DNA from: Leuconostoc palmae
GTDB taxonomy: Bacteria > Bacillota > Bacilli > Lactobacillales > Lactobacillaceae
Direction: 5' to 3'
DNA length: 64,000 bases
NCBI RefSeq assembly: GCF_019656075.1
Contig: NZ_BPKZ01000006.1
Location: forward strand, 1-64,000
Made by a program: the position numbers and the translations under genes. This document shows, in pieces, positions 1 to 64,000 of this stretch (position 1 is the first letter of the stretch; each line of letters opens with the position of its first letter). The notes beneath the pieces are model-generated. The model ran no database searches. It was not told where the DNA came from and saw only the letters and a program-made list of their open reading frames with translations.

Positions 1-74
1 TTTTATAATCGCAATCGTATCTCAAATGTCGCCTAATTAACTGAATAAAAATAGTCCAATTTATTGACTTCTGA

Positions 75-164
75 GCAGCTCAAGGTGTTCTTGGAAAAGT
101 AAAGGAAACATTCTCTGATGTAAAGGAAGAAGTTAAAGAAAAGTTTGAAGATTTCAAAAAGTAA
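75..164 (+). pseudogene. Truncated 3' end of a YtxH-like gene
   Basis: Twenty-nine codons encode an amphipathic, Lys/Glu-rich tail (GVLGKVKETF then DVKEEVKEKFEDFKK) ending in TAA at 162. This is typical of the C-terminus of YtxH/CsbD-like envelope stress proteins. Directly upstream in the same frame is TGA (72-74), and no start or ribosome binding site is present, so only the 3' end survives. A terminator follows immediately, which suggests it was once a real gene end. It may be a deletion or integration scar; the family call is tentative. Confidence 0.45.
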
Positions 165-181
165 ATAATGCTAATTAAAAA

Positions 182-218
182 CCCCCGACTGGATAATCTG
201 GTCGGGTGTTTTTTTTGT
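182..218 (+). terminator. Rho-independent terminator of the truncated gene
   Basis: CCCGAC (184-189) pairs with GTCGGG (201-206) and is followed by a run of T. Confidence 0.8.
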
Positions 219-228
219 TGTCTAAATT

Positions 229-281
229 TGTAGCACTAATGTAGCACTCTGACGATAAAACAGTGAAAACTGATGAAAACT
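229..281. repeat. Two pairs of short tandem direct repeats beside the tRNA
   Basis: TGTAGCACT occurs at 229-237 and 240-248 (11-bp period), and TGAAAACT at 264-271 and 274-281 (10-bp period). Helical-period direct repeats next to the 3' end of a tRNA resemble arm-type binding sites of tyrosine integrases. No integrase gene is in the window, so this is only a possible att-region relic. Confidence 0.4.
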
Positions 282-330
282 ATCAATAACTTTAAATAGC
301 TCAAAAACCTTACACACCAACGTTTAAACA

Positions 331-369
331 ACAAAAAACCGCTCTACCAACAATTTAGGTAAAACGGTT
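331..369 (-). terminator. Terminator of the tRNA-Leu transcript
   Basis: On the minus strand, AACCG and TTACC pair with GGTA and CGGT and are followed by TTTTTTG. It lies just beyond the tRNA 3' end. Confidence 0.7.
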
Positions 370-373
370 AATA

Positions 374-457
374 TGCCGCTAACAGGAATCGAACCTGCAC
401 GAGATTGCTCTCATACCGACCTGAACGGTACGCGTCTGCCAGTTCCGCCACAGCGGC
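374..457 (-). tRNA. tRNA-Leu (anticodon CAG)
   Basis: Read on the minus strand, the acceptor arm GCCGCTG pairs with TAGCGGC with discriminator A. The D arm starts GGCGGAACTGGCAG, the anticodon stem is TACCG/CGGTA with loop TTCAGGT, a long type II variable arm follows, and the T arm contains GGTTCGATTCC. The loop reads CAG, so it decodes CUG. CCA is not encoded. The 3' end faces the repeat-bearing region 229-281, the usual side for integration. Confidence 0.95.
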
Positions 458-679
458 TTTACTTCATCTATTATACTTGAATTTGTCATGAAATAAAATA
501 TTGACTTTAAACATTGATATAGTAACATATAATCATTGGTAATTAAGTCAAAAATGTTTGTTTTTTTATTGATTTTTTATGATTATAAATAACAAAAACA
601 TATTATTACTGATGTTTTAATTTTTTTATGTGCTTAATGTTCGTGAATTTTATTATAGCGAATATTTTTAGAATTTACT

Positions 680-707
680 AAAGGAGGGTGTGCAGTAGCA
701 CAACATT
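680..707 (+). promoter_or_regulatory. SD-hairpin-start element of serC
   Basis: A perfect SD AAAGGAGGG (680-688) is 19-20 nt from the ATG, too far for normal initiation. TGTGC (689-693) and GCACA (698-702) form a 5-bp hairpin with AGTA loop between them. Folding leaves about 5-6 nt between SD and ATG. Folding is inferred from complementarity. Confidence 0.6.
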
Positions 708-1796
708 ATGTCGATGACTTACAATTTTTCTGCTGGTCCGGGTGTATTACCAAGTGAGGTCATTACTCAGATTAAGCAAGAATTTGAACATAACGAACAC
801 ACACATATGAGTATCATAGAGATATCTCATCGCTCCAAAAAATTTCAAAAAATAGTTTCGGATGCTGAACAAAAGTTACGACAACTAATGTCAATCCCAG
901 AAGACTATGCTGTTATTTTTCTGCAAGGTGGTGGATCGACACAATTTGAGATGTTGCCGTTAAATTTAGCAACTCATAAGCAACATGTTGCTATATTGGA
1001 TTCTGGAAATTTCGCTGCTAAAGCTGCTGAAGCAGTTCTTGAATTAGGTAAAAACGTGACAGTATTAAATAGCACAAAATCAATTAAATACCAAACGTTA
1101 CCTGAGTTACCTAGCAACTTTAATAGTGAAAAGTATGATTATCTACACATTGTTACCAATAATACCATAGAAGGTGCAACTTATCATCAAAACAATTTAC
1201 CGGAAACAGACGGTAGATTAGTGGCTGATATGAGTTCTAATATTTTAGCAGAACCATATGATATTTCAAGATTTGATGCTATTTTTGCAGGTGGACAAAA
1301 AAATCTTGGTCCAGCTGGTGTCACGGTTGCAATCATAAAAAAAGATTGGCTTTCTGAACAAGATATTACTGGTGTTGGACCTATGATGCGTTATAAGAAT
1401 CATATTGATAAACAATCAATGTATAACACAGCTCCTGTATTTTCGATTTATGCTTTGAATCTCGTATTAGATTGGGTTTTGCAACAAGGCGGTGTGGATG
1501 AGATGTATCAACGTAATTTGGCTAAGTCTAAAAAGCTATATGACTATTTAGACCAATCTACTTTCTATTCAGCACCTGTCAAATCAGCAGATCGTTCGCT
1601 TACAAATGTTGTTTTTACTACTGGGAATCTAGAGCAGGATAAAAAAATTGCTAAGGCTGCTGAAGAAGAAGGGTTGTTTAATCTTTCTGGTCACCGATCG
1701 GTAGGTGGATTCAGAGCATCTCTATATAATGCACAACCAATGGCTGCTGTGGATGCACTAATCTCGTATTTAAAGAAGGTAGAAAAACAAGCATGA
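708..1796 (+). CDS. serC: Phosphoserine aminotransferase
   Basis: SerC transfers the amino group of glutamate to 3-phosphohydroxypyruvate, giving O-phosphoserine, the second step of serine synthesis in the cytoplasm. The N-terminus (YNFSAGPGVLP) and the PLP-lysine context AGGQKNLGPAG (Lys about 198) are diagnostic. The full class V aminotransferase length of 362 aa is present. The ATG at 708 is preceded by the SD-hairpin element; the ATG at 714 is an alternative. It overlaps serA by 4 bp, forming a coupled pair. No phosphoserine phosphatase gene is in the window. Confidence 0.95.
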   Translation: MSMTYNFSAGPGVLPSEVITQIKQEFEHNEHTHMSIIEISHRSKKFQKIVSDAEQKLRQLMSIPEDYAVIFLQGGGSTQFEMLPLNLATHKQHVAILDSGNFAAKAAEAVLELGKNVTVLNSTKSIKYQTLPELPSNFNSEKYDYLHIVTNNTIEGATYHQNNLPETDGRLVADMSSNILAEPYDISRFDAIFAGGQKNLGPAGVTVAIIKKDWLSEQDITGVGPMMRYKNHIDKQSMYNTAPVFSIYALNLVLDWVLQQGGVDEMYQRNLAKSKKLYDYLDQSTFYSAPVKSADRSLTNVVFTTGNLEQDKKIAKAAEEEGLFNLSGHRSVGGFRASLYNAQPMAAVDALISYLKKVEKQA

Positions 1797-2971
1797 CAAA
1801 TATTAAAACTTATAATGCAATTAGCGAAAAAGGCATAAATTATCTCACTAATCATGGGTATACAATTGATAAGCAAGAAGAGGCGAAAGCTATTATTTTG
1901 CGTTCTCAAAATTTACATAGTGAGTTAATAGATGATAGTGTTCGTGCTGTTGTTCGTGCTGGTGCTGGATTTAATAATATTCCGGTCGATGAATTATCAA
2001 AACGTGGTATAGTTGTTTTTAATACACCTGGTGGGAATGCAAATGCTGTTAAAGAATTAACTATTGCCTCATTGATTTTAGCTGCGAGACCAGTTATTGG
2101 GGCAATTGATTTTGCCAATGAAACTCGTGGTGGCGATGTCTCATTGAGAACTGAAGTTAATAAAGGTGGATATAGAGGAACTGAATTAGCGGGCAAAAAA
2201 CTGGGTGTTATTGGACTTGGAAATGTTGGGTCTAAAGTGGCTAATACGGCACTTGCACTGGACATGGATGTTATAGGTTATGATCCAGGATTAAATGCCA
2301 ATACAGCTTGGAGGATCGATCGGCACATTGTCAGAGCCAAAAACGTGGAAGAAGTGCTGCGTGAAGCTGATTATGTAACTGTACATATTCCATTGACAGA
2401 TAAAAATAAAGGTTTTATTGATGCTAAAAGCATTTCAATTATGAAGCCCAATGCAGCTCTGTTAAATCTCTCAAGAGGTGGCATTGTAGATGATCTAGCA
2501 GCTAAAGAGGCTTTAGATCAAAACAAAATTCGTGTTTATATTACTGATTTTGCAGATGAATCTTTGTTTGATCATCCAAAAGTCATTATTACTCCACATA
2601 TTGGTGGATCAACTGTCGAAGCAGAAGATACAAGTGCTTTGATGGCAGCACGTCAATTAGATGAATATCTGACTACAGGAAATATTATCAATTCTGTTAA
2701 CTATCCAGATATTGATGAACCATTTACGACTAAGTATCGCGTAGGTATTATCCATGAAAATGTTCCCAATATGATTAGTCAAATATCAAAGTTTTTTGGT
2801 GATAATGGCATTAACATTGAGCAATTGAGTAATCGCGCTGTCGGATCATACGCTTATACATTAGTAGCTATTGATGATTTTACAGAAGAACAACAAGAAT
2901 ACGTAAAAACAGCCCTAGATGAAATTCCACATGTTATTTTGACACGACGTTACGTTAATGAAATGATCTAA
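1793..2971 (+). CDS. serA: D-3-phosphoglycerate dehydrogenase
   Basis: SerA oxidises 3-phosphoglycerate with NAD to 3-phosphohydroxypyruvate and commits carbon to serine. The NAD-binding loop GVIGLGNVGSKVA, the LSRGG segment and the catalytic His in PHIGGST are present. The C-terminal ~70 residues form an ACT-like domain (VGIIHENVPNMISQI), as in enzymes subject to serine feedback. At 392 aa it is the short form without an intervening allosteric domain. The ATG overlaps the serC stop, so translation is probably coupled. Confident call. Confidence 0.93.
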   Translation: MTNIKTYNAISEKGINYLTNHGYTIDKQEEAKAIILRSQNLHSELIDDSVRAVVRAGAGFNNIPVDELSKRGIVVFNTPGGNANAVKELTIASLILAARPVIGAIDFANETRGGDVSLRTEVNKGGYRGTELAGKKLGVIGLGNVGSKVANTALALDMDVIGYDPGLNANTAWRIDRHIVRAKNVEEVLREADYVTVHIPLTDKNKGFIDAKSISIMKPNAALLNLSRGGIVDDLAAKEALDQNKIRVYITDFADESLFDHPKVIITPHIGGSTVEAEDTSALMAARQLDEYLTTGNIINSVNYPDIDEPFTTKYRVGIIHENVPNMISQISKFFGDNGINIEQLSNRAVGSYAYTLVAIDDFTEEQQEYVKTALDEIPHVILTRRYVNEMI

Positions 2972-2987
2972 GGAGTAAAGCATAACC

Positions 2988-3473
2988 ATGAAACAATTAC
3001 AAGAAGCATCAATTAATAAATTAGCTGAACGTGGTGTTACGTTATCAGATATTGCTGATGGTACACGTACATTTTTAACTGAAAAGTATAAAGACAAAGT
3101 ACAAGAGAATGTTTTAGATGCGGCGATTTCTAAAGTTTTACATAAAGATGAAGTTGCTGATATTATTTTAACTGCTATTTATTTAGATGAACAAGCTGAG
3201 CTCATGCCTGAAAGTCAGCCATTGAAAGCAAGATTACAGCGTGATGCTAACGGTCATAATGTGGATGAAATACTGGCCATAGCAATAACACAACAATTTT
3301 CTGCTGCTGCAACTGTTCATTATGGTTTACTAGACGACCTAAAACCAGGGTTAATCGGTGAAATTAATGATAAGACAGATTCCATCAATGTTTATCTTGA
3401 TGACATTCTAGCTGCGCTTATTGCTAGTTCTGCAATGACTTATTTAGAGTTATTGGGTGGCAATTCTTATTAG
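2988..3473 (+). CDS. pgpA: Phosphatidylglycerophosphatase A family protein (YutG-like)
   Basis: The 161-aa protein matches the YutG/PgpA family of Firmicutes. Near the N-terminus it has LAERGVTLSDIAD, then VDEILAIAI, and near the C-terminus the pattern IGEINDK...VYLDDILAAL. The family is expected to dephosphorylate phosphatidylglycerophosphate at the membrane, although the Gram-positive members are little tested. SD AAGGAG lies 11 nt before the ATG. It follows serA by 16 nt, so it is probably co-transcribed although unrelated to serine synthesis. A terminator follows. Confidence 0.8.
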   Translation: MKQLQEASINKLAERGVTLSDIADGTRTFLTEKYKDKVQENVLDAAISKVLHKDEVADIILTAIYLDEQAELMPESQPLKARLQRDANGHNVDEILAIAITQQFSAAATVHYGLLDDLKPGLIGEINDKTDSINVYLDDILAALIASSAMTYLELLGGNSY

Positions 3474-3489
3474 TACAAGCATATATTAG

Positions 3490-3534
3490 GCTTTATGATG
3501 GTTACCATAAAACTAGTCATAAAGCTTTTTTTTT
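3490..3534 (+). terminator. Terminator after serC-serA-pgpA
   Basis: GCTTTATGA (3490-3498) pairs with TCATAAAGC (3517-3525), followed by nine T. Confidence 0.85.
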
Positions 3535-3576
3535 GTTACAATGTAAAAATATGGATAAAGTTGAGGAGATGTTAAC

Positions 3577-4299
3577 ATGTCAGGACATAGCAAGTGGCAT
3601 AACATCCAGGGTCGAAAAAACGCCCAAGATGCTAAGCGTGGTAAAATTTTTCAAAAAATAGCGCATGATTTATACGTTGCTGCCAAAGCAGGCGGTGTAG
3701 ATCCCGAGATGAATGCTTCATTGAGATTAGTTGTAGAAAAAGCTAAAGCTGCTAATATGCCAAAAGAAAATATTCAACGTGCATTGGACAAAGCATCAGG
3801 TGCTGGTGGTCAAAAGTTTGAAGAAGTAACTTATGAAGGTTATGGCACGGCAGGTGTTGCTATTTTAGTTGAGACTTCAACTGACAATATTAATCGTACT
3901 GTTTCAAGTATTAGAAATTCTTTCAAGCATTTCGGTGGGGCATTGGGAACAACTGGTTCAGTCGCTTTTCAGTTTGATCGAAAGGGCTATTTGGTAATCA
4001 ATAGATTGGATTTTCCAAACCTAGATGAAGATACTGTTTTAGAGGCTGCTCTTGAAGCTGGAGCAGAAGATGTTCAGACTCAAGCGGATGTTTTTGAAAT
4101 TTATACTTTACCAGCTGATTTTCAAACTGTTGAAGCATCATTAACAGATGCCGGATATCAGTTTGAAGAGTCGGAAGTCACAATGATTGCACAAAATCCG
4201 ATGAGTATTTCAGAAGATGATCGTGAGAAATTAGATAAATTAGTAGATGAGCTAGAAGAAAATGAAGATGTTTTAGCTGTTTACACCACTGCTAATTAA
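3577..4299 (+). CDS. yebC: YebC/PmpR family (TACO1-like) protein
   Basis: The N-terminus (SGHSKWHNIQGRKNAQDAKRG) is the signature of this family, and the full 240 aa are present with the acidic C-terminal region. Members were long annotated as transcriptional regulators; several are now linked to translation of difficult sequences and to ribosomes. SD GAGGAG sits about 10 nt before the ATG. It stands alone between two terminators. Confidence 0.93.
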   Translation: MSGHSKWHNIQGRKNAQDAKRGKIFQKIAHDLYVAAKAGGVDPEMNASLRLVVEKAKAANMPKENIQRALDKASGAGGQKFEEVTYEGYGTAGVAILVETSTDNINRTVSSIRNSFKHFGGALGTTGSVAFQFDRKGYLVINRLDFPNLDEDTVLEAALEAGAEDVQTQADVFEIYTLPADFQTVEASLTDAGYQFEESEVTMIAQNPMSISEDDREKLDKLVDELEENEDVLAVYTTAN

Positions 4300-4302
4300 A
4301 AT

Positions 4303-4339
4303 AAAAACCGTTAGTCTATTAACGACTAACGGTTTTTAT
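4303..4339. terminator. Bidirectional terminator between yebC and flavodoxin
   Basis: AAAAACCGTTAGTC and GACTAACGGTTTTT form a long stem with T-runs on both strands, serving convergent genes. It overlaps the 3' end of the flavodoxin CDS slightly. Confidence 0.9.
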
Positions 4340-4785
4340 TTCGTTTGAGCGGTTTTGATTAATTGCTGAACAAAATTTTTTAACATCACTACGTCCTGTT
4401 CATCAGGACGTAGATTGATTTTAACACTGTCAGCGCCTTTTATGGCATTTGTTTTGGCAAGTTGTGATTCGAATTTAGGAACAGCTAGACAAAAATCATC
4501 AACATAATAGGTATCACCTGATCCGGATACACCATAAACAACACCACTTAAATCAGTATTTTCTAGATCTTCAAAGAAGTCTAAACCTTCGTCTGGAAGA
4601 GACCCATTATCGTAGGTGTATGGAACTATAACTGCGATATCTACCTCATTTAGTTCTTCTACTTCAGTCTGAGAAATTTCAGTTTTCTTGGTATTGACAT
4701 TTGCCTCTTGTAAGGCGGTGATGATTACATCTGCAACTTCTTCATTATTTCCAGTTATTGTTGCGTAAACGACATGTGCATTCAT
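4336..4785 (-). CDS. Flavodoxin
   Basis: A 149-aa FMN electron carrier. The phosphate-binding loop YATITGNNEEVA near the N-terminus and the GVSGSGDTYY segment at about 88-97 are typical of short-chain flavodoxins. It is cytoplasmic and could deliver electrons to enzymes such as radical-SAM proteins; the partner is unknown. The gene is divergent from the aquaporin. No SD is adjacent to the ATG; the only good SD (GGAGGA) lies 66 nt upstream beyond a long stem-loop. Confidence 0.88.
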   Translation of the reverse strand: MNAHVVYATITGNNEEVADVIITALQEANVNTKKTEISQTEVEELNEVDIAVIVPYTYDNGSLPDEGLDFFEDLENTDLSGVVYGVSGSGDTYYVDDFCLAVPKFESQLAKTNAIKGADSVKINLRPDEQDVVMLKNFVQQLIKTAQTK

Positions 4786-4880
4786 AAGTTATTAATTAGC
4801 AATTATAACGTACATATAAATCAAAATAAGGCTGGTTATAATTTGCGAGATTCCTCCACAATTTAATATCCTCTATTATA
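4786..4880 (-). promoter_or_regulatory. Promoter and SD-hairpin-start leader of flavodoxin
   Basis: Minus strand: a -10 TATAAT (4880-4875), then SD GGAGGA (4857-4852), then GCAAATTATAAC (4846-4835) pairing with GTTATAATTGC (4809-4799) with one bulged A, then 13 nt to the ATG at 4785. The stem closes a 25-nt loop and removes 48 nt of the SD-ATG distance, leaving about 18 nt. The pairing is directly visible; its role is inferred. Confidence 0.55.
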
Positions 4881-5063
4881 GAACATAAATAAATAATATA
4901 ATATCTGATTTTTTTCGTGAATAGGTACACGAATATGACGATTTGTTGACAAAACATAAAAATAGCTTTACAGCGTTGTGTGTTGGCCTTAATATAAGGA
5001 ATGGAAAAATAACATAAAAACCGCGACTTCTTTATAGATTTGCGACCGCTTAGGAGATTACAA

Positions 5064-5783
5064 ATGATACACCAGTTGTTGGCTGAATTCATGGGCACTG
5101 CCCTAATGATTATATTTGGTGTCGGTGTCCATGCCGATGAAGTGCTCAATCGGACTAAATACCATGGTTCAGGACATATTTTTGCAATTACAACTTGGGG
5201 ATTTGGCATCACAATGGTGCTTTTTATATTTGGGGAAGTATTTATTAATCCAGCAATGGCAATGATGCAATTAGTTCTAGGTAAAATTGATTTTACGTAC
5301 TTTTTAATTGTCAGCATTGTTGAAGTATTAGGGGGAATAGCTGGTTCGTTGATTGTTTATTTTATGTATGCAGATCAATTTAGATTATCAGAAAAAGATA
5401 TCGATCCTGTCATCGTGAGGAATATTTTTTCAACAGCGCCTGCAATTAGAAATTTACCACGTAATTTCTTTGTCGAAGCATTTGCTACATTTGTTTTTTT
5501 GACTAGTGTGATGGCAATATCTGTACGTTCTGGACATGTTCCGGGGATGGCACCACTAGCGATTGGATTTTTAGTTTGGGCTGTTGGTATGGGAATGGGT
5601 GGTACTACAGGTTTTGCTATGAATTTAGCGCGTGACATGGGACCAAGATTAGCATATGCCATTCTACCTTGGAAAAATCGTGCTCATCTAGACTTTCAGT
5701 ATGGTCTGTTAGTTCCAGGTACAGCGCCATTTGTTGGAGCAATAGCTGCTGCTTTGTTTACAAAGTATTTTTTAGAACTCTAA
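5064..5783 (+). CDS. Aquaporin / glycerol facilitator family channel
   Basis: The protein of 239 aa is a six-helix MIP-family membrane channel. The first half-helix motif is NPA (FINPAMAM); the second reads NLARDMGPR, so the usual NPA proline is Leu. The Asp after Arg is typical of glycerol-conducting members, which suggests glycerol or another small polyol as well as water. I chose the ATG at 5064 because AGGAG lies 7 nt before it; an upstream TTG at 5040 has no SD. The gene stands alone. Confidence 0.85.
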   Translation: MIHQLLAEFMGTALMIIFGVGVHADEVLNRTKYHGSGHIFAITTWGFGITMVLFIFGEVFINPAMAMMQLVLGKIDFTYFLIVSIVEVLGGIAGSLIVYFMYADQFRLSEKDIDPVIVRNIFSTAPAIRNLPRNFFVEAFATFVFLTSVMAISVRSGHVPGMAPLAIGFLVWAVGMGMGGTTGFAMNLARDMGPRLAYAILPWKNRAHLDFQYGLLVPGTAPFVGAIAAALFTKYFLEL

Positions 5784-5807
5784 GAGGTCTTTTTTAATAT
5801 AATCATC

Positions 5808-5835
5808 TTGTAATTTGAATAGGTTTGTTTATAAT
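5808..5835 (+). promoter_or_regulatory. Promoter of the 39-residue ORF
   Basis: TTGTAA (5808-5813), 16-bp spacer, TATAAT (5830-5835). Confidence 0.55.
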
Positions 5836-5867
5836 AAACTAGTAAATAGACTTTAAGGGGTAAAACA

Positions 5868-5987
5868 ATGCTTACAGAACAACAATACAGTGCGTTAAAA
5901 ATAGCATTTGAAAATGGTATTCTTGATCACGATGAATTGGCAAAAGAAGCTTTATCAATTGTGTTAACAGAAACAAAACCTGTGTGA
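5868..5987 (+). CDS. Small hypothetical protein (39 aa)
   Basis: Begins MLTEQQYSALK and ends LTETKPV. SD AAGGGG sits about 8 nt before the ATG and a promoter lies just upstream, so expression is likely. The sequence is acidic and predicted helical, without signal peptide or membrane segment. I do not recognise a family. It lies between the aquaporin and the thrS T-box and has its own transcription signals. Confidence 0.55.
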   Translation: MLTEQQYSALKIAFENGILDHDELAKEALSIVLTETKPV

Positions 5988-5995
5988 AATGATTA

Positions 5996-6024
5996 TTGCT
6001 TAATTTAATTAATAATGTTAAAAT
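5996..6024 (+). promoter_or_regulatory. Promoter of the thrS leader
   Basis: TTGCTT (5996-6001), 17-bp spacer, TAAAAT (6019-6024). Transcription would begin near 6031, just before the T-box. Confidence 0.5.
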
Positions 6025-6030
6025 TAGTTT

Positions 6031-6270
6031 AATAGCATTGATGAGGACAACTTGACTGTTTACCATATTTTAGAGATCTCATGTTTGGTGAAAATGGGAA
6101 TATTAAACAGAAAAGACTACCTTTGAGTGATAATTAGTAGACGACAACGTGTTAAAAATTATCCGGGTGACACCGTTAAAAGTCATTTGAGTTGCATTGT
6201 TATGCAAAACTTGGGTGGTACCGCGGTGAAACGTCCCTTTGAGTCATTATGATTCAAAGGGACGTTTTTG
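6031..6270 (+). promoter_or_regulatory. T-box riboswitch (threonyl) with terminator
   Basis: The conserved T-box sequence GGGTGGTACCGCG is at 6213-6225. A strong terminator follows: ACGTCCCTTTGA (6231-6242) pairs with TCAAAGGGACGT, then TTTTTG. A probable specifier codon ACC (Thr) is at 6119-6121. Uncharged tRNA-Thr should stabilise the antiterminator and allow thrS transcription. The specifier assignment is less certain than the T-box. Confidence 0.9.
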
Positions 6271-6333
6271 TTTTTATTGTATGTGATACATGTTTAGCAT
6301 AAACTCTAAACGTAAATGAAAGGAATATTTATA

Positions 6334-8292
6334 ATGTCAGAAATTAATCTTACTTTTCCGGATGGTGCAGTTAAAAATTTTACTGAAAACATCAGACCTA
6401 TGGATGTTGCTGAAGGCATTTCTAAGTCGTTAGCTAAAAAGTCAGTTTCAGCAAAGCTGAACGGTGAATATATTGGTATGTATGATATAATCCCTAATTC
6501 GGGAGAGTTTCAGTTGATTACAACTAGTGATGCTGAGGCACTATCTTTGTTACGCCACTCTGCTTCTCATTTGTTGGCTCAGGCTCTAAAACGTATCCCT
6601 AAATTTGCTGGTATGCATTTTGGCGTTGGACCATACATTGATAATGGTTTTTATTATGACACTGATAATGGTTCTGGAAATCAAGTATCAGTAGATGATT
6701 TCTCGGAAATCGAAGCAATGATGCATAAAATTGTTAAAGAAGATTTACCCATTTTATCACATCAGATCTCTCGAGAAGAAGCATTGGAACAGTTTGCTGA
6801 TGATCCATACAAAATAGAACTTATCTCTGATTTACCTGAAAATGAGAAGATAACAGTTGCCGTACAAGGTGATCATATTGAACTAGACAAAGGTGGTCTT
6901 GTGCCTTCAACAGGATGGATTAAGCACTTTAAGCTCACTTCAGTTGCTGGTGCTTATTGGCGTGGTAAATCTTCAAATCCAATGATGCAACGTATATATG
7001 GTATTGCAGAATGGAAACAAGCAGATGTTGATGCTGAAATTCAACGACGTGAGGAGGCAAAAGAACGCGATCATCGTACGATTGGGCGTGACATGGATTT
7101 GTTCTTTACTAGTCAAGAAGTCGGATCTGGTTTGCCAGTATGGTTACCAAATGGTGCAACTATTCGTCGCCAAGTTGAGCGTTATATTATTGATAAAGAA
7201 CTTGCTAATAATTATCAACATGTTTACACACCAGTTCTTTCAAATCTTAATTTATACAAGACCTCAGGGCATTGGGATCATTATCGTGAAGATATGTTTC
7301 CACCAATGGACATGGGAGATGGTGAGTTTTTAGAATTACGTCCTATGAATTGTCCTTCGCATATCATGGTCTTTAAACATAAGCCAAGATCATACCGTGA
7401 ATTACCAATTCGCATAGCAGAATTAGGTATGATGCATCGTTATGAAAAGTCTGGCGCATTAACAGGATTATCACGTGTTCGTGAAATGACACTCAACGAT
7501 GGACATACTTTTGTCGAACCTGAAAAACTTGAAGAAGAATTTAAGTCAATTTTAACAATGATGATGGAAGTTTATCGTGACTTTAACATCACAGATTATC
7601 GTTTCCGCTTATCTTATCGTGACCCTAAAAATACAGAAAAGTACTTTGACGATGATGAAATGTGGGAAAAGTCTCAAGCACAGTTGAAGCGTGCTATGGA
7701 TGATCTTGAATTGGATTACTATGAAGCAGAAGGTGAAGCAGCATTTTACGGTCCAAAATTAGATGTTCAGACAAAAACTGCATTAGGTAGTGAAGAAACA
7801 ATGTCAACTATTCAATTGGATTTCTTATTGCCTGAACGTTTTGATTTGACATATATTGGAGCAGATGGTCAAGATAACCACCGTCCAGTCATGTTACATC
7901 GTGGTATTGTCGGGACGATGGAACGATTTACAGCTTACTTAATCGAAATGTACAAAGGTGCCTTTCCAACTTGGTTAGCACCATTACAAGTTCAAATTAT
8001 TCCCGTTAATCTTGGTGCGCACGGAGAATATTCAAAAGAAGTTCAAAGTAAATTACAATTAGCTGGATTACGCGTTAATGTTGAAACAAAAGATGCAAAA
8101 ATGGGTTATCTAATTCGTGAAGCACAGACAAGTAAGGTACCATACACGTTAGTTTTGGGAGACTCTGAGGTTTCTGAAAATACAGTGACTGTACGTAAGT
8201 ATGGAGAAGAGAAAACAAAGACAATGAGTTTTGATGAATTCCAATCAGAAATACTTTCTGATGTATCTCACTACTCACGTTTGACTAAATAA
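6334..8292 (+). CDS. thrS: Threonyl-tRNA synthetase
   Basis: Charges tRNA-Thr. The 652-aa class II enzyme has an N-terminal TGS domain (about 1-60), an editing domain with [11 protein letters not shown], the catalytic core ([16 protein letters not shown], motif 2 [16 protein letters not shown]) and an anticodon-binding C-terminus. I chose the ATG at 6334 because AAAGGA precedes it by 9 nt; the in-frame ATG at 6316 overlaps that SD and has none of its own. Controlled by the upstream T-box. Confidence 0.97.
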
Positions 8293-8328
8293 TCAGTTAT
8301 AAAGCACCTGATAAATTTTGTCAGTTAC

Positions 8329-8353
8329 TTTCTCATGTAGCGCACATGAGAAA
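8329..8353 (+). other. Perfect 10-bp hairpin upstream of the permease
   Basis: TTTCTCATGT (8329-8338) and ACATGAGAAA (8344-8353) pair perfectly around loop AGCGC. No T-run follows, so it is not an ordinary terminator. It ends about 12 nt before the permease SD and could act in RNA processing or translation control. Confidence 0.5.
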
Positions 8354-8378
8354 TAGTGTTATATAGGAGAAATTTTAA

Positions 8379-9752
8379 ATGTCAGAAACACAGGACGGAA
8401 ATAAACCGATCAAGCGTGGTTTACAAAATAGACATGTTCAGCTTATTGCTATAGGCGGAACGATAGGTACTGGTCTATTTATGGGAGCGGGTAATTCAAT
8501 TCATTATGCTGGTCCAGCAATACTATTAGTTTATCTTATTATCGGACTATTTATGTTTGTGATGATGAGAGCGATAGGTGAATTACTATACGCTGATCCC
8601 AATCAACATACATTTATTACATTTATTACTAAGTATATCGGGAATCGAACCGGATTTTTTGCTAGATGGTCATATTGGTTAACTGTTGTATTTATGGGTA
8701 TGGCAGAATTAACGGCAGTTGCAAAATATATCCAATATTGGTTACCGGACATTCCTGGATGGCTTATACAAATTGTTATGCTCGTCATTCTAACTTGTGT
8801 TAACTTGATTGCTGTGGCATTATATGGTGAAACTGAATTTTGGTTTGCCATGATTAAAATTGTGGCCATATTAGCATTAATTACTACTGGAATTATTATG
8901 GCTTTAACTGGATTTAAAACACCAGTTGGGGATGTTGCTTTTAGTAATGTATGGCATAATTTATCGCTGTTTCCCAATGGTGTTGGTAATTTTATCAATG
9001 CATTTCAAATGGTGATGTTTGCCTTTGTTGGTATGGAATTTATTGGTATGACCACAGCAGAAACAGATAAGCCCAGAGCGGTATTACCAAAAGCGATTAA
9101 TCAAATTCCTTTTCGGATTCTATTCTTTTACTTAGGGGCTTTGTTTATTATTATGACAATTTATCCTTGGCAAAAAATACCGGCTGATCAAAGTCCGTTT
9201 GTTATGGTATTTCAATTAGCTGGTATTAAATGGGCAGCGGCGTTAATAAACTTTGTCGTGTTGACTAGTGCAGCCTCTGCATTAAATTCGGTCTTATTCA
9301 GTGCTAGTCGTAACTTTTATGCATTGTCTTTCCAGTCTAAAGCTAAGTTTCTACAACCCTTTCGAAAAATGTCAAAAACGCAGTTACCGTTTAATGCTAT
9401 TTTGTTTACAGCATTAATGGTTGGTTGTTCATCAGTAATTTCTGTTATACCAGCAATTACTGATGCTTTCAGTTTTGTCACGAGTGCATCAACCGATTTA
9501 TTTTTGATGATTTATGTTTTGATTTTAATCGCTTATATGAAATATAGAAAATCAAATAATTATATGTCAGACGGATTTTTGGTTATTGCCCCTAAAATAT
9601 TAGTTCCAATGGCAATTGTTTTCTTTATTTTTGTTTTTGTGACATTATTTTTCAATCCGGAATCACGTGTACCGGCAATAGGATCAACTCTATGGTTAAT
9701 TGTATTCGGATTAATTTCTGCAAGACAATCTAAAAGCGTAGTAGGAGATTAA
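8379..9752 (+). CDS. Amino acid permease (APC superfamily, AAT family)
   Basis: The 457-aa, 12-helix transporter begins with a cytoplasmic tail followed by the hallmark IAIGGTIGTGLFMGAG in helix 1. EFIGMTTAETDKPRAVLP in the middle is typical of the AAT branch, which includes D-serine/D-alanine/glycine and aromatic amino acid symporters. The substrate cannot be read from sequence. SD AGGAGA precedes the ATG and a terminator follows directly, so it is monocistronic. Confidence 0.88.
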   Translation: MSETQDGNKPIKRGLQNRHVQLIAIGGTIGTGLFMGAGNSIHYAGPAILLVYLIIGLFMFVMMRAIGELLYADPNQHTFITFITKYIGNRTGFFARWSYWLTVVFMGMAELTAVAKYIQYWLPDIPGWLIQIVMLVILTCVNLIAVALYGETEFWFAMIKIVAILALITTGIIMALTGFKTPVGDVAFSNVWHNLSLFPNGVGNFINAFQMVMFAFVGMEFIGMTTAETDKPRAVLPKAINQIPFRILFFYLGALFIIMTIYPWQKIPADQSPFVMVFQLAGIKWAAALINFVVLTSAASALNSVLFSASRNFYALSFQSKAKFLQPFRKMSKTQLPFNAILFTALMVGCSSVISVIPAITDAFSFVTSASTDLFLMIYVLILIAYMKYRKSNNYMSDGFLVIAPKILVPMAIVFFIFVFVTLFFNPESRVPAIGSTLWLIVFGLISARQSKSVVGD

Positions 9753-9756
9753 CTCA

Positions 9757-9790
9757 AAAAACTGTTCAACGATTGATTGAACAGTTTTTG
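9757..9790 (+). terminator. Terminator of the amino acid permease
   Basis: AAACTGTTCAA pairs with TTGAACAGTTT, followed by TTTG. Confidence 0.85.
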
Positions 9791-9836
9791 TTTATTATGA
9801 TACACTAGAATCATTGTGGAAAAGGAGGTACATGCA

Positions 9837-10463
9837 ATGAAAGAAAAATGGTTAGATGTCGGTATTGTTCATTTGATTGTGATCTTATTTTTTTTGTTTG
9901 TATATATCGTACCGACTAGTTTTACCTTTTTGAATTGGAATGTTTTCTTGGCATTATTGCCTTTTGATTTTGCAATAATATTAAGTCGTGTCAAGAATCA
10001 GTTAATTAAATATATCTTTGGTTTTTTTTGGCTGTTATTTTTTCCAAATACAATGTACATGATGACTGATTTTATTCATTTATATGCTATTGGGACTGAA
10101 CTAGACCAAGCGAGTCAATTTTTTAATTATTCAATTTTAGCAACCGGTATTTTTATCGGTGTTGGTTTAGGCATTTTGAGTTTAGAGATTATAGCTAATG
10201 CCATTTTTAAAAAGCATCGCCACTTAAACTATTTAATGTTAACTGGACTAGTATCAATATTATCAGCACTTGGTATCTATCTTGGTCGTTATTTAAGATT
10301 AAATTCGTGGGATGTTTTCATTCATTTTAGTGACGTAATGAAAAATATTATATTATCCACAAGTTATCATATGTTAGCATTTATTATTTTATTTTCAGGT
10401 GCACAATTTGCATTGCTCGTTGTTTTTCATTACGGTATTCGATATATCAAATACAATGAGTAA
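9837..10463 (+). CDS. DUF1361 integral membrane protein
   Basis: The 208-aa protein has about six membrane helices. FPNTMYMMTDFIHL and GIYLGRYLRLNSWDV are hallmark DUF1361 segments. The function is unknown. I chose the ATG at 9837, 8 nt after AAAGGAGG; the GTG at 9816 lies upstream of that SD. It sits between the permease terminator and the infC promoter and is probably transcribed alone. Confidence 0.82.
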   Translation: MKEKWLDVGIVHLIVILFFLFVYIVPTSFTFLNWNVFLALLPFDFAIILSRVKNQLIKYIFGFFWLLFFPNTMYMMTDFIHLYAIGTELDQASQFFNYSILATGIFIGVGLGILSLEIIANAIFKKHRHLNYLMLTGLVSILSALGIYLGRYLRLNSWDVFIHFSDVMKNIILSTSYHMLAFIILFSGAQFALLVVFHYGIRYIKYNE

Positions 10464-10468
10464 ATTAC

Positions 10469-10497
10469 TTGACAAATAAAATGAGAACGGTTATGAT
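10469..10497 (+). promoter_or_regulatory. Strong sigma-A promoter of infC-rpmI-rplT
   Basis: Consensus -35 TTGACA (10469-10474), 17-bp spacer, -10 TATGAT (10492-10497). This is the best-matching promoter in the window and fits a ribosomal protein operon. Confidence 0.9.
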
Positions 10498-10503
10498 ATT
10501 AGA

Positions 10504-10647
10504 TGTTGAACAAGTAGAAGCACCCGCTTCTCGCCAAGTGATTACATTGCTTGGCAGATACAGTTATCCAAAAAGGATTGCAAGTGTTAAAGTGGGTGGA
10601 GATTAAGTTCTTTATCCACTTTTCTTCTTGATTCACAAAATAAATTT
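10504..10647 (+). promoter_or_regulatory. L20-type autoregulatory leader of infC operon
   Basis: A ~145-nt structured leader: AGAAGC/GCTTCT (10516-10531), GCCAAG/CTTGGC (10533-10555), and GTGGA (10596-10600) with TCCAC (10615-10619) followed by TTTTCTT, which looks like an attenuator. L20-binding leaders at this position are established in Firmicutes; excess L20 should promote termination. Identity is inferred from position and helices. Confidence 0.65.
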
Positions 10648-10661
10648 GGAGGTGCCTGACA

Positions 10662-11183
10662 ATAGCACGTCAACCACGACAAGTTGATTTAATCAACGAT
10701 AATATTCGCGCACCTCGCGTACTACTTATCCATGAAGGTAAGCAGACTGAAATGTCTACGCGAGATGCACAACAAATTGCTAATGATTTAGACCAAGATT
10801 TAGTATTGGTACAAGCAAATGCCGAACCACCAGTTGCTAAAATAATGGATTGGGGAAAAGCGAAGTTCGAAGCACAAAAAAAGCAAAAAGAACAACGTAA
10901 AAACCAAAAAATCGTGCAAGTTAAAGAAGTTCGTATGTCACCAGTTATTGATTCAGGCGATTTCGAAACTCGAAAGAAAGCTGCTATCAAGTTTCTTGGA
11001 CAAGGAAACAAAGTTAAACTCAACTTGCGTTTCCGTGGTCGTATGATTACACACCAAGAAATTGGACGTCAAGTGTTAGACCGTATGGCCGTTGAACTCG
11101 ATGATATTGCTAAGGTTGAGCAACGTGCCAAAATGGACGGCCGCCAAATGTTTTTGGTCTTGGCACCAAAAGATGTCAAGTAA
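10662..11183 (+). CDS. infC: Translation initiation factor IF-3 with AUA start
   Basis: IF-3 binds the 30S subunit and checks start-codon pairing. The protein (173 aa) has LINDNIR near the N-terminus, the linker [10 protein letters not shown], and C-terminal [11 protein letters not shown] and AKMDGRQMF motifs. No ATG/GTG/TTG start fits: the first in-frame ATG (10752) would delete conserved N-terminal sequence. GGAGG (10648-10652) is 9 nt before ATA at 10662, the codon equivalent to the rare AUU start of other infC genes. CTG at 10656 is a weaker alternative, being only 3 nt from the SD. Confidence 0.9.
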
Positions 11184-11247
11184 CTAAAAGTTTAATCACT
11201 TGTTTATGCAAGTTTAAACAAAATTACAAAGTAGGAGAATTAGTCAC

Positions 11248-11445
11248 ATGCCAAAGATGAAGACACACCGCGCATCAGCAAAGCGCTTTAAAAAGACAGC
11301 CAATGGTGGCTTGAAGTCAGCTTCAGCTTACACTTCACACCGTTTCCATGGTAAGACAAAGAAACAACGTCGTCAATTGCGTGGCACACGCATGATGGAT
11401 TCAACGACTGTTAAGACATACGCTAAGATGTTGTCAAACATCTAA
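11248..11445 (+). CDS. rpmI: 50S ribosomal protein L35
   Basis: The 65-aa, Lys/Arg-rich protein begins [15 protein letters not shown], the L35 signature. It lies in the canonical infC-rpmI-rplT order. SD AGGAG is 11 nt before the ATG. Codon use is strongly biased toward highly expressed genes (AAG for Lys, CGC/CGT for Arg), unlike flanking genes. Confidence 0.97.
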
Positions 11446-11527
11446 TTCGCGTTGCGATAGTTCATCTATCTACATTTTTGGATTTTAATCCAACAAGTTA
11501 TTTTTTAAATTTTAGGAGGAATTACCC

Positions 11528-11947
11528 ATGCGAGTTAAGGGTGGTACAGTTTCACGCGCACGTCGTAAAAAGATGGTTAAGTTGGCCAAGGGTTACCGTG
11601 GACAACGTCGTATTAATTTTAAGGTTGCTAAGCAACAAGTATGGAAGTCATATTTATATGCTTACCGTGATCGTAAGAACACAAAGCGTAACTTCCGTAA
11701 GTTGTGGATTGCACGTATTAATGCTGCAGCGCGTATGAATGGTTTGTCATACTCAAAGTTGATGCACGGATTAACACTTGCTGGTGTTGAGCTAAACCGT
11801 AAGATGTTAGCTGAAATTGCTGTGACTGATTTTGATACATTTTCAAAGTTGGCTGATCAAGCTAAAGCTGCTTTAGCTTCAGATAATGTTTTGGTGCAAG
11901 AACGTGTTGCCGCAACATTAGAAACAACTGTTACGGTTGATCGTTAA
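11528..11947 (+). CDS. rplT: 50S ribosomal protein L20, C-terminally extended
   Basis: L20 organises early 50S assembly and represses its own operon through the leader. [15 protein letters not shown] and the conserved core are intact. The protein is 139 aa, about 20 longer than the usual ~118, with an extra tail after [16 protein letters not shown] lies before the ATG. Highly biased codon use. A strong bidirectional terminator follows. Confidence 0.96.
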
Positions 11948-11954
11948 TTTAAAA

Positions 11955-11992
11955 TAAAAAGGATCGTTTAATATTAAACGATCCTTTTTTAT
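11955..11992. terminator. Bidirectional terminator after rplT
   Basis: AAAAAGGATCGTTTAAT pairs with ATTAAACGATCCTTTTTT, separating convergent rplT and the Ser-rich gene. Confidence 0.92.
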
Positions 11993-11993
11993 T

Positions 11994-12644
11994 TTACTGT
12001 AAACCTGATTGTGTTTTGTAACTTGCGATTAATTTGATATTGTTATCAGTTCCTGTCGGTGTAAATGTAATGGCAACTTTTGCGCCACTTGTACTAATCC
12101 AATTCGCAATGACAGTGTCACCTGCAATTAAATTGGTTGGATTACCATAGACTGCTTTAACTTGATCGTATGTACTGTGTCCAAGACTAACTGTATTGAA
12201 ATTAGCTAATGACCAGTTACCAAAATTATTTGATACCGGTTGAGAAGAAGATTGAGAAGAAATTGATGAACTGGAAAAACTCACAGAAGAACTATTAGTA
12301 GATTGATTATCAGAAATAGGTTTTTCGGTAGCATCATTTTTAACTGAGCTAATAGCTGAAGCAGCTGCTGAACTTGCTGTTGTGGGTAATACATCAGTAG
12401 AACCAGTTTCTGCCTTTACTGAAATTGATTCTGATGTCTTGTCTACGCTTGAACTTGAACTTGAACTGGTAGAGTGCTTTTTTACATCATATGTTTTACT
12501 AGTTTCACTTGAGGAAGAACTAGTGATCGATTTCTCTTTAGGGTGACCTAATAAAATGGTTGCAGTGATAAAAACTATTATTAAGATGATAATTATCACT
12601 GCAGTAAGAAATAGATGTTTCTGTTTAAATGGTTTACGTTGCAT
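11994..12644 (-). CDS. Membrane-anchored Ser-rich protein with DUF3862/BLIP-like domain
   Basis: A protein of 216 aa: a short basic N-terminus, one hydrophobic helix (about 10-34), a ~100-residue low-complexity Ser/Thr linker, and a C-terminal globular domain with the pattern TYDQVKAVYGNPTNL...VAITFTPTG. That domain resembles the DUF3862/BamE-like fold. It is probably anchored with the domain outside the cell; the role is unknown. I place the start at 12644 because SD AAGGAAAGGA lies upstream of it across a hairpin. The in-frame ATG at 12686 has no SD and would put that SD inside the gene. Confidence 0.7.
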   Translation of the reverse strand: MQRKPFKQKHLFLTAVIIIILIIVFITATILLGHPKEKSITSSSSSETSKTYDVKKHSTSSSSSSSVDKTSESISVKAETGSTDVLPTTASSAAASAISSVKNDATEKPISDNQSTNSSSVSFSSSSISSQSSSQPVSNNFGNWSLANFNTVSLGHSTYDQVKAVYGNPTNLIAGDTVIANWISTSGAKVAITFTPTGTDNNIKLIASYKTQSGLQ

Positions 12645-12681
12645 AAATAAAATACGGACAGTATATCCGTTTCCTTTCCTT
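12645..12681 (-). promoter_or_regulatory. SD-hairpin-start element of the Ser-rich gene
   Basis: Minus strand: SD AAGGAAAGGAA (12681-12671), then ACGGA (12670-12666) pairing with TCCGT (12658-12654) around a 7-nt loop, then 9 nt to ATG. Folding shortens the SD-ATG gap from about 28 to 11 nt. Confidence 0.55.
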
Positions 12682-12849
12682 AGCATAATGATAACAGAAA
12701 ACGTTAAAAGTATGTTAAAATAAATATAATTACGTATCGAGACAAAAAATAGGATAAATCTGCGCTTTAGAGGCCAGCAACATCCACTTTTTTATATTTA
12801 CGAAGAAATATTAGCTTAGTATATAAGCTTATTTGATAGAGGACAAAAC

Positions 12850-14664
12850 ATGACAGATTTAAGTATTATTCCATTCGGTGGCGTGCGTGAAAACGGCAAA
12901 AATATGTACGCTGTGACCGTAAACGATGAAATTTTTATTTTAGATGCTGGATTAAAATATCCAGAAACTGATCAATTAGGTGTTGATGTGGTGGTGCCTG
13001 ATTTTGAGTATCTGATTAAGAATTCTGATAAAATAGCAGGTATTTTTTTAACGCACGGCCACGCTGACGCCATAGGAGCACTGCCATACTTTTTACAACA
13101 AGTGCAGGCACCTATTTTTGGATCTGAGCTAACTATTGAATTAGCTAAGTTAGCTATTAGCGATCAAGATGCTTTGAAAAGTTATGATGATTATCACATT
13201 ATAAATGAAAAAACAGAAATTGATTTCGGCGATGTGACTGTATCCTTCTTTAATACAACCCATTCCATTCCTGATTCAATGGGTATTGTTTTAGGGACGC
13301 TTTATGGACAAATCGTTTACACAGGGGACTTTAAGTTTGATCAAACTGCTGCTGTCAACTATCGTACTGACATTAAAAGATTGGTTGAAATTGGTAAAGG
13401 AAAAGTACTGGCTTTATTAGGAGATTCAGCGGGTACAGAGGGTGATTCAAATTCTGTTAATGAGTCTAAAATTAGTGACTATATTTTAGAAACTTTTAGA
13501 GACAATAAAGACAAGAGAATTATAGTGGCCTCAGTTGCTTCAAATATACAGCGTATCCAACAAGTAATTGATGCTACAGTAGCAACAAAAAGACAACTTG
13601 TGCTATCAGGGAATGATATTGAAAATGTTGTAAGAACAGCAATAAAACTACGCAAGCTCTTTTTACCTATTCCTGAGAATAAGTTGTTTGTTAATTTAAA
13701 AAATGCTAAAAACTTGGATCCAACTAAAACAGTTATTTTGGAAACTGGTAGAATGGGGGAACCTATTAAGCATTTGAATCGTATGGCAAATGGAGAAGAT
13801 CCCTATATTCGTATAGGTAGTAAAGATCTTGTTTTCATTACAACAACGCCGTCGACAGCTATGGAAAGCATTGTTGCTAAAACGCGTGATATGCTGTTTA
13901 AACAAGGTGCTAATGTCAAACAAATTAGTACAGATCTTCGTTCAAGTGGTCATGCATCACGTAATGATTTACAAATGATGATTAATATCTTAACACCTGA
14001 CTACTTTATGCCAATACAAGGTGAGTATCGTGTCATGTCTGCAGCAAAGAAAGCAGCCGAAGAAGTAGGAATTACAGAAGAACATATTTTAATGCCCATG
14101 AAAGGAGATCAATTTAAGTGGTTGGGAGATCACTTCGAATTACAAGACTCTTTCACAATAGGAGAAACATTGATTGATGGTTCAGGCATAGGAGATATTG
14201 GGAATGTTGTTTTAAGAGACAGGCGTATATTGTCTGAAGACGGAATTTTTGTTTCAGTTGTCACAATTGATCGCAAAAAAAGGCAGGTTGTTTCAAAACC
14301 TAAACTAACCTCAAGAGGTTTTGTTTACGTCAAAGCTAATCGTGACTTAATGAAAGAAGCATCAGAGATTACTGTTAAACAAATCGAAGATTACCTTAAC
14401 ACTACCAAAAGTTTTGATTGGAACGAATTAAAAAATGGTGTTAGAGAAGTTCTATCAAAATTTTTATTTGAGCAAACTAGACGTCGTCCAATGGTTATGC
14501 CAGTTGTTATGGAAGTTAATCAGAATCGTAGACCAACTGCGCATAAAACTAATAATAAATCACGTACTCGCCCACAACCAACAAGTGGCGCTCAATTACG
14601 AAAAAATAAAAAGCAACCAAAAAAACAAGTGAAAGTTGCAGTAAAAACTGATGTATCTAACTAA
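12850..14664 (+). CDS. rnjB: Ribonuclease J2
   Basis: The 604-aa metallo-beta-lactamase/beta-CASP RNase J paralogue acts in mRNA decay and processing, normally with RNase J1. The metal motif reads HGHADAIG (69-76) instead of HGHEDHIG, the J2 signature, and DSAGTEGD replaces the usual DSTN. These changes predict weak intrinsic activity and a partner role. NTTHSIPDSMG and SSGHASRNDLQMM are conserved. The basic C-terminal tail (about 570-604) may bind RNA. SD GAGG is 6 nt before the ATG. A partner RNase J1 must be elsewhere. Confidence 0.9.
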   Translation: MTDLSIIPFGGVRENGKNMYAVTVNDEIFILDAGLKYPETDQLGVDVVVPDFEYLIKNSDKIAGIFLTHGHADAIGALPYFLQQVQAPIFGSELTIELAKLAISDQDALKSYDDYHIINEKTEIDFGDVTVSFFNTTHSIPDSMGIVLGTLYGQIVYTGDFKFDQTAAVNYRTDIKRLVEIGKGKVLALLGDSAGTEGDSNSVNESKISDYILETFRDNKDKRIIVASVASNIQRIQQVIDATVATKRQLVLSGNDIENVVRTAIKLRKLFLPIPENKLFVNLKNAKNLDPTKTVILETGRMGEPIKHLNRMANGEDPYIRIGSKDLVFITTTPSTAMESIVAKTRDMLFKQGANVKQISTDLRSSGHASRNDLQMMINILTPDYFMPIQGEYRVMSAAKKAAEEVGITEEHILMPMKGDQFKWLGDHFELQDSFTIGETLIDGSGIGDIGNVVLRDRRILSEDGIFVSVVTIDRKKRQVVSKPKLTSRGFVYVKANRDLMKEASEITVKQIEDYLNTTKSFDWNELKNGVREVLSKFLFEQTRRRPMVMPVVMEVNQNRRPTAHKTNNKSRTRPQPTSGAQLRKNKKQPKKQVKVAVKTDVSN

Positions 14665-14672
14665 TTAAATAC

Positions 14673-14716
14673 GGAAGGAAATAGATCAATTACTGTAAAA
14701 TTGATCATGGTGTTTT
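14673..14716 (+). promoter_or_regulatory. SD-hairpin-start element of the TPR gene
   Basis: SD GGAAGGAA (14673-14680) is 36 nt from the ATG. GATCAATT (14684-14691) and AATTGATC (14699-14706) form a perfect 8-bp stem with a 7-nt loop between them, leaving 13 nt after folding. Another ATG at 14707 is out of frame and stops after six codons. Confidence 0.6.
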
Positions 14717-15640
14717 ATGGCATTTGAAGACCACTTATCCGAAGAAGTTAAAAAATTAATTGATCGTGCTGAAGAAGAGATAACACAAAAAAATTGGCAT
14801 GACGCTTCAGAAACCTTAATGACTATTTATGAAAGTGTTGGAAATTTTGATGTTAACTATCGCTTGGTAAACGCGTTAGCAATGGATGAGCAATATCAAC
14901 TTGCTGCCTCCTATGCGGATGATTTTCTAACGGATTATCTAGAAAAAGAATCAGATTTTCGTTTGATTGTAACATTAGCTATAAAAAATCAAAATTTTGT
15001 ATATGCCCAGCAATTAGTGAGTTTGTGTAATAATGCTGCTATGAAGCAAACTTTAATTGAAAACATTCGTCATGCAGAACAAATTGCTAAAGATACAATG
15101 TCAATAACTTTTCAAACAATTAGTCGCCAGTTTTATCATTTGAGTGATTATGATATTGTTGAACAGCGTGATCGATACGAGTCTGCACGTCATTTGCCTA
15201 TTGAAGAATTTGTTACAGGAGCCAAGTATTTATTAGTTGATCCATATGTTACACCAATAATTCGTGCAACTCTATTAGAGGATTTGCAGAAATTAAATGT
15301 GACGGAAACGATTACATATCGTTGGCTAGATAATGAACTTTACAATATTAAACTAGACACAATACCATTATTGACTGAATCTAAAATATTTGAAGTAGTT
15401 GCAGAATTATTGGATGAAAAGCTCGGACATGACGACCCTGTTGCTATCGATATCTTAGCCCAGCAAGTAAGATTTGAAATGACATTAATTTATCCAAAAG
15501 TCGACGAAATTATTACAGAGCCAGAAGAATGGGTTAATGCAAGCATTGATAAATATTATGACAAAGATAGTGATTATGAGCCAAGTAAACAAAAAAAATG
15601 GCACCAACATGTTCGAGAATTAATCGCTTCATTTTTTTGA
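14717..15640 (+). CDS. Tetratricopeptide-repeat-like protein
   Basis: The 307-aa soluble all-helical protein begins MAFEDHLSEEVKKLIDRAEE. The N-terminal ~140 residues show TPR-like helix pairs (WHDASETLMTIYE, YQLAASYADDFL, FVYAQQLVSL). The rest is helical and acidic without catalytic motifs. Its position between an RNase J gene and tuf is typical of related bacteria, where it is annotated only as a TPR protein. A GAAA-tetraloop hairpin (15641-15656) follows the stop. Confidence 0.75.
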   Translation: MAFEDHLSEEVKKLIDRAEEEITQKNWHDASETLMTIYESVGNFDVNYRLVNALAMDEQYQLAASYADDFLTDYLEKESDFRLIVTLAIKNQNFVYAQQLVSLCNNAAMKQTLIENIRHAEQIAKDTMSITFQTISRQFYHLSDYDIVEQRDRYESARHLPIEEFVTGAKYLLVDPYVTPIIRATLLEDLQKLNVTETITYRWLDNELYNIKLDTIPLLTESKIFEVVAELLDEKLGHDDPVAIDILAQQVRFEMTLIYPKVDEIITEPEEWVNASIDKYYDKDSDYEPSKQKKWHQHVRELIASFF

Positions 15641-15666
15641 ATTATCGAAAGATAATGACAAAACTA

Positions 15667-15695
15667 TTTACTTTTTTTTGAGAAATCGGTATAAT
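15667..15695 (+). promoter_or_regulatory. Promoter of tuf
   Basis: TTTACT (15667-15672), 17-bp spacer, consensus TATAAT (15690-15695). The resulting ~115-nt leader contains two stems: GGCT/AGCC near 15702-15717 and AACGCAA/TTGCGTT between about 15720 and 15757. No terminator is seen, so the stems may stabilise the mRNA. Confidence 0.7.
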
Positions 15696-15817
15696 AATTT
15701 TTGGCTTCAAGAGCCAGAAAAACGCAATTAACTGTTGTCTTTTGATGGCTTGCGTTGTAAAATATAATTATAAACATTTGTCAGAATACTGATAAATGAA
15801 TTTTGGAGGAAACTACA

Positions 15818-17005
15818 TTGGCTAAGGAAACTTACGTTCGCACTAAGCCCCACGTTAACATTGGTACTATTGGACACGTCGATCACGGAAAGACGACTTT
15901 GACAGCCGCAATCTCAAAGGTATTGGCTGAAAAGCAAGGTATCACAGCTACTGATTTCGCTGAAATCGATAACGCTCCTGAAGAAAAGGAACGTGGTATC
16001 ACAATCAACACTTCACACATTGAATATGAAACAGAAACACGTCACTATGCTCATATTGATGCCCCTGGTCACGCCGATTATGTTAAAAACATGATCACTG
16101 GTGCTGCACAAATGGATGGTGCTATCTTGGTTGTTGCTGCAACTGATGGTCCTATGCCACAAACACGTGAACACATCTTGTTGGCTCGTCAAGTTGGTGT
16201 TGAATACTTAGTTGTGTTCTTGAACAAGACAGACTTAGTTGACGATGAAGAACTTGTTGAACTAGTTGAAATGGAAGTTCGCGAATTGTTGTCAGAATAT
16301 GACTTCCCAGGCGATGATATTCCTGTAATTAAGGGTTCAGCTTTGAAGGCACTTGAAGGTGACGCTGAACAAGTTAAGGTTATTGAAGAATTAATGGATA
16401 CTGTTGATTCTTACATTCCAGAACCAAAGCGTGAAACAGACAAGCCATTCTTGATGCCTGTCGAAGACGTATTCACAATTACTGGTCGTGGAACAGTTGC
16501 CTCAGGTCGTGTTGACCGTGGTGTATTGACTACTGGTACTGAAGTTGAAATCATTGGTTTGAAAGAAGAAATCCAAAAGACTACTGTAACAGGTATTGAA
16601 ATGTTCCGTAAGACTTTGGATGAAGCTCAAGCTGGTGACAATATCGGTGCATTGTTGCGTGGTGTTGACCGTAACGAAATCGAACGTGGTCAAGTTTTGG
16701 CAAAGCCAGGTTCAATCAAGACACACAAGAAGTTTAAGGCTGAAGTCTACGTTCTTTCTAAAGAAGAAGGTGGTCGTCATACACCATTCTTTACTAACTA
16801 CCGTCCACAATTCTACTTCCACACAACTGACGTTACTGGTGTTGTTGAATTGCCAGCAGGTGTAGAAATGGTTATGCCTGGTGATCAAGTAACATTCGAA
16901 ATCGAATTGATTTCACCAGTTGCCATTGAACAAGGTTTGAAGTTTACTGTTCGTGAAGGTGGCCACACTGTTGGTGCCGGAACTGTTACAGAAATTGAAG
17001 ATTAA
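15818..17005 (+). CDS. tuf: Elongation factor Tu, UUG start
   Basis: EF-Tu delivers aminoacyl-tRNA to the ribosome. The 395-aa protein has P-loop GHVDHGKT (19-26), DAPGHADY and NKTDLVDD GTPase motifs and the two beta-barrel domains. No ATG is available: SD GGAGGA (15805-15810) is 7 nt before TTG at 15818, followed by [13 protein letters not shown], the conserved N-terminus. The TTG at 15803 overlaps the SD. Extreme high-expression codon bias. Confidence 0.98.
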
Positions 17006-17006
17006 T

Positions 17007-17036
17007 AAAAAAGACACATGTAATGTGTCTTTTTTT
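17007..17036 (+). terminator. Terminator of tuf
   Basis: AAAAAGACACAT pairs with ATGTGTCTTTTTTT. Confidence 0.92.
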
Positions 17037-17042
17037 GTTATA

Positions 17043-17174
17043 TCATTTTTTGTTTTCTCGTCCCAGTAGTATATCACGTGCAGAATCATTTTGCTCTTTA
17101 TCTTTATCGGGAAATGAAAATAAATCTTCAACTGTATTTCTGTTTGAACTTTCTTGATTAACTATTTTAGCCAT
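17043..17174 (-). CDS. Small hypothetical protein (43 aa)
   Basis: Minus strand, begins MAKIVNQESSNRNTVEDLFSF and ends LLGRENKK. A strong SD AAGGAG lies 6 nt before the ATG, and the gene is divergent from glnQ. The protein is highly charged, lacks membrane segments and resembles in composition the short charged proteins common in Lactobacillales. No function assigned. The tuf terminator lies just beyond its stop and may serve it too. Confidence 0.6.
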   Translation of the reverse strand: MAKIVNQESSNRNTVEDLFSFPDKDKEQNDSARDILLGRENKK

Positions 17175-17209
17175 TGTTATCTCCTTTTTTAATAGTATAC
17201 GCTAAAACA

Positions 17210-17228
17210 TATGCAAATATATGCATAT
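17210..17228. promoter_or_regulatory. Repeated TATGCA element in the divergent intergenic region
   Basis: TATGCA occurs at 17210-17215 and 17220-17225 with a 10-bp period, the second extending to the palindrome TATGCATA. It lies between the 43-aa gene and glnQ and could be an operator. -10-like TATAAT copies occur at 17247-17252 and 17276-17281. Confidence 0.3.
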
Positions 17229-17308
17229 ATTTACTGTATAAATGGATATAATCAGTTTATTTATGTGTTTTAATGTATAATCAATTTATTAATTAAAGGA
17301 GTATAGAA

Positions 17309-18043
17309 ATGGTTGAACTATTAAAAATCAATAATTTGAAAAAACAATACGGTGATAAAATTATTTTTGATAATGTATCAACAGAGGTTAGCTCTGGTGA
17401 AGTCATTGCTATATTAGGACCGTCAGGAGCAGGTAAATCTATATTTTTGAGGGCCATTAATTTACTGGATGCACCTACTGATGGACAAGTGCTATTTGAA
17501 AGCAATGAACTTACAAATCTACACGAAAATGATTTAAACAAGTTGAGAGAAAAAATGGGAATGGTTTTTCAGAATTTTAATTTATTTCCTAATCTATCAG
17601 TACTTGAAAATGTTAAATTAGCTCCTGTAAAGGTAAAGGGAATGAGCGATAAAGAAGCATCAACTTTATCACAAAAATTATTGGATCAGGTGGGACTAAA
17701 AGACAAGTATAATGTTTATCCATCAAGTTTATCCGGTGGTCAACAGCAACGTGTTGCTATTGCACGTGCCTTGGCAATGGCACCAGATGTTATGTTATTT
17801 GACGAACCAACTAGTGCGCTTGATCCTGAAATGGTCGGAGAAGTTTTAAGCGTCATGAAATCATTAGCAGATGATGGGATGACAATGTTAGTTGTAACCC
17901 ATGAAATGGGATTTGCACGTGAAGTTGCAGATAAAATTTGGTTTATGGCAGATGGGGGTATACAAGAAATTGCAACACCAGATGTTTTTTTCACTTCACC
18001 TAGGACACAACGAGCAAAAGAATTTTTGAATAAAGTTTTGTAA
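17309..18043 (+). CDS. glnQ: Polar amino acid ABC transporter ATPase (GlnQ type)
   Basis: ATP hydrolysis subunit of an amino acid importer, 244 aa. Walker [10 protein letters not shown]-loop [13 protein letters not shown], signature [10 protein letters not shown], Walker [14 protein letters not shown] and the switch His in VVTHEMG are intact. No permease or binding protein gene adjoins it; the fused binding protein-permease at 44651-46126 is the only candidate partner in the window. SD AAGGAG precedes the ATG. Confidence 0.88.
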
Positions 18044-18101
18044 TAGCAGAGTTTGATAATCAAATCTATCATTTTGAAATGGCTTCTGCTATGATTGCTT
18101 T

Positions 18102-18797
18102 ATGAATAATAAAATTGAATCAAAAAAATGCAGCTGAAGCTGCTTCAAAATTAATTACAAATGGCATGATTGTTGGATTGGGAACAGAATCTACTATTGC
18201 CTTTTTTTAGATTTTTTAGCAAAACGAATTAAAACTGAAAATTTAGATATTATTGGTGTGACAACTTCATTTAAGACTGCCCAGAGGGCAGAAGAATTAG
18301 GTATTCATATACAAGACATTGATGATTCACCTATGATTGATATCACCGTAGATGGTGCTGATGAAGTAGATAAAAGCCTTAATGGTATAAAAGAAGGTGG
18401 GGCAGCATTTTTAATGGAAAAAATTGTTGCCAAAAATTCTAAGCGGGTTGTGTGGATTGTTGACAGTGAGAAAGTACATGAAAAACTTGGTCAGTTTCCA
18501 TTACCGGTTGAGGTAGTACCATTTGGAAGTGGTAAATTAATTGAAGAGTTTGAAAAAAATCATTTATACCCAAAATTGAGATTAGACAGTCATAATAAAC
18601 CCGTTATAACCGATATGGGCCACTATATTGTAGATCTTTCACTAAAAAGCATTGACCAACCTTTTGAATTGGGCAAATACCTTGATGGAAGAGTTGATTT
18701 GGTTGAGCATGGATTATTTTTAGATATTGCGGATGAAATTATTATAGGTGATTGTAAACAAGTATATTTCTTAACTCGTAGTGAGTTACAGAAATAA
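18102..18797 (+). pseudogene. rpiA: Ribose-5-phosphate isomerase A, doubly frameshifted
   Basis: RpiA interconverts ribose-5-P and ribulose-5-P. From 18258 the reading frame encodes the family core (TVDGADEVD, IKEGGAAFLMEKIVA, VPFGS). Upstream, family sequence AAEAASKLITNGMIVGLGTESTIAFF is in another frame. An A7 run (near 18122-18128) has one base too many and a T7 run (near 18202-18208) one too few, so the indels compensate but expose TGA at once. The phosphate loop reads GTEST instead of GTGST, and the IKGGG motif is IKEGG. No SD precedes the ATG. It is probably decayed; sequencing error in homopolymers cannot be excluded. Confidence 0.8.
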
Positions 18798-18809
18798 AAT
18801 GTAAATTAT

Positions 18810-18848
18810 AAAAAAGCGCTTACATATATTGCTAATTAGCGCTATAAT
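18810..18848 (+). promoter_or_regulatory. usp promoter overlapped by a CcpA (cre)-like site
   Basis: -10 TATAAT is at 18843-18848; a weak -35 (CTTACA, 18819-18824) lies 18 bp upstream. The -35 overlaps AAGCGCTT (about 18814-18821). Read on the minus strand, ATGTAAGCGCTTTT fits the cre consensus WTGNAANCGNWWNC at all positions but one. Carbon catabolite repression of usp is inferred. Confidence 0.5.
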
Positions 18849-18872
18849 GAACGTGTAAAGAAATATATTGAG

Positions 18873-18914
18873 AAGGAGAATATCATTGGCATATCAATGA
18901 TATAACGAAGGATT
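18873..18914 (+). promoter_or_regulatory. SD-hairpin-start element of usp with a four-codon mini-ORF
   Basis: SD AAGGAG (18873-18878) is 36 nt from the ATG. TATCATTG (18881-18888) and CAATGATA (18895-18902) form a perfect 8-bp stem with a GCATAT loop. The hairpin also contains TTG GCA TAT CAA TGA (18886-18900), whose TTG GCA TAT copies the first codons of usp (ATG GCA TAT). A second AAGGA lies only 2 nt before the ATG, too close to be optimal. Confidence 0.6.
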
Positions 18915-19352
18915 ATGGCATATAAGAACATTTTAGTTGCAATTGATGGATCTGAAGTATCAAATGTATTAATAAAAAAAGTGCATGAATTTGCTCCAGA
19001 TGCTCATCTGGATATTTTAAACGTTGTTGATACATCTGGTGGATATTTTGGTACTATTGTCATGAATGCTGACATTATTTATCAAATGGAACAAGATGCA
19101 GAGGAAGCAATTAACAAGTCTTACGAATATGCTCTTGAAATTGGACACAATAATGTTGACGTACACGTTCGATTTGGATCTCCTAAGCAGGTGGTTGCTC
19201 GTGATTTTCCAAAAGATCACAGTAATGATTTAATTGTCGTTGGGGAGACTGGTTTGAATTCTATTCAACGTGTTATGTCAGGTACTGTTCCTTCATTTGT
19301 CACACAATCTGCAAAAACTGATGTTTTGATTATGCGAGTAGTAGAAAAATAA
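18915..19352 (+). CDS. Universal stress protein (UspA family)
   Basis: The 145-aa cytoplasmic protein begins YKNILVAIDGSEVSN. The C-terminal ATP-binding pattern (VVGETGLNSIQRVMSGTVPSFV) matches G-2X-G-9X-G(S/T), so it is probably an ATP-binding Usp. It is monocistronic, with a strong bidirectional terminator after it, and is preceded by a cre-like site and a hairpin in the initiation region. Confidence 0.9.
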   Translation: MAYKNILVAIDGSEVSNVLIKKVHEFAPDAHLDILNVVDTSGGYFGTIVMNADIIYQMEQDAEEAINKSYEYALEIGHNNVDVHVRFGSPKQVVARDFPKDHSNDLIVVGETGLNSIQRVMSGTVPSFVTQSAKTDVLIMRVVEK

Positions 19353-19382
19353 AAAAGAGCTACAGTTTGTAGCTCTTTTTTA
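19351..19382. terminator. Bidirectional terminator, usp / PPIase
   Basis: AAAAAGAGCTACA pairs with TGTAGCTCTTTTT between convergent genes. Confidence 0.9.
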
Positions 19383-20141
19383 TTTTGTTTCTTTTAGGAT
19401 AGTAATATTATTGATTTCAATTGGATGAAGAGGTGTTGAATGCTCGCCTTCTGATTTAACTTCTGCTGAAGCAATTTTATCAACAACTGTCATACCGTCT
19501 ATTACTTGTCCAAAAACAGTGTAATCACCATCTAAAAAAGGATTACCTCCATGTTTGTATTGTTCAATAATTTTTCTTGGATAATGAGAAGTGTCTAATT
19601 TTTTTGATTGATCATCTGTATTTTGATTAATAAAAAACTGAGAGCCATTAGTGTCTGGACCAGAATTAGCCATAGATAATCCACCCCTGATATTGTATAA
19701 GGATGAGCTGATTTCATTTTTAAATCCGTTACCATTATCAATACGAGGGTTTTTATTATACCAAATTGAGTGACCACCACTACCATTACCCTTAGGGTCA
19801 CCACCTTGTATCATAAAATCTTTTATGATGCGATGAAAAGTAGTACCGTTATAGTAGCCATCTTTTGCGTGAGTTAAAAAATTGTCGACAGCAAGAGGTG
19901 CAATTTTATCAAATAATTTAATTTTTATTTGACCAGCAGTGGTATTTAAAATAACTTCACTTTCATTTTTTGAAGGAGCGTTGTTTAATTGAGGTAATGC
20001 CACATTGTCAAGTGATTTACTTGTTTTTTTTGTGAGATCCATGCTGCTTGAAATGCCAAATGCGAAGACAATAATGGTAACTAGTGTAATAAGTAGGACG
20101 CTCATAAAGCCAATTAGGAGCCATTTTCTTTTTGATATCAT
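19380..20141 (-). CDS. Membrane-anchored cyclophilin-type peptidyl-prolyl isomerase
   Basis: Catalyses proline isomerisation. An N-terminal transmembrane helix (about 7-30) and a Ser/Lys-rich linker precede a cyclophilin domain (about 60-250). FHRIIKDFMIQGGDP, GSQFFINQ and the closing IEINNITI are diagnostic, with the catalytic Arg in FHRII. The signal anchor puts the domain outside, so it probably assists folding of exported proteins. SD AAGG is 8 nt before the ATG. Confidence 0.88.
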   Translation of the reverse strand: MISKRKWLLIGFMSVLLITLVTIIVFAFGISSSMDLTKKTSKSLDNVALPQLNNAPSKNESEVILNTTAGQIKIKLFDKIAPLAVDNFLTHAKDGYYNGTTFHRIIKDFMIQGGDPKGNGSGGHSIWYNKNPRIDNGNGFKNEISSSLYNIRGGLSMANSGPDTNGSQFFINQNTDDQSKKLDTSHYPRKIIEQYKHGGNPFLDGDYTVFGQVIDGMTVVDKIASAEVKSEGEHSTPLHPIEINNITILKETK

Positions 20142-20156
20142 TCTTTTACCTTAATT

Positions 20157-20678
20157 TTAAATACGTTCGATAAAATAAGCAATGGTACGATTATCGCTAT
20201 AAAAGGATTGATTGTAATCTGCTTTTAAAAGATTATCGCTGAAATTTTGCCATGCTATTGGCACTTTTGAAAACTTAACAATCATAATACCACTATGTGT
20301 TAGACGTGATAAAACCAATTGAATTTTATCAAGATAGTCTTGAGGGCACTCGTTTTCATTTTGCGCATCTTGTGAATAATCAAAAATGGCAACACTTACC
20401 TGAGATTGTAGACCTATTTCGGCGTACACATTGTTGTCAATATTTTTTCCTAAAATATTGACCCTCTCAGACAGGCCACTCATGAAAAGAGAAGTTGCTG
20501 TTGCATTGGCGTTATCTCTTGTCGTGGCATAACTTAATACTAAGCCACTATTGCCCACACGTGTAGCTAGAAATCTTGTGTTAATACCGTTACCGGTTGT
20601 CCCATCAATAACAATATCTCCGACTTTAACGTTTTGTTCAATAACTTGATGAGTTAGTGCTTCTGTTGATAAAATCAT
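20157..20678 (-). CDS. mnmM: Class I SAM methyltransferase, MnmM/YtqB-like
   Basis: The 173-aa protein starts with the family pattern AL.HQVIEQNVKVGDIVIDGTTGNG; GDIVIDGTTGNG is the SAM-binding loop. YtqB homologues (now MnmM) methylate nm5s2U34 of tRNA wobble bases; that function is transferred from the family. The ATGA overlap with the upstream PAP2 gene indicates an operon. SD AGGAG precedes the ATG. Confidence 0.75.
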   Translation of the reverse strand: MILSTEALTHQVIEQNVKVGDIVIDGTTGNGINTRFLATRVGNSGLVLSYATTRDNANATATSLFMSGLSERVNILGKNIDNNVYAEIGLQSQVSVAIFDYSQDAQNENECPQDYLDKIQLVLSRLTHSGIMIVKFSKVPIAWQNFSDNLLKADYNQSFYSDNRTIAYFIERI

Positions 20679-21301
20679 TTTTTTTCTCCTGATAAAAAGA
20701 GTATGTTTGAAAATAATAGCATGCTATATCCAAGTGATAAACCAGCAACAATGTCACTAGGATAATGAACGTTAACATATATACGACTAATTGGAATAAG
20801 CATAAGAATGACCAGTGTGAAAATAATAGCAAATATTTTAACCCAACCATTTTTTACATAGCGCTTAATGATTATTAAGAGCGTACCGTAAAATAGTATT
20901 GAAATCATAGCGTGTCCAGATGGAAAACTATAACCATGTTCGGAAATTAACTGAACTTCTGGCCGAGGATTTTGTATAATACGCTTAATAACCTGTGTTA
21001 TTACACCACCAAATAAAAATACGTTAATTATTATTAGAATACTAAAAACATAATTTTTACGATAAAGAAAAATTATAAATAATAGTATTGTCATTAAAAT
21101 GATAAAAGGAGCGTTACCAAGTTGTGTAACATTAATCATTATTTTATCCATCAGTGGTGATCTTTGTTGGATAACTTTTTGACCAATTTGATTGAATTCT
21201 TCAAACCAAGTCGCGCGAGAAAATAAACCAATTGTCAATACTAGAAAAACAGAGAAGCTACCAATTCCAGTTAATAATTTATATTTTTGTATTTTAATCA
21301 T
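20675..21301 (-). CDS. PAP2-family membrane phosphatase
   Basis: A protein of 208 aa with about five to six helices. The three acid phosphatase motifs are present: KRIIQNPRP, FPSGHAM and RIYVNVHYPSD. Likely substrates are phosphatidylglycerophosphate or undecaprenyl pyrophosphate at the outer membrane face; sequence alone does not decide. It overlaps mnmM by 4 bp. Its start has only a weak SD (AGG, 14 nt before ATG). Confidence 0.85.
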   Translation of the reverse strand: MIKIQKYKLLTGIGSFSVFLVLTIGLFSRATWFEEFNQIGQKVIQQRSPLMDKIMINVTQLGNAPFIILMTILLFIIFLYRKNYVFSILIIINVFLFGGVITQVIKRIIQNPRPEVQLISEHGYSFPSGHAMISILFYGTLLIIIKRYVKNGWVKIFAIIFTLVILMLIPISRIYVNVHYPSDIVAGLSLGYSMLLFSNILFLSGEKK

Positions 21302-21332
21302 AATATACAGTATACCTGATTTGTCAAAAACG

Positions 21333-21576
21333 TGGTATAATCAAATGGTATATTCAACACTAGTAAATGTGGCGTGGCGGACAGAAAGTAAACGGTTGTG
21401 TAAGTTTACCGATCAAAACATTGAACTCGGTTGAATAATTTGGAAGTGAATTAATAGTAGTTTTCAACGTATCGTCGCGTTAAGACGTATGAGACGTATT
21501 TCGCATACGTAAACTTTAGGTGGTACCGCGATAACTCGCCCTAAATCATACTTATGTATGATTTAGGGCATTTTTT
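21333..21576 (+). promoter_or_regulatory. leuS promoter, T-box riboswitch (leucyl) and terminator
   Basis: An extended -10 TGGTATAAT (21333-21341) starts the leader. T-box AGGTGGTACCGCG is at 21518-21530. Specifier CTC (Leu) in GAACTC is at 21426-21428. The terminator pairs GCCCTAAATCATAC (21538-21551) with GTATGATTTAGGGC, then TTTTTT. Uncharged tRNA-Leu should switch leuS on. Confidence 0.92.
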
Positions 21577-21597
21577 ATTTTCTGATTTGATTATTTA

Positions 21598-21641
21598 AAG
21601 GGAGGATATATGGCAGCTTTCTGGCTATCATATTAATTAAT
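21598..21641 (+). promoter_or_regulatory. SD-hairpin-start element of leuS with an 8-codon ORF
   Basis: SD AAGGGAGG (21598-21605) is 36 nt from the leuS ATG. ATATGGCAGC (21608-21617) pairs with GCTATCATAT (21624-21633), with one G-T and one C-A mismatch, leaving 10 nt after folding. The same segment reads ATG GCA GCT TTC TGG CTA TCA TAT TAA (21610-21636), a mini-ORF ideally spaced from the SD and ending 5 nt before leuS. Confidence 0.6.
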
Positions 21642-24059
21642 ATGGCATACCAACATCAACAAATAGAACAAAAATGGCAAGAATTTTGGGATAAGCATCA
21701 AACATTTGAAACAACTGATGAGACATCAAAACCTAAATACTATGCTGCAGATATGTTTCCTTATCCTTCAGGGCAAGGGCTGCATGTAGGACATCCAGAA
21801 GGATATACAGCTACTGATATCATGAGTAGATATAAGCGTGCCCAAGGATTTAATGTATTACATCCAATGGGATGGGATGCATTTGGACTACCGGCTGAGC
21901 AATACGCGATGAAAACGGGACATAATCCCGCTGATTTTACTAGTGAAAATATCGATCATTTTCGTCAACAAATCAAGTCTCTTGGCTTGTCATATGATTG
22001 GAATCGTGAAATCAATACAACTGATCCGTCATATTATAAATGGACACAATGGATTTTTGAAAAATTATATGAAAATGGTCTGGCATATGAATCAAATATG
22101 ATGGTTAATTGGGATCCAATTGATCGTGTTGTATTAGCTAATGAAGAAGTTATTGATGGTAAGTCTGAACGTTCTGGAAATAAGATTGAACGTAAGGCAC
22201 TACGCCAGTGGGTTTTAAAAATTACAGCTTATGCCGATCGCCTAGTTGATGATTTAGATGATCTTGATTGGCCTGAGGCAATCAAAGAACAGCAACGCAA
22301 TTGGATTGGTCGCTCAAAAGGTGCCGCTGTATTCTTTGATGTTGATGGCACAACAACTAATGAAAAAATTGAAGTTTATACAACAAGACCTGACACATTG
22401 TTTGGTGCAACGTATATGGTCCTATCTCCAGAACATAGTTTGGTGGATAGTATTACGACATCAGAACAAAAAGAAAGCGTTGAAAACTACCGTCAAGAGA
22501 TTGCAGTTAAATCAGACCTAGAGCGTACAGATCTTAATAAGAATAAAACAGGTGTATTTACTGGAGCCTATGGTATTAATCCGATTAACGGTGAAAAGTT
22601 GCCTATTTGGATTGCTGATTATGTTCTATCATCATACGGAACAGGCGCAATTATGGCTGTTCCGGCACATGATGATCGTGATTTTGAGTTTGCCAAAAAA
22701 TTTGATTTACAGATCAAAACTGTTATTTCTGGCGGTAATGATGTTGATGTTGCATATACTGGTGATGGCATTCATATTAATTCGGGATTTTTAGATGGAT
22801 TAGATAAGACTGAAGCCATTGATAAAGTTATTGCTTGGCTTGAAGAAAAAGGGTCTGGACACGCTCAAACTAACTTTAGATTGCGTGATTGGATTTTCTC
22901 ACGTCAAAGATATTGGGGAGAACCAATCCCTGTTATTCATTGGGAAGATGGGACGACAAGTCTTGTACCAGAAAATGAACTACCATTATTACTGCCTCAT
23001 GCGACAGAGTTAAGGCCTTCAGGAAGTGGTGAGTCACCATTGGCTAATTTAACAGATTGGTTAGAAGTGACAAGAGAAGATGGTGTGAAGGGGAGACGTG
23101 AAACAAATACAATGCCACAGTGGGCTGGCTCATCATGGTATTTCTTGAGATATGTTGATCCACATAATAACCAAAAATTAGCAGACACAGACAAACTAAA
23201 ATACTGGATGAATGTAGATTTGTATGTTGGTGGTGCTGAACACGCCGTGTTACACTTATTGTATGCTCGTTTTTGGCATAAATTCTTATATGATATTGGT
23301 GTTGTACCAACAAAAGAACCATTCCAAAAATTAGTTAATCAAGGGATGATTTTAGGTGAAAATCATGAAAAAATGTCTAAATCAAAGGGAAATGTTGTTA
23401 ATCCTGATGATATTGTTAGAGATTACGGTGCTGATACATTACGTGTTTATGAAATGTTTATGGGACCTTTAACACAGAGTAAGCCATGGTCTGAAGAAGG
23501 TATTACAGGTTCACGACGTTGGTTAGATCGTGTATGGCGATTGCTAATTGATGACAATGACCAACTACGCGATCATGTTACAACATTTAATCCGCTTGAT
23601 TTAGAAAAAATTTATCATCAAACCGTGAAAAAAGTGACAGAAGATATTGAAAATTTACGTTTCAATACAGCTATTTCTCAAATGATGGTCTTTGTTAACG
23701 AATCTTATAAGTCTGCTGCATTACCATTAGAATACATGAATGGTTTTGTTCAACTATTGGCACCATTTGCACCGCATTTAGCCGAAGAACTATGGGTGAG
23801 GTTAGGCAATTCAGAATCAATATCCTACGTTACTTGGCCAAAATATGATGAGAGTAAATTAATTGATAATACAGTTGAAATCATTTTCCAAGTTAATGGT
23901 AAAGTACGTGGTAAAGCTACTGTTAGTCGTGATATTGATCAAGATGCTATGGTAGATGCTGCTAAAGCAGATGAAAATGTTCAAAATTTTATTACAGGAA
24001 AACAAATTCGTAAAGTGATTGCAATTCCTGGAAAGTTTGTTAATATTGTTGTGAGTTAA
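21642..24059 (+). CDS. leuS: Leucyl-tRNA synthetase
   Basis: Charges tRNA-Leu. The 805-aa class Ia enzyme has the HIGH motif in [13 protein letters not shown], the CP1 editing domain (about 220-420) with [13 protein letters not shown] and [13 protein letters not shown], and [10 protein letters not shown]. The C-terminus ends in FVNIVV, complete. The ATG at 21642 gives the conserved N-terminus [14 protein letters not shown]. Controlled by the T-box and possibly by the hairpin or mini-ORF. Confidence 0.97.
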
Positions 24060-24114
24060 TTCAAACAATATAAGCTGGCAGTAGCCAGCGTACATAAATC
24101 AGAGGAGTACACAA

Positions 24115-26088
24115 ATGACGGATGAACAACGTCCAGATGATCTTAAAAATGGCCACCAATTAGTTGATACAGTTAACGTGGATGGTAAGGTAATGAGCGC
24201 TGATGAAATTCTAATGAGAGCTCGACATCGTTTACAAGAGAGGCGAAAAGAGAGTCAAGATAATCACACACTCACAAAAAAATCAGGACAGTCTTCCCCA
24301 AAAAGAGAAATCAGTGGTATTGTTGTTGACAGGTCGAACAGTCATCATCAACCAAAAATAAACCAACCAATATTTCATAATAACAATGTTGAAACACCAG
24401 ACCCTTTTGCTTCAGAAATATTAACTATTAATGAAATTCAGATTGAAAAAGAAGTCGCGTCGACTAAAGAGAACAATCAGGCAACTTTAGTAAAAGGGTC
24501 AGCATGGCTATCTGCTGGTAATATTTTGTCTAGAATATTGGGAGCGATATATATTGTGCCATGGATGGCTTTGCTGGGATCAAATTCAAATAGAGCTAAT
24601 GCTTTATTTGCCCAAGGCTATACAATTTATGCTATTTTTTTAGCAATTGCTACCTTTGGTATTCCATCTGCTATCTCTAAACTTGTCGCTGAATTTAATG
24701 CAAGACAAAATAATTTTCAGTCACGTGAGTTAAAAAGACAATCTATTTTGCTTGGTATAGTTTTAGGTATTGTATTTGGATCAGCAATTTATATTTTAAC
24801 CCCATGGTTATCTGGCGGAAATCCTAATTTTATTCCGGTATTACATTCATTGGCACCAGCAGTTGCTATTTTTCCATTAATGTCAATGTTAAGAGGTATT
24901 TTCCAAGGCTATCAATTAATGAGCATATCAGCTTTATCACAGGTAGTTGAACAAATTGCTAGAGTAATTTATATGCTAGTAACGGCAGTCGCAATTTTAA
25001 AAGTTAATCCAGGTAACTGGAGTGGTGTGGTTGTGCAATCAACCTTTGCTGCATTTATTGGCGCTATATTTAGTATGATTATTTTGCTTTGGGGATGGAT
25101 TAAGTACCGTCATATTTTAAGCAAACCCCTTAATCATAGTCAACCGCAAGAAAAAGCGCGTACGTTTAGCTTGATTTTAAATATTTTGAAAGAATCATGG
25201 CCATTTATCATTATTGGTTCAGCGATAACACTGTTTCAATTATTTGATCAATATACTTATTTTGGCATTATGGCACATTTTTTTGCTTATACAAATGAGC
25301 AATTACAAATACATTTTGCACTTTTTAGTGCTAATCCAAACAAGCTCATTATGATTATCGTACCTTTTTCGACTAGTATAGCAGCAACTGCACTACCAAT
25401 GCTTTCTGGTAGTAAAGCTACGTTAACTAAAGAAGATATACAAGAACAATTGAAGCAAGTGATTAAACTATTTGCTTTGGTAATGTTGCCAAGTGCTTTG
25501 GGAATGTTCGCCATTGCAGCTCCTTTGTATAGGATGTTTTATCCTATTGATGCATCAAATCAAGAAGGTATTTACTTATTGCAGTATTCGACAATACTTG
25601 CTATCGCCTTTAGTTTGTTTATGTTACTTGCATTTATATTACAAGCTTTGTCTGAGGCATCTATAGTGATAAAATCATTTATTTATGGCTTATTAGTAAA
25701 AGTGGTTTTGCAAGTACCATTAATTGCTTTTTTCCAAGGCATGGGAGCACTAATTGCAAGTGTCATTGGCATGCTTATCTCAATTGCGTTCATGTTGAAT
25801 TATTTGAAAGTATTTTATGGTGTATCTTTATCTGATGTTAGTAATGAAATTTGGCAACTTTTTGCCGGAGCACTAGTGATGGCTATAGTTGCATATCTAA
25901 TTGTTTTCATGATGAGCAATTATGTTTTCCCAGTAAATAGCAAACTATCTGTTACGTTAACATCATTGATAAGTGCAGCTTTTGGTGGGGTTACTGTCGT
26001 GCTAATTTATTCAAAATTAGGATTTGCTGATGCATTCCTTGGTATACGTGCGAGCCGTATTCCTAGAATTTTTAGACCAAAACGATAA
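24115..26088 (+). CDS. murJ: MurJ/YtgP-type lipid flippase with N-terminal extension
   Basis: The 657-aa MOP-superfamily membrane protein flips lipid-linked envelope precursors, most likely lipid II. The first ~125 residues are polar and low-complexity with no membrane segment. The transporter part starts with KGSAWLSAGNILSRILGAIY and has about 14 helices. Relatives are usually about 540 aa, so the extension is extra. SD GAGGAG precedes the ATG; a small CTGGC-AGTA-GCCAG hairpin lies upstream of that SD. Substrate assignment is by family. Confidence 0.8.
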   Translation: MTDEQRPDDLKNGHQLVDTVNVDGKVMSADEILMRARHRLQERRKESQDNHTLTKKSGQSSPKREISGIVVDRSNSHHQPKINQPIFHNNNVETPDPFASEILTINEIQIEKEVASTKENNQATLVKGSAWLSAGNILSRILGAIYIVPWMALLGSNSNRANALFAQGYTIYAIFLAIATFGIPSAISKLVAEFNARQNNFQSRELKRQSILLGIVLGIVFGSAIYILTPWLSGGNPNFIPVLHSLAPAVAIFPLMSMLRGIFQGYQLMSISALSQVVEQIARVIYMLVTAVAILKVNPGNWSGVVVQSTFAAFIGAIFSMIILLWGWIKYRHILSKPLNHSQPQEKARTFSLILNILKESWPFIIIGSAITLFQLFDQYTYFGIMAHFFAYTNEQLQIHFALFSANPNKLIMIIVPFSTSIAATALPMLSGSKATLTKEDIQEQLKQVIKLFALVMLPSALGMFAIAAPLYRMFYPIDASNQEGIYLLQYSTILAIAFSLFMLLAFILQALSEASIVIKSFIYGLLVKVVLQVPLIAFFQGMGALIASVIGMLISIAFMLNYLKVFYGVSLSDVSNEIWQLFAGALVMAIVAYLIVFMMSNYVFPVNSKLSVTLTSLISAAFGGVTVVLIYSKLGFADAFLGIRASRIPRIFRPKR

Positions 26089-26199
26089 TTATTTTATCGT
26101 TTTTTTTATAAGTCATAAAAAATACTTAACAGACTATTTTTAGAGGCCATATTAGTGTATGCTAAAAATAAGTTTTGCGCTTAATGGAGGCATGCGATA

Positions 26200-27021
26200 A
26201 TGGACAAAAATAATCAAACACTACTACAGCCAGATTTAGTCAATCAAATTCATAATAAAGTAACTTTTTTAAACCAATTTGAGTTAGCAATTATTAATAA
26301 CCAGCTATATGAAATGTATTCTTTAATACGCGAAAATAACGCCGAATTACAGGAAAAAATTCAATCATTGCCCTTAATTGTATCAGACCTACAGCCATTG
26401 ATATCAAGATATTTAGCGCCAAATTTGATTCGTTTTGTGCAAAAAACGTTACCCTTTTTATTTGTAGAACCATTAAATAATGATTTTGATAATTACGCTG
26501 TTTTTATTGGTGATTGGTGGAACCATCGAGAAATAGGGACACTAAATGTCATTTCTTCTGTAATGTCAGTTGATGAAAAAATAATAAATGAATTAAAGAT
26601 TACGGAACAATTACCTTCAGGTGAAACTATTAACGATGATAAGATTCAAGAAATTAACAAGAATATTGAGGGATTACAAGAGTTTCTATCTGATAATACT
26701 AAGCGCAAATTAGAGTTGCAAGTTATCGAAGATCAATTAGAGGAACTAAAAACGAACAAATCTGGTTTGTTTGGACGGAATGATAAAAGTACAAAAGAAA
26801 GTTTAGAAAAAAAACAAGAGTTGCTTCAAGCAACACAAAAACGTGTTCCTGATGTTGAAAAAAAACTTGGAGTACACGAAGCAGAACTTCTGGCACTTGA
26901 AAAAGAAAATGCTTTGAGACAACTAGAGTTACAGTCTATTGTGGCAGAATTCAACTCTATTGAAGATTTTGTAGGACAAATCAATCGCTTACCTGATTCA
27001 TATTTAAAATCACTGAAATAA
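26200..27021 (+). CDS. Uncharacterised coiled-coil protein
   Basis: The 273-aa soluble protein has a globular N-terminal half (to about 145, with YAVFIGDWWNHREIG) and a C-terminal coiled coil of about 100 residues (IQEINKNIEGLQEF; KKQELLQATQKRVPDVEKKL). I recognise no family. SD GGAGG is 9 nt before the ATG. The next gene begins 10 nt after its stop, so the two form an operon and may act together. Neighbouring lemA-htpX may belong to the same transcript. Confidence 0.7.
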   Translation: MDKNNQTLLQPDLVNQIHNKVTFLNQFELAIINNQLYEMYSLIRENNAELQEKIQSLPLIVSDLQPLISRYLAPNLIRFVQKTLPFLFVEPLNNDFDNYAVFIGDWWNHREIGTLNVISSVMSVDEKIINELKITEQLPSGETINDDKIQEINKNIEGLQEFLSDNTKRKLELQVIEDQLEELKTNKSGLFGRNDKSTKESLEKKQELLQATQKRVPDVEKKLGVHEAELLALEKENALRQLELQSIVAEFNSIEDFVGQINRLPDSYLKSLK

Positions 27022-27031
27022 GAGTAATTAT

Positions 27032-27949
27032 ATGACTAAATACGATGTACAAGAATATAGTAATCAATTAGAAAAAGATTTAAATTTATTTGAACAATGG
27101 CATACACTAATTGAAAATTTAATCGATACTGAATCGCTTGAAGTCATTTTAGATATTTTGAAAAAAATTGTACTATTTGACTTACATCAATCAAAAATGG
27201 TTCGTATTGATACACCAAAATGGTTTCCGGCAACACACTGGGTTACTGTTGCGTTTGCACAAATTGCTCGTAATGCCTCTTTAAATGATATTGAAATTAT
27301 TTTGCCACAAGCTCAGCGTGTTGCAGAAATTCACTTTTCTGAATGGCCAAATGCTTCGTTCAGATTTGTAAAAGCACCATTAGATGCTGGTGGTTATTAT
27401 TTGGAAGAAACAGCACAAGAACTAAGGGTAGTGTATTGGGACATTTTTGATAATCGTTTTTATTTGGATACAGAACAGTTTAGTAAACTTGTGCAGACCG
27501 AAGCGATTCAACTTGGTGGTGTGGCAGCATTGGCTGTTTTTCAACAGAGACTAACTAATATTGCAAAGCAACTTTCAGAAATTGGTTATGACAGTGTACT
27601 TCCTGGTATGGATAATACAGACCAAGATCAATTACTTATGAGACAAAAAGAGCTATTACCAGATGTATTAGATAGCTTATTTGTCAAAGCAGCAGAGCAA
27701 CAATTTATTTTAAAAAAGATGAAATCAGCGGACAATGGTGTTGAGATTAATATTGGTGAAGTAGCCATACAGCTAGCACAAAGTACTTTGAGTGAACATC
27801 AAACTGAATGGTATTATAAGGTTGTCGACGAAAATAAGGACATCACCATCTACACGTTATTTCAACAACTACCATTTTTTTATAAATGGTATCAAACTCA
27901 TATCAATGTAGTAGGGCTACGTGATAAGCGTGAAGTATTTGTAGATTAA
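27032..27949 (+). CDS. Uncharacterised protein, partner of the preceding gene
   Basis: A soluble acidic protein of 305 aa with no signal peptide or membrane helix. The central region (WFPATHWVTVAFAQIARNA, then LRVVYWDIFDNRFYLD) is probably alpha/beta, and the rest is helical. No catalytic motif or family is recognised. Its SD is weak (AAGAG) and it lies 10 nt after the coiled-coil gene, suggesting coupling. It is followed after 87 nt by lemA. Confidence 0.68.
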   Translation: MTKYDVQEYSNQLEKDLNLFEQWHTLIENLIDTESLEVILDILKKIVLFDLHQSKMVRIDTPKWFPATHWVTVAFAQIARNASLNDIEIILPQAQRVAEIHFSEWPNASFRFVKAPLDAGGYYLEETAQELRVVYWDIFDNRFYLDTEQFSKLVQTEAIQLGGVAALAVFQQRLTNIAKQLSEIGYDSVLPGMDNTDQDQLLMRQKELLPDVLDSLFVKAAEQQFILKKMKSADNGVEINIGEVAIQLAQSTLSEHQTEWYYKVVDENKDITIYTLFQQLPFFYKWYQTHINVVGLRDKREVFVD

Positions 27950-28036
27950 CACAAGATATGAGATGATGTTAGTGTTAATCTATTAAGAATATTTTGACAA
28001 AAACAATTAGCTATTGCTATAAAAAGGGGAATAACT

Positions 28037-28585
28037 ATGACAATTTTGATTATTGTTGCAATTATTGCGATAATTGCAATTGTTTGGATCAGTGTGTATA
28101 ACGGATTGGTCAAATCACGTATGCAAACCAAGGAATCTTGGAGTCAAATCGATGTACAATTGAAGCGTCGAAATGATTTAATTCCAAACTTAGTCAACAC
28201 TGTAAAAGGATATGCAGATTTTGAAAAAACAACACTTCAAGCTGTTACTGATGCAAGGACTAAGGTTAACAATGCTCAGGGGCCAGCAGCAACAATGGCT
28301 GCATCTGACCAATTAACAGGAGCATTAACACACTTATTTGCTGTTGCTGAAGCTTATCCAGACTTGAAAGCTAGTACTAATTTTACAAAGTTACAAGAAG
28401 AATTAACTAATACTGAAAATAAAATTGCTTACTCACGCCAATTATTCAATACAACGACAGCGAGTTATAATACAAAGCTACAGTCTTTCCCAAGTAATAT
28501 TATTGCAGGTATTCATCATTTTGAACCAAGCGAATTTATTGCAGTGCCTGAAAATGAAAAAGAAGTACCAACGGTTAAATTTTAA
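28037..28585 (+). CDS. lemA: LemA family protein
   Basis: The 182-aa protein has an N-terminal transmembrane helix (about 1-24) followed by a helical bundle. [27 protein letters not shown] is split here as the conserved [18 protein letters not shown] and [10 protein letters not shown] segments. The function is unknown; it is very often paired with HtpX. SD AAGGGG precedes the ATG. Its stop (TAA) overlaps the htpX ATG. Confidence 0.92.
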
Positions 28586-29475
28586 TGTTATATGAACAGA
28601 TACAATCTAATAAACGTCGAACATATTTTTTATTACTAGGTTTTCTAGTTGTTGTTGGTATTGTTGGCGCAGCAGTAGGATATCTGTTTTTCAGATCGTT
28701 ACCGCTAGGCGTTATTGGTGCAATAGTTATAGGCGGCATATACGCTCTTATCATGATTACAAATTCAACTAATGTTGTAATGGCAATGAACAATGGTAAA
28801 GAAATTACTTCCCCAGATCAGGCGCCAGAATTATGGCACACGGTTGAAGACATGGCGATGGTTGCTCAACTACCAATGCCTAGGGTGTTCATTATTAACG
28901 ATGATAGTCCTAATGCTTTTGCTACCGGAAATGATCCTAAAACAGCTGCTGTTGCCGCAACAACCGGTTTATTAAAAATAATGAATCGTAATGAACTTGA
29001 AGGCGTTATTGGACATGAAATGAGTCATGTTAGAAACTATGATATTCGCATTTCAACAATTGCCCTTGCATTGACTGCAGCTATTTCACTATTAACTAAT
29101 CTAGGTAGTAATTGGTGGTTGTTTGGTGGGAATAGTCGTGATCGTGATAATCGTGATAATAATGGTGGTGTGCAAATATTAATGTTTGCCTTATCTATTT
29201 TAATTATGATATTCGCACCGCTGGTTGCTAGTATTATTCAGATGGCGATTTCTAGAAATCGTGAGTACTTAGCAGATGCAGGAAGTGTAGAGTTAACAAG
29301 AAATCCACAAGAGTTAATTTCAGCACTCAAAAAACTAAGTCATGCAGAGCCGATGCAGCAAGTAGATGAAGCTTCGGCGGCTTTATATATTAGTAATCCA
29401 TTGAAAAAAACAGCTAATTTGTTTGATACTCATCCACCGATGGAAGAGAGAATTGCAAGGTTAGAAAAAATGTAA
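28585..29475 (+). CDS. htpX: Membrane zinc metalloprotease HtpX
   Basis: M48 protease of membrane protein quality control, 296 aa with four hydrophobic segments. The zinc motif VIGHEMSHV (His, Glu, His) and the downstream [14 protein letters not shown], supplying the third ligand Glu, are present. It starts in the TAATG overlap with lemA and has no SD of its own, so it depends on coupling. A terminator follows. Confidence 0.93.
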
Positions 29476-29501
29476 AGCACCTAAAAATCAGGTGTTTTTT
29501 T
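29476..29501 (+). terminator. Terminator of lemA-htpX
   Basis: CACCT (29478-29482) pairs with AGGTG (29490-29494), then TTTTTTT. Confidence 0.8.
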
Positions 29502-29537
29502 AAAAAATAAAAATAGCGATACATAGTGAACAAAGGC

Positions 29538-29566
29538 TTGATTTTTCTCATAAAAACCGTTAAAGT
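29538..29566 (+). promoter_or_regulatory. Promoter of the guaB leader
   Basis: TTGATT (29538-29543), 17-bp spacer, TAAAGT (29561-29566). Placement upstream of the aptamer supports it. Confidence 0.45.
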
Positions 29567-29589
29567 AATACCAATAACTAAATCTTTTG

Positions 29590-29721
29590 TTTGCAGATAT
29601 ATCGCTGGGAAATGGCCAGCAGTTTCTACCACGCCCCATAAGTCGTGACTATCCGCAAGTGTGAAGCGATAATTGGTCGTAAAAGCATTTGTGGATCTGT
29701 CGTGTCCCAAATGCTTTTTTT
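29590..29721 (+). promoter_or_regulatory. Guanine-class purine riboswitch and terminator
   Basis: P1 TTTGCAG (29590-29596) pairs with CCGCAAG (29653-29659). P2 is GCTGG/CCAGC with loop GAAATGG, J2/3 reads AGTTTCTACC, L3 contains CCCATAA able to pair with L2, and J3/1 is ACTAT (29648-29652). The C in ACTAT is the base that selects guanine over adenine. The terminator pairs AAAAGCATTTG (29681-29691) with CAAATGCTTTTTT (29708-29720). Guanine should stop guaB expression. P3 is short and imperfect. Confidence 0.78.
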
Positions 29722-29865
29722 ACTGTTAATAAATATTATTTAGTTTCATTAAAAAATACTCGGCGGATCCGTTAATACTAGTGTTAACAAAAAGGCCAAA
29801 TTGATAAGTTAAAATCAGTAAACTATTAAACAATTTACTGATAGTATTTAAAATTGGAGAATCTC
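29722..29865 (+). other. Post-riboswitch guaB leader with two hairpins
   Basis: After the terminator, another 144 nt precede guaB. GTTAA/TTAAC around 29771-29787 and ATCAGTAAA (29814-29822) with TTTACTGAT (29834-29842) form stems; the second ends 13 nt before the guaB SD. No T-run follows. It may stabilise the read-through mRNA or carry a second promoter. Confidence 0.35.
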
Positions 29866-31038
29866 ATGCAAAAATTTTTCTTAGACGATGAAAAGCCTAA
29901 GTTCAGCTCACGTAATAAGTTTGCTAAGATGGGCTTAACGTTTGATGATATGAAATTGGTTTATGCTCAGACATCATCAGTTAGTGTAGATGATATAGAT
30001 GTTAGTACAACGCTCACACCAACTTTGAAGCTTAAGATACCATTGATTTCAGCAGCAATGGATACTGTAACAGAATCACACTTTGCTACTGAAATTGCTA
30101 AATTAGGCGGTTTAGGTGTTATTCATAAAAATATGACGATTGCTGAACAAGCAGATGAGGTTAAACGTGTAAAAGAAGCAAAATTTGATTCTCATAATTT
30201 TTCTAATGCTGCAACAGATGATAATGGCAGACTTTTGGTAGCTGGAGCTGTGGGTGTGACTTCTGATACGGTTAAACGTGTTGAAGCTATGGCTGCTGTT
30301 GGTGTTGATGCGATTGTACTTGACTCTGCTCATGGTCATTCAGAAGGTGTTTTACGTAAGGTTTCTGAAGTGCGTGAGGCTTTCCCAGATTTAAATATTA
30401 TTGCTGGCAATATTGCAACAACTTCCGGAGCTGCTGCTTTGTATGATGCTGGTGCAGATGTTGTCAAAATTGGTATCGGACCAGGTTCAATTTGCACAAC
30501 ACGTGTTGTTGCAGGTATTGGTGTACCACAACTTTCTGCTGTTCGTGATGCTGCGGAAGAAGCTGCTCGTCGTGGGAAATCAATTATTGCTGATGGTGGT
30601 GCAAAAACACCAAAAGATATCACAAAAGCATTGGCAGCTGGTGGAAATGCTGTTATGCTCGGGTCAATGTTTTCTGGTACTGAAGAAACACCAGGAGAAA
30701 TTTTTGAAGACAATGGTAAGCAATATAAAACATACAGAGGTATGGGATCAATTGCTGCAATGGAAGCTGGTTCTAAAGACCGTTACTTCCAAGGAGAAGT
30801 TAACGAAGCCAAGAAGATGGTACCAGAAGGTATCGAAGCCCGCGTTGCTTACAAAGGGGCTTTATCAGACGTATTAGCAAAGATAATGACCGCTATCCGT
30901 GAAGAAATGGCTAAGATGGACGAAAGCTCAGTTGCTGACTTATCAAAAAATGGTCGTATGACACGTGATATCAGTGTTACTGACTATGAAGCGGAAGTAG
31001 CACATGTCAAAAAGTCTTATACAATTCCAACATTTTAA
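29866..31038 (+). CDS. guaB: IMP dehydrogenase, CBS-less catalytic subunit with aberrant C-terminus
   Basis: Oxidises IMP to XMP with NAD. The 390-aa protein carries the catalytic Cys210 in GIGPGSICTT, YRGMGS (290-295), the Arg306-Tyr307 dyad in KDRYFQ, and DSAHGHS. Between HKNM and GRLLVAGAVGV only ~30 residues remain where usual IMPDHs have two CBS domains (~125). After RVAYKG the canonical GGLR.GMGY and ESHPHD segments are missing and an unrelated tail follows. I chose the ATG at 29866, 6 nt after GGAG. First gene of the guanine-riboswitch operon. Confidence 0.9.
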   Translation: MQKFFLDDEKPKFSSRNKFAKMGLTFDDMKLVYAQTSSVSVDDIDVSTTLTPTLKLKIPLISAAMDTVTESHFATEIAKLGGLGVIHKNMTIAEQADEVKRVKEAKFDSHNFSNAATDDNGRLLVAGAVGVTSDTVKRVEAMAAVGVDAIVLDSAHGHSEGVLRKVSEVREAFPDLNIIAGNIATTSGAAALYDAGADVVKIGIGPGSICTTRVVAGIGVPQLSAVRDAAEEAARRGKSIIADGGAKTPKDITKALAAGGNAVMLGSMFSGTEETPGEIFEDNGKQYKTYRGMGSIAAMEAGSKDRYFQGEVNEAKKMVPEGIEARVAYKGALSDVLAKIMTAIREEMAKMDESSVADLSKNGRMTRDISVTDYEAEVAHVKKSYTIPTF

Positions 31039-31061
31039 TGTTTGTATCACGGAGAGAAAAT

Positions 31062-32042
31062 ATGTCTGAAAATAATGAAAACAAAGGCTTGGGTTATGAC
31101 CAAGTATTATTAGTTCCAGGAGCTTCCAATGTGCTCCCTCACACAGTATCTTTGGCAACACGATTGGCAGATGGCTTTGTTTTGAACATGCCATTAGTTT
31201 CAGAAGCCAACGGTACAGCAACGGACAATCGTGTTGTGGCAACTGCTTTAAATGGTGGCCTAGGTGTGGTAGCCGAACAAGAAGATATTGCAGCACAAAT
31301 GGCTGTGATATCTGCTGCTAAAGCAACAGAAGTAGACAATGAGAAATATCCTAATGCGTTTGTTGACGATAAAGGTCGTGTCCGTGTAGCCGCTGAAGTT
31401 TGGTTGACTAAGGGTGCACAAGCACGTGTGGATAAACTTGTGGCCGCTGGTGCTGATGCTATTTTCTTCTATTTGCAAGATGACTTAAATCAAGAAACAA
31501 ATGCCATTGTCAAAGCAGTTCGTAAGGCCTTTCCAAAAACTTTCTTAGCAGTTGGTGCGGTGGAAGACCAAGGTATTGCTGGTGCTTTGTATCAAGATGG
31601 CGTTGATGCAGTGATTGCTGGTCGTTCAGTGAACTCACCATTGCCAAATAATGCATTGTACCCATTCTTAACAACAACAATGGCAATTGCAGAAGTAGCC
31701 TCAGAGTTTGATAAAACAGTTATTGCCTCAGGCGGTGTCCATTATTCAGGAGATGTAGTTAAAGCGATTTCTGCTGGTGCTGATGCTATCTTGGTTACTG
31801 ATTTACTCAAGGGTGAAGTCCTTGAAGCTGATGGCACATTTGTTGGTGGTGACATGTCAATTGATGATGCAATCTTCCAAGCAGATGGTGGCTTGCGTGC
31901 CGGCATGGGTTACACAGGATCATCTACTATTTTGGATTTAAAGCTGGGTGCACAATTCGTGCAAATCACAGATAATGGTTTGAGAGAATCACATCCACAC
32001 GATGTCGAAATTACAAAAATTGCACCAAACTACGCTAAGTGA
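31062..32042 (+). CDS. IMP dehydrogenase-like protein lacking catalytic residues
   Basis: A protein of 326 aa, clearly IMPDH-derived at both ends: [15 protein letters not shown] near the N-terminus and [14 protein letters not shown] (276-289) and [14 protein letters not shown] (306-319) at the C-terminus. The catalytic loop is replaced ([11 protein letters not shown] at about 187-197, no Cys), and the flap with the Arg-Tyr dyad is deleted. So it cannot be an IMPDH alone. It retains the C-terminal segment that the preceding guaB lacks. SD GGAGAG precedes the ATG at 31062, 23 nt after guaB. Partner or regulator role inferred. Confidence 0.85.
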
Positions 32043-32076
32043 TGATAACATTAGATCAAAAAGGGAGAGTAACCAA

Positions 32077-33624
32077 ATGGCTGAAGTAAATGCCGATAAG
32101 GTCCTAGTTTTAGACTACGGTAGCCAATATAACCAATTAATTACCCGCCGCATTCGTGAGATGGGTGTTTTTTCAGAATTGAAGTCGCGTCATATGACTG
32201 CTGAGGAAGTTAAAGCATATAATCCTAAGGCAATTGTCTTATCTGGTGGGCCAAAGTCAGTGTATGAAGCTGATGCTTTCGCGATTGATAATGGTATCTT
32301 TGAATTAGGTATTCCTGTACTGGGTGTTTGCTACGGTATGCAATTGATGGCTCAAAACCTCGGTGGTCAGGTCGAAGCTAATCCTGGTAATGGTGAATTT
32401 GGCCAAACCATTCTAAAGAAAACAAAGTCAGCTGGTCGTTTATTTGCGCATACGCCCGAATCGCAAACTGTGTTGATGAGTCATTCAGACAATGTTGTTT
32501 CGTTACCAGAAGGGTTCGTTGTTGCTGGTGGATCAGACAAAACACCAATTGCAGCAATTGCTAATGATGAGCGACGCTTATATGGTGTCCAGTTTCACGC
32601 TGAAACGACACTGTCTGAACACGGTAAGCAAATTCTTCAAAACTTTGTATTAGATATTGCACAAGCAGAAGCAAATTGGGACATGAGTGGATTCATTGAT
32701 GAACAAATTGCCCGAATTCGCGAAACTGTGGGTGATAAAAAAGTTTTGTTGGGCTTATCAGGTGGTGTTGATTCGTCAGTTGTTGGTGTACTTTTACATA
32801 AAGCTATTGGTAATCAATTAACTTCTATCTTTGTAGATCATGGATTGCTGCGCAAAAACGAGGCAGAACAAGTCATGACAATGATGGGCGACCAATTTGG
32901 TTTGAATATCATTAAAGTAGACGCACAAGATCGTTTCCTTTCAAAATTAGCTGGTGTCACAGATCCTGAACAGAAACGTAAAATCATTGGTAATGAATTT
33001 ATTGAAGTCTTCAACGATGAAGCAACTAAGTTAAAAGATATCGATTTCTTAGCACAAGGAACACTTTATACCGATGTTATCGAGTCTGGTACGGATACGG
33101 CACAAACAATTAAGTCTCATCATAATGTTGGTGGGTTGCCAGAAGATATGCAGTTTAAGTTGATTGAACCATTGAACACACTCTTTAAAGATGAAGTTCG
33201 TGAGTTGGGTGAAGCATTGAATATGCCACACGAAATGGTTTGGCGTCAGCCATTCCCAGGTCCTGGCTTAGGTATTCGCATTCTAGGTGATATTACCGAA
33301 GATAAGCTAGAAATCGTCCGTGATTCTGATTGGATTTTGCGTGATGAAATTGCAAAAGCAGGTCTTGAAGGCGATGTTTGGCAGTATTTTACTGTCTTGA
33401 CAGGTGTTCGCTCTGTTGGTGTAATGGGCGATTATCGTACGTATGATTATACAATTGCCATTCGTGCCATCACTTCTGTTGACGGTATGACGGCCGATTT
33501 TGCCCAATTACCTTGGCCATTACTGCAAAAGATTTCAGCACGTATTGTCAATGAAGTTGGACACATTAATCGTGTCGTCTACGATATTACGGCTAAGCCA
33601 CCAGCAACTGTTGAGTGGGAATAA
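32077..33624 (+). CDS. guaA: GMP synthase (glutamine-hydrolysing)
   Basis: Converts XMP to GMP with glutamine and ATP. The 515-aa protein has an N-terminal class I glutaminase domain with the nucleophile in GVCYGMQ and FHAE, an ATP-pyrophosphatase domain with GLSGGVDSS, and a C-terminal dimerisation domain ending PPATVEWE. The ATG at 32077 has SD AAGGGAGA; upstream in-frame codons lie inside the preceding gene. Last gene of the operon, completing IMP to GMP. Confidence 0.97.
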
Positions 33625-33707
33625 TAACTTTTTATCCACGCTATATATAATCATTTTTTGGTGACTAGTGAGGACAATTAAATTAATTATGGATTGAAAG
33701 TATATTT

Positions 33708-33741
33708 AAGAACAAATGCATTTTGCGCTTGTTCTTTTTTA
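33708..33741 (+). terminator. Terminator of the guaB-guaA operon
   Basis: AAGAACAA pairs with TTGTTCTT and runs into TTTTTT. Confidence 0.8.
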
Positions 33742-33868
33742 ATAAAATATTTTCTTAAATTTTTTAAATAAATTATGTCAAATACTAATTATGTCAAATA
33801 CTTTTTTACAAAGGGCAACAAGTGTATGCTTAATTGAGAGTTTAATTTATTATGGGGAGTATTATTTT

Positions 33869-34687
33869 ATGTCGAGAAAGTTGTTTTGTGAAATATCACC
33901 TTTAACCTATAAGATTTCGTATGAATCTCATATCTTAAAACGTAAAATAAGAGATACTTTTAGAGTCAAAATTGCAAACAAAAAAAGTGAAAAAAAACTG
34001 CCATATTTAGTTTTCAAACATGAATCATTGATACGTAGACGCCTTCGAAAAGTATCAGTTCCGGTAGAAGAAGCTAAAGTAGCTAATCTAAAAATTGCGG
34101 CGCCAAAAGTCAATAACGTTATTATAAAACCAGGGGAGACTTTTTCTTTTTGGAGCTTAGTTGGTAGATGTACTGAACAAAATGGCTACCAACAGGGATT
34201 GATGGTGGCCAATGATGGGCAGCTAAAAAAAGGAACTGGTGGCGGATTATGTCAGTTTAGCAATTTAATTCATTGGATGGTTTTACATACACCACTAGAT
34301 ATTGTTGAAAAATATCATCATGAGCAAGTTGATATTTTTCCAGATTCTGATAGGAAAGTACCCTTTGGCAGTGGCACATCAATTGTTTACAATTATCTTG
34401 ACTATAGATTTAAAAACAATACTTCGCAAACATATCAGTTAGTTACATATGTTGGAGAAACACATTTACATGGAGAACTTTATTGTTCTGCCCCACAAAA
34501 TATCATTTATAAAGTGGAAATGGAGAATGAACGATTTGTTAAGCAAGGTGATCAGGTTTATAGATGTGGTAAAATTTACAAACGTTCTTTTGACAATGAG
34601 AGTAATTTGTTGACTAATGACCTTATACAAGAAAATCACGCAAGAGTAGCATATGATACAAGTCATCTTAATGTGATTACTGAGTAA
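33869..34687 (+). CDS. VanW family protein
   Basis: The 272-aa protein has the VanW core: IKPGETFSFWSLVGRCTEQNGYQQGLM is represented by KPGETFSFW and VGRCTEQNGY, followed by GGGLCQFSNLIHW. VanW occurs in some vancomycin resistance clusters but is widespread as an envelope-associated protein of unknown activity. I chose the ATG at 33869, 9 nt after GGGGAG; upstream ATGs lack an SD. No vanHAX genes are nearby, so it is not evidence for acquired vancomycin resistance. Confidence 0.82.
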   Translation: MSRKLFCEISPLTYKISYESHILKRKIRDTFRVKIANKKSEKKLPYLVFKHESLIRRRLRKVSVPVEEAKVANLKIAAPKVNNVIIKPGETFSFWSLVGRCTEQNGYQQGLMVANDGQLKKGTGGGLCQFSNLIHWMVLHTPLDIVEKYHHEQVDIFPDSDRKVPFGSGTSIVYNYLDYRFKNNTSQTYQLVTYVGETHLHGELYCSAPQNIIYKVEMENERFVKQGDQVYRCGKIYKRSFDNESNLLTNDLIQENHARVAYDTSHLNVITE

Positions 34688-34721
34688 GAAATATATAAAC
34701 AAGTACTATATAGCGGTACTT

Positions 34722-34754
34722 AAAAAGTCACGTAGTGGTAGCTGCGTGACTTTT
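34722..34754. terminator. Bidirectional terminator after vanW-like gene
   Basis: AAAAGTCACGTAG pairs imperfectly with GCTGCGTGACTTTT. Confidence 0.8.
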
Positions 34755-35196
34755 ATTGATTAATTGAATGGTTAAAAGTATCAACTAAAAGTTGACTTTT
34801 CTCAGAGTATAAACTTTTAATTTTAGCTGAATAATCATTATAAGTACCATTACTTTTACCTTTTTCTGATCTTACTTGATCAAGTTTTGATAGCCCATTT
34901 TTAGTAATATCTTGCAATTTTTTGATATTGTCCTCGGTCATTTTTTTTCGTCCGTCAACATCTTGTGGTGAATTTTTTAATGATTGGTTAAAAGTATTTA
35001 ACATCTCATCAGTTGATTGAGTCATTTTTTCAGTTAACTGAGACAATATCACTTTATCATCCTGTGATTCGGTTGTGGTCTGTAGTTTTTGACTTAAAAA
35101 AGATTGTGTGCTGGAAGTTGTATCTGTCTGACTAGTCATAATTAAAACAGTTACAATAGCTGCTATAACGACGATAACTAATAAAATTTTTTTCAT
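34753..35196 (-). CDS. Uncharacterised membrane-anchored small protein
   Basis: A 147-aa protein with an N-terminal hydrophobic segment (about 4-21) after MKK, then a polar, helical Ser/Thr/Gln-rich domain with coiled-coil character (LTEKMTQSTDEMLNTF). No lipobox Cys is seen, so it is probably an uncleaved anchor or secreted protein. No family recognised. SD AAGGAA lies before the ATG. Its neighbours are envelope-defence genes. Confidence 0.68.
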   Translation of the reverse strand: MKKILLVIVVIAAIVTVLIMTSQTDTTSSTQSFLSQKLQTTTESQDDKVILSQLTEKMTQSTDEMLNTFNQSLKNSPQDVDGRKKMTEDNIKKLQDITKNGLSKLDQVRSEKGKSNGTYNDYSAKIKSLYSEKSQLLVDTFNHSINQ

Positions 35197-35530
35197 TGTT
35201 ATTTTCCTTCATAAATTTTTTTAGTTGTTATACTCAGCGTTTAACAACAAGGATATGTATGATAATTTTGGTTTATTAGATGTAACTGTCTCATTGTATC
35301 GTATATTAGTACCATAATAAAGTTGTATGTTCTAATTTAAATAGTTGAGGTAAGCTATGCAAAAAGACATGAATATAGCACTGTATTAAGATGATATATG
35401 TTTTATTCAAAAATGGGCTTGATTCAGGGAAATAGATTAACCATCAAATTTAAGTTTAAAATGTATAATTAAATTGAATTATTTTGGCATATATTTATAT
35501 AATTAATCAGAAGAAATATTTAATACTATA
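35197..35530. other. Intergenic region without a convincing gene
   Basis: AT-rich. It should hold the promoter of the minus-strand small protein. A 10-codon ORF, ATG at 35357 after TTGAGG, ends at TAA after IALY; beyond it all frames are closed. It may be a gene remnant. Nothing else is supported. Confidence 0.4.
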
Positions 35531-35561
35531 AAAAAAGATCGTGTTAACACGATCTTTTTTT
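35531..35561. terminator. Terminator of the bce operon
   Basis: AAAAAAGATCGTG pairs with CACGATCTTTTTT around TTAA. Confidence 0.88.
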
Positions 35562-37473
35562 ATGATGAAATAATTTGTCTATAGACTACTGTTGTGGACC
35601 AATATATTAACATATAAATGATGATGAGCAGGGCAATGCAAATGAAACTAACAATTATCAAAATATTAATATTATACATTGAAAAAACTGATAAAACATT
35701 TTTTAGTACAGGTAGTGCAAAAGCTAAATTGATGACAGCACCAACAATTGGTAAGAGAAAAACAGTAAGTACTTGGCTATTAATTGCTTTTCTTGTTTCC
35801 TGTTGACTAAGACCCAATTGCCGCATAATCGCATAGTTTGCCTTGTCTGAATAACCCTCAGAAACTTGTTTGTAGTAAATAATCATAGCAGTCGCGCAAA
35901 TCATCACTAGACCAATGAGCACACCAATAAATAAGAAACCACCAAATAGTGAACCAAACAAATCTTTAATGACAAAGCGTGACGTGATGCTGGCAGGGTC
36001 GGCGTTGAGCAGATTAGGAAGTTTTTCACCAAATTGTTTACAAGCCGATTTAGTTCCAACAGTGTTAAAACTGGTGACGTAAAGTACAGGTGTGGGATTA
36101 ATTTTTTGTGCGATCGCTTGTGATTTAGCGATAATAAAAATTGGTTTATAGGTGCTATGGTTGTATACAAAAGAAGTGTCAAATGATGTCACTGGTTTAA
36201 CTTTGTATGTGTGACCATGAATTATAATCTCCTTGCCTTGATAAGTGTTGTCCGGACTGTACAAGAGAATTTCGTCATCAGCCAGATGATAATGTGAGCC
36301 TTCTATGTGATTATATTGTTGTAAGTCCAGCGACGATATCGCCACTTCAGTTTTTAAAGAATTATTGGCTTTAAAATAGTTATTTTTCAGTTCACCGTTT
36401 GTTGGCGTCGTCACAGTCATTTGGCGATGCGATTGAAGGCTTATATTTGTTTTGCTAGCAAATTGTGTTATCTGTTCATTCTGGACAAGATTAATGGGTG
36501 ACGTAGAAACGATTTGAATATCTCTTTTACTCCATAAATTGAGTAGATTATTTTGGCCGGCGACAAGTGAGACAGAGGCGATAATTGATACTAAGGTGGC
36601 GGTACACAAAAGACTGATTGTTGCTAAGCCAGCACCGTTTTGCTTCATTCGAAAAAGCATGTTGGCGACAGCAATAAAATTTTTAGGCTTATAATAGTAA
36701 TTTTCATTCTGCTTTAATAGCTTTAGAAACACGATACTTCCAACGATAAAAATCAGATAGGTACCAACCACGACAAGAATAATAGCGACCATCATCTGCA
36801 AAAATGCCGAGAGTGATGCTCGGGATGAGATAGAAATATAATAACCGATGGTGAGCACGATTAAGCCAGTGATTGCTAAAAATGTATGTCCTTTCGGTAC
36901 TGTTTCCGGTTTAGAAGCTTTCTGCCACAGTGTCATAGGATTAATGTGGCGCAACCCCAAAAAATCGTATAGCGTCAGTAATAAGAAAATAATGGCAAAA
37001 ATGATAGCAGCGATAGCAATAGGTTTTATGGTGAGTGTTTGATGAAGATGTTCAAAACTCAGCAGCACACGTAAACTCATTACAGAAAGTTTGGAAAAGG
37101 TAATACCAATAATTAGTCCAAGACCTGTACTGATGGCATAAAAAAGTAAATTTTCAATGCCGATGACTTGCCGCAAGTTGTGCTTGTTTAAACCTAGCAT
37201 ACTGTACAAACCAAGTTCTTTAGTACGTTGTTTATTCAAGGTTTGTTCAGCATAAATAATGGCCAAACCTGAAACTAATATGACAAAGCCAAGGCCAAGT
37301 TGCATAAGCGCAACAGCTATCGTACCAAAAGAAATATTTTTCAGGTTGGTATCATATAACATTGCTAAAAAGATATAAACAACAGCTATCCAAATGGTAT
37401 TGGAGAAAATAAAGGGGAGGCTTTGATTTTTATTCTTAACAAGATGATGATAGGCGAGCTTAAATTGAATCAT
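35560..37473 (-). CDS. bceB: BceB-type ABC transporter permease
   Basis: The 637-aa FtsX-like permease has about ten helices, a large extracellular domain (about 310-500) between helices 7 and 8, and the family start [20 protein letters not shown]. Such proteins remove peptide antibiotics from lipid targets and also signal to a BceS kinase. It overlaps the ATPase gene by 4 bp. The antibiotic ligand cannot be predicted. Confidence 0.88.
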   Translation of the reverse strand: MIQFKLAYHHLVKNKNQSLPFIFSNTIWIAVVYIFLAMLYDTNLKNISFGTIAVALMQLGLGFVILVSGLAIIYAEQTLNKQRTKELGLYSMLGLNKHNLRQVIGIENLLFYAISTGLGLIIGITFSKLSVMSLRVLLSFEHLHQTLTIKPIAIAAIIFAIIFLLLTLYDFLGLRHINPMTLWQKASKPETVPKGHTFLAITGLIVLTIGYYISISSRASLSAFLQMMVAIILVVVGTYLIFIVGSIVFLKLLKQNENYYYKPKNFIAVANMLFRMKQNGAGLATISLLCTATLVSIIASVSLVAGQNNLLNLWSKRDIQIVSTSPINLVQNEQITQFASKTNISLQSHRQMTVTTPTNGELKNNYFKANNSLKTEVAISSLDLQQYNHIEGSHYHLADDEILLYSPDNTYQGKEIIIHGHTYKVKPVTSFDTSFVYNHSTYKPIFIIAKSQAIAQKINPTPVLYVTSFNTVGTKSACKQFGEKLPNLLNADPASITSRFVIKDLFGSLFGGFLFIGVLIGLVMICATAMIIYYKQVSEGYSDKANYAIMRQLGLSQQETRKAINSQVLTVFLLPIVGAVINLAFALPVLKNVLSVFSMYNINILIIVSFICIALLIIIYMLIYWSTTVVYRQIISS

Positions 37474-38234
37474 TGGCTAGTCACCTCTCTACTTTGTAAA
37501 GCAGCTAGACTGTTGATGATTTGTTCGAGGTAGTGACTGCGGTTTTGATCACCACGATAGAGTTCATTATAAATGATGCCATCTTTAATAAATAATGTGC
37601 GTTGAGCATAGCTTGCCGCCTCAGCACTGTGTGTCACCATTAGGATTGTTTGTCCACTGTGATTAATCTGATTAAATAATCGCAAGATTTTTTCGCTATT
37701 ACCGGAATCCAAAGCGCCCGTCGGTTCATCGGCTAATAATAAATCCGGCTGTGTAATTAATGCTCGGGCAATCGCAATACGCTGTTTTTGTCCACCGGAA
37801 ATTTCAGATGGCTGACGATCTAATAGGTTATCAATACCTAAAGCTTTGGATAATGGCTTGATACGGTCTATCATGAATTCATGTTTGGCTTTTGATAAAA
37901 CCAGAGGCAAAAAAATATTATCACGATTATTAAATGTATCCAGTAAATTAAAGCTTTGAAAGACGAAACCCAAATGTTCTCTGCGAAACTGGGACGAGTC
38001 TTTTTCTGATAGATGACTAAGGTCAGTTTGATTAAGCGTTATTGTGCCACTAGTAGGCTGATCAAGTGTAGCAATAATATTGAGTAGCGTTGACTTACCG
38101 GCACCAGACTCACCCATGATAGCTACAAACTCACCTTTCTCAACTGAAAGATCAATATCTCTGAGGGCAACAATCTGATTAGTATTTCCCTCGGTAAAAA
38201 CCTTTTTAATATGTTTTAAATTTAATAAACTCAT
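37470..38234 (-). CDS. bceA: BceA-type ABC transporter ATPase
   Basis: The 254-aa ATPase has Walker A GESGAGKS, signature [10 protein letters not shown], Walker [13 protein letters not shown] and the H-loop MVTHS. MacB/BceA-like sequence features ([12 protein letters not shown]) fit an antimicrobial peptide exporter-type unit. SD AAAGGAG precedes the ATG. Encoded with its permease immediately downstream and the two-component system upstream. Confidence 0.9.
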
Positions 38235-38312
38235 AATTAAAACTCCTTTTATTGATACCCTGATTATAAAGAAGATTTACGATTGGTTGTAGTTACAAAA
38301 GCGAGAGAATAC

Positions 38313-39308
38313 TTACAGTTTGTTATATTTTAATTTTTTAGGATTGAATTGAACCGCAACACTGGTTCCCTTTTGTTGATGTGATTGGATAGTGACTTGA
38401 ATATCTAATATAGCAGCAATTCGTTGCACGATATAAAGTCCCATACCTGTGGCTTCACTATTAAGACGGCCATTTTTCCCGGTAAAACCTTGGTCAAAAA
38501 TACGAGGTAGGTCGCTTTGCGAGATGCCAACGCCAAAATCTTTAATACATAAAGTGTGGTCGTCAAAAGTTAACGCAATTCGACTATTTTGAGATGAATA
38601 TTTAATTGCATTACTAATCAGTTGTGTTAGCATGACACACAACCATTTTTGGTCAGATAACACCATAACTTCTGGTAGGGTAATTATAGGTACTACTTTG
38701 TGGGATAAAAAATAAGAGGTATTTTGTTTAACAACATCGGTAACACAAGTAGACAGAGATATGTACTCGAAATAAAGGTCTTTGTTAAAATCAGCCAAAC
38801 GATCAATCGTTAAGAGTTGCTCAATATGATATGTCAGTAGGTAGGCTTTTTCGCTAACCAAATCACTTGGTACAACGGTATTATTTTCAGCTGCTAAGCT
38901 TAAGGTAGTTAAAGGGGTCTTCATTTCGTGACTCCATAAAGTCAAGTAATCTTGACGTTCTTTGAACGCTTCTATGAATTGTCGGTTATCCGCTTGTACT
39001 TTGTTCATAAAAGTTGTTAGGGTCTTGGCATATAAGTGACCATAAAACCCGTGCATTTTGATATTTGTGGATTTCTGTTCAATGATTGCTTTCTGAACCT
39101 GCTTTGTATCAATGATTTTTTGATAGATTCGTGTGCTAACGATAATCAAAAGAGGAATGATAGAATAACGTATGAGGTCGATTATGATAACTAAATCAAT
39201 TTTGTAAAGATAGCCTAAAAAGCTTAACAGTAGCATCAATAGGCTATAGGCTAAGATGATAGGCCATTCAGATATGCTGATTTTGACATAAAGCTTGACA
39301 GTGTTCAT
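38313..39308 (-). CDS. bceS: BceS-type intramembrane-sensing histidine kinase
   Basis: The 331-aa kinase has two closely spaced N-terminal helices (about 13-60) with almost no extracellular loop, so it cannot bind ligand itself. The phospho-His motif is SHEMKTPLTTLSL; N box QLISNAIKYSS, G1 DFGVGI and G2 GMGLYI follow. It is expected to sense the BceAB transporter. Starts within the 3' end of bceR (ATGA overlap), no separate SD. Confidence 0.9.
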   Translation of the reverse strand: MNTVKLYVKISISEWPIILAYSLLMLLLSFLGYLYKIDLVIIIDLIRYSIIPLLIIVSTRIYQKIIDTKQVQKAIIEQKSTNIKMHGFYGHLYAKTLTTFMNKVQADNRQFIEAFKERQDYLTLWSHEMKTPLTTLSLAAENNTVVPSDLVSEKAYLLTYHIEQLLTIDRLADFNKDLYFEYISLSTCVTDVVKQNTSYFLSHKVVPIITLPEVMVLSDQKWLCVMLTQLISNAIKYSSQNSRIALTFDDHTLCIKDFGVGISQSDLPRIFDQGFTGKNGRLNSEATGMGLYIVQRIAAILDIQVTIQSHQQKGTSVAVQFNPKKLKYNKL

Positions 39309-39979
39309 GAGATAAATTTATAGCCTTTCCCGTATTCAGTGATAAGCCTATTTTTTAGCCCAACTTGCGTTAGTTTATCACGAAGCCGACTGATATTAAC
39401 ATTTAGAATGTTTTCATCTGTAAAATCACCATTTTGCCAAATACGTTTGATGATCTTTTCTTTGGAAATAGTCTGGTTTGGATTAAGCATTAATAATCTC
39501 AAAATGATACTTTCTGTTGTAGTCAGTTTGATACAATTTGTTGGGGTTTGCAGGATATTTGTCACAATACTTAAACTATAGTTGCCACATGTAATTGTAT
39601 CAGTGAAGTCATCATATTGACCTATGCGTCGTAAAATTGCTTGAATTTTAGAAATAAAAACTGCTGTTGAAAAAGGTTTAGTTAAGTAATCGTCGGCACC
39701 AATGGCTATTGCTCTGATAGCATTAGGATCTAAACTAGCTGCCGAAACAAAAATAATAGGTACCTGTGAAAATGTACGAATTTTTTGCGTCCAGAAGAAA
39801 CCATCAAAGTAAGGTAGGGTAATATCCATGACAATAATGTTTGGCTGGCACTGTTTAACTTCAGTATCAATTGCCTCAAAATCGGCTACACTAGACACGG
39901 CAAAATGCCATTTTTCAAGTGCTTGTCTCATTTGTTGGGTGATACCTTCATCATCTTCAATAATATAAACTTTTTGCAT
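39305..39979 (-). CDS. bceR: BceR-type response regulator
   Basis: The 224-aa OmpR/PhoB-family regulator has receiver motifs EDDE near the N-terminus, the phospho-acceptor in VMDITLPYFDG (about 51) and Lys in YLTKPFS, followed by a winged-helix DNA-binding domain with NVNISRLRDKL. It should activate bceAB in response to peptide antibiotics. SD GGAG precedes the ATG. First gene of the minus-strand operon. Confidence 0.92.
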   Translation of the reverse strand: MQKVYIIEDDEGITQQMRQALEKWHFAVSSVADFEAIDTEVKQCQPNIIVMDITLPYFDGFFWTQKIRTFSQVPIIFVSAASLDPNAIRAIAIGADDYLTKPFSTAVFISKIQAILRRIGQYDDFTDTITCGNYSLSIVTNILQTPTNCIKLTTTESIILRLLMLNPNQTISKEKIIKRIWQNGDFTDENILNVNISRLRDKLTQVGLKNRLITEYGKGYKFIS

Positions 39980-40195
39980 GGTTCATACTCCAATCTATTG
40001 TGCTCTTATTTTAAAAATGATCAGAACACATTTATCAACGATTATTTTAGCATAGTTAATTTATCTGAATAAGTCATTGATAATGTTTGCTAGTTATATT
40101 AACGATAATATGTTAAATAAAAAATGTAGTTTGTCATTTTTTCTTTTATGGTAGAATAGAAAATATATAGTTTAAATTTAACGTTGAGGGGATTA

Positions 40196-40813
40196 ATGGC
40201 AATTAATTATCCGGCTGGTGCAAGACGTGGGTTCAATCAATCGACGAACACTATGAAATTAGGGAAAACAACACACAAAGCTTTAACCTTTGGAAAAAGA
40301 GGTATGGGTCTTGAAGATGAGATTAATTTAGCAAATGAATTTTATTTAGCGAATAATCTTGCAGTTATTCATAAAAAGCCAACCCCGATTACAATTGTGA
40401 AGGTTGATTATCCCGTCAGATCAGCTGCTAAAATAACCGAAGCTTATTTTAAACAAGCTTCAACAACTGATTATAATGGTGTTTATCAGGGACGATATAT
40501 TGACTTTGATGCTAAAGAAACAAAAAATAAAACATCATTTCCACTTAAAAATTTTCATGAACATCAAATTGTTCATCTGGCTAATGTTTTGGCCCAAAAT
40601 GGTGTTGGATTTGTGATTATTAAATTCACCAGTTTAAATGAAACATATATTTACCCTGCTAAACATCTCATCAAACAGTGGCAACGCCTAGGTGGTAAAC
40701 AATCGATATCTTATCAAGATATAGTTCATGTCAGCTATCTTGTCCAATCCAGTTTAAATCCTTCATTAGACTATTTAAAGGCTGTTGACCAATATTTTGA
40801 GTATCTTAACTAA
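40196..40813 (+). CDS. recU: Holliday junction resolvase RecU
   Basis: Resolves four-way DNA junctions in recombination and chromosome segregation. The 205-aa protein has NYPAGARRG at the start, the PD-(D/E)XK core (GMGLEDEIN, then YIDFDAKETK), and conserved HEHQIVHL. The ATG at 40196 follows GAGGGG; the TTG at 40184 is part of that SD region. The recU-ponA order is the classic Firmicutes arrangement. Confidence 0.94.
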   Translation: MAINYPAGARRGFNQSTNTMKLGKTTHKALTFGKRGMGLEDEINLANEFYLANNLAVIHKKPTPITIVKVDYPVRSAAKITEAYFKQASTTDYNGVYQGRYIDFDAKETKNKTSFPLKNFHEHQIVHLANVLAQNGVGFVIIKFTSLNETYIYPAKHLIKQWQRLGGKQSISYQDIVHVSYLVQSSLNPSLDYLKAVDQYFEYLN

Positions 40814-40839
40814 CAGTAATTAGGAGCATCACGTCAATT

Positions 40840-43008
40840 ATGGCAAATAATAACGAATGGTCGCGGGTAAACCGTAATCAAAATATTTATGATAATTATC
40901 CAGCAACAGAACCACCAAAAATGCCACCGTCAAATAATAATAATGGTGGAAAAGGAGGACCCAAAAAGCCAAAGAGAAAAAAGAGACATTGGTTTTTAGC
41001 AGTACTAATTTGGGTTTTTGTTATTGGCCTTATTGCTGGATTAGCTGGAACAGCAGTGTTTATTACTTATGCAAAAAGCGCTCCTAACATAACAGAATCA
41101 AGTCTTGCTTCAGAGCCGTCAAGCGCAATATATGATAGTCAAGGGAACCCAATTTGGAAATTATCAACAGTTGAGCGAGATTATGCCACTTCAAATCAAA
41201 TTCCAAAAGAATTGAAACAAGCAGTTGTGTCAATTGAAGATCGTCGCTTTTACAAACATAACGGTGTTGATCCAATCAGAATTACTGGAGCTGCTTTGGC
41301 TAATTTACGTGGATCATCGCTTGGCATGCAGGGTGGGTCAACATTAACACAACAGCTCGTTAAATTGTCTGTATTTAGTACGTCAACTGCTGATCAGACA
41401 TTGAAACGAAAAGCTCAAGAAGCATGGTTAGCATTGAGAGTGGAGAAAAACTTCAGTAAAGATGAAATTCTTACCTTTTATATGAACAAGGTCTATATGG
41501 GACATGGTATTTCTGGTATGAAAACTGCGGCGGAGTATTTTTATGGGAAGCCATTGACGCAATTATCCTTACCACAATTAGCTTTGTTAGCTGGCTTGCC
41601 ACAATCACCAACCAATTATGACCCTTATTTAAAAAATAATACTGCAGCAAAAACACGGCGTGATACAGTTTTGCAAGCAATGGTTAAATATGGTGCTATT
41701 TCTCAAAGTCAAGCAGATGATGCTATTAAGACACCAATTAATGATGGGTTGGAAGATCTAACATCTAAAGCGCAATTAGCCAATTCAAATAGAAAAGTAG
41801 TTGATGCTTATGTACAGTCAACACTAGATGAAGCAAAGAAATTAGGTTATGATACAAACAAAGCTGGATTAAGAATCTATACCAGTATGGATTCCAATTT
41901 GCAACAATCTATGTACGATAATGCTAATGGAAATAATATTGCGTTTCCAGCTAGCAATACACAAATTGGTGCAACTATGACGAATCCAACTAACGGACGT
42001 GTGGTGGCTCAGATTGGCGGGCGTAATTTAGATGTCTTGCAAGGAACTAATCACGCAACCTTGTCTGGTCGGTCATCAGGTTCATCAATTAAACCATTAT
42101 TAGATTATGGTCCTGCAATTGAATATTTGAACTGGCCAACTTACCGTACCATTGAAGATAAAGAATATAAATATGCAGGTACCGACAAATCGTTAAGTAG
42201 CTGGGATGGTAAATTTATGGGGAATATTACAATTCGTTCAGCCCTAACACAATCTCGAAATCCACCAGCTGTTCGAGCATTAGATGCCGTTGGCGGTGTT
42301 GATGCCGGAAAATTTGTTAACGGTATAGGAATTCCAACAGATCATACACCTGCTGGAACTGATGCCATTGGTATTGCTGTTTCTACCGAACAGGAAGCAG
42401 GAGCATTTGGAGCAGTTGCTAATGGTGGTACGTATTATAAGCCATCATATATCACTAAAATTGTTACGGCTGATGGGACAACTCACAACTACAATACTTC
42501 AGGTCAGCGGGCTATGAAGTCAAGCACTGCTTTCATGTTAACTGATATGATGAAGGGTGTTATCAAACCAAATGCCACGGCTAGTGATGCGATTATTCCA
42601 GGATTACATCAAGCAGGGAAATCTGGATTGGTTGGTTATGGTGAAGATGAAGGGATGCCTAACCAAGCTATTAAAGATGCATGGTTTACTGGTTACACAA
42701 AATCATATGTATTGTCTGTTTGGACTGGATATGACTATCCGAAAGAAAATTATATTCCTTGGACGTCTCAAGATTTGCCTGCGCAATTCTATCAGCGTGT
42801 TATGAGTTATGCAATGCAAAACAAGCCAAATACTGATTGGCAAGCACCTAATACAGTTACTCCGAAAGTTCGTGGTAACATTGTCGAATATGAAGTTAAA
42901 GGCGCAAAATGGAGTAATGGAGGATTACCACTTGTAAACTCTATTACTCAATCTGGTGAAACACCTGCTGAAGCAGGTATAACACAAGGTGCCGGAAATA
43001 ATAACTAA
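40840..43008 (+). CDS. ponA: Class A penicillin-binding protein 1A
   Basis: A bifunctional peptidoglycan synthase of 722 aa. A basic, Pro/Asn-rich cytoplasmic tail precedes one membrane helix (about 48-73). The GT51 domain has EDRRFYKHNGVDP, GGSTLTQQLVK and KDEILTFYMNKVYMG. The transpeptidase has SSIK in GRSSGSSIKPLL, SRN in LTQSRNPP and KSG in QAGKSGLVG. SD AGGAG lies 13 nt before the ATG, longer than usual. Confidence 0.95.
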   Translation: MANNNEWSRVNRNQNIYDNYPATEPPKMPPSNNNNGGKGGPKKPKRKKRHWFLAVLIWVFVIGLIAGLAGTAVFITYAKSAPNITESSLASEPSSAIYDSQGNPIWKLSTVERDYATSNQIPKELKQAVVSIEDRRFYKHNGVDPIRITGAALANLRGSSLGMQGGSTLTQQLVKLSVFSTSTADQTLKRKAQEAWLALRVEKNFSKDEILTFYMNKVYMGHGISGMKTAAEYFYGKPLTQLSLPQLALLAGLPQSPTNYDPYLKNNTAAKTRRDTVLQAMVKYGAISQSQADDAIKTPINDGLEDLTSKAQLANSNRKVVDAYVQSTLDEAKKLGYDTNKAGLRIYTSMDSNLQQSMYDNANGNNIAFPASNTQIGATMTNPTNGRVVAQIGGRNLDVLQGTNHATLSGRSSGSSIKPLLDYGPAIEYLNWPTYRTIEDKEYKYAGTDKSLSSWDGKFMGNITIRSALTQSRNPPAVRALDAVGGVDAGKFVNGIGIPTDHTPAGTDAIGIAVSTEQEAGAFGAVANGGTYYKPSYITKIVTADGTTHNYNTSGQRAMKSSTAFMLTDMMKGVIKPNATASDAIIPGLHQAGKSGLVGYGEDEGMPNQAIKDAWFTGYTKSYVLSVWTGYDYPKENYIPWTSQDLPAQFYQRVMSYAMQNKPNTDWQAPNTVTPKVRGNIVEYEVKGAKWSNGGLPLVNSITQSGETPAEAGITQGAGNNN

Positions 43009-43010
43009 TT

Positions 43011-43043
43011 ATAAAAAGCCTTGCGCAAAGCAGGGCTTTTTAT
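43011..43043 (+). terminator. Terminator of recU-ponA
   Basis: AAAAAGCC pairs with GGGCTTTTT across a short loop. Confidence 0.75.
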
Positions 43044-43062
43044 AAACTAGGAGATTAAAATC

Positions 43063-43635
43063 ATGTCACGCTTATGGGTAACTGGATATCGTAGTTATGA
43101 AATTGGAACATTTGGAAATGAAGACCCTAAAATTGAGATTCTAAAATATGCCTTAGAACAGGAGTTACGAGTTCTTATCGAACAAGGCGTGGATTGGATT
43201 CTAACAGGTGGTCAAATGGGGACAGAACAGTGGACCATTGAAGTAGCTTATAATTTAAAAAATGACTATCCTGATTTAAAAATAGCATTGCTATATCCTT
43301 TCAAAGGTTTTGGAGATCAATGGCAACAGTCTAGTAAAGACAAACTGAGACTAACTAAAAAACTAGTAGATTTTAGTGATACCGTTTCAAAATTACCTTA
43401 TAAAAATCCGCAACAGTTAAAAAATTACCAAATTTTTATGCTGAGTCATACTGATTTAGCACTACTATTGTATGATACTGAATTTAAGGGTAAAGTATAT
43501 TATGATTATCAAGCTATTTTAGCTAAGCAAGGTAAATCACCCTATCCATCTTATTTGGTAGACATGGACAAATTGCAAGACTATGCAATAGCTTATAATG
43601 AAATATTGCATGATACAACTCAATTTTTCGAATAA
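43063..43635 (+). CDS. ypsA: YpsA/DUF1273 family SLOG-fold protein
   Basis: The 190-aa protein starts MSRLWVTGYRSYEIGTF, and DWILTGGQMGTEQW is the nucleotide-binding SLOG signature. In relatives YpsA influences cell division and lies next to gpsB, as here. The biochemical activity is unknown. SD AGGAG is before the ATG. Confidence 0.88.
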   Translation: MSRLWVTGYRSYEIGTFGNEDPKIEILKYALEQELRVLIEQGVDWILTGGQMGTEQWTIEVAYNLKNDYPDLKIALLYPFKGFGDQWQQSSKDKLRLTKKLVDFSDTVSKLPYKNPQQLKNYQIFMLSHTDLALLLYDTEFKGKVYYDYQAILAKQGKSPYPSYLVDMDKLQDYAIAYNEILHDTTQFFE

Positions 43636-43711
43636 CGTGTTATAAACTTGTAATTTAAAAAATTTATTGGTAATATTAAAGAAGTAAAGAAATGGAATTG
43701 AGGTGTGACTT

Positions 43712-44086
43712 GTGGAACAAGTAAAGTACACGCAAAAAGATATTTTAGAACGCGTTTTTAAACAAAAGCGTATGGGAGTTGGTTACGATCCAGCTGATGT
43801 AGATAGTTTTTTGGATGATATTATTAAAGATTATGGAGCCTTTACTGGTCGTATTGAACAACTTCAAAGTGAAGTATCACGATTGCAAACCGCTTTAAAG
43901 TCATCACAGGAACAATTGGTAATTGTTAAGCAACAACAACAAGTTACAGCAGCAAATATTGCGCAATCAGTTGAACCTGTCGTAGAAGCACCTAAGCCAG
44001 CTCAAGTTGTAACTAATTTAGATTTGATTAAACGTGTTGCAAATCTTGAACGTGCAGTTTTCGGACATGATTCTGAAAACGTATAA
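43712..44086 (+). CDS. gpsB: Cell division regulator GpsB
   Basis: The 124-aa DivIVA-like protein has an N-terminal membrane-binding region (YTQKDILERVFKQK, GVGYDPADVDSFLDDI), a coiled coil (about 40-70) and a C-terminal oligomerisation helix. It links class A PBPs such as PonA to the division site. The start is GTG at 43712, 8 nt after GAGG. Lies directly upstream of rnpB. Confidence 0.93.
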   Translation: MEQVKYTQKDILERVFKQKRMGVGYDPADVDSFLDDIIKDYGAFTGRIEQLQSEVSRLQTALKSSQEQLVIVKQQQQVTAANIAQSVEPVVEAPKPAQVVTNLDLIKRVANLERAVFGHDSENV

Positions 44087-44108
44087 TTTTTAAGAGTAGC
44101 AGTAATTT

Positions 44109-44496
44109 GTAAGTATCGGGTAATTGCGCGTTATAATTCTAACGTGAGGAAGGTCCATGCTCGCACAACCTGAGATGGTTGTAGTGATTGTGCTGGGATA
44201 AAAAATAAACCCAGGGGCAGTGATGTCACGGCGGTCGAAAAGGCTAAGGCTTATTAATATAGCTATGTCTAAATAGGCTCGAAGGTGCCATAGAAACGTA
44301 TACATTAGTGAAAGCTAGTGTTTGAGACGAGGTAAACCCCACAAGTGGGCAACCCAAACTTTTGGTAGGGGCGGCTAATCTAGCAAATTGAAGCGATGGT
44401 TGGTATGGTTTGCTGATGCAAACTTAGATAGATGATTACCGATGGTGTTATATACCTGAATAACACTTGAACAAAACATGGCCTACAGATACTTAC
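44109..44496 (+). ncRNA. rnpB: RNase P RNA, type B
   Basis: Catalytic RNA that trims tRNA 5' leaders. The CR-I segment GAGGAAGGTCCATGCTCGC, the GGTAAACCCC block, CCCAAACTTTTGGTAGGGG, and the CR-V region GAACAAAACATGGCCTACAG match Bacillus type B RNA. The termini GTAAGTAT (44109-44116) and ATACTTAC (44489-44496) pair to form P1, fixing the ends at about 388 nt. Confidence 0.95.
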
Positions 44497-44503
44497 AACA
44501 GGG

Positions 44504-44528
44504 GACGTCACATTGTGGCGTTTTTTTA
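44504..44528 (+). terminator. Terminator of rnpB
   Basis: GACGTCACA pairs (with one mismatch) with TGTGGCGT, followed by seven T. Confidence 0.8.
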
Positions 44529-44650
44529 TTTTATACACATTTATAACTATATACAGCTATAATCTGAATAACATGTGCTTTTAATTGCATAAAAATTCAT
44601 TATAAGATATGATTAATTACGTTAATAATTGATTGAGGAGTAAATTTAAT

Positions 44651-46126
44651 ATGAAGAGTAAAATAATAAAAAAGATGGTCACGGTGCTGTTTACTGTGAT
44701 GTTACTATTTCCTATATTCCTGCTTACAGCACCTCAGGCACATGCTGATGATACCGATGCAACCTATGCCGCAATCAAAAAGCGTGGCGTATTAGTTGTC
44801 GGATTATCAGCAGATTATGCGCCATTTGAATTTCATGCGACGGTTCAAGGTAGAGATCAAATTGTTGGTTTCGAAGTGTCAATGGCTAAACAAATCGCTA
44901 AAGATTTAGGTGTTAAGTTACAAATCAAGGAAATGGGGTTTGATGGGTTAATTGGTGCGGTGCAAACTGGAAAAATCGATGTTATTATTTCAGGTATCAA
45001 TGCTACTTCAGAGAGAGAAAAAGTCGTTGATTTTTCAAAATCATATTTGTCACCTAAACAGACGGTACTGATACTCAAGAAAAATGCTGAAAAATATACA
45101 ACTGATGTTAATTCATTTTCAGGACAAAAAATAGGCGCTCAGAGACAAACAACTCAAGAAACATTTGTTCAAGATAATATGTCAGGATCAAAACTTGTGA
45201 GTTTACAGAAAGTTCCCGATTTAGTTTCTCAATTATCAGCAGGTAAAATTGCTGGAGTTGTGTTAAATGATCCAATCTCTGAAGCATACGCTCAACAAAA
45301 TAAAACGTTAAAAGTAATTTATCCAAAACCAAATGAATCAGAAGGTGCTGTTTCAGTTGCAATGCCGAAGAACTCACCTGTACTAAAAGAAAAAATTAAT
45401 CAATCTATTGATAATATTGTATCTTCGGGAAAATTGAAGGCATATCAAAAAGAGGCAAATACATTGATGTTTGCTAAGCAATCATTTTGGGCTAAATATG
45501 GAAACTTGTTTATCAAAGGTACGCTAATTACGCTTGCTTTAGCAGCAGTAGCAGTTATAATTGGTTCTATTTTAGGAACAGTATTTGCGCTATTTAAATT
45601 ATCACCAAATTTCATATTGAAAGCACTTGGCAATATTTATGTTGAGTATGTTAGAGGAACACCATTATTAGTTCAAGCATTTATGGTTTTCTTTGGTACT
45701 CAAGTTATTGGATTAAACTTATCAGCATTTGCAGCGGGCGCATTAGCAATGGGATTAAATTCTGCAGCTTATGTTGCAGAAATTATTCGATCAGGTATTA
45801 ACTCTGTTAATTATGGTCAAACTGAAGCAGCTCGATCATTAGGATTGTCAAAGGGTAAGACAATGAGGTTTATTATTTTACCTCAAGCAATTAAAAATAT
45901 TCTGCCAGCATTAGGAAATGAATTTGTTACTGTTATTAAAGAAGGTTCGGTTGTTTCTGTTATTGGTGTTGGAGAATTAATGTTTGAAACTGGTGTTGTT
46001 CAAGGGGCAAGTTTTCAACCGTTTTTCCCACTATTGATTACATCGCTTATATATTTTGTACTAACATTTGGTATTAGTCGTGCTTTGGGATATGCTGAAA
46101 AACGCATGGCTCGCACAGGACGTTAA
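44651..46126 (+). CDS. glnP: Fused amino acid ABC transporter binding protein-permease
   Basis: A 491-aa GlnPH-type protein: signal sequence (about 1-33, ending AHA-D), one extracellular solute-binding domain (about 40-270, GVLVVGLSADYAPFEF), then a permease domain with about five helices and the EAA loop EAARSLGLSKG. It imports a polar amino acid such as glutamine or glutamate; specificity is not readable. The cognate ATPase is not adjacent. I chose the ATG at 44651, after GAGGAG. Confidence 0.9.
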   Translation: MKSKIIKKMVTVLFTVMLLFPIFLLTAPQAHADDTDATYAAIKKRGVLVVGLSADYAPFEFHATVQGRDQIVGFEVSMAKQIAKDLGVKLQIKEMGFDGLIGAVQTGKIDVIISGINATSEREKVVDFSKSYLSPKQTVLILKKNAEKYTTDVNSFSGQKIGAQRQTTQETFVQDNMSGSKLVSLQKVPDLVSQLSAGKIAGVVLNDPISEAYAQQNKTLKVIYPKPNESEGAVSVAMPKNSPVLKEKINQSIDNIVSSGKLKAYQKEANTLMFAKQSFWAKYGNLFIKGTLITLALAAVAVIIGSILGTVFALFKLSPNFILKALGNIYVEYVRGTPLLVQAFMVFFGTQVIGLNLSAFAAGALAMGLNSAAYVAEIIRSGINSVNYGQTEAARSLGLSKGKTMRFIILPQAIKNILPALGNEFVTVIKEGSVVSVIGVGELMFETGVVQGASFQPFFPLLITSLIYFVLTFGISRALGYAEKRMARTGR

Positions 46127-46156
46127 ACGCATCAGCATTTGCTGATGCGTTTTTTA
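46125..46156 (+). terminator. Terminator of glnP
   Basis: AAACGCATCAGC pairs with GCTGATGCGTTTTTT. Confidence 0.92.
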
Positions 46157-46185
46157 TTTTGAAAAATAAAAACGCTTACAATACA

Positions 46186-46362
46186 AACGTTCGTTAATAG
46201 TAGTCAAAAATCATTAATCGTTCGGTAATAACGAACTAAATCTTATATTATTTGAATATTCTTATTTAAAAACGAAGCATTCTTTTCTGTTTTCTGTTAA
46301 ATTTAAATTGTAAACGAACTTAAAATAATTTTTAAATAAAAATTAAATGAAAAAGCGAACTA
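46186..46362 (+). promoter_or_regulatory. PurR-type operator cluster upstream of purE
   Basis: CGAAC-centred PurBox-like elements (consensus AWWWCCGAACWWT): minus strand at 46186-46198 and 46217-46229 (12 of 13), plus strand AATAACGAACTAA (46227-46239), then TAAACGAACTTA near 46311-46322 and AAAAGCGAACTAT (near 46350-46362). The inverted pair at 46217-46239 resembles the paired boxes bound by PurR. Regulation is inferred; purR is not in the window. Confidence 0.65.
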
Positions 46363-46373
46363 TGGAGGGTATT

Positions 46374-46859
46374 ATGCCGCAAGTTGCCGTGGTAATGGGT
46401 TCAACCAGTGATTGGTCATCAATGAAGAAAACAACAGATGTTTTAAATCAACTGAATATTGCTTATGAAACACATATTATTTCAGCGCACCGTATGCCAA
46501 AACAATTACAGACATTTGGTGAAAACGCTCAAAAAAATGGACTAAAAGTAATTATCGCTGGTGCAGGAGGCGCGGCACATTTGCCGGGAATGTTGGCTGC
46601 AAATACTTTAGTGCCAGTGATTGGTGTACCTATGCAGTCTCGTGCTTTAAATGGATTAGATTCATTGCTATCTATTGTACAAATGCCAGCTGGTATACCC
46701 GTAGCTACAGTGGCAATAGGAGATGCCGGTTCAAAGAATGCGGCTTTGTTAGCTGCACAAATTTTAGCTACCAATAATCAAACTGTTTTAGATAGCTTGA
46801 TAACTTACCGACAGAATCAAACGCAACAGTCAATAGATAGTGAGGCCGACTTATTATGA
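46374..46859 (+). CDS. purE: N5-carboxyaminoimidazole ribonucleotide mutase
   Basis: Converts N5-CAIR to CAIR in IMP synthesis. The 161-aa class I PurE has VAVVMGSTSDWSSM, ISAHRMP and AGGAAHLPGM. The ATG at 46374 follows GGAGGG; upstream in-frame ATGs (46347, 46362) precede or overlap that SD. First gene of the ten-gene pur operon, overlapping purK by 4 bp. Confidence 0.95.
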   Translation: MPQVAVVMGSTSDWSSMKKTTDVLNQLNIAYETHIISAHRMPKQLQTFGENAQKNGLKVIIAGAGGAAHLPGMLAANTLVPVIGVPMQSRALNGLDSLLSIVQMPAGIPVATVAIGDAGSKNAALLAAQILATNNQTVLDSLITYRQNQTQQSIDSEADLL

Positions 46860-47977
46860 CACAAATTATTTTACCACCGGCCACAATAGGTATCATTGGT
46901 GGTGGACAGTTAGGCCAAATGATGGCGTTATCTGCTAAGTCTATGGGATATAAGGTTGGTGTATTAGATCCCACGTTAGATTCGCCAGCAGGGCAAGTTG
47001 CTGATTTTCAAGTGGTAGCACCATATGATGATGATGAAAGTCTTAATAAACTTTCAAGTCAAAGTGATGTCTTAACTTATGAATTTGAAAACGTGGATGT
47101 TGATTCCCTTTTAAAGCAAACTGTTGCATTGCCACAAGGAACAAAATTACTTGATATTACAAGTAATCGTATTACTGAAAAAACGTTTATCAGAGATGAA
47201 GCAAAAGTACCAGTTGCTCAATTTATAGAAGTTAACAATGTTTCTGAATTTGAAGTAGCAACGAATCAAATCAAACTTCCTGCTATTTTAAAAACTGTCA
47301 GTGGTGGTTATGATGGGCACGGACAATGGTCTCTTGACAGCGAAGCAGATATTGAAAAATTAAAAACAAATTTTCCAACTGGCACATTAATTTTGGAGCA
47401 ACGAGTTAATTTTGAGAAAGAGTTAAGTATTATGGTTGCACGTGATGCAATGGGTCGTATTACACTGTGGCCAATATCCGAAAATGTTCATGTTAACCAT
47501 ATTTTAAAAACAAGCTTCGTTTCCGGAACTATTGATGAAAAACATGTCGAAACTATTAATAATATCGCTTCACGAATTGCTGAAACAATTAAACTAAGAG
47601 GTGTTTTAGGTATTGAATTATTTGTTAATGGCAGTGAAGTATGGGTAAACGAATTAGCACCACGTCCACATAATTCAGGACATTATTCTATTGAAGCAAC
47701 AAACATATCACAATTTGAGGGGCATATTAGAAGTATTGTTGGTTTGCCAATTCCAGATATTGAGTTAATTGCACCAACTTTGATGCTAAATCTGTTAGGT
47801 GATGAAATTGAACAAGCACGTGAAGATTTCATAAACCATCCGGAGTGGCATTTTCATGATTATGGAAAGCATGCAGTTAAGGCTAACCGTAAAATGGGAC
47901 ATATCACAGTTCTTGGAGATGAAAATATTGCAAAATTACGTAAATGGGGAGAAGGACATGGACAGCGTGGAATTTAA
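46856..47977 (+). CDS. purK: N5-carboxyaminoimidazole ribonucleotide synthase
   Basis: ATP-dependent carboxylation of AIR to N5-CAIR. The 373-aa ATP-grasp protein has IGIIGGGQLGQMMA, the ATP-binding ILKTVSGGYDGHGQW and ELAPRPHNSGHYSIE. The ATGA overlap with purE indicates translational coupling. Its last 20 bp are shared with purC. Confidence 0.95.
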   Translation: MTQIILPPATIGIIGGGQLGQMMALSAKSMGYKVGVLDPTLDSPAGQVADFQVVAPYDDDESLNKLSSQSDVLTYEFENVDVDSLLKQTVALPQGTKLLDITSNRITEKTFIRDEAKVPVAQFIEVNNVSEFEVATNQIKLPAILKTVSGGYDGHGQWSLDSEADIEKLKTNFPTGTLILEQRVNFEKELSIMVARDAMGRITLWPISENVHVNHILKTSFVSGTIDEKHVETINNIASRIAETIKLRGVLGIELFVNGSEVWVNELAPRPHNSGHYSIEATNISQFEGHIRSIVGLPIPDIELIAPTLMLNLLGDEIEQAREDFINHPEWHFHDYGKHAVKANRKMGHITVLGDENIAKLRKWGEGHGQRGI

Positions 47978-48698
47978 TGATAAGACTGTTTCAAAATCAA
48001 CACTAAAATATACTGGTAAAGCAAAGCAGGTTTTTCTGACAGACAATCCTGATATACTTTGGGTACATTACTTAGATCAAGCAACAGCATTAAATGGCAA
48101 GGTGAAAGAAAATATCGCTGGCAAGGGGAAGTTGAATAGTGAGATTAGCCATCTATTATTCAACTATTTAACAAAGCACAATGTAGAAAATCATTATCTA
48201 AGATCAATATCGCAAACAGATGAATTAGTAACAGCACTTGATATTTTACCAATTGAAGTTGTTACACGAAATTACGCGTCAGGGCATTTTGTTAGCAAAT
48301 TTGGTGTAGAACCGATGAAGAAACTGGCACCTATAGTTCAAGAATTTTATTATAAATCAGATGAATTAGACGATCCTTTCATGAATGATTTACAAATAGT
48401 TGCACTAGCGTTTGCCACAGAAAATGACCTTAATCAATTACGAGAACAATCAAAAATAATTAATCAACTATTAACGGCACTTTTTTCTAAGGCAGGAATA
48501 CAATTAGTAGATTTCAAGTTAGAATTTGGTCGAACGACTCAAGGAAATATTATTTTAGCAGACGAATTATCACCGGACAATATGAGATTAGTAGATATGA
48601 AAACAGGTAAGTCTTTAGATAAAGATGTTTTCCGTCAACATACTGGTGACGTTACTGTGGGTTATCATGAAGTATTAACTAGACTACAACAGCTTTAA
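47958..48698 (+). CDS. purC: SAICAR synthase
   Basis: Joins aspartate to CAIR using ATP. The 246-aa protein has LKYTGKAKQVF near the start, EVVTRNYASGHF and LADELSPDNMR. I chose the ATG at 47958, preceded by GGAGAAGG inside purK; further upstream codons are out of family. It overlaps purK by 20 bp. Confidence 0.95.
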   Translation: MDSVEFNDKTVSKSTLKYTGKAKQVFLTDNPDILWVHYLDQATALNGKVKENIAGKGKLNSEISHLLFNYLTKHNVENHYLRSISQTDELVTALDILPIEVVTRNYASGHFVSKFGVEPMKKLAPIVQEFYYKSDELDDPFMNDLQIVALAFATENDLNQLREQSKIINQLLTALFSKAGIQLVDFKLEFGRTTQGNIILADELSPDNMRLVDMKTGKSLDKDVFRQHTGDVTVGYHEVLTRLQQL

Positions 48699-48711
48699 TA
48701 AGGAGAAAATT

Positions 48712-48978
48712 ATGTATTTAGCAAAAATTTATGTCACATACAAACCATCAATTTTAGACCCTCAAGGTGAAGTGATCAAATCAGCGTTAAAGCGTATGGA
48801 TTATGCTGACATTCAACAAGTTGCTCAAGGTAAGTATTTTGAGGTTAAACTAAATGCGAAAGATGTTGATACTGCATCATCTGAAGTAAAAAGTTTTACA
48901 GAAGCTTTATTAATTAATCAGAACACAGAAACCTATCGTTTTGATTTAAGTTTAGTCGAAGATGAGGTTGAAGCATGA
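48712..48978 (+). CDS. purS: FGAM synthase subunit PurS
   Basis: The 88-aa small subunit bridges PurQ and PurL in the three-part formylglycinamidine ribonucleotide synthase. The start [16 protein letters not shown] is the PurS hallmark. SD AAGGAG precedes the ATG. It overlaps purQ by 4 bp. Confidence 0.95.
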
Positions 48979-49643
48979 AAGCAGCGGTAATTAGTTTTCC
49001 TGGCTCAAATTGTGATTTTGATATGCTTTATGCTTTAAAAGATTTTGGAATAGATGTACAAATTGTTTTCGCAAAAGAAAATAATTTAGATGAATTTGAT
49101 GCTATTTTCTTGCCTGGTGGTTTTTCTTATGGTGATTACTTGAGAACAGGCGCAATTGCAAGGTTTTCTCCTATAATGAGCGCCGTGACAAAAGCTGCTA
49201 ACGAAGGAAAATTGATTGTTGGTGTATGTAACGGATTTCAAATTCTTACAGAAGCTGGATTGTTACCTGGCCAGTTGTTAGTCAATAAAAATCCTGGTTT
49301 TATCTGCGAAGAAGTACCGCTAAAAGTAGTCAATAACAATACCAATTTTTCAAACGCTTATTCACTAAATGAAACAATTATGATTCCAATAGCTCATGGT
49401 GAAGGGAACTACTTTGCTGACGATGAAGTTTTGACTGAGTTAGAAAACAATCATCAAGTTGTCTTTCGATATGGTAACAATCCGAATGGGTCACTCAATG
49501 ATATAGCAGGTATTATGAATGAAAAAGGCAATGTTTTTGGTATGATGCCACATCCTGAACGTGCTGTTGAAAAAGTAACTGGAAATATTGATGGACAAAA
49601 CTTTTTTAAAAGCATTTTATCAGGTATTTTAAATCAAGCCTAA
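48975..49643 (+). CDS. purQ: FGAM synthase glutaminase subunit PurQ
   Basis: Supplies ammonia from glutamine. The 222-aa class I amidotransferase has FPGSNCD near the start, [12 protein letters not shown], the nucleophile in GVCNGFQ and [14 protein letters not shown] overlap with purS. Confidence 0.95.
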
Positions 49644-49690
49644 ACTTAAATAAAATAATTTACAGATACGCTATGAAAGGCATTAATAGT

Positions 49691-51913
49691 ATGACAACAA
49701 TCGCAGAAAATGAGTTAACCCCTGAACAAGTTCGTGATTCAAAGATTTATACACAGTGGGGTCTAACAGAAGTTGAATATGAATTAATTGTTAAAACACT
49801 AAAGCGATTACCAAATTTTACTGAAACAGGTATTTTTTCTGGTATGTGGTCCGAGCATGTATCTTATAAAAAATCTAAACCTATTTTAAAAAAATTTTGG
49901 TCGACAAACGAGCGAGTTTTACAAGGACCTGGAGAAGGGGCGGGCATTTTAGACATTGGCGATGGACAAGCAGTTGTTTTCAAAGCTGAAAGTCATAATC
50001 ATCCGAGTTTTGTAGAACCATACGAAGGTGCTGCAACAGGTGTTGGTGGCATATTACGTGATATTTTTTCTATGGGTGCCCAGCCTATTGCTGTTTTAGA
50101 TTCTTTGCGATTTGGAGAATTAGATGATCCCCATACAAGACATATAGTTGATGGGGTAATAGCCGGCATAGCAGGATATGGAAATGCTATTGGAATTCCA
50201 ACGGTTGGTGGTGAAATTAGTTTTGATTCTGTCTATTCAGGTAATCCATTGGTCAACGTAATGGCTGTTGGTCTAATCGATCAAGCCGCTATGCAAGTTG
50301 GACAAGCAAGAGGTGTTGGTAATTCAATCATTTACGTGGGTGCTAAGACAGGACGTGATGGTATTAACGGTGCATCGTTTGCATCAGCAGAATTTTCAAC
50401 TGACCATGAATCAGACCGCTCAGCTGTTCAAGTCGGGGACCCATTTTTGGAAAAGTTAGTTATGGATGCTACGCTTAAGGCTGTACGTGAACATTCAGAT
50501 ATTATTGTCGGAATTCAGGACATGGGTGCTGCAGGATTATTATCTTCAAGTTCCGAAATGGCTGCTAAGGCAGGTATGGGAATTACGCTGAACTTAAATT
50601 TGGTACCCCAAAGAGAATTGCATATGACGCCGTACGAATTGATGCTCTCTGAGTCTCAAGAACGCATGTTACTAGTTGTTAAACGTGATGAAGAACAAGC
50701 AATCATTGATTTGTTTAAAGAGGCTGATTTAGATGCAGTGGTTATTGGTGAAGTGACAGATAATGGACGTTATATTTTAGAATTTGATAAAGGTATTGTT
50801 GCTGATTTACCAATTGATTTCTTAACGCATGCCCCTAAGCAAGATTTACCTATGACAAAACCAGAACGCATGTCAACATTTAATGATACGCAATATGAAC
50901 CCGATATTGCTGATTTAAAGGCTACCATTTTAGCAATCATGTCTCAACAAACGATTGCATCAAAAGCATCGCTATTTCGTCATTTCGATTCAATGGTTCG
51001 TGCTGATACGGTTATAAAACCTGGTGGTGATGCCAGCCTTGTGCGTGTAAGAGGAACAAAAAAGGCATTGGCGATGACAACAGATGTAAATGCGCGTTAC
51101 TTATACCTTAATCCTTTTGTTGGCGCAAAAATGGCTGTAGCGGAAGCTGCACGTAATATTGTATCAACTGGTGCATTACCTATTGGCATTACTGATGGAT
51201 TAAACTTTGGATCTCCAGATAATCCAGAGGTCTATTATGAGTTAGATCAATCAGTTGCTGGTATTAATGTTGTAGCTCAGCAATTAAATACACCTGTCAT
51301 TTCTGGTAATGTTTCTTTGTATAATGAAACAGACGGTCAAGCAATTTATCCAACACCCATGATTGGTATGGTTGGACTGTTGGATGATGTGAACCAAGCA
51401 ATGACCATTGGTTTTAAAAATCCTGGTGACATTATCTATCTTATTGGTAAAACTGAAGATAGCTTTAATGGTTCTGAAATTCAAAAAATGCAGACTGGCA
51501 AGATTGATGGTCAATTATTTGATTTTGATGATGAGGCAGAATTAGTTGCTCAAAAATTGGTTCGCTCAGCAATTCATAAAGAATTAATTAATAGTGCACA
51601 TGATTTGTCTGAAGGTGGACTCATTGTTGGACTACTTGAAAGTAGTTTCCAAAATACACTTGGATTTGATATTGATACGCAACAGGATGCTAAATATCTA
51701 TTTTCAGAGACACCAAGTCGGTTTGTTGTGAGTGTTTCTCCCGAATTGTCAGATGAGTTTGAAAGCATAGCATCAGGATATGCTACTAAGTTGGGACATG
51801 TGACACATTCGGATGAGATCTCAATAAAGACAAGTACGCAAAATGTACATTTATCACTTGTTGAAACAGTAAAAGTTTATCAGGAGAGTATCTCATGCCA
51901 ATTGAAAGATTAG
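49691..51913 (+). CDS. purL: FGAM synthase large subunit PurL
   Basis: ATP-dependent conversion of FGAR to FGAM. At 740 aa this is the small Gram-positive PurL that needs PurS and Pur[30 protein letters not shown] and the internal duplicated AIRS-like halves are present. The ATG at 49691 has GAAAGG about 10 nt upstream; the ATG at 49673 overlaps that SD. Confidence 0.96.
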
Positions 51914-53514
51914 AGCAAAGTAATAGTGCCTATCATGTATCAATGTCTGAAAGAGCACAAGGTAACGATAAAAGTTTGAACGAAGAATGTGGCATTTTTG
52001 GTGTTTGGGGACGGGAGGATGCCGCACAAATTACCTATTACGGCTTACACGCATTACAACACAGAGGTCAAGAAGGTGCAGGAATTGTTTCTAATAATAA
52101 TGGTCATCTATGGCAAGAGCGAGGCCTTGGACTTTTAAGTGATGTTTTTCGTGATCCGGATCGTATTAGTTCACTGTCTGGTACAAGTGCGATTGGACAT
52201 GTACGCTATGCAACTGCTGGCTCTCATGGTATTGAGAATATTCAGCCATTAATGGTTAATTTTCATGATATGCAAATTTCATTAGCTCATAATGGTAATT
52301 TAACTAATGCTATGACTTTACGTCGAAATTTAGAAAAACAAGGTGCAATATTTCAAAGTTCATCTGACTCTGAAATATTATTACATCTTATTCGACGTTC
52401 TAAAGCAGAGGCATTTGTAGATAAGCTAAAAGAGTCTTTGAATACAGTTAAAGGCGGTTTTGCTTATTTATTGCTCACACCACATGGATTATATGCTGCT
52501 TTGGATCCTCATGCTTTTCGACCTTTTGTTGTTGGTCAAATGGCCGAAGGAAATTACGTTGTTACTTCTGAGACTGCTGCGTTAGATGTTATTGGCGCTA
52601 GATTTGTACGTGATGTTCAACCTGGGGAACTTTTAATTATTAATAATGACGGTTTGACTATTGATAAATATACGGACAAAACAGCTTTAAATATTGATTC
52701 TATGGAATATATTTATTTTGCGAGACCAGATTCAAATATTTATGGGGTAAATGTTCACAAAGCTCGTAAACGTATGGGAGAAGCCGTAGCTATTGAACAG
52801 CCTGTTAAAGAAGCAGATATAGTTGTTGGCGTACCAAATTCAAGTTTGTCAGCTGCTGCAGGATATGCAGAACAAGCTGGCATACCTAATGAAATGGGAT
52901 TAGTGAAAAATCAATATATTGCTCGAACGTTTATAGAGCCAACACAAGATAAACGAGAAAGAGCTGTTAGAATGAAGCTCAGCGCTGTCAAGGATGTTGT
53001 TCGTGGGAAAAATGTTGTGTTAGTTGATGACTCTATTGTTAGAGGAACTACTTCAATGTATATTGTGCGTATGTTGAAAGAAGCTGGCGCTAAATCAGTT
53101 CATGTAAGAATTGCTAGTCCAATTTTTAAATTTCCATCTTTTTATGGTATTGATATGCAAACCACTGATGAACTAATGGGAGCTAACAATACAATAGAGG
53201 AAATGAGAGCCAAAATTGAAGCAGACTCACTTGGCTTTTTGTCAGTAGAGTCACTCGTCAAAGCAATTGATTTACCATATGATGGAGAAGGATCAGGTCT
53301 GACAACTGCTTATTTTGATGGACAATATCCTAGTCCTATTTATGATTACGAAAAAAGCTTAGCTAAATTTGTTGAAAAAGGGATGGTTAGTTATACAGAA
53401 GAACCATTGTCAACATATCATCCTAGACAAGTCGCTTCATTACGAAATGAAGAAGTCTTAGAAGATGGAACAATTCATTTAGATTCACAAACAATTCAAG
53501 GAGTTGAATTATGA
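51895..53514 (+). CDS. purF: Amidophosphoribosyltransferase
   Basis: First committed step: PRPP plus glutamine to phosphoribosylamine. The 539-aa Ntn-hydrolase has Cys32 in [11 protein letters not shown] as the mature N-terminal nucleophile after an unusually long ~31-residue propeptide (11 in Bacillus). GHVRYATAG and the PRPP loop [13 protein letters not shown] are intact. The ATG at 51895 follows AGGAGAG and overlaps purL by 19 bp; an internal ATG at 51943 lacks an SD. Confidence 0.95.
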
Positions 53515-54548
53515 ATAATGGAAATGCTTATCAAGAAGCAGGTGTGGACATTAAAGCAGGAGAACAGGCTGTTGAATTAATGAAAGATGCAGTTGCTGAA
53601 ACATATACACCTAACGTATTAGATGGCATTGGAGGATTCGGTGCTGCATATGCCCTTGGATCAGAATACCGAAATCCTGTTTTAGTTTCAGGAGCAGATG
53701 GTGTTGGCACAAAATTATTATTAGCGATAGCAGCTGATAAACATAATACAATTGGGCAAGATTTAGTAGCCATGGTTGCTAATGATATTTTGGCTCAAGG
53801 TGCTAAGCCAGCGTTTATGTTAGATTATTTAGCGGTTGATAAGATGCGTCCCAAAGTAGTTGCTGAGATTGTAACAGGTGTTGCTAAAGCTGCAAAATCA
53901 TCAGGAATGGCTTTGATTGGTGGTGAAAGCGCTGAACTGCCAGGATTATATGCACCTAAGCATTATGATTTAGCAGCATTTGCTGTTGGTGTGGCAGAGA
54001 AAGATCAATTATTAAATCCTTCAAAAGCTTCAGTAGGAGATGTATTGATTGGCCTTCCTTCATCTGGGATTCATTCTAATGGTTATTCATTAGTAAGACA
54101 TGTATTAGGTATTAAAACTGATCAAGATTTTTTAAACTTATCTTCTGATGAGCAAGATATATTATTAAAGCCAACTGAGTTATATGCTGAAACAGTATGG
54201 CCACTTGTTTCAAAAAAATTGATAAAATCAATGGCTCATATTACTGGTGGTGGTATTACGGAAAATTTACCAAGAGCTTTTTCTGAAGAACTATCCGCAG
54301 AAATTAATTGGGGAAGCTGGCCGATATTGCCAATTTTCAATAAACTTCAATCTCAAGGAAATTTGTCAACAGAAGATATGTTGTTGACGTTTAATAATGG
54401 ATTGGGGATGATTCTAATTGTCGAATCTAAACATCAAGAAGAAGTGTTGTCTTTGTTATCAGACTATCAACAGGATGCTTTTGTTATTGGTAATTTGACA
54501 TCGCGTAAACAAAGCGGTGTTGTTTTCAAAGGAGCATCACCATGGTAA
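53511..54548 (+). CDS. purM: Phosphoribosylformylglycinamidine cyclo-ligase
   Basis: Closes FGAM to AIR. The 345-aa protein starts with [15 protein letters not shown], followed by [14 protein letters not shown] and [23 protein letters not shown] lies in the purF 3' end, with an ATGA overlap. Its stop overlaps purN by 7 bp. Confidence 0.96.
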
Positions 54549-55132
54549 AACCAATAAAGTTAGCGGTTTTTGCTTCTGGTACAGGTACTAATTTTCAAGC
54601 TTTGCATGATGCTATTTTACAAAGACAACTGAATGCGAAAATTGTACGATTAATTGTTGATAAGTCGAGTGCTGGGGCGCTTAATTTGGCTAAAGTATTT
54701 GGGGTTCCAGCAACATTTGTGAAATATTCAGATTATTTGACGAAATCAGAAGCAGAACAAGTTATTTTAGAACAATTAACTGACGACAAAGTTGATGGTA
54801 TTTTGTTAGCAGGATATATGCGAATTTTGACACCTAAATTAATAGATGCCTATGCAGGTAAAATTATTAATTTGCACCCAGCCATGCTACCAAAATTTCC
54901 AGGTAGACATAGTATTTTAGATGCTTATGAGGCAGGTGTTTTGGAGACTGGGGTGACAGTTCATTTTGTAAATAATGGCATTGATACCGGTGAAATTATT
55001 GCCCAAGAATCTGTACCGCGTTATCCAGAAGATACATTGCATGATTTAGAAACAAGAATTCACCATGTTGAACATGTTTTGTATCCAAATACATTAGAAC
55101 AATTAATTAATGAAGGAGTATTTTTAAAATGA
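54542..55132 (+). CDS. purN: Phosphoribosylglycinamide formyltransferase
   Basis: Transfers formyl from 10-formyl-THF to GAR. The 196-aa protein has [28 protein letters not shown] (catalytic Asn and His) and the Asp in [17 protein letters not shown] precedes the ATG. Its formyl donor is made by Fhs, encoded 3.5 kb downstream. Confidence 0.95.
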
Positions 55133-56655
55133 AGCGTGCATTACTTAGTGTTTCCGACAAGACGGGTCTTATACCATTTGCTCAAAGTTTAGTGAATTTG
55201 GGCTTTGAATTAGTATCAACTGGTGGAACACATCGCGTTTTGAGCGAGGCAGGTCTTGATGTAATCGCAATTGACGATGTTACTGATTTTCCAGAAATGT
55301 TAGATGGTCGAGTTAAGACCTTGCATCCTCGTGTTCATGCTGGTTTATTAGCTCGACGTGACTTGCCTGAGCATATGGAAAAGTTGTCAGAGTTTAAAAT
55401 TATACCTATTGATATGGTTGTTGTCAATTTATATCCGTTTAAATCTACCATTCAAAAAGAAGGTGTTTCTGAAGCCGAGGCGATTGAAAATATTGATATT
55501 GGTGGACCATCTATGTTACGTTCAGCGGCTAAAAATTTTGCTGGCGTTTTGCCAATTGTGGATCCCACAGATTATGATGTTGTCATTAATAAATTACAAA
55601 ATGGCGAAGTAGATGCAGAATATCGTAAGGTATTAGCTGCTAAAGTTTTCCAACACACAGCTGCTTATGATGCATTAATTGCTGACTATTTGACACTATC
55701 TGAATTTCCAAACAACTTGACATTACCATATGAAAAATTTGATGATATGCGTTATGGTGAAAATCCACATCAAAAGGCTGCAGCTTATAAAACAGCTTTG
55801 CCAGAAGCTTATTCTGTTTTAAATGCTGATATTTTACATGGCAAACAGTTATCGTACAATAATATTCGTGATGCAGATGCTGCTATGCGCATTATTGCTG
55901 AATTTGAAGAAACAACGGTTGTTACTGTAAAGCACATGAACCCAGCTGGTATTGGTCAAGGGGCAACTTTGGAGGAAGCTTGGGATAAAGCTTTTGCTGC
56001 AGATGATGTGTCAATATTTGGTGGCATTGTGGCCTTGAATCGAGAGGTTGATGCAGCGACTGCTGAAAAAATGCATGCTATCTTCTTGGAAATTATTATT
56101 GCACCCAGCTTTACACCAGAAGCTTTTGAAATTTTGTCAGCAAAGAAAAACCTACGCTTGTTGACAGTACCATTTACAACTGTTGTACCACAAAAGTTGG
56201 AAGTCACCTCAGTATTAGGTGGCGTAGTGGTTCAAGAGCGTGATTTATATACTGAATCCGAGGCTAACTTTGAAGTTGTATCAAAAGTTCAACCTACTTC
56301 TGAGCAATTAAGAGCTATGATTTTTGCACAGAAAGTTGTAAAACATGTAAAATCTAACGCAATTATTGTTGCACGTGATGGACAAACGTTAGGAATGGGT
56401 GCTGGGCAGCCAAATCGTATTGATTCAGTTGTCTATTCAATTCAAAAAGCGTCAACAAAAACCGGTTTTGATCAAGCAGTGTTGGCTTCAGATGCGTTTT
56501 TCCCTATGGATGACTCCGTTCAATATGCTGCTGAGCATGGTATAAAAGCCATTGTTGAACCAGGTGGTTCAATTAAGGATAAGGATTCTATCGCAAAGGC
56601 AGACGAGCTTGGAATTGTGCTTGTATTTTCAGGAACACGTCATTTTAAGCACTAA
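55129..56655 (+). CDS. purH: Bifunctional AICAR transformylase / IMP cyclohydrolase
   Basis: Last two steps to IMP. The 508-aa protein has an N-terminal MGS-like cyclohydrolase domain ([24 protein letters not shown]) and a transformylase domain with RYGENPHQ and the KHMNPAGIG motif; it ends [12 protein letters not shown] overlap with purN. The terminator after it ends the main pur operon. Confidence 0.96.
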
Positions 56656-56664
56656 AAAATTGAT

Positions 56665-56698
56665 AAAAAAAGCACCTATTAAATGGGGGCTTTTTTTT
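56665..56698 (+). terminator. Terminator after purH
   Basis: AAAAAGCACC pairs with GGGGGCTTTTTTTT. Confidence 0.75.
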
Positions 56699-56725
56699 GT
56701 GATATACTTTGGAAAAGGAATAGAT

Positions 56726-57187
56726 ATGAGACGAACAATACCAATTGAATTAACAAATATGATTATGATTGAAAATCCAGAAACAAAAGAAATTTTAGTT
56801 GAGGATCGCAAAAATCCTGCTTGGTCTGGTGTGACATTTCCAGGTGGACATGTTGAATCGGGCGAAACTATAGTCGATAGCGCTATTCGTGAAGCCCATG
56901 AAGAAACAGGGTTAAATATTATAAAGCCAAGATTGGTTGGCATTAAAGAGTGGCAGTTGCAAAATGAGGGTCATTATATTGTTTTTTTGTTTAAAACAAT
57001 TAACTATACAGGCGAGTTACAAAACGGGCGTGAAGGCAAAGTGTTTTGGACAAACCGAGACAATTTGAAAGACCTAAAAACAGCACCAACATTTCTAGAA
57101 ATGTTACCAGTTTTTGATCAACCAGAAATCAGTGAACTTTTTTTGGCAGACGCGTTAAATGGGGATCCAAAATTAAGTTGGCTATAA
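56726..57187 (+). CDS. Nudix hydrolase (MutT/8-oxo-dGTPase-like)
   Basis: The 153-aa protein hydrolyses a nucleoside diphosphate derivative, perhaps 8-oxo-dGTP. The Nudix box GGHVESGETIVDSAIREAHEETGL is complete, shown here as GGHVESGET then REAHEETGL. The ATG at 56726 follows AAAAGGAA; the frame is open far upstream into purH but those starts have no SD. It sits between the purH terminator and purD, so it may be transcribed alone. Confidence 0.85.
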   Translation: MRRTIPIELTNMIMIENPETKEILVEDRKNPAWSGVTFPGGHVESGETIVDSAIREAHEETGLNIIKPRLVGIKEWQLQNEGHYIVFLFKTINYTGELQNGREGKVFWTNRDNLKDLKTAPTFLEMLPVFDQPEISELFLADALNGDPKLSWL

Positions 57188-57232
57188 TCATATGTTTTTT
57201 ATAGCGTGTCATAATGTACTATCATTAATTAA

Positions 57233-57287
57233 AAAAACGAACATTTTTTTAATTTTTTAAGCAAAAGATAATTTATATGCGAACACA
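57233..57287 (+). promoter_or_regulatory. PurR-type boxes upstream of purD
   Basis: AAAAACGAACATT (57233-57245) matches AWWWCCGAACWWT at 12 of 13 positions. A second, weaker ATATGCGAACACA lies at 57275-57287 in the same orientation. Both precede purD, 416-aa GARS, by 65-120 bp. Confidence 0.6.
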
Positions 57288-57351
57288 AGTTGGATTATTT
57301 TTGATAAACTAAGAGTGTAGTACGATATAAACTGAACAATTAGAGGATATT

Positions 57352-58602
57352 ATGAAAAAAGTATTGGTTATTGGATCTGGTGCACGTGAACATGCTTTAG
57401 CTCAAGCATTCTTACGTAGTAAACAAGTAGAAAGAGTTATTGTGTCACCTGGAAATGATGGAATGACAGATGATGGTATTCAGATTGAATCTGTGCCAGT
57501 GACAGATCTAGAAAGATTGCGTGATTTAGCATTAACACAAGCAGTGGATTTAACATTTGTGGGTAATGAAGAGCCTTTGACGCTTGGCATTGTTGATGTC
57601 TTCCAAAAAGTAGGCTTAAGTATTTTTGGTCCAAGTCGAGCTGCGGCTCAGTTAGAGGGATCAAAATCATTCACCAAGAATATTCTAGAGAAATATAATA
57701 TTCCAACGGCCCAATCAGTTACAGTAACTTCGTTATCTGCAGCATCAAAAGCAGTTGATACATTAGGGTTACCGGTTGTGTTTAAGTTAGACGGATTAGC
57801 ATTAGGTAAAGGAGTAACTATTGTTAATGATAAAACTCAAGTATCTGACTATTTGTCTGAATTATACACACGAGATTCTCATGCTAAACTAGTCGTTGAG
57901 TCTTACTTAGATGGTGTTGAATTTTCAATTTTCTCGCTTGTTGGTCATAATGGTGTGGTTACTCATGCGCCAATAGCACAGGATCATAAGCGTCGTTTTG
58001 ATCACGATAAGGGGCCTAATACTGGTGGAATGGGCGCATATAGTCCAGTTCGTTGGATTAGTGATGAAACACAGGACAGAGCTATTTCAGAATTGGTTAT
58101 GCCAACTATAAAAGCAATGTCAGAAGAAGGAACACCATTTACTGGCGTCTTGTACACAGGTGTTATGTTGACTAAAGATGGGCCTAAAGTCATAGAGTTT
58201 AATGTACGATTTGGTGATCCAGAAGCACAAGTTGTACTGCCGCAATATATGGGTGATTTCTATGAACTTATTGATAAGTTACATCAAGGTAAGGATGTGA
58301 CACCTTCATGGCAAAAAGACGATGTTTACGTTGGTGTTGTTTTAGCTGCAGAAGGTTATCCAGAATCACCAATTACTGGTGCGTTAGTACCAAAAGTAGA
58401 GGATGTCGCACCACTATTGATTAATTATGCAGGTGTAAAAAATGGAATGGCTAGTGGTGGCCGTGTGGCAACAGTGGTTGCTCATGGTCAAGATGCAACC
58501 ACAGCACAGCAAAAAGTTTATGATAAAATTAAACAGTTAATTACTGATTTACAGTATAGGCAAGACATTGCGTATCAAGCAGTCCAACATGAAAATAAAT
58601 AA
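57352..58602 (+). CDS. purD: Phosphoribosylamine-glycine ligase
   Basis: Joins glycine to phosphoribosylamine with ATP. The 416-aa ATP-grasp enzyme starts KVLVIGSGAREHALA and has HDKGPNTGGMGAY and EFNVRFGDPEAQ. SD AGAGG precedes the ATG. Separated from the main pur operon by the Nudix gene and its own PurBoxes. fhs follows after 45 nt, so purD-fhs is probably one transcript. Confidence 0.96.
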   Translation: MKKVLVIGSGAREHALAQAFLRSKQVERVIVSPGNDGMTDDGIQIESVPVTDLERLRDLALTQAVDLTFVGNEEPLTLGIVDVFQKVGLSIFGPSRAAAQLEGSKSFTKNILEKYNIPTAQSVTVTSLSAASKAVDTLGLPVVFKLDGLALGKGVTIVNDKTQVSDYLSELYTRDSHAKLVVESYLDGVEFSIFSLVGHNGVVTHAPIAQDHKRRFDHDKGPNTGGMGAYSPVRWISDETQDRAISELVMPTIKAMSEEGTPFTGVLYTGVMLTKDGPKVIEFNVRFGDPEAQVVLPQYMGDFYELIDKLHQGKDVTPSWQKDDVYVGVVLAAEGYPESPITGALVPKVEDVAPLLINYAGVKNGMASGGRVATVVAHGQDATTAQQKVYDKIKQLITDLQYRQDIAYQAVQHENK

Positions 58603-58647
58603 TTTGCTCCGTTCATAAAAATCATAATTAAGCGAGGAATTTAAACC

Positions 58648-60312
58648 ATGCAAACAGATATAGACATTGCACAATCAGCGGAAATAATACCAATCACTGA
58701 AATTGCTAAATCTGCTGGATTACATCCTAATGAGATTGAGCCGTATGGCTATGATAAAGCTAAAATTAACTTGGATTCGTCAGTTGAACGTAAAAAAGAG
58801 TTAGGGAAATTAGTATTAGTGACCTCTATTAATCCCACACCTGCTGGCGAAGGGAAATCAACTGTGACGGTCGGTTTGGCAGATGCTCTTGCATTAGCTG
58901 GCAAAAAAACAATGATTGCTTTGCGTGAACCTTCTCTGGGTCCTGTTATGGGTATGAAAGGTGGAGCAACTGGTGGCGGCATGTCTCAAGTGATTCCAAT
59001 GGCAGATATTAACTTACATTTTACTGGTGACTTTCATGCATTAACTGCAGCTCATGATACGTTAGCAGCAGTTTTAGATAATAGTCTGCAACAAGGTAAC
59101 CCGCTAAATATTGATCCACGGCGTATCATTTGGAAGCGTGTATTAGATATCAATGATCGATCTTTGCGTCATATATCTATTGGTATGGGCGGGCCAACTT
59201 CTGGTGTACCAAGAGAAGATGGTTTTGATATAACAGTTGCTTCTGAGTTAATGGCAATATTAACTTTATCAAAAAATTTAATGGATTTGAAAAATCGTGT
59301 GTCGCGTATTGTGGTTGGATATACTTACGATAAGAAGCCGGTAACCGTTGCTGATTTAAATGTGGCTGGTGCATTAACGGTGCTTTTAAAAGATGCCATA
59401 AAACCTAATCTAGTTCAGACATTAGCTCATACGCCAGCTATTATTCATGGTGGTCCATTTGCTAACATTGCTCAGGGAACAAATTCAATTCTAGCAACTC
59501 GAACAGCCTTACAATTAGCTGATTATGCAGTGACAGAAAGTGGATTTGGTGCTGATTTAGGAGGAGAAAAATTTTTAGATGTTAAAGTTCCTTTGCTTGG
59601 CAAAACACCTGATGCAATAGTTGTTGTAGCAACAGTTCGTGCTTTAAAGCACCACGGTGGTGTTGGTCTAGATGAATTAAACACTGAAAACTTAGATGCT
59701 TTGTCTATAGGACTGGAAAATTTAGGACAGCATTTACAAGCTATGGGACGTTACGGTGTTCCGGTAGTAGTCGCAATTAACCGTTTTACTGCTGATACAG
59801 ATGCTGAACTTTTATTGATAAAATCATACACCGAACAATTTGGCGCTTCCGCATATACCACAACAGTTTGGGCAGATGGTGGTTCGGGTGCAAAAGACTT
59901 AGCTAATGCAGTGATTGAAGTGGCCGACCAAGAAGCTGATTTTACACCATTGTACCAACCAGAAGATGAAGCAATTGATAAACTTAATGCAATTGTAAAA
60001 ACAATCTATGGTGGCAGCGGTGTTGAGTTGTCCGATAAAGCGCAAAAGCAATTGGATGAATTTAAACTATTGGGCTGGGATAGATTACCAATTATTATGG
60101 CTAAAACACAGTATTCTTTCTCAGATGATCCTAAGAAATTAGGCGCGCCAAAAAATTTTGTGATTCATGTGCGTGAATTTGTACCAAAGTTGGGTGCTGG
60201 ATTCTTGGTTGCGATGACTGGTTCAATTTTAACAATGCCAGGATTACCAAAACATCCTGCGGCATTAGATATTGACATAGATAGTCATGGTAAAATTACA
60301 GGATTGTTTTAG
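58648..60312 (+). CDS. fhs: Formate-tetrahydrofolate ligase
   Basis: Makes 10-formyl-THF from formate, THF and ATP, the donor used by PurN and PurH. The 554-aa protein has the P-loop TPAGEGKST, followed by [10 protein letters not shown] and FADLGGEKF-like [17 protein letters not shown] precedes the ATG. Being behind the PurBoxes with purD ties C1 supply to purine demand. Free formate must come from uptake or another enzyme. Confidence 0.96.
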
Positions 60313-60365
60313 TATAAAATACTATGACCAATATATTTTTAATATAGTGTGGAGGGTGGTTTTCA

Positions 60366-61169
60366 ATGGCTAATTTACAGGTTAACTATTATTCAGAAAT
60401 TTTAGGCATGGATCGTATGATGCACGTTATTTTACCTGAGTTGTCGGATCATAATCCGCAATGGACTTTGGCTGACTTGCAAGATGTGCCTGTACTTTAT
60501 TTATTACATGGAATGTCCGGAGATCAAGACGTTTGGACACGACGGACAAGCATTGAAAGGTTAGTTCGCCAAACATCAATTGCTATTATCATGCCATCTA
60601 CTGATATGGCTTGGTATACGAATACACAATATGGTATGGCATATTTTGATGCGTTAGTAGACGAATTACCACAAAAAGTAGCAACACTATTTCCTCAATT
60701 ATCCACTAGTCGTGAGAAAAATTTTGTTGCTGGACTATCTATGGGAGGGTATGGTGCCTTCAAGATGGCTTTTAGTGGTCAAAGATTCAGTTATGCGGCT
60801 TCTTTATCTGGGGCATTAATGGGAAATCCTAATTTTCCAGAACGTGAAACATGGAAAAGTGATGCCTATTGGCAAGGGGTTTTTGGAGATCTTAAAAATT
60901 TTGAAGGTTCTGATAATGATATCCTAACTCTGGCTAAAAAACAGGTAAGTAAAGAATGTTTAATACCTAAATTATATGCATGGATTGGCGAGCAAGATTA
61001 TTTATTTAACAATAATCAAGAAGCAATTACTCAAATAAAAGCTTTGGGATATGACATACTTTTTGAAACGAGTTCAGGTGAACATGAGTGGTATTATTGG
61101 GATAAACAAATTGAACGGATATTAGAATGGTTGCCAATTAATTATCAACAAGAAAAAAGATTATCTTAA
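60366..61169 (+). CDS. Esterase (EstA / S-formylglutathione hydrolase-like)
   Basis: The 267-aa alpha/beta hydrolase of the esterase D family has an oxyanion region LLHGMSGDQDVW, nucleophile Ser in GLSMGGYGAFK, an acid in WIGEQDYLF and His in SGEHEWYYW. No signal peptide. Lactic relatives are tributyrin esterases; the same family includes S-formylglutathione hydrolases that release formate. SD GGAGGG precedes the ATG, 53 nt after fhs. Confidence 0.82.
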   Translation: MANLQVNYYSEILGMDRMMHVILPELSDHNPQWTLADLQDVPVLYLLHGMSGDQDVWTRRTSIERLVRQTSIAIIMPSTDMAWYTNTQYGMAYFDALVDELPQKVATLFPQLSTSREKNFVAGLSMGGYGAFKMAFSGQRFSYAASLSGALMGNPNFPERETWKSDAYWQGVFGDLKNFEGSDNDILTLAKKQVSKECLIPKLYAWIGEQDYLFNNNQEAITQIKALGYDILFETSSGEHEWYYWDKQIERILEWLPINYQQEKRLS

Positions 61170-61297
61170 AATGAATAATCGATATTGTTTGTTTTTTATA
61201 TTAATTAAAAATAAAAAAACAATTATTATATGTGTTTTATTTACAAAAAATTTATTTGTGTTTAAATGATAAGATAAATTATTAGGAGTAACAAAAA

Positions 61298-62515
61298 ATG
61301 GAGAATAAATGGCTGCGTGCAGCATTGCCTGCTTTGTTAATTCATGGCAGTATCGGTACTGTCTATGCTTGGAGCGTTTTCAAACAAGGCATTGCAGATA
61401 ACATTGGAACACCTGTAGTTAATGTCGAGTGGGCTTTTTCAATTGCTATTTTATTTTTAGGCCTATCTGCAGCAATTTTAGGTAATTTTGTAGAACAAAA
61501 CATAAAAAAATCTGCATTATTAGCAACATTATTTTTTGTGGTTGGTATGTTTGGAACAGGTATTAGTATTCAACGGAAGTCATTGATTGGTATTTATATA
61601 TTTTATGGCGTGATCATGGGTATTGGCTTGGGAATAGGTTATTTGACACCTGTAAAAAATTTAATGTTATGGTTTAAAGAGAATAAAGGATTAGGAACAG
61701 GATTAGCAGTAGCGGGTTTCGGATTATCAAAGATGATTTTTTCACCTATAATGATAAATTTGCAACAAAAATTTGGTTTATGGCAGATGTTTATTATTTT
61801 AAGTATAGTCTTTGCTTTGATGATGGTAATAGGGGCCAGTTTAATTCAGAAACCTGCTGATTGGAAAGAAATCCCTTTAAAAAATCACTTTAATCCTTTA
61901 TCCTTATTTCAGAATAAAAATTTTGTCGGTATTTGGTTAATGTTTTATTTGAACATTACAGCAGGATTGGCTATCATTTCTCAGGAAAAAGATATTTTGA
62001 CCAGTTTAAAATCTTCTAGTGGTTCGGTTATATTTTCAGTGACTGCCATTGCTACTATTGTTAGTATCGATGCCTTTTTTAATGCAGCTGGAAGAATTGG
62101 ATTTGCTAGTATTTCAGATCGTTTAAAAGATCGTAATACAATTTACCAAGTTATTTTTTTGATTTCAACTATTATGGCATTATTATCTTATTGCTTACCA
62201 GAAAATAACTTTTTTGTATCGTTTGTTGTGGTAGTAACTTTTTTCTTCATTAATAGCGGTTATGGTGGTGGATTTTCTGCTTTGCCGCCTTTGTTAGCAG
62301 ATCGATTTGGCATGCGAGCAATTTCAAAAATCCATGGAGCAGCTTTGACAGCATGGGCAGTAGCCGGCTTATCAGGGAATCAATTGGCGAGTTATATTGT
62401 TCACGTTTTGCATATGCCTTATAAAAATGTATATATTGCAATTGCATTTTTATATTTAATAGCGTTTATAATTTCTAAAGTTGTTGTAAAACCTAATCAA
62501 ACAGTTATAAATTAA
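61298..62515 (+). CDS. MFS transporter, OFA (oxalate/formate antiporter) family
   Basis: A 405-aa, 12-helix transporter. The N-terminal helix GSIGTVYAWSVFKQGI is typical of OFA members, as is the GIGLGIGYLTPVKNLMLWF segment. The substrate is a small monocarboxylate or dicarboxylate, possibly formate. It lies between fhs/esterase and purB. SD AGGAG is before the ATG. The 128 bp upstream are extremely AT-rich, with no clear terminator. Confidence 0.78.
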   Translation: MENKWLRAALPALLIHGSIGTVYAWSVFKQGIADNIGTPVVNVEWAFSIAILFLGLSAAILGNFVEQNIKKSALLATLFFVVGMFGTGISIQRKSLIGIYIFYGVIMGIGLGIGYLTPVKNLMLWFKENKGLGTGLAVAGFGLSKMIFSPIMINLQQKFGLWQMFIILSIVFALMMVIGASLIQKPADWKEIPLKNHFNPLSLFQNKNFVGIWLMFYLNITAGLAIISQEKDILTSLKSSSGSVIFSVTAIATIVSIDAFFNAAGRIGFASISDRLKDRNTIYQVIFLISTIMALLSYCLPENNFFVSFVVVVTFFFINSGYGGGFSALPPLLADRFGMRAISKIHGAALTAWAVAGLSGNQLASYIVHVLHMPYKNVYIAIAFLYLIAFIISKVVVKPNQTVIN

Positions 62516-62530
62516 AACGTTTACATTCTT

Positions 62531-62626
62531 AACGTTCGTATTGTATTTCAAAAAATGGGTTATTGTTCGTTAATAACGAATAATGATTTTTGTTTGTGAG
62601 ACAATACTAATAAAATAACGAACGCA
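62531..62626 (+). promoter_or_regulatory. PurR-type operator cluster upstream of purB
   Basis: CGAAC-centred boxes: minus strand at 62531-62543 and 62562-62574 (the latter 12 of 13), a degenerate plus-strand copy at 62572-62584 (CGAAT), and AATAACGAACGCA at 62614-62626. The inverted pair at 62562-62584 mirrors the purE arrangement. Confidence 0.65.
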
Positions 62627-62694
62627 TTATCTGATTTAACTGGTACAATTATATTAGAAATCAGATTATATTAATAAGTAGAGGAAACATAATA

Positions 62695-63990
62695 ATGATA
62701 GAACGCTATTCTCGAGAAATACTTCGTGATATTTGGTCAATGAAAAATCAATATCAAACATGGCTAGATGTTGAAATAGCAGTTGATGCCGGCTGGGTTG
62801 AAGCTGGTCATATTCCAGCTGAAGATCTTAAAAAAATTCGTGAAAACGCTACTTTTGATGTTGATCGCATTGCGGAAATTGAACTATCAACGCGACATGA
62901 CGTGGTTGCTTTTACACGTAATGTTTCGGAATCGCTTGGCGAAGAGCGTAAGTGGATTCATTATGGTTTAACTTCTACTGATGTTGTTGATACAGCACAA
63001 GCTATAAGATTGCGTCAGGCAAACAATGTTATTAAAAAAGATTTACAAGAATGGCAAGAATCAATTAAAGTATTAGCCTTACAATATAAAGATACTGTAA
63101 TGATGGGTCGTACACATGGGGTTCATGCGGAACCAACAACATTTGGCCTTAAGATGGCAAGATTTTATGCTTCTGCTACACGTGCTATTGAGCGTTTTAA
63201 TCGTGTATCAGCTGAAGTAGAGACAGGTAAGTTATCAGGAGCAGTAGGTACATTTGCTAATGTACCACCGTATGTTGAAGCAGTGGCAATGAAAGAATTA
63301 GGATTAACGCCACAACCAATAGGATCACAGGTTCTACCACGAGATTTACACGCTGATTATATTCAAACAATTGCCCTTATTGGTACACAAATGGAAGAAT
63401 TGGCAACAGAAATTCGTTCACTACAACGTTCAGAGATTCATGAAGTTGAAGAAGGATTTGCAAAAGGTCAAAAGGGGTCTTCTGCTATGCCACACAAACG
63501 GAATCCAATTGGTGATGAAAATATTACTGGCTTGGCACGTGTGTTGAGAGGATATGCTGTTACATCCTTAGAAAATGTTACATTATGGCACGAACGTGAT
63601 ATTTCTCATTCTTCTGCAGAACGTATTATTTTAGCAGACGCTACTGCTACACTCGATTATATGCTTACACGTCAAACAAGCATTATTAATAATCTAGGTG
63701 TATTTCCCGAAACAATGCGTCAAAATATGGATCGTACTTATGGTTTGATATACTCACAACGTTTGTTACTGAGTTTGATTGATGCTGGTCTCTCTCGAGA
63801 AAAAGCTTATGATACTGTTCAACCTTTGACAGCCCGGTCATGGGATGAAAGATTAATGTTCCGAGATTTAGTCGATGCTGACAAAACAATTACTTCAAAT
63901 CTAACAAAAGAACAGATTGATGATGCATTTGATTATCGCTACCATTTGAGACATGTTGATGAAATTTTTAAGAGAGTAGGGCTGAAATGA
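62695..63990 (+). CDS. purB: Adenylosuccinate lyase
   Basis: Cleaves SAICAR and adenylosuccinate with release of fumarate. The 431-aa protein has GLTSTDVVDTA, GRTHGVHAEPTTFG and the signature loop GSSAMPHKRNP. SD AGAGGA lies before the ATG. Complete, ending 10 bp before the window edge. ATGA at its stop (63987-63990) could start a following coupled gene that begins M-R-S-L, but only 14 bases are visible. Confidence 0.96.
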   Translation: MIERYSREILRDIWSMKNQYQTWLDVEIAVDAGWVEAGHIPAEDLKKIRENATFDVDRIAEIELSTRHDVVAFTRNVSESLGEERKWIHYGLTSTDVVDTAQAIRLRQANNVIKKDLQEWQESIKVLALQYKDTVMMGRTHGVHAEPTTFGLKMARFYASATRAIERFNRVSAEVETGKLSGAVGTFANVPPYVEAVAMKELGLTPQPIGSQVLPRDLHADYIQTIALIGTQMEELATEIRSLQRSEIHEVEEGFAKGQKGSSAMPHKRNPIGDENITGLARVLRGYAVTSLENVTLWHERDISHSSAERIILADATATLDYMLTRQTSIINNLGVFPETMRQNMDRTYGLIYSQRLLLSLIDAGLSREKAYDTVQPLTARSWDERLMFRDLVDADKTITSNLTKEQIDDAFDYRYHLRHVDEIFKRVGLK

Positions 63991-64000
63991 GATCATTGAT

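What the first reader, a model, noticed from the sequence alone, without database searches (positions are those of the whole stretch)
21598..21641. Eight-codon ORF placed between the leuS SD and the leuS start
ATG GCA GCT TTC TGG CTA TCA TAT TAA is ideally spaced from AAGGGAGG and ends 5 nt before leuS. It contains a Leu codon (CTA) and overlaps the hairpin exactly. It could act as a coupling leader peptide, adding translational control to the T-box. Alternatively the hairpin masks it and leuS is read directly.
Basis: partly seen in the sequence, partly recalled or inferred. Interest (0 to 1): 0.5.

Follow-up and report, generated by a model that had tools for sequence, protein, structure and literature searches.

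The report
Hairpin-split ribosome site before leuS
In Leuconostoc bacteria a small RNA hairpin sits between the ribosome-docking sequence and the real start codon of leuS and of some other genes, apparently folding an over-long gap down to a usable length, so the 'mini-gene' that was noticed is most likely only the outer edge of that hairpin.

Summary
The mini-ORF (21610-21636), its SD (21598-21605) and a hairpin (21608-21633) are really there. The genus is Leuconostoc, named through relatives' plasmids. In 13 of 13 species of the window's leuS clade, leuS has GGAGG, 1-3 nt, a hairpin, 7-11 nt, ATG, although hairpin sequence and spacer length (36-74 nt) vary widely. The mini-ORF is not conserved: 2-16 codons, stop 1-42 nt before leuS, or fused in frame to leuS (2 species). 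The SD is therefore most likely leuS's own and the hairpin bridges the gap, as described for phage T4 genes 38 and 25. The same layout occurs on other genes: 34 of 59 long-spaced genes with ortholog-supported starts in partial samples of four Leuconostoc genomes, against 2.2 expected from shuffles. Some orthologs keep a hairpin of different sequence; others lack it and have ordinary spacing (gltX). None of 38 leuS of other family genera, nor of 65 leuS of diverse bacteria, shows it. A start-like NTG at the stem base is over-represented, so a two-state start switch is not excluded. There are no expression data.

The parts
21339..21546 (+). T-box leader of leuS (specifier region reads GAACUC, i.e. 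CUC = Leu; the specifier reading is recalled anatomy)
   Evidence: Rfam T-box RF00230 92.6 bits, E 3.7e-21, against a gathering score of 93
21538..21576 (+). Intrinsic terminator of the T-box (stem 21538-21569, T run 21571-21576)
   Evidence: sequence; the stem matches itself on the other strand, 94%
21598..21605 (+). Strong Shine-Dalgarno sequence AAGGGAGG, assigned to leuS
   Evidence: GGAGG upstream of the hairpin in 13 of 13 clade-A species
21608..21633 (+). Bridging hairpin between the SD and the leuS start
   Evidence: MFE and centroid fold in context; z -2.6, p 0.017 for the spacer alone; a hairpin in the same position in 13 of 13 clade-A species
21610..21636 (+). Mini-[11 protein letters not shown]-stop: not conserved as an ORF; its ATG is paired in the lower stem
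21642..24059 (+). leuS, leucyl-tRNA synthetase, 805 aa
   Evidence: start agrees with relatives
18873..18917 (+). Second instance in the window: SD AAGGAG 18873-18878, hairpin 18880-18903, uspA ATG 18915-18917
   Evidence: the ortholog in L. lactis (G012) has a hairpin of different sequence at the same place. Against: a short AAGG lies 3 nt before this ATG

Best explanation
leuS is started from its own strong SD across a folded spacer. The 30S subunit pairs with AAGGGAGG; the hairpin that follows stays folded and brings the leuS AUG, 36 nt away in sequence, to an effective distance of about 10 nt. The mini-ORF start codon is held in the lower stem and is mostly unused. The same 'hairpin-split' initiation site is used by a minority of genes in Leuconostoc. 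Shown (by sequence comparison): position, conservation, excess over shuffles in genome samples, conservation of pairing without conservation of sequence, hairpin-less orthologs with ordinary spacing. Inferred: that the hairpin is folded on the ribosome and that leuS, not the mini-ORF, is the main product. A plausible but untested reason for its persistence is a ratchet: once a hairpin sits in the gap, drift may change every base but must keep the pairing, until a clean deletion restores normal spacing. Extra regulation is not required by the data.
For: 13 of 13 clade-A leuS: f (SD to hairpin) 1-3 nt, l (hairpin to ATG) 7-11 nt, f+l 8-13 although the total spacer is 36-74 nt; spacer folding p<0.02 against 1000 shuffles each in 12 of 13; the hairpin is also in the 105-nt context fold of each of the 13. 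No SD-like tetramer near any of these ATGs. Genome samples with ortholog-supported starts: 34 of 59 long-spaced genes have the geometry, 2.2 expected (G012 18/30 vs 1.23; G005 4/7 vs 0.27; G000 8/13 vs 0.37; G010 4/9 vs 0.34); by N-terminus these are 24 different genes (list). With no geometry imposed, the fold ends 6-13 nt before the ATG in 32 of 35 clade-A single-domain spacers, most often 10. Of 21 ortholog pairs printed for hairpin genes, 11 have a hairpin in bridging position in both with different sequence (one weak, dG -6.7), 3 have ordinary spacing in the partner, 4 have no strong SD in the partner, 3 are unclear (my reading). gltX: hairpin in 9 of 13 clade A; the other 4 clade A and all 6 clade B lack it and have SD-ATG spacing of 10-12 nt.
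Against: No expression, probing or profiling data. Effective distances (median 12, range 8-17 genome-wide) are longer than ordinary GGAGG-ATG spacing (median 8, 5-95% 4-10). In the window the SD is itself paired with an upstream U-rich stretch in the longer fold, and that 116-nt region as a whole folds no better than shuffles (z 0.05). leuS of G001 is weak (p 0.089). The 34 genes are not independent: leuS itself is in twice and several genes recur between samples. With starts not supported by orthologs the excess is small in G005 (4 vs 2.1) and G010 (4 vs 2.1), clear in G012 (36 vs 9.7) and G000 (10 vs 1.9). In 4 of 21 ortholog pairs the partner has no strong SD at all within 150 nt. The start-like NTG at the stem base (13 of 13 leuS within 9 nt, 12 of 13 within 7 nt) is not needed by a purely structural spacer.
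Confidence: 0.82

Rival explanations
1. Two-state start switch: with the hairpin closed the SD serves leuS; with it open the 30S takes the NTG at the stem base and makes a short or abortive product, so anything that opens the hairpin (heat, helicase, a fast first ribosome) lowers leuS.
For: ATG/GTG/TTG within 9 nt of the SD in 13 of 13 leuS, with A-T, G-C and T-A pairs at its first base; genome-wide in the first 7 nt in 20 of 34 against 11.1 expected; of trinucleotides NTG in the first 7 nt, ATG 18, GTG 11, TTG 3, CTG 2 among 47 spacers, two leuS counted twice.
Against: 14 of 34 genome-wide hairpins have no such NTG in the first 7 nt; per-species shuffle probability of an NTG is 0.18-0.56 and the 13 leuS are related; NTG frames are sometimes fused to the main gene (2 of 20; 2 of 13 leuS, one of them the same gene).
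Confidence: 0.12
2. Leader peptide / translational coupling: the mini-ORF is translated and ribosomes reinitiate at leuS, with Leu codons sensing charging.
For: SD, start, stop and a 5-nt gap in this window; an engineered bicistronic leader has been used in L. citreum (PMC5995908, title and abstract start seen in search listings).
Against: Stop-to-leuS distance 1-42 nt, length 2-16 codons, in-frame fusion in G012 and G007, no Leu codon after the start in 5 of 13; the same layout on genes not obviously tied to leucine.
Confidence: 0.05
3. The hairpin is an operator for a protein such as LeuRS itself.
For: Position within the initiation region of a synthetase gene; ThrRS-type autoregulation is a known kind (recalled).
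Against: No shared loop or stem sequence seen across the 13 species (by eye) and the same layout on other genes.
Confidence: 0.02
4. Chance or mutational by-product (palindromes arising by template switching) without function.
For: Local repeats: ATATGGCA at 21608 and 21640; G006 and G008 loops resemble their own leuS starts (by eye).
Against: Position relative to SD and ATG is fixed while sequence is free; 34 observed against 2.2 expected; hairpins kept through large sequence change.
Confidence: 0.04

Closest known systems
Phage T4 genes 38 and 25 split / 'accommodated' translation initiation regions (Nivinskas 1999; Malys and Nivinskas 2009, both known to me only through passages of the review PMC3014915)
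   Same: Over-long SD-AUG distance (22 and 27 nt) shortened to 5 and 11 nt by a structure between SD and AUG; for gene 25 kept in close T-even phages, absent in more distant ones (passages).
   Different: Here in bacterial chromosomes, on 24 different genes in partial samples, spacers of 28-99 nt (scan limited to 25-110), sequence unconstrained, presence variable between orthologs; function not tested.
E. coli thrS split ribosome binding site (described in PMC3936740)
   Same: The ribosome is said to accommodate a long hairpin without unfolding it (passage).
   Different: As I recall, there the hairpin lies upstream of the SD and is an operator for ThrRS; here it lies between SD and start and no shared binding sequence was seen.
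T-box leaders of synthetase genes
   Same: leuS in the window has a T-box with terminator upstream.
   Different: The bridging hairpin lies downstream of the terminator and also occurs on genes for which a T-box was not tested; I take it as a separate layer.
uORF / leader-peptide coupled genes
   Same: A short ORF with a good SD ends just before the main gene in this genome.
   Different: ORF length, frame, stop and codons are not conserved.

Membership tests
T4-type split initiation region (structure between SD and AUG) | Strong SD too far from the start codon, no nearer SD | tested here: met
   36-74 nt in 13 of 13; none has AGGA/GGAG/GAGG in the last 19 nt
T4-type split initiation region (structure between SD and AUG) | Hairpin reduces the distance to a functional one | tested here: met
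   f+l 8-13 nt by prediction; T4 values 5 and 11
T4-type split initiation region (structure between SD and AUG) | Structure conserved in close relatives | tested here: met
T4-type split initiation region (structure between SD and AUG) | Destabilising the hairpin lowers translation; probing shows it folded | not testable with these tools
   needs reporters and DMS/SHAPE
Regulatory leader peptide / coupled uORF | ORF conserved in length, frame and stop position | tested here: not met
   2-16 codons in 11, fused in 2 of 13; stop 1-42 nt from leuS
Regulatory leader peptide / coupled uORF | Codons of the sensed amino acid conserved | tested here: not met
   Leu codon after the start in 8 of 13 only
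Regulatory leader peptide / coupled uORF | Start codon conserved after the SD | tested here: inconclusive
   NTG within 7 nt in 12 of 13 leuS, 20 of 34 genome-wide vs 11.1
T-box leader (upstream of this feature) | Rfam covariance model at curated score | tested here: inconclusive
   92.6 bits against 93; full-length match, E 3.7e-21

The most novel reading that the evidence does not exclude
Leuconostoc has a genus-wide class of two-state initiation sites: one SD shared by a decoy start at the hairpin base and the true start beyond it, with the folding state of the hairpin (temperature, helicases, first-ribosome timing) choosing between a short abortive product and the enzyme.
Probability: 0.12. 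Interest if true: 0.85.

Novelty: new variant of a known kind. Interest (0 to 1): 0.66.

Why it matters
Gene finders and ribosome-site models usually expect an SD close to the start; here a genus seems to bridge 28-99 nt by folding on a few percent of the genes sampled, with hairpin-less orthologs as natural controls. That makes the T4 question (can the ribosome use an SD across a folded spacer, and how exact must the distance be?) testable on many natural variants. It also warns that a 'uORF' next to a strong SD can be stem sequence, and that starts of such genes may be mis-annotated.

Tried and rejected
Leader peptide / Leu attenuation: rejected on non-conservation. LeuRS operator: no shared loop seen. 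N-terminally extended LeuRS: the start agrees with relatives, and the frame from the NTG is fused to leuS in only 2 of 13. Mobile repeat: by eye the hairpins share no sequence; no formal clustering was run. A formal covariation count on the leuS hairpins was not made: MAFFT (11 of the 13 sequences) does not align the arms of short and long forms in register, so I used independent folds against shuffles instead. Of its 80 leuS loci 65 could be examined (15 dropped by the script: no start codon near the match, or too close to the contig end): 50 with an SD nearby, 0 with the layout. Outgroup genome samples were small: G115 180 kb (0 of 2 long-spaced genes; 1 of 16 vs 1.1 expected), E. coli 50 kb 0 of 3, L. 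salivarius pMP118 50 kb 0 of 2. One search was a loose first scan; some of its 70 raw hits in G012 look like coding sequence, and they are not used as counts. The first strict scan gave G012 28 (6.6 expected), G005 4 (0.9), G000 7 (1.1), G010 4 (2.3), G115 0 (0.9); a helix-only scan gave 14 (1.6), 2 (0.4), 5 (0.7), 2 (0.4), 0 (0.1).

Full report
What is there. The sequence holds AAGGGAGG at 21598-21605, an eight-codon frame plus stop at 21610-21636, and leuS starting at 21642. leuS encodes an 805-aa leucyl-tRNA synthetase. Upstream lie a T-box leader (92.6 bits against a gathering score of 93) and its terminator. A hairpin spans 21608-21633 and appears in both the MFE and the centroid structure in context. 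In this genome alone the evidence is modest: p 0.017 for the spacer, and the 116-nt stretch as a whole folds no better than shuffles (z 0.05); there the SD is also partly paired to an upstream U-rich stretch.

Which organism. So the window is from Leuconostoc, species not named here.

Conservation at leuS. All 19 held genomes of the genus have leuS. They fall in two groups by identity to the window's protein over its first 300 residues: 13 with 83-100% (clade A, the window included) and 6 with 71-74% (clade B). 'Clade' is by identity; no tree was built. In 13 of 13 clade-A species a GGAGG lies 36-74 nt before leuS and is followed by 1-3 nt, a hairpin, 7-11 nt and the ATG; the hairpin is also in the 105-nt context fold of each. 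Against 1000 dinucleotide shuffles each, 12 of 13 spacers have p<0.02 (z -2.6 to -8.6); G001 is weak (z -1.5, p 0.089). Close species share hairpin sequence, more distant ones do not. Clade B (6 of 6) has an ordinary-spaced SD and no such hairpin. I read the 70-75 nt before leuS of 38 genomes from 20 other genera of the family (a part of the 301 genomes searched: the best matches plus one or a few per genus); none shows the layout (by eye). Nor do the 65 of 80 leuS loci of diverse bacteria that could be examined.

The mini-ORF is not what is conserved. Reading from the first ATG/GTG/TTG after the SD, the frame has 2, 4, 4, 8, 8, 11, 14, 14, 14, 15 or 16 codons in 11 species and is fused in frame to leuS in 2 (G012, G007). 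Its stop lies 1-42 nt before leuS. A Leu codon after the start is missing in 5 of 13. The distance from hairpin to leuS ATG, by contrast, stays at 7-11 nt. This argues that the SD belongs to leuS and that the fold is what is selected.

It is not only leuS. I scanned 1.2 Mb of L. lactis (G012), 400 kb of G005, 272 kb of the window's own genome (window included), 400 kb of clade-B G010 and 180 kb of another genus (G115). Using only genes whose start codon is supported by an ortholog in another sample, I took those with no SD tetramer within 19 nt and a strong SD 25-110 nt upstream. The bridging geometry (single domain, dG at most -7.5, 0-5 nt from the SD, 6-13 nt to the ATG) was found in 18 of 30 (G012), 4 of 7 (G005), 8 of 13 (G000) and 4 of 9 (G010), together 34 of 59 against 2.2 expected from shuffles; that is 2.8% of the 1221 starts examined in these four. 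By N-terminus they are 24 different genes, leuS among them. With no geometry imposed, 35 of 50 clade-A spacers form one domain, and in 32 of the 35 it ends 6-13 nt before the ATG, most often 10. With a looser, annotation-free protocol the result is 36 vs 9.7 expected (G012), 10 vs 1.9 (G000), 4 vs 2.1 (G005), 4 vs 2.1 (G010); controls 1 vs 1.1 (G115), 0 vs 0.1 (E. coli, 50 kb), 0 vs 0.1 (L. salivarius plasmid, 50 kb). The outgroup samples are small, so absence from other genera is shown for the leuS genes examined, not for whole genomes.

Orthologs as natural experiments. Of 21 ortholog pairs printed for hairpin genes, 11 have a hairpin in bridging position in both partners with different sequence (dUTPase, purR, uspA, budA, Asp23-like, rbsK and others; one is weak at dG -6.7); in 3 the partner has ordinary spacing, in 4 the partner has no strong SD, and 3 are unclear (my reading). 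Gene names other than leuS and uspA (Pfam) are my recall from N-termini. At gltX, 9 of 13 clade-A species have the hairpin, while G001, G004, G005, G006 and all 6 clade-B species lack it and have the SD 10-12 nt from the ATG. At the Asp23-like gene 12 of 19 have a structured spacer after a strong SD within 100 nt, clade B included (6 of 6); 7 of 19 show no GGAG within 100 nt. Hairpin-less gltX thus has ordinary spacing to the same start codon, as expected if the ribosome passes over the hairpin where there is one.

Distances. Ordinary genes with GGAGG within 22 nt in these samples have a median of 8 nt to the start (5-95% 4-10, n 90). With the hairpin removed on paper, leuS has 8-13 and the genome-wide set a median of 12 (8-17). 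The 3-4 nt excess may reflect the width of the stem base; this is inference.

What remains odd. The base of the hairpin often reads as a start codon: within 9 nt of the SD in 13 of 13 leuS, with first base A, G or T and its partner changing along (A-T, G-C, T-A), and in the first 7 nt in 20 of 34 genome-wide against 11.1 expected; CTG is rare (2, against ATG 18, GTG 11, TTG 3, among 47 spacers of which two leuS are counted twice). A purely structural spacer does not need this. It may be a relic of an older start, a preference for such a stem base, or a working decoy. I keep the decoy switch as the boldest reading.

Known relatives. A review (PMC3014915, passages seen) describes T4 genes 38 and 25, where a structure between SD and AUG shortens 22 to 5 and 27 to 11 nt, destabilising mutations reduce initiation, and the gene 25 arrangement is found in close T-even phages but not in more distant relatives. 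PMC3936740 (passage seen) describes E. coli thrS as a split site whose hairpin the ribosome accommodates. In the passages seen of a motif-pair survey (PMC5217627) the motif named for L. mesenteroides is one inside ABC transporter genes; its supplements were not seen. PMC1805508 (passages seen) considered split sites for 58 E. coli genes and reports no convincing one. My searches of the held open-access library listed no paper that I recognised as describing this in Leuconostoc. Four of these listings were capped (20 of 24, 31, 249 and 45 papers), subscription papers and preprints are not held, and beyond the papers named I judged by titles and abstract starts.

Verdict. An ordinary-looking uORF turns out to be the edge of a hairpin-split initiation site, a known but rare kind, here apparently spread over a set of genes of one genus. 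Bridging is well supported by comparison and untested by experiment.

Noticed in passing
window 18873-18917 (+): A second hairpin-split SD, before uspA (Usp domain); ortholog hairpin of different sequence in L. lactis. A short AAGG 3 nt before the ATG is a possible competitor.
   Followed up: yes
window 4783-4857 (-): Possible weaker third case before a gene beginning MNAHVVYATITGNNEEVADV: GGAGG then a hairpin ending about 13 nt before the ATG; the similar gene in G012 (MQAHVVYATITGNNE) is in the counted set.
   Followed up: partly
window 21608-21615 and 21640-21647: The 8-mer ATATGGCA around the mini-ORF start is repeated exactly around the leuS start, 32 nt apart; loops of G006 and G008 also resemble their own leuS starts, including a base shared by both copies in G008 (by eye). 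May hint at how the insert arose.
   Followed up: partly
leuS of clade B (L016-L021): LeuRS of clade-B Leuconostoc is only 71-74% identical to the window's over the first 300 aa, while some other genera reach 75-76%: possible replacement of leuS or fast divergence.
   Followed up: no
Asp23-like gene of G004, G005, G006, G008, G009, G015, G017 (L317, L315, L316, L314, L311, L312, L310): No GGAG within 100 nt of the start; possibly still longer spacers.
   Followed up: no
window 6029-6241, 10506-10633, 29575-29671, 44112-44490 (+): Another T-box, an L20 leader, a purine riboswitch and RNase P class B RNA.
   Followed up: no
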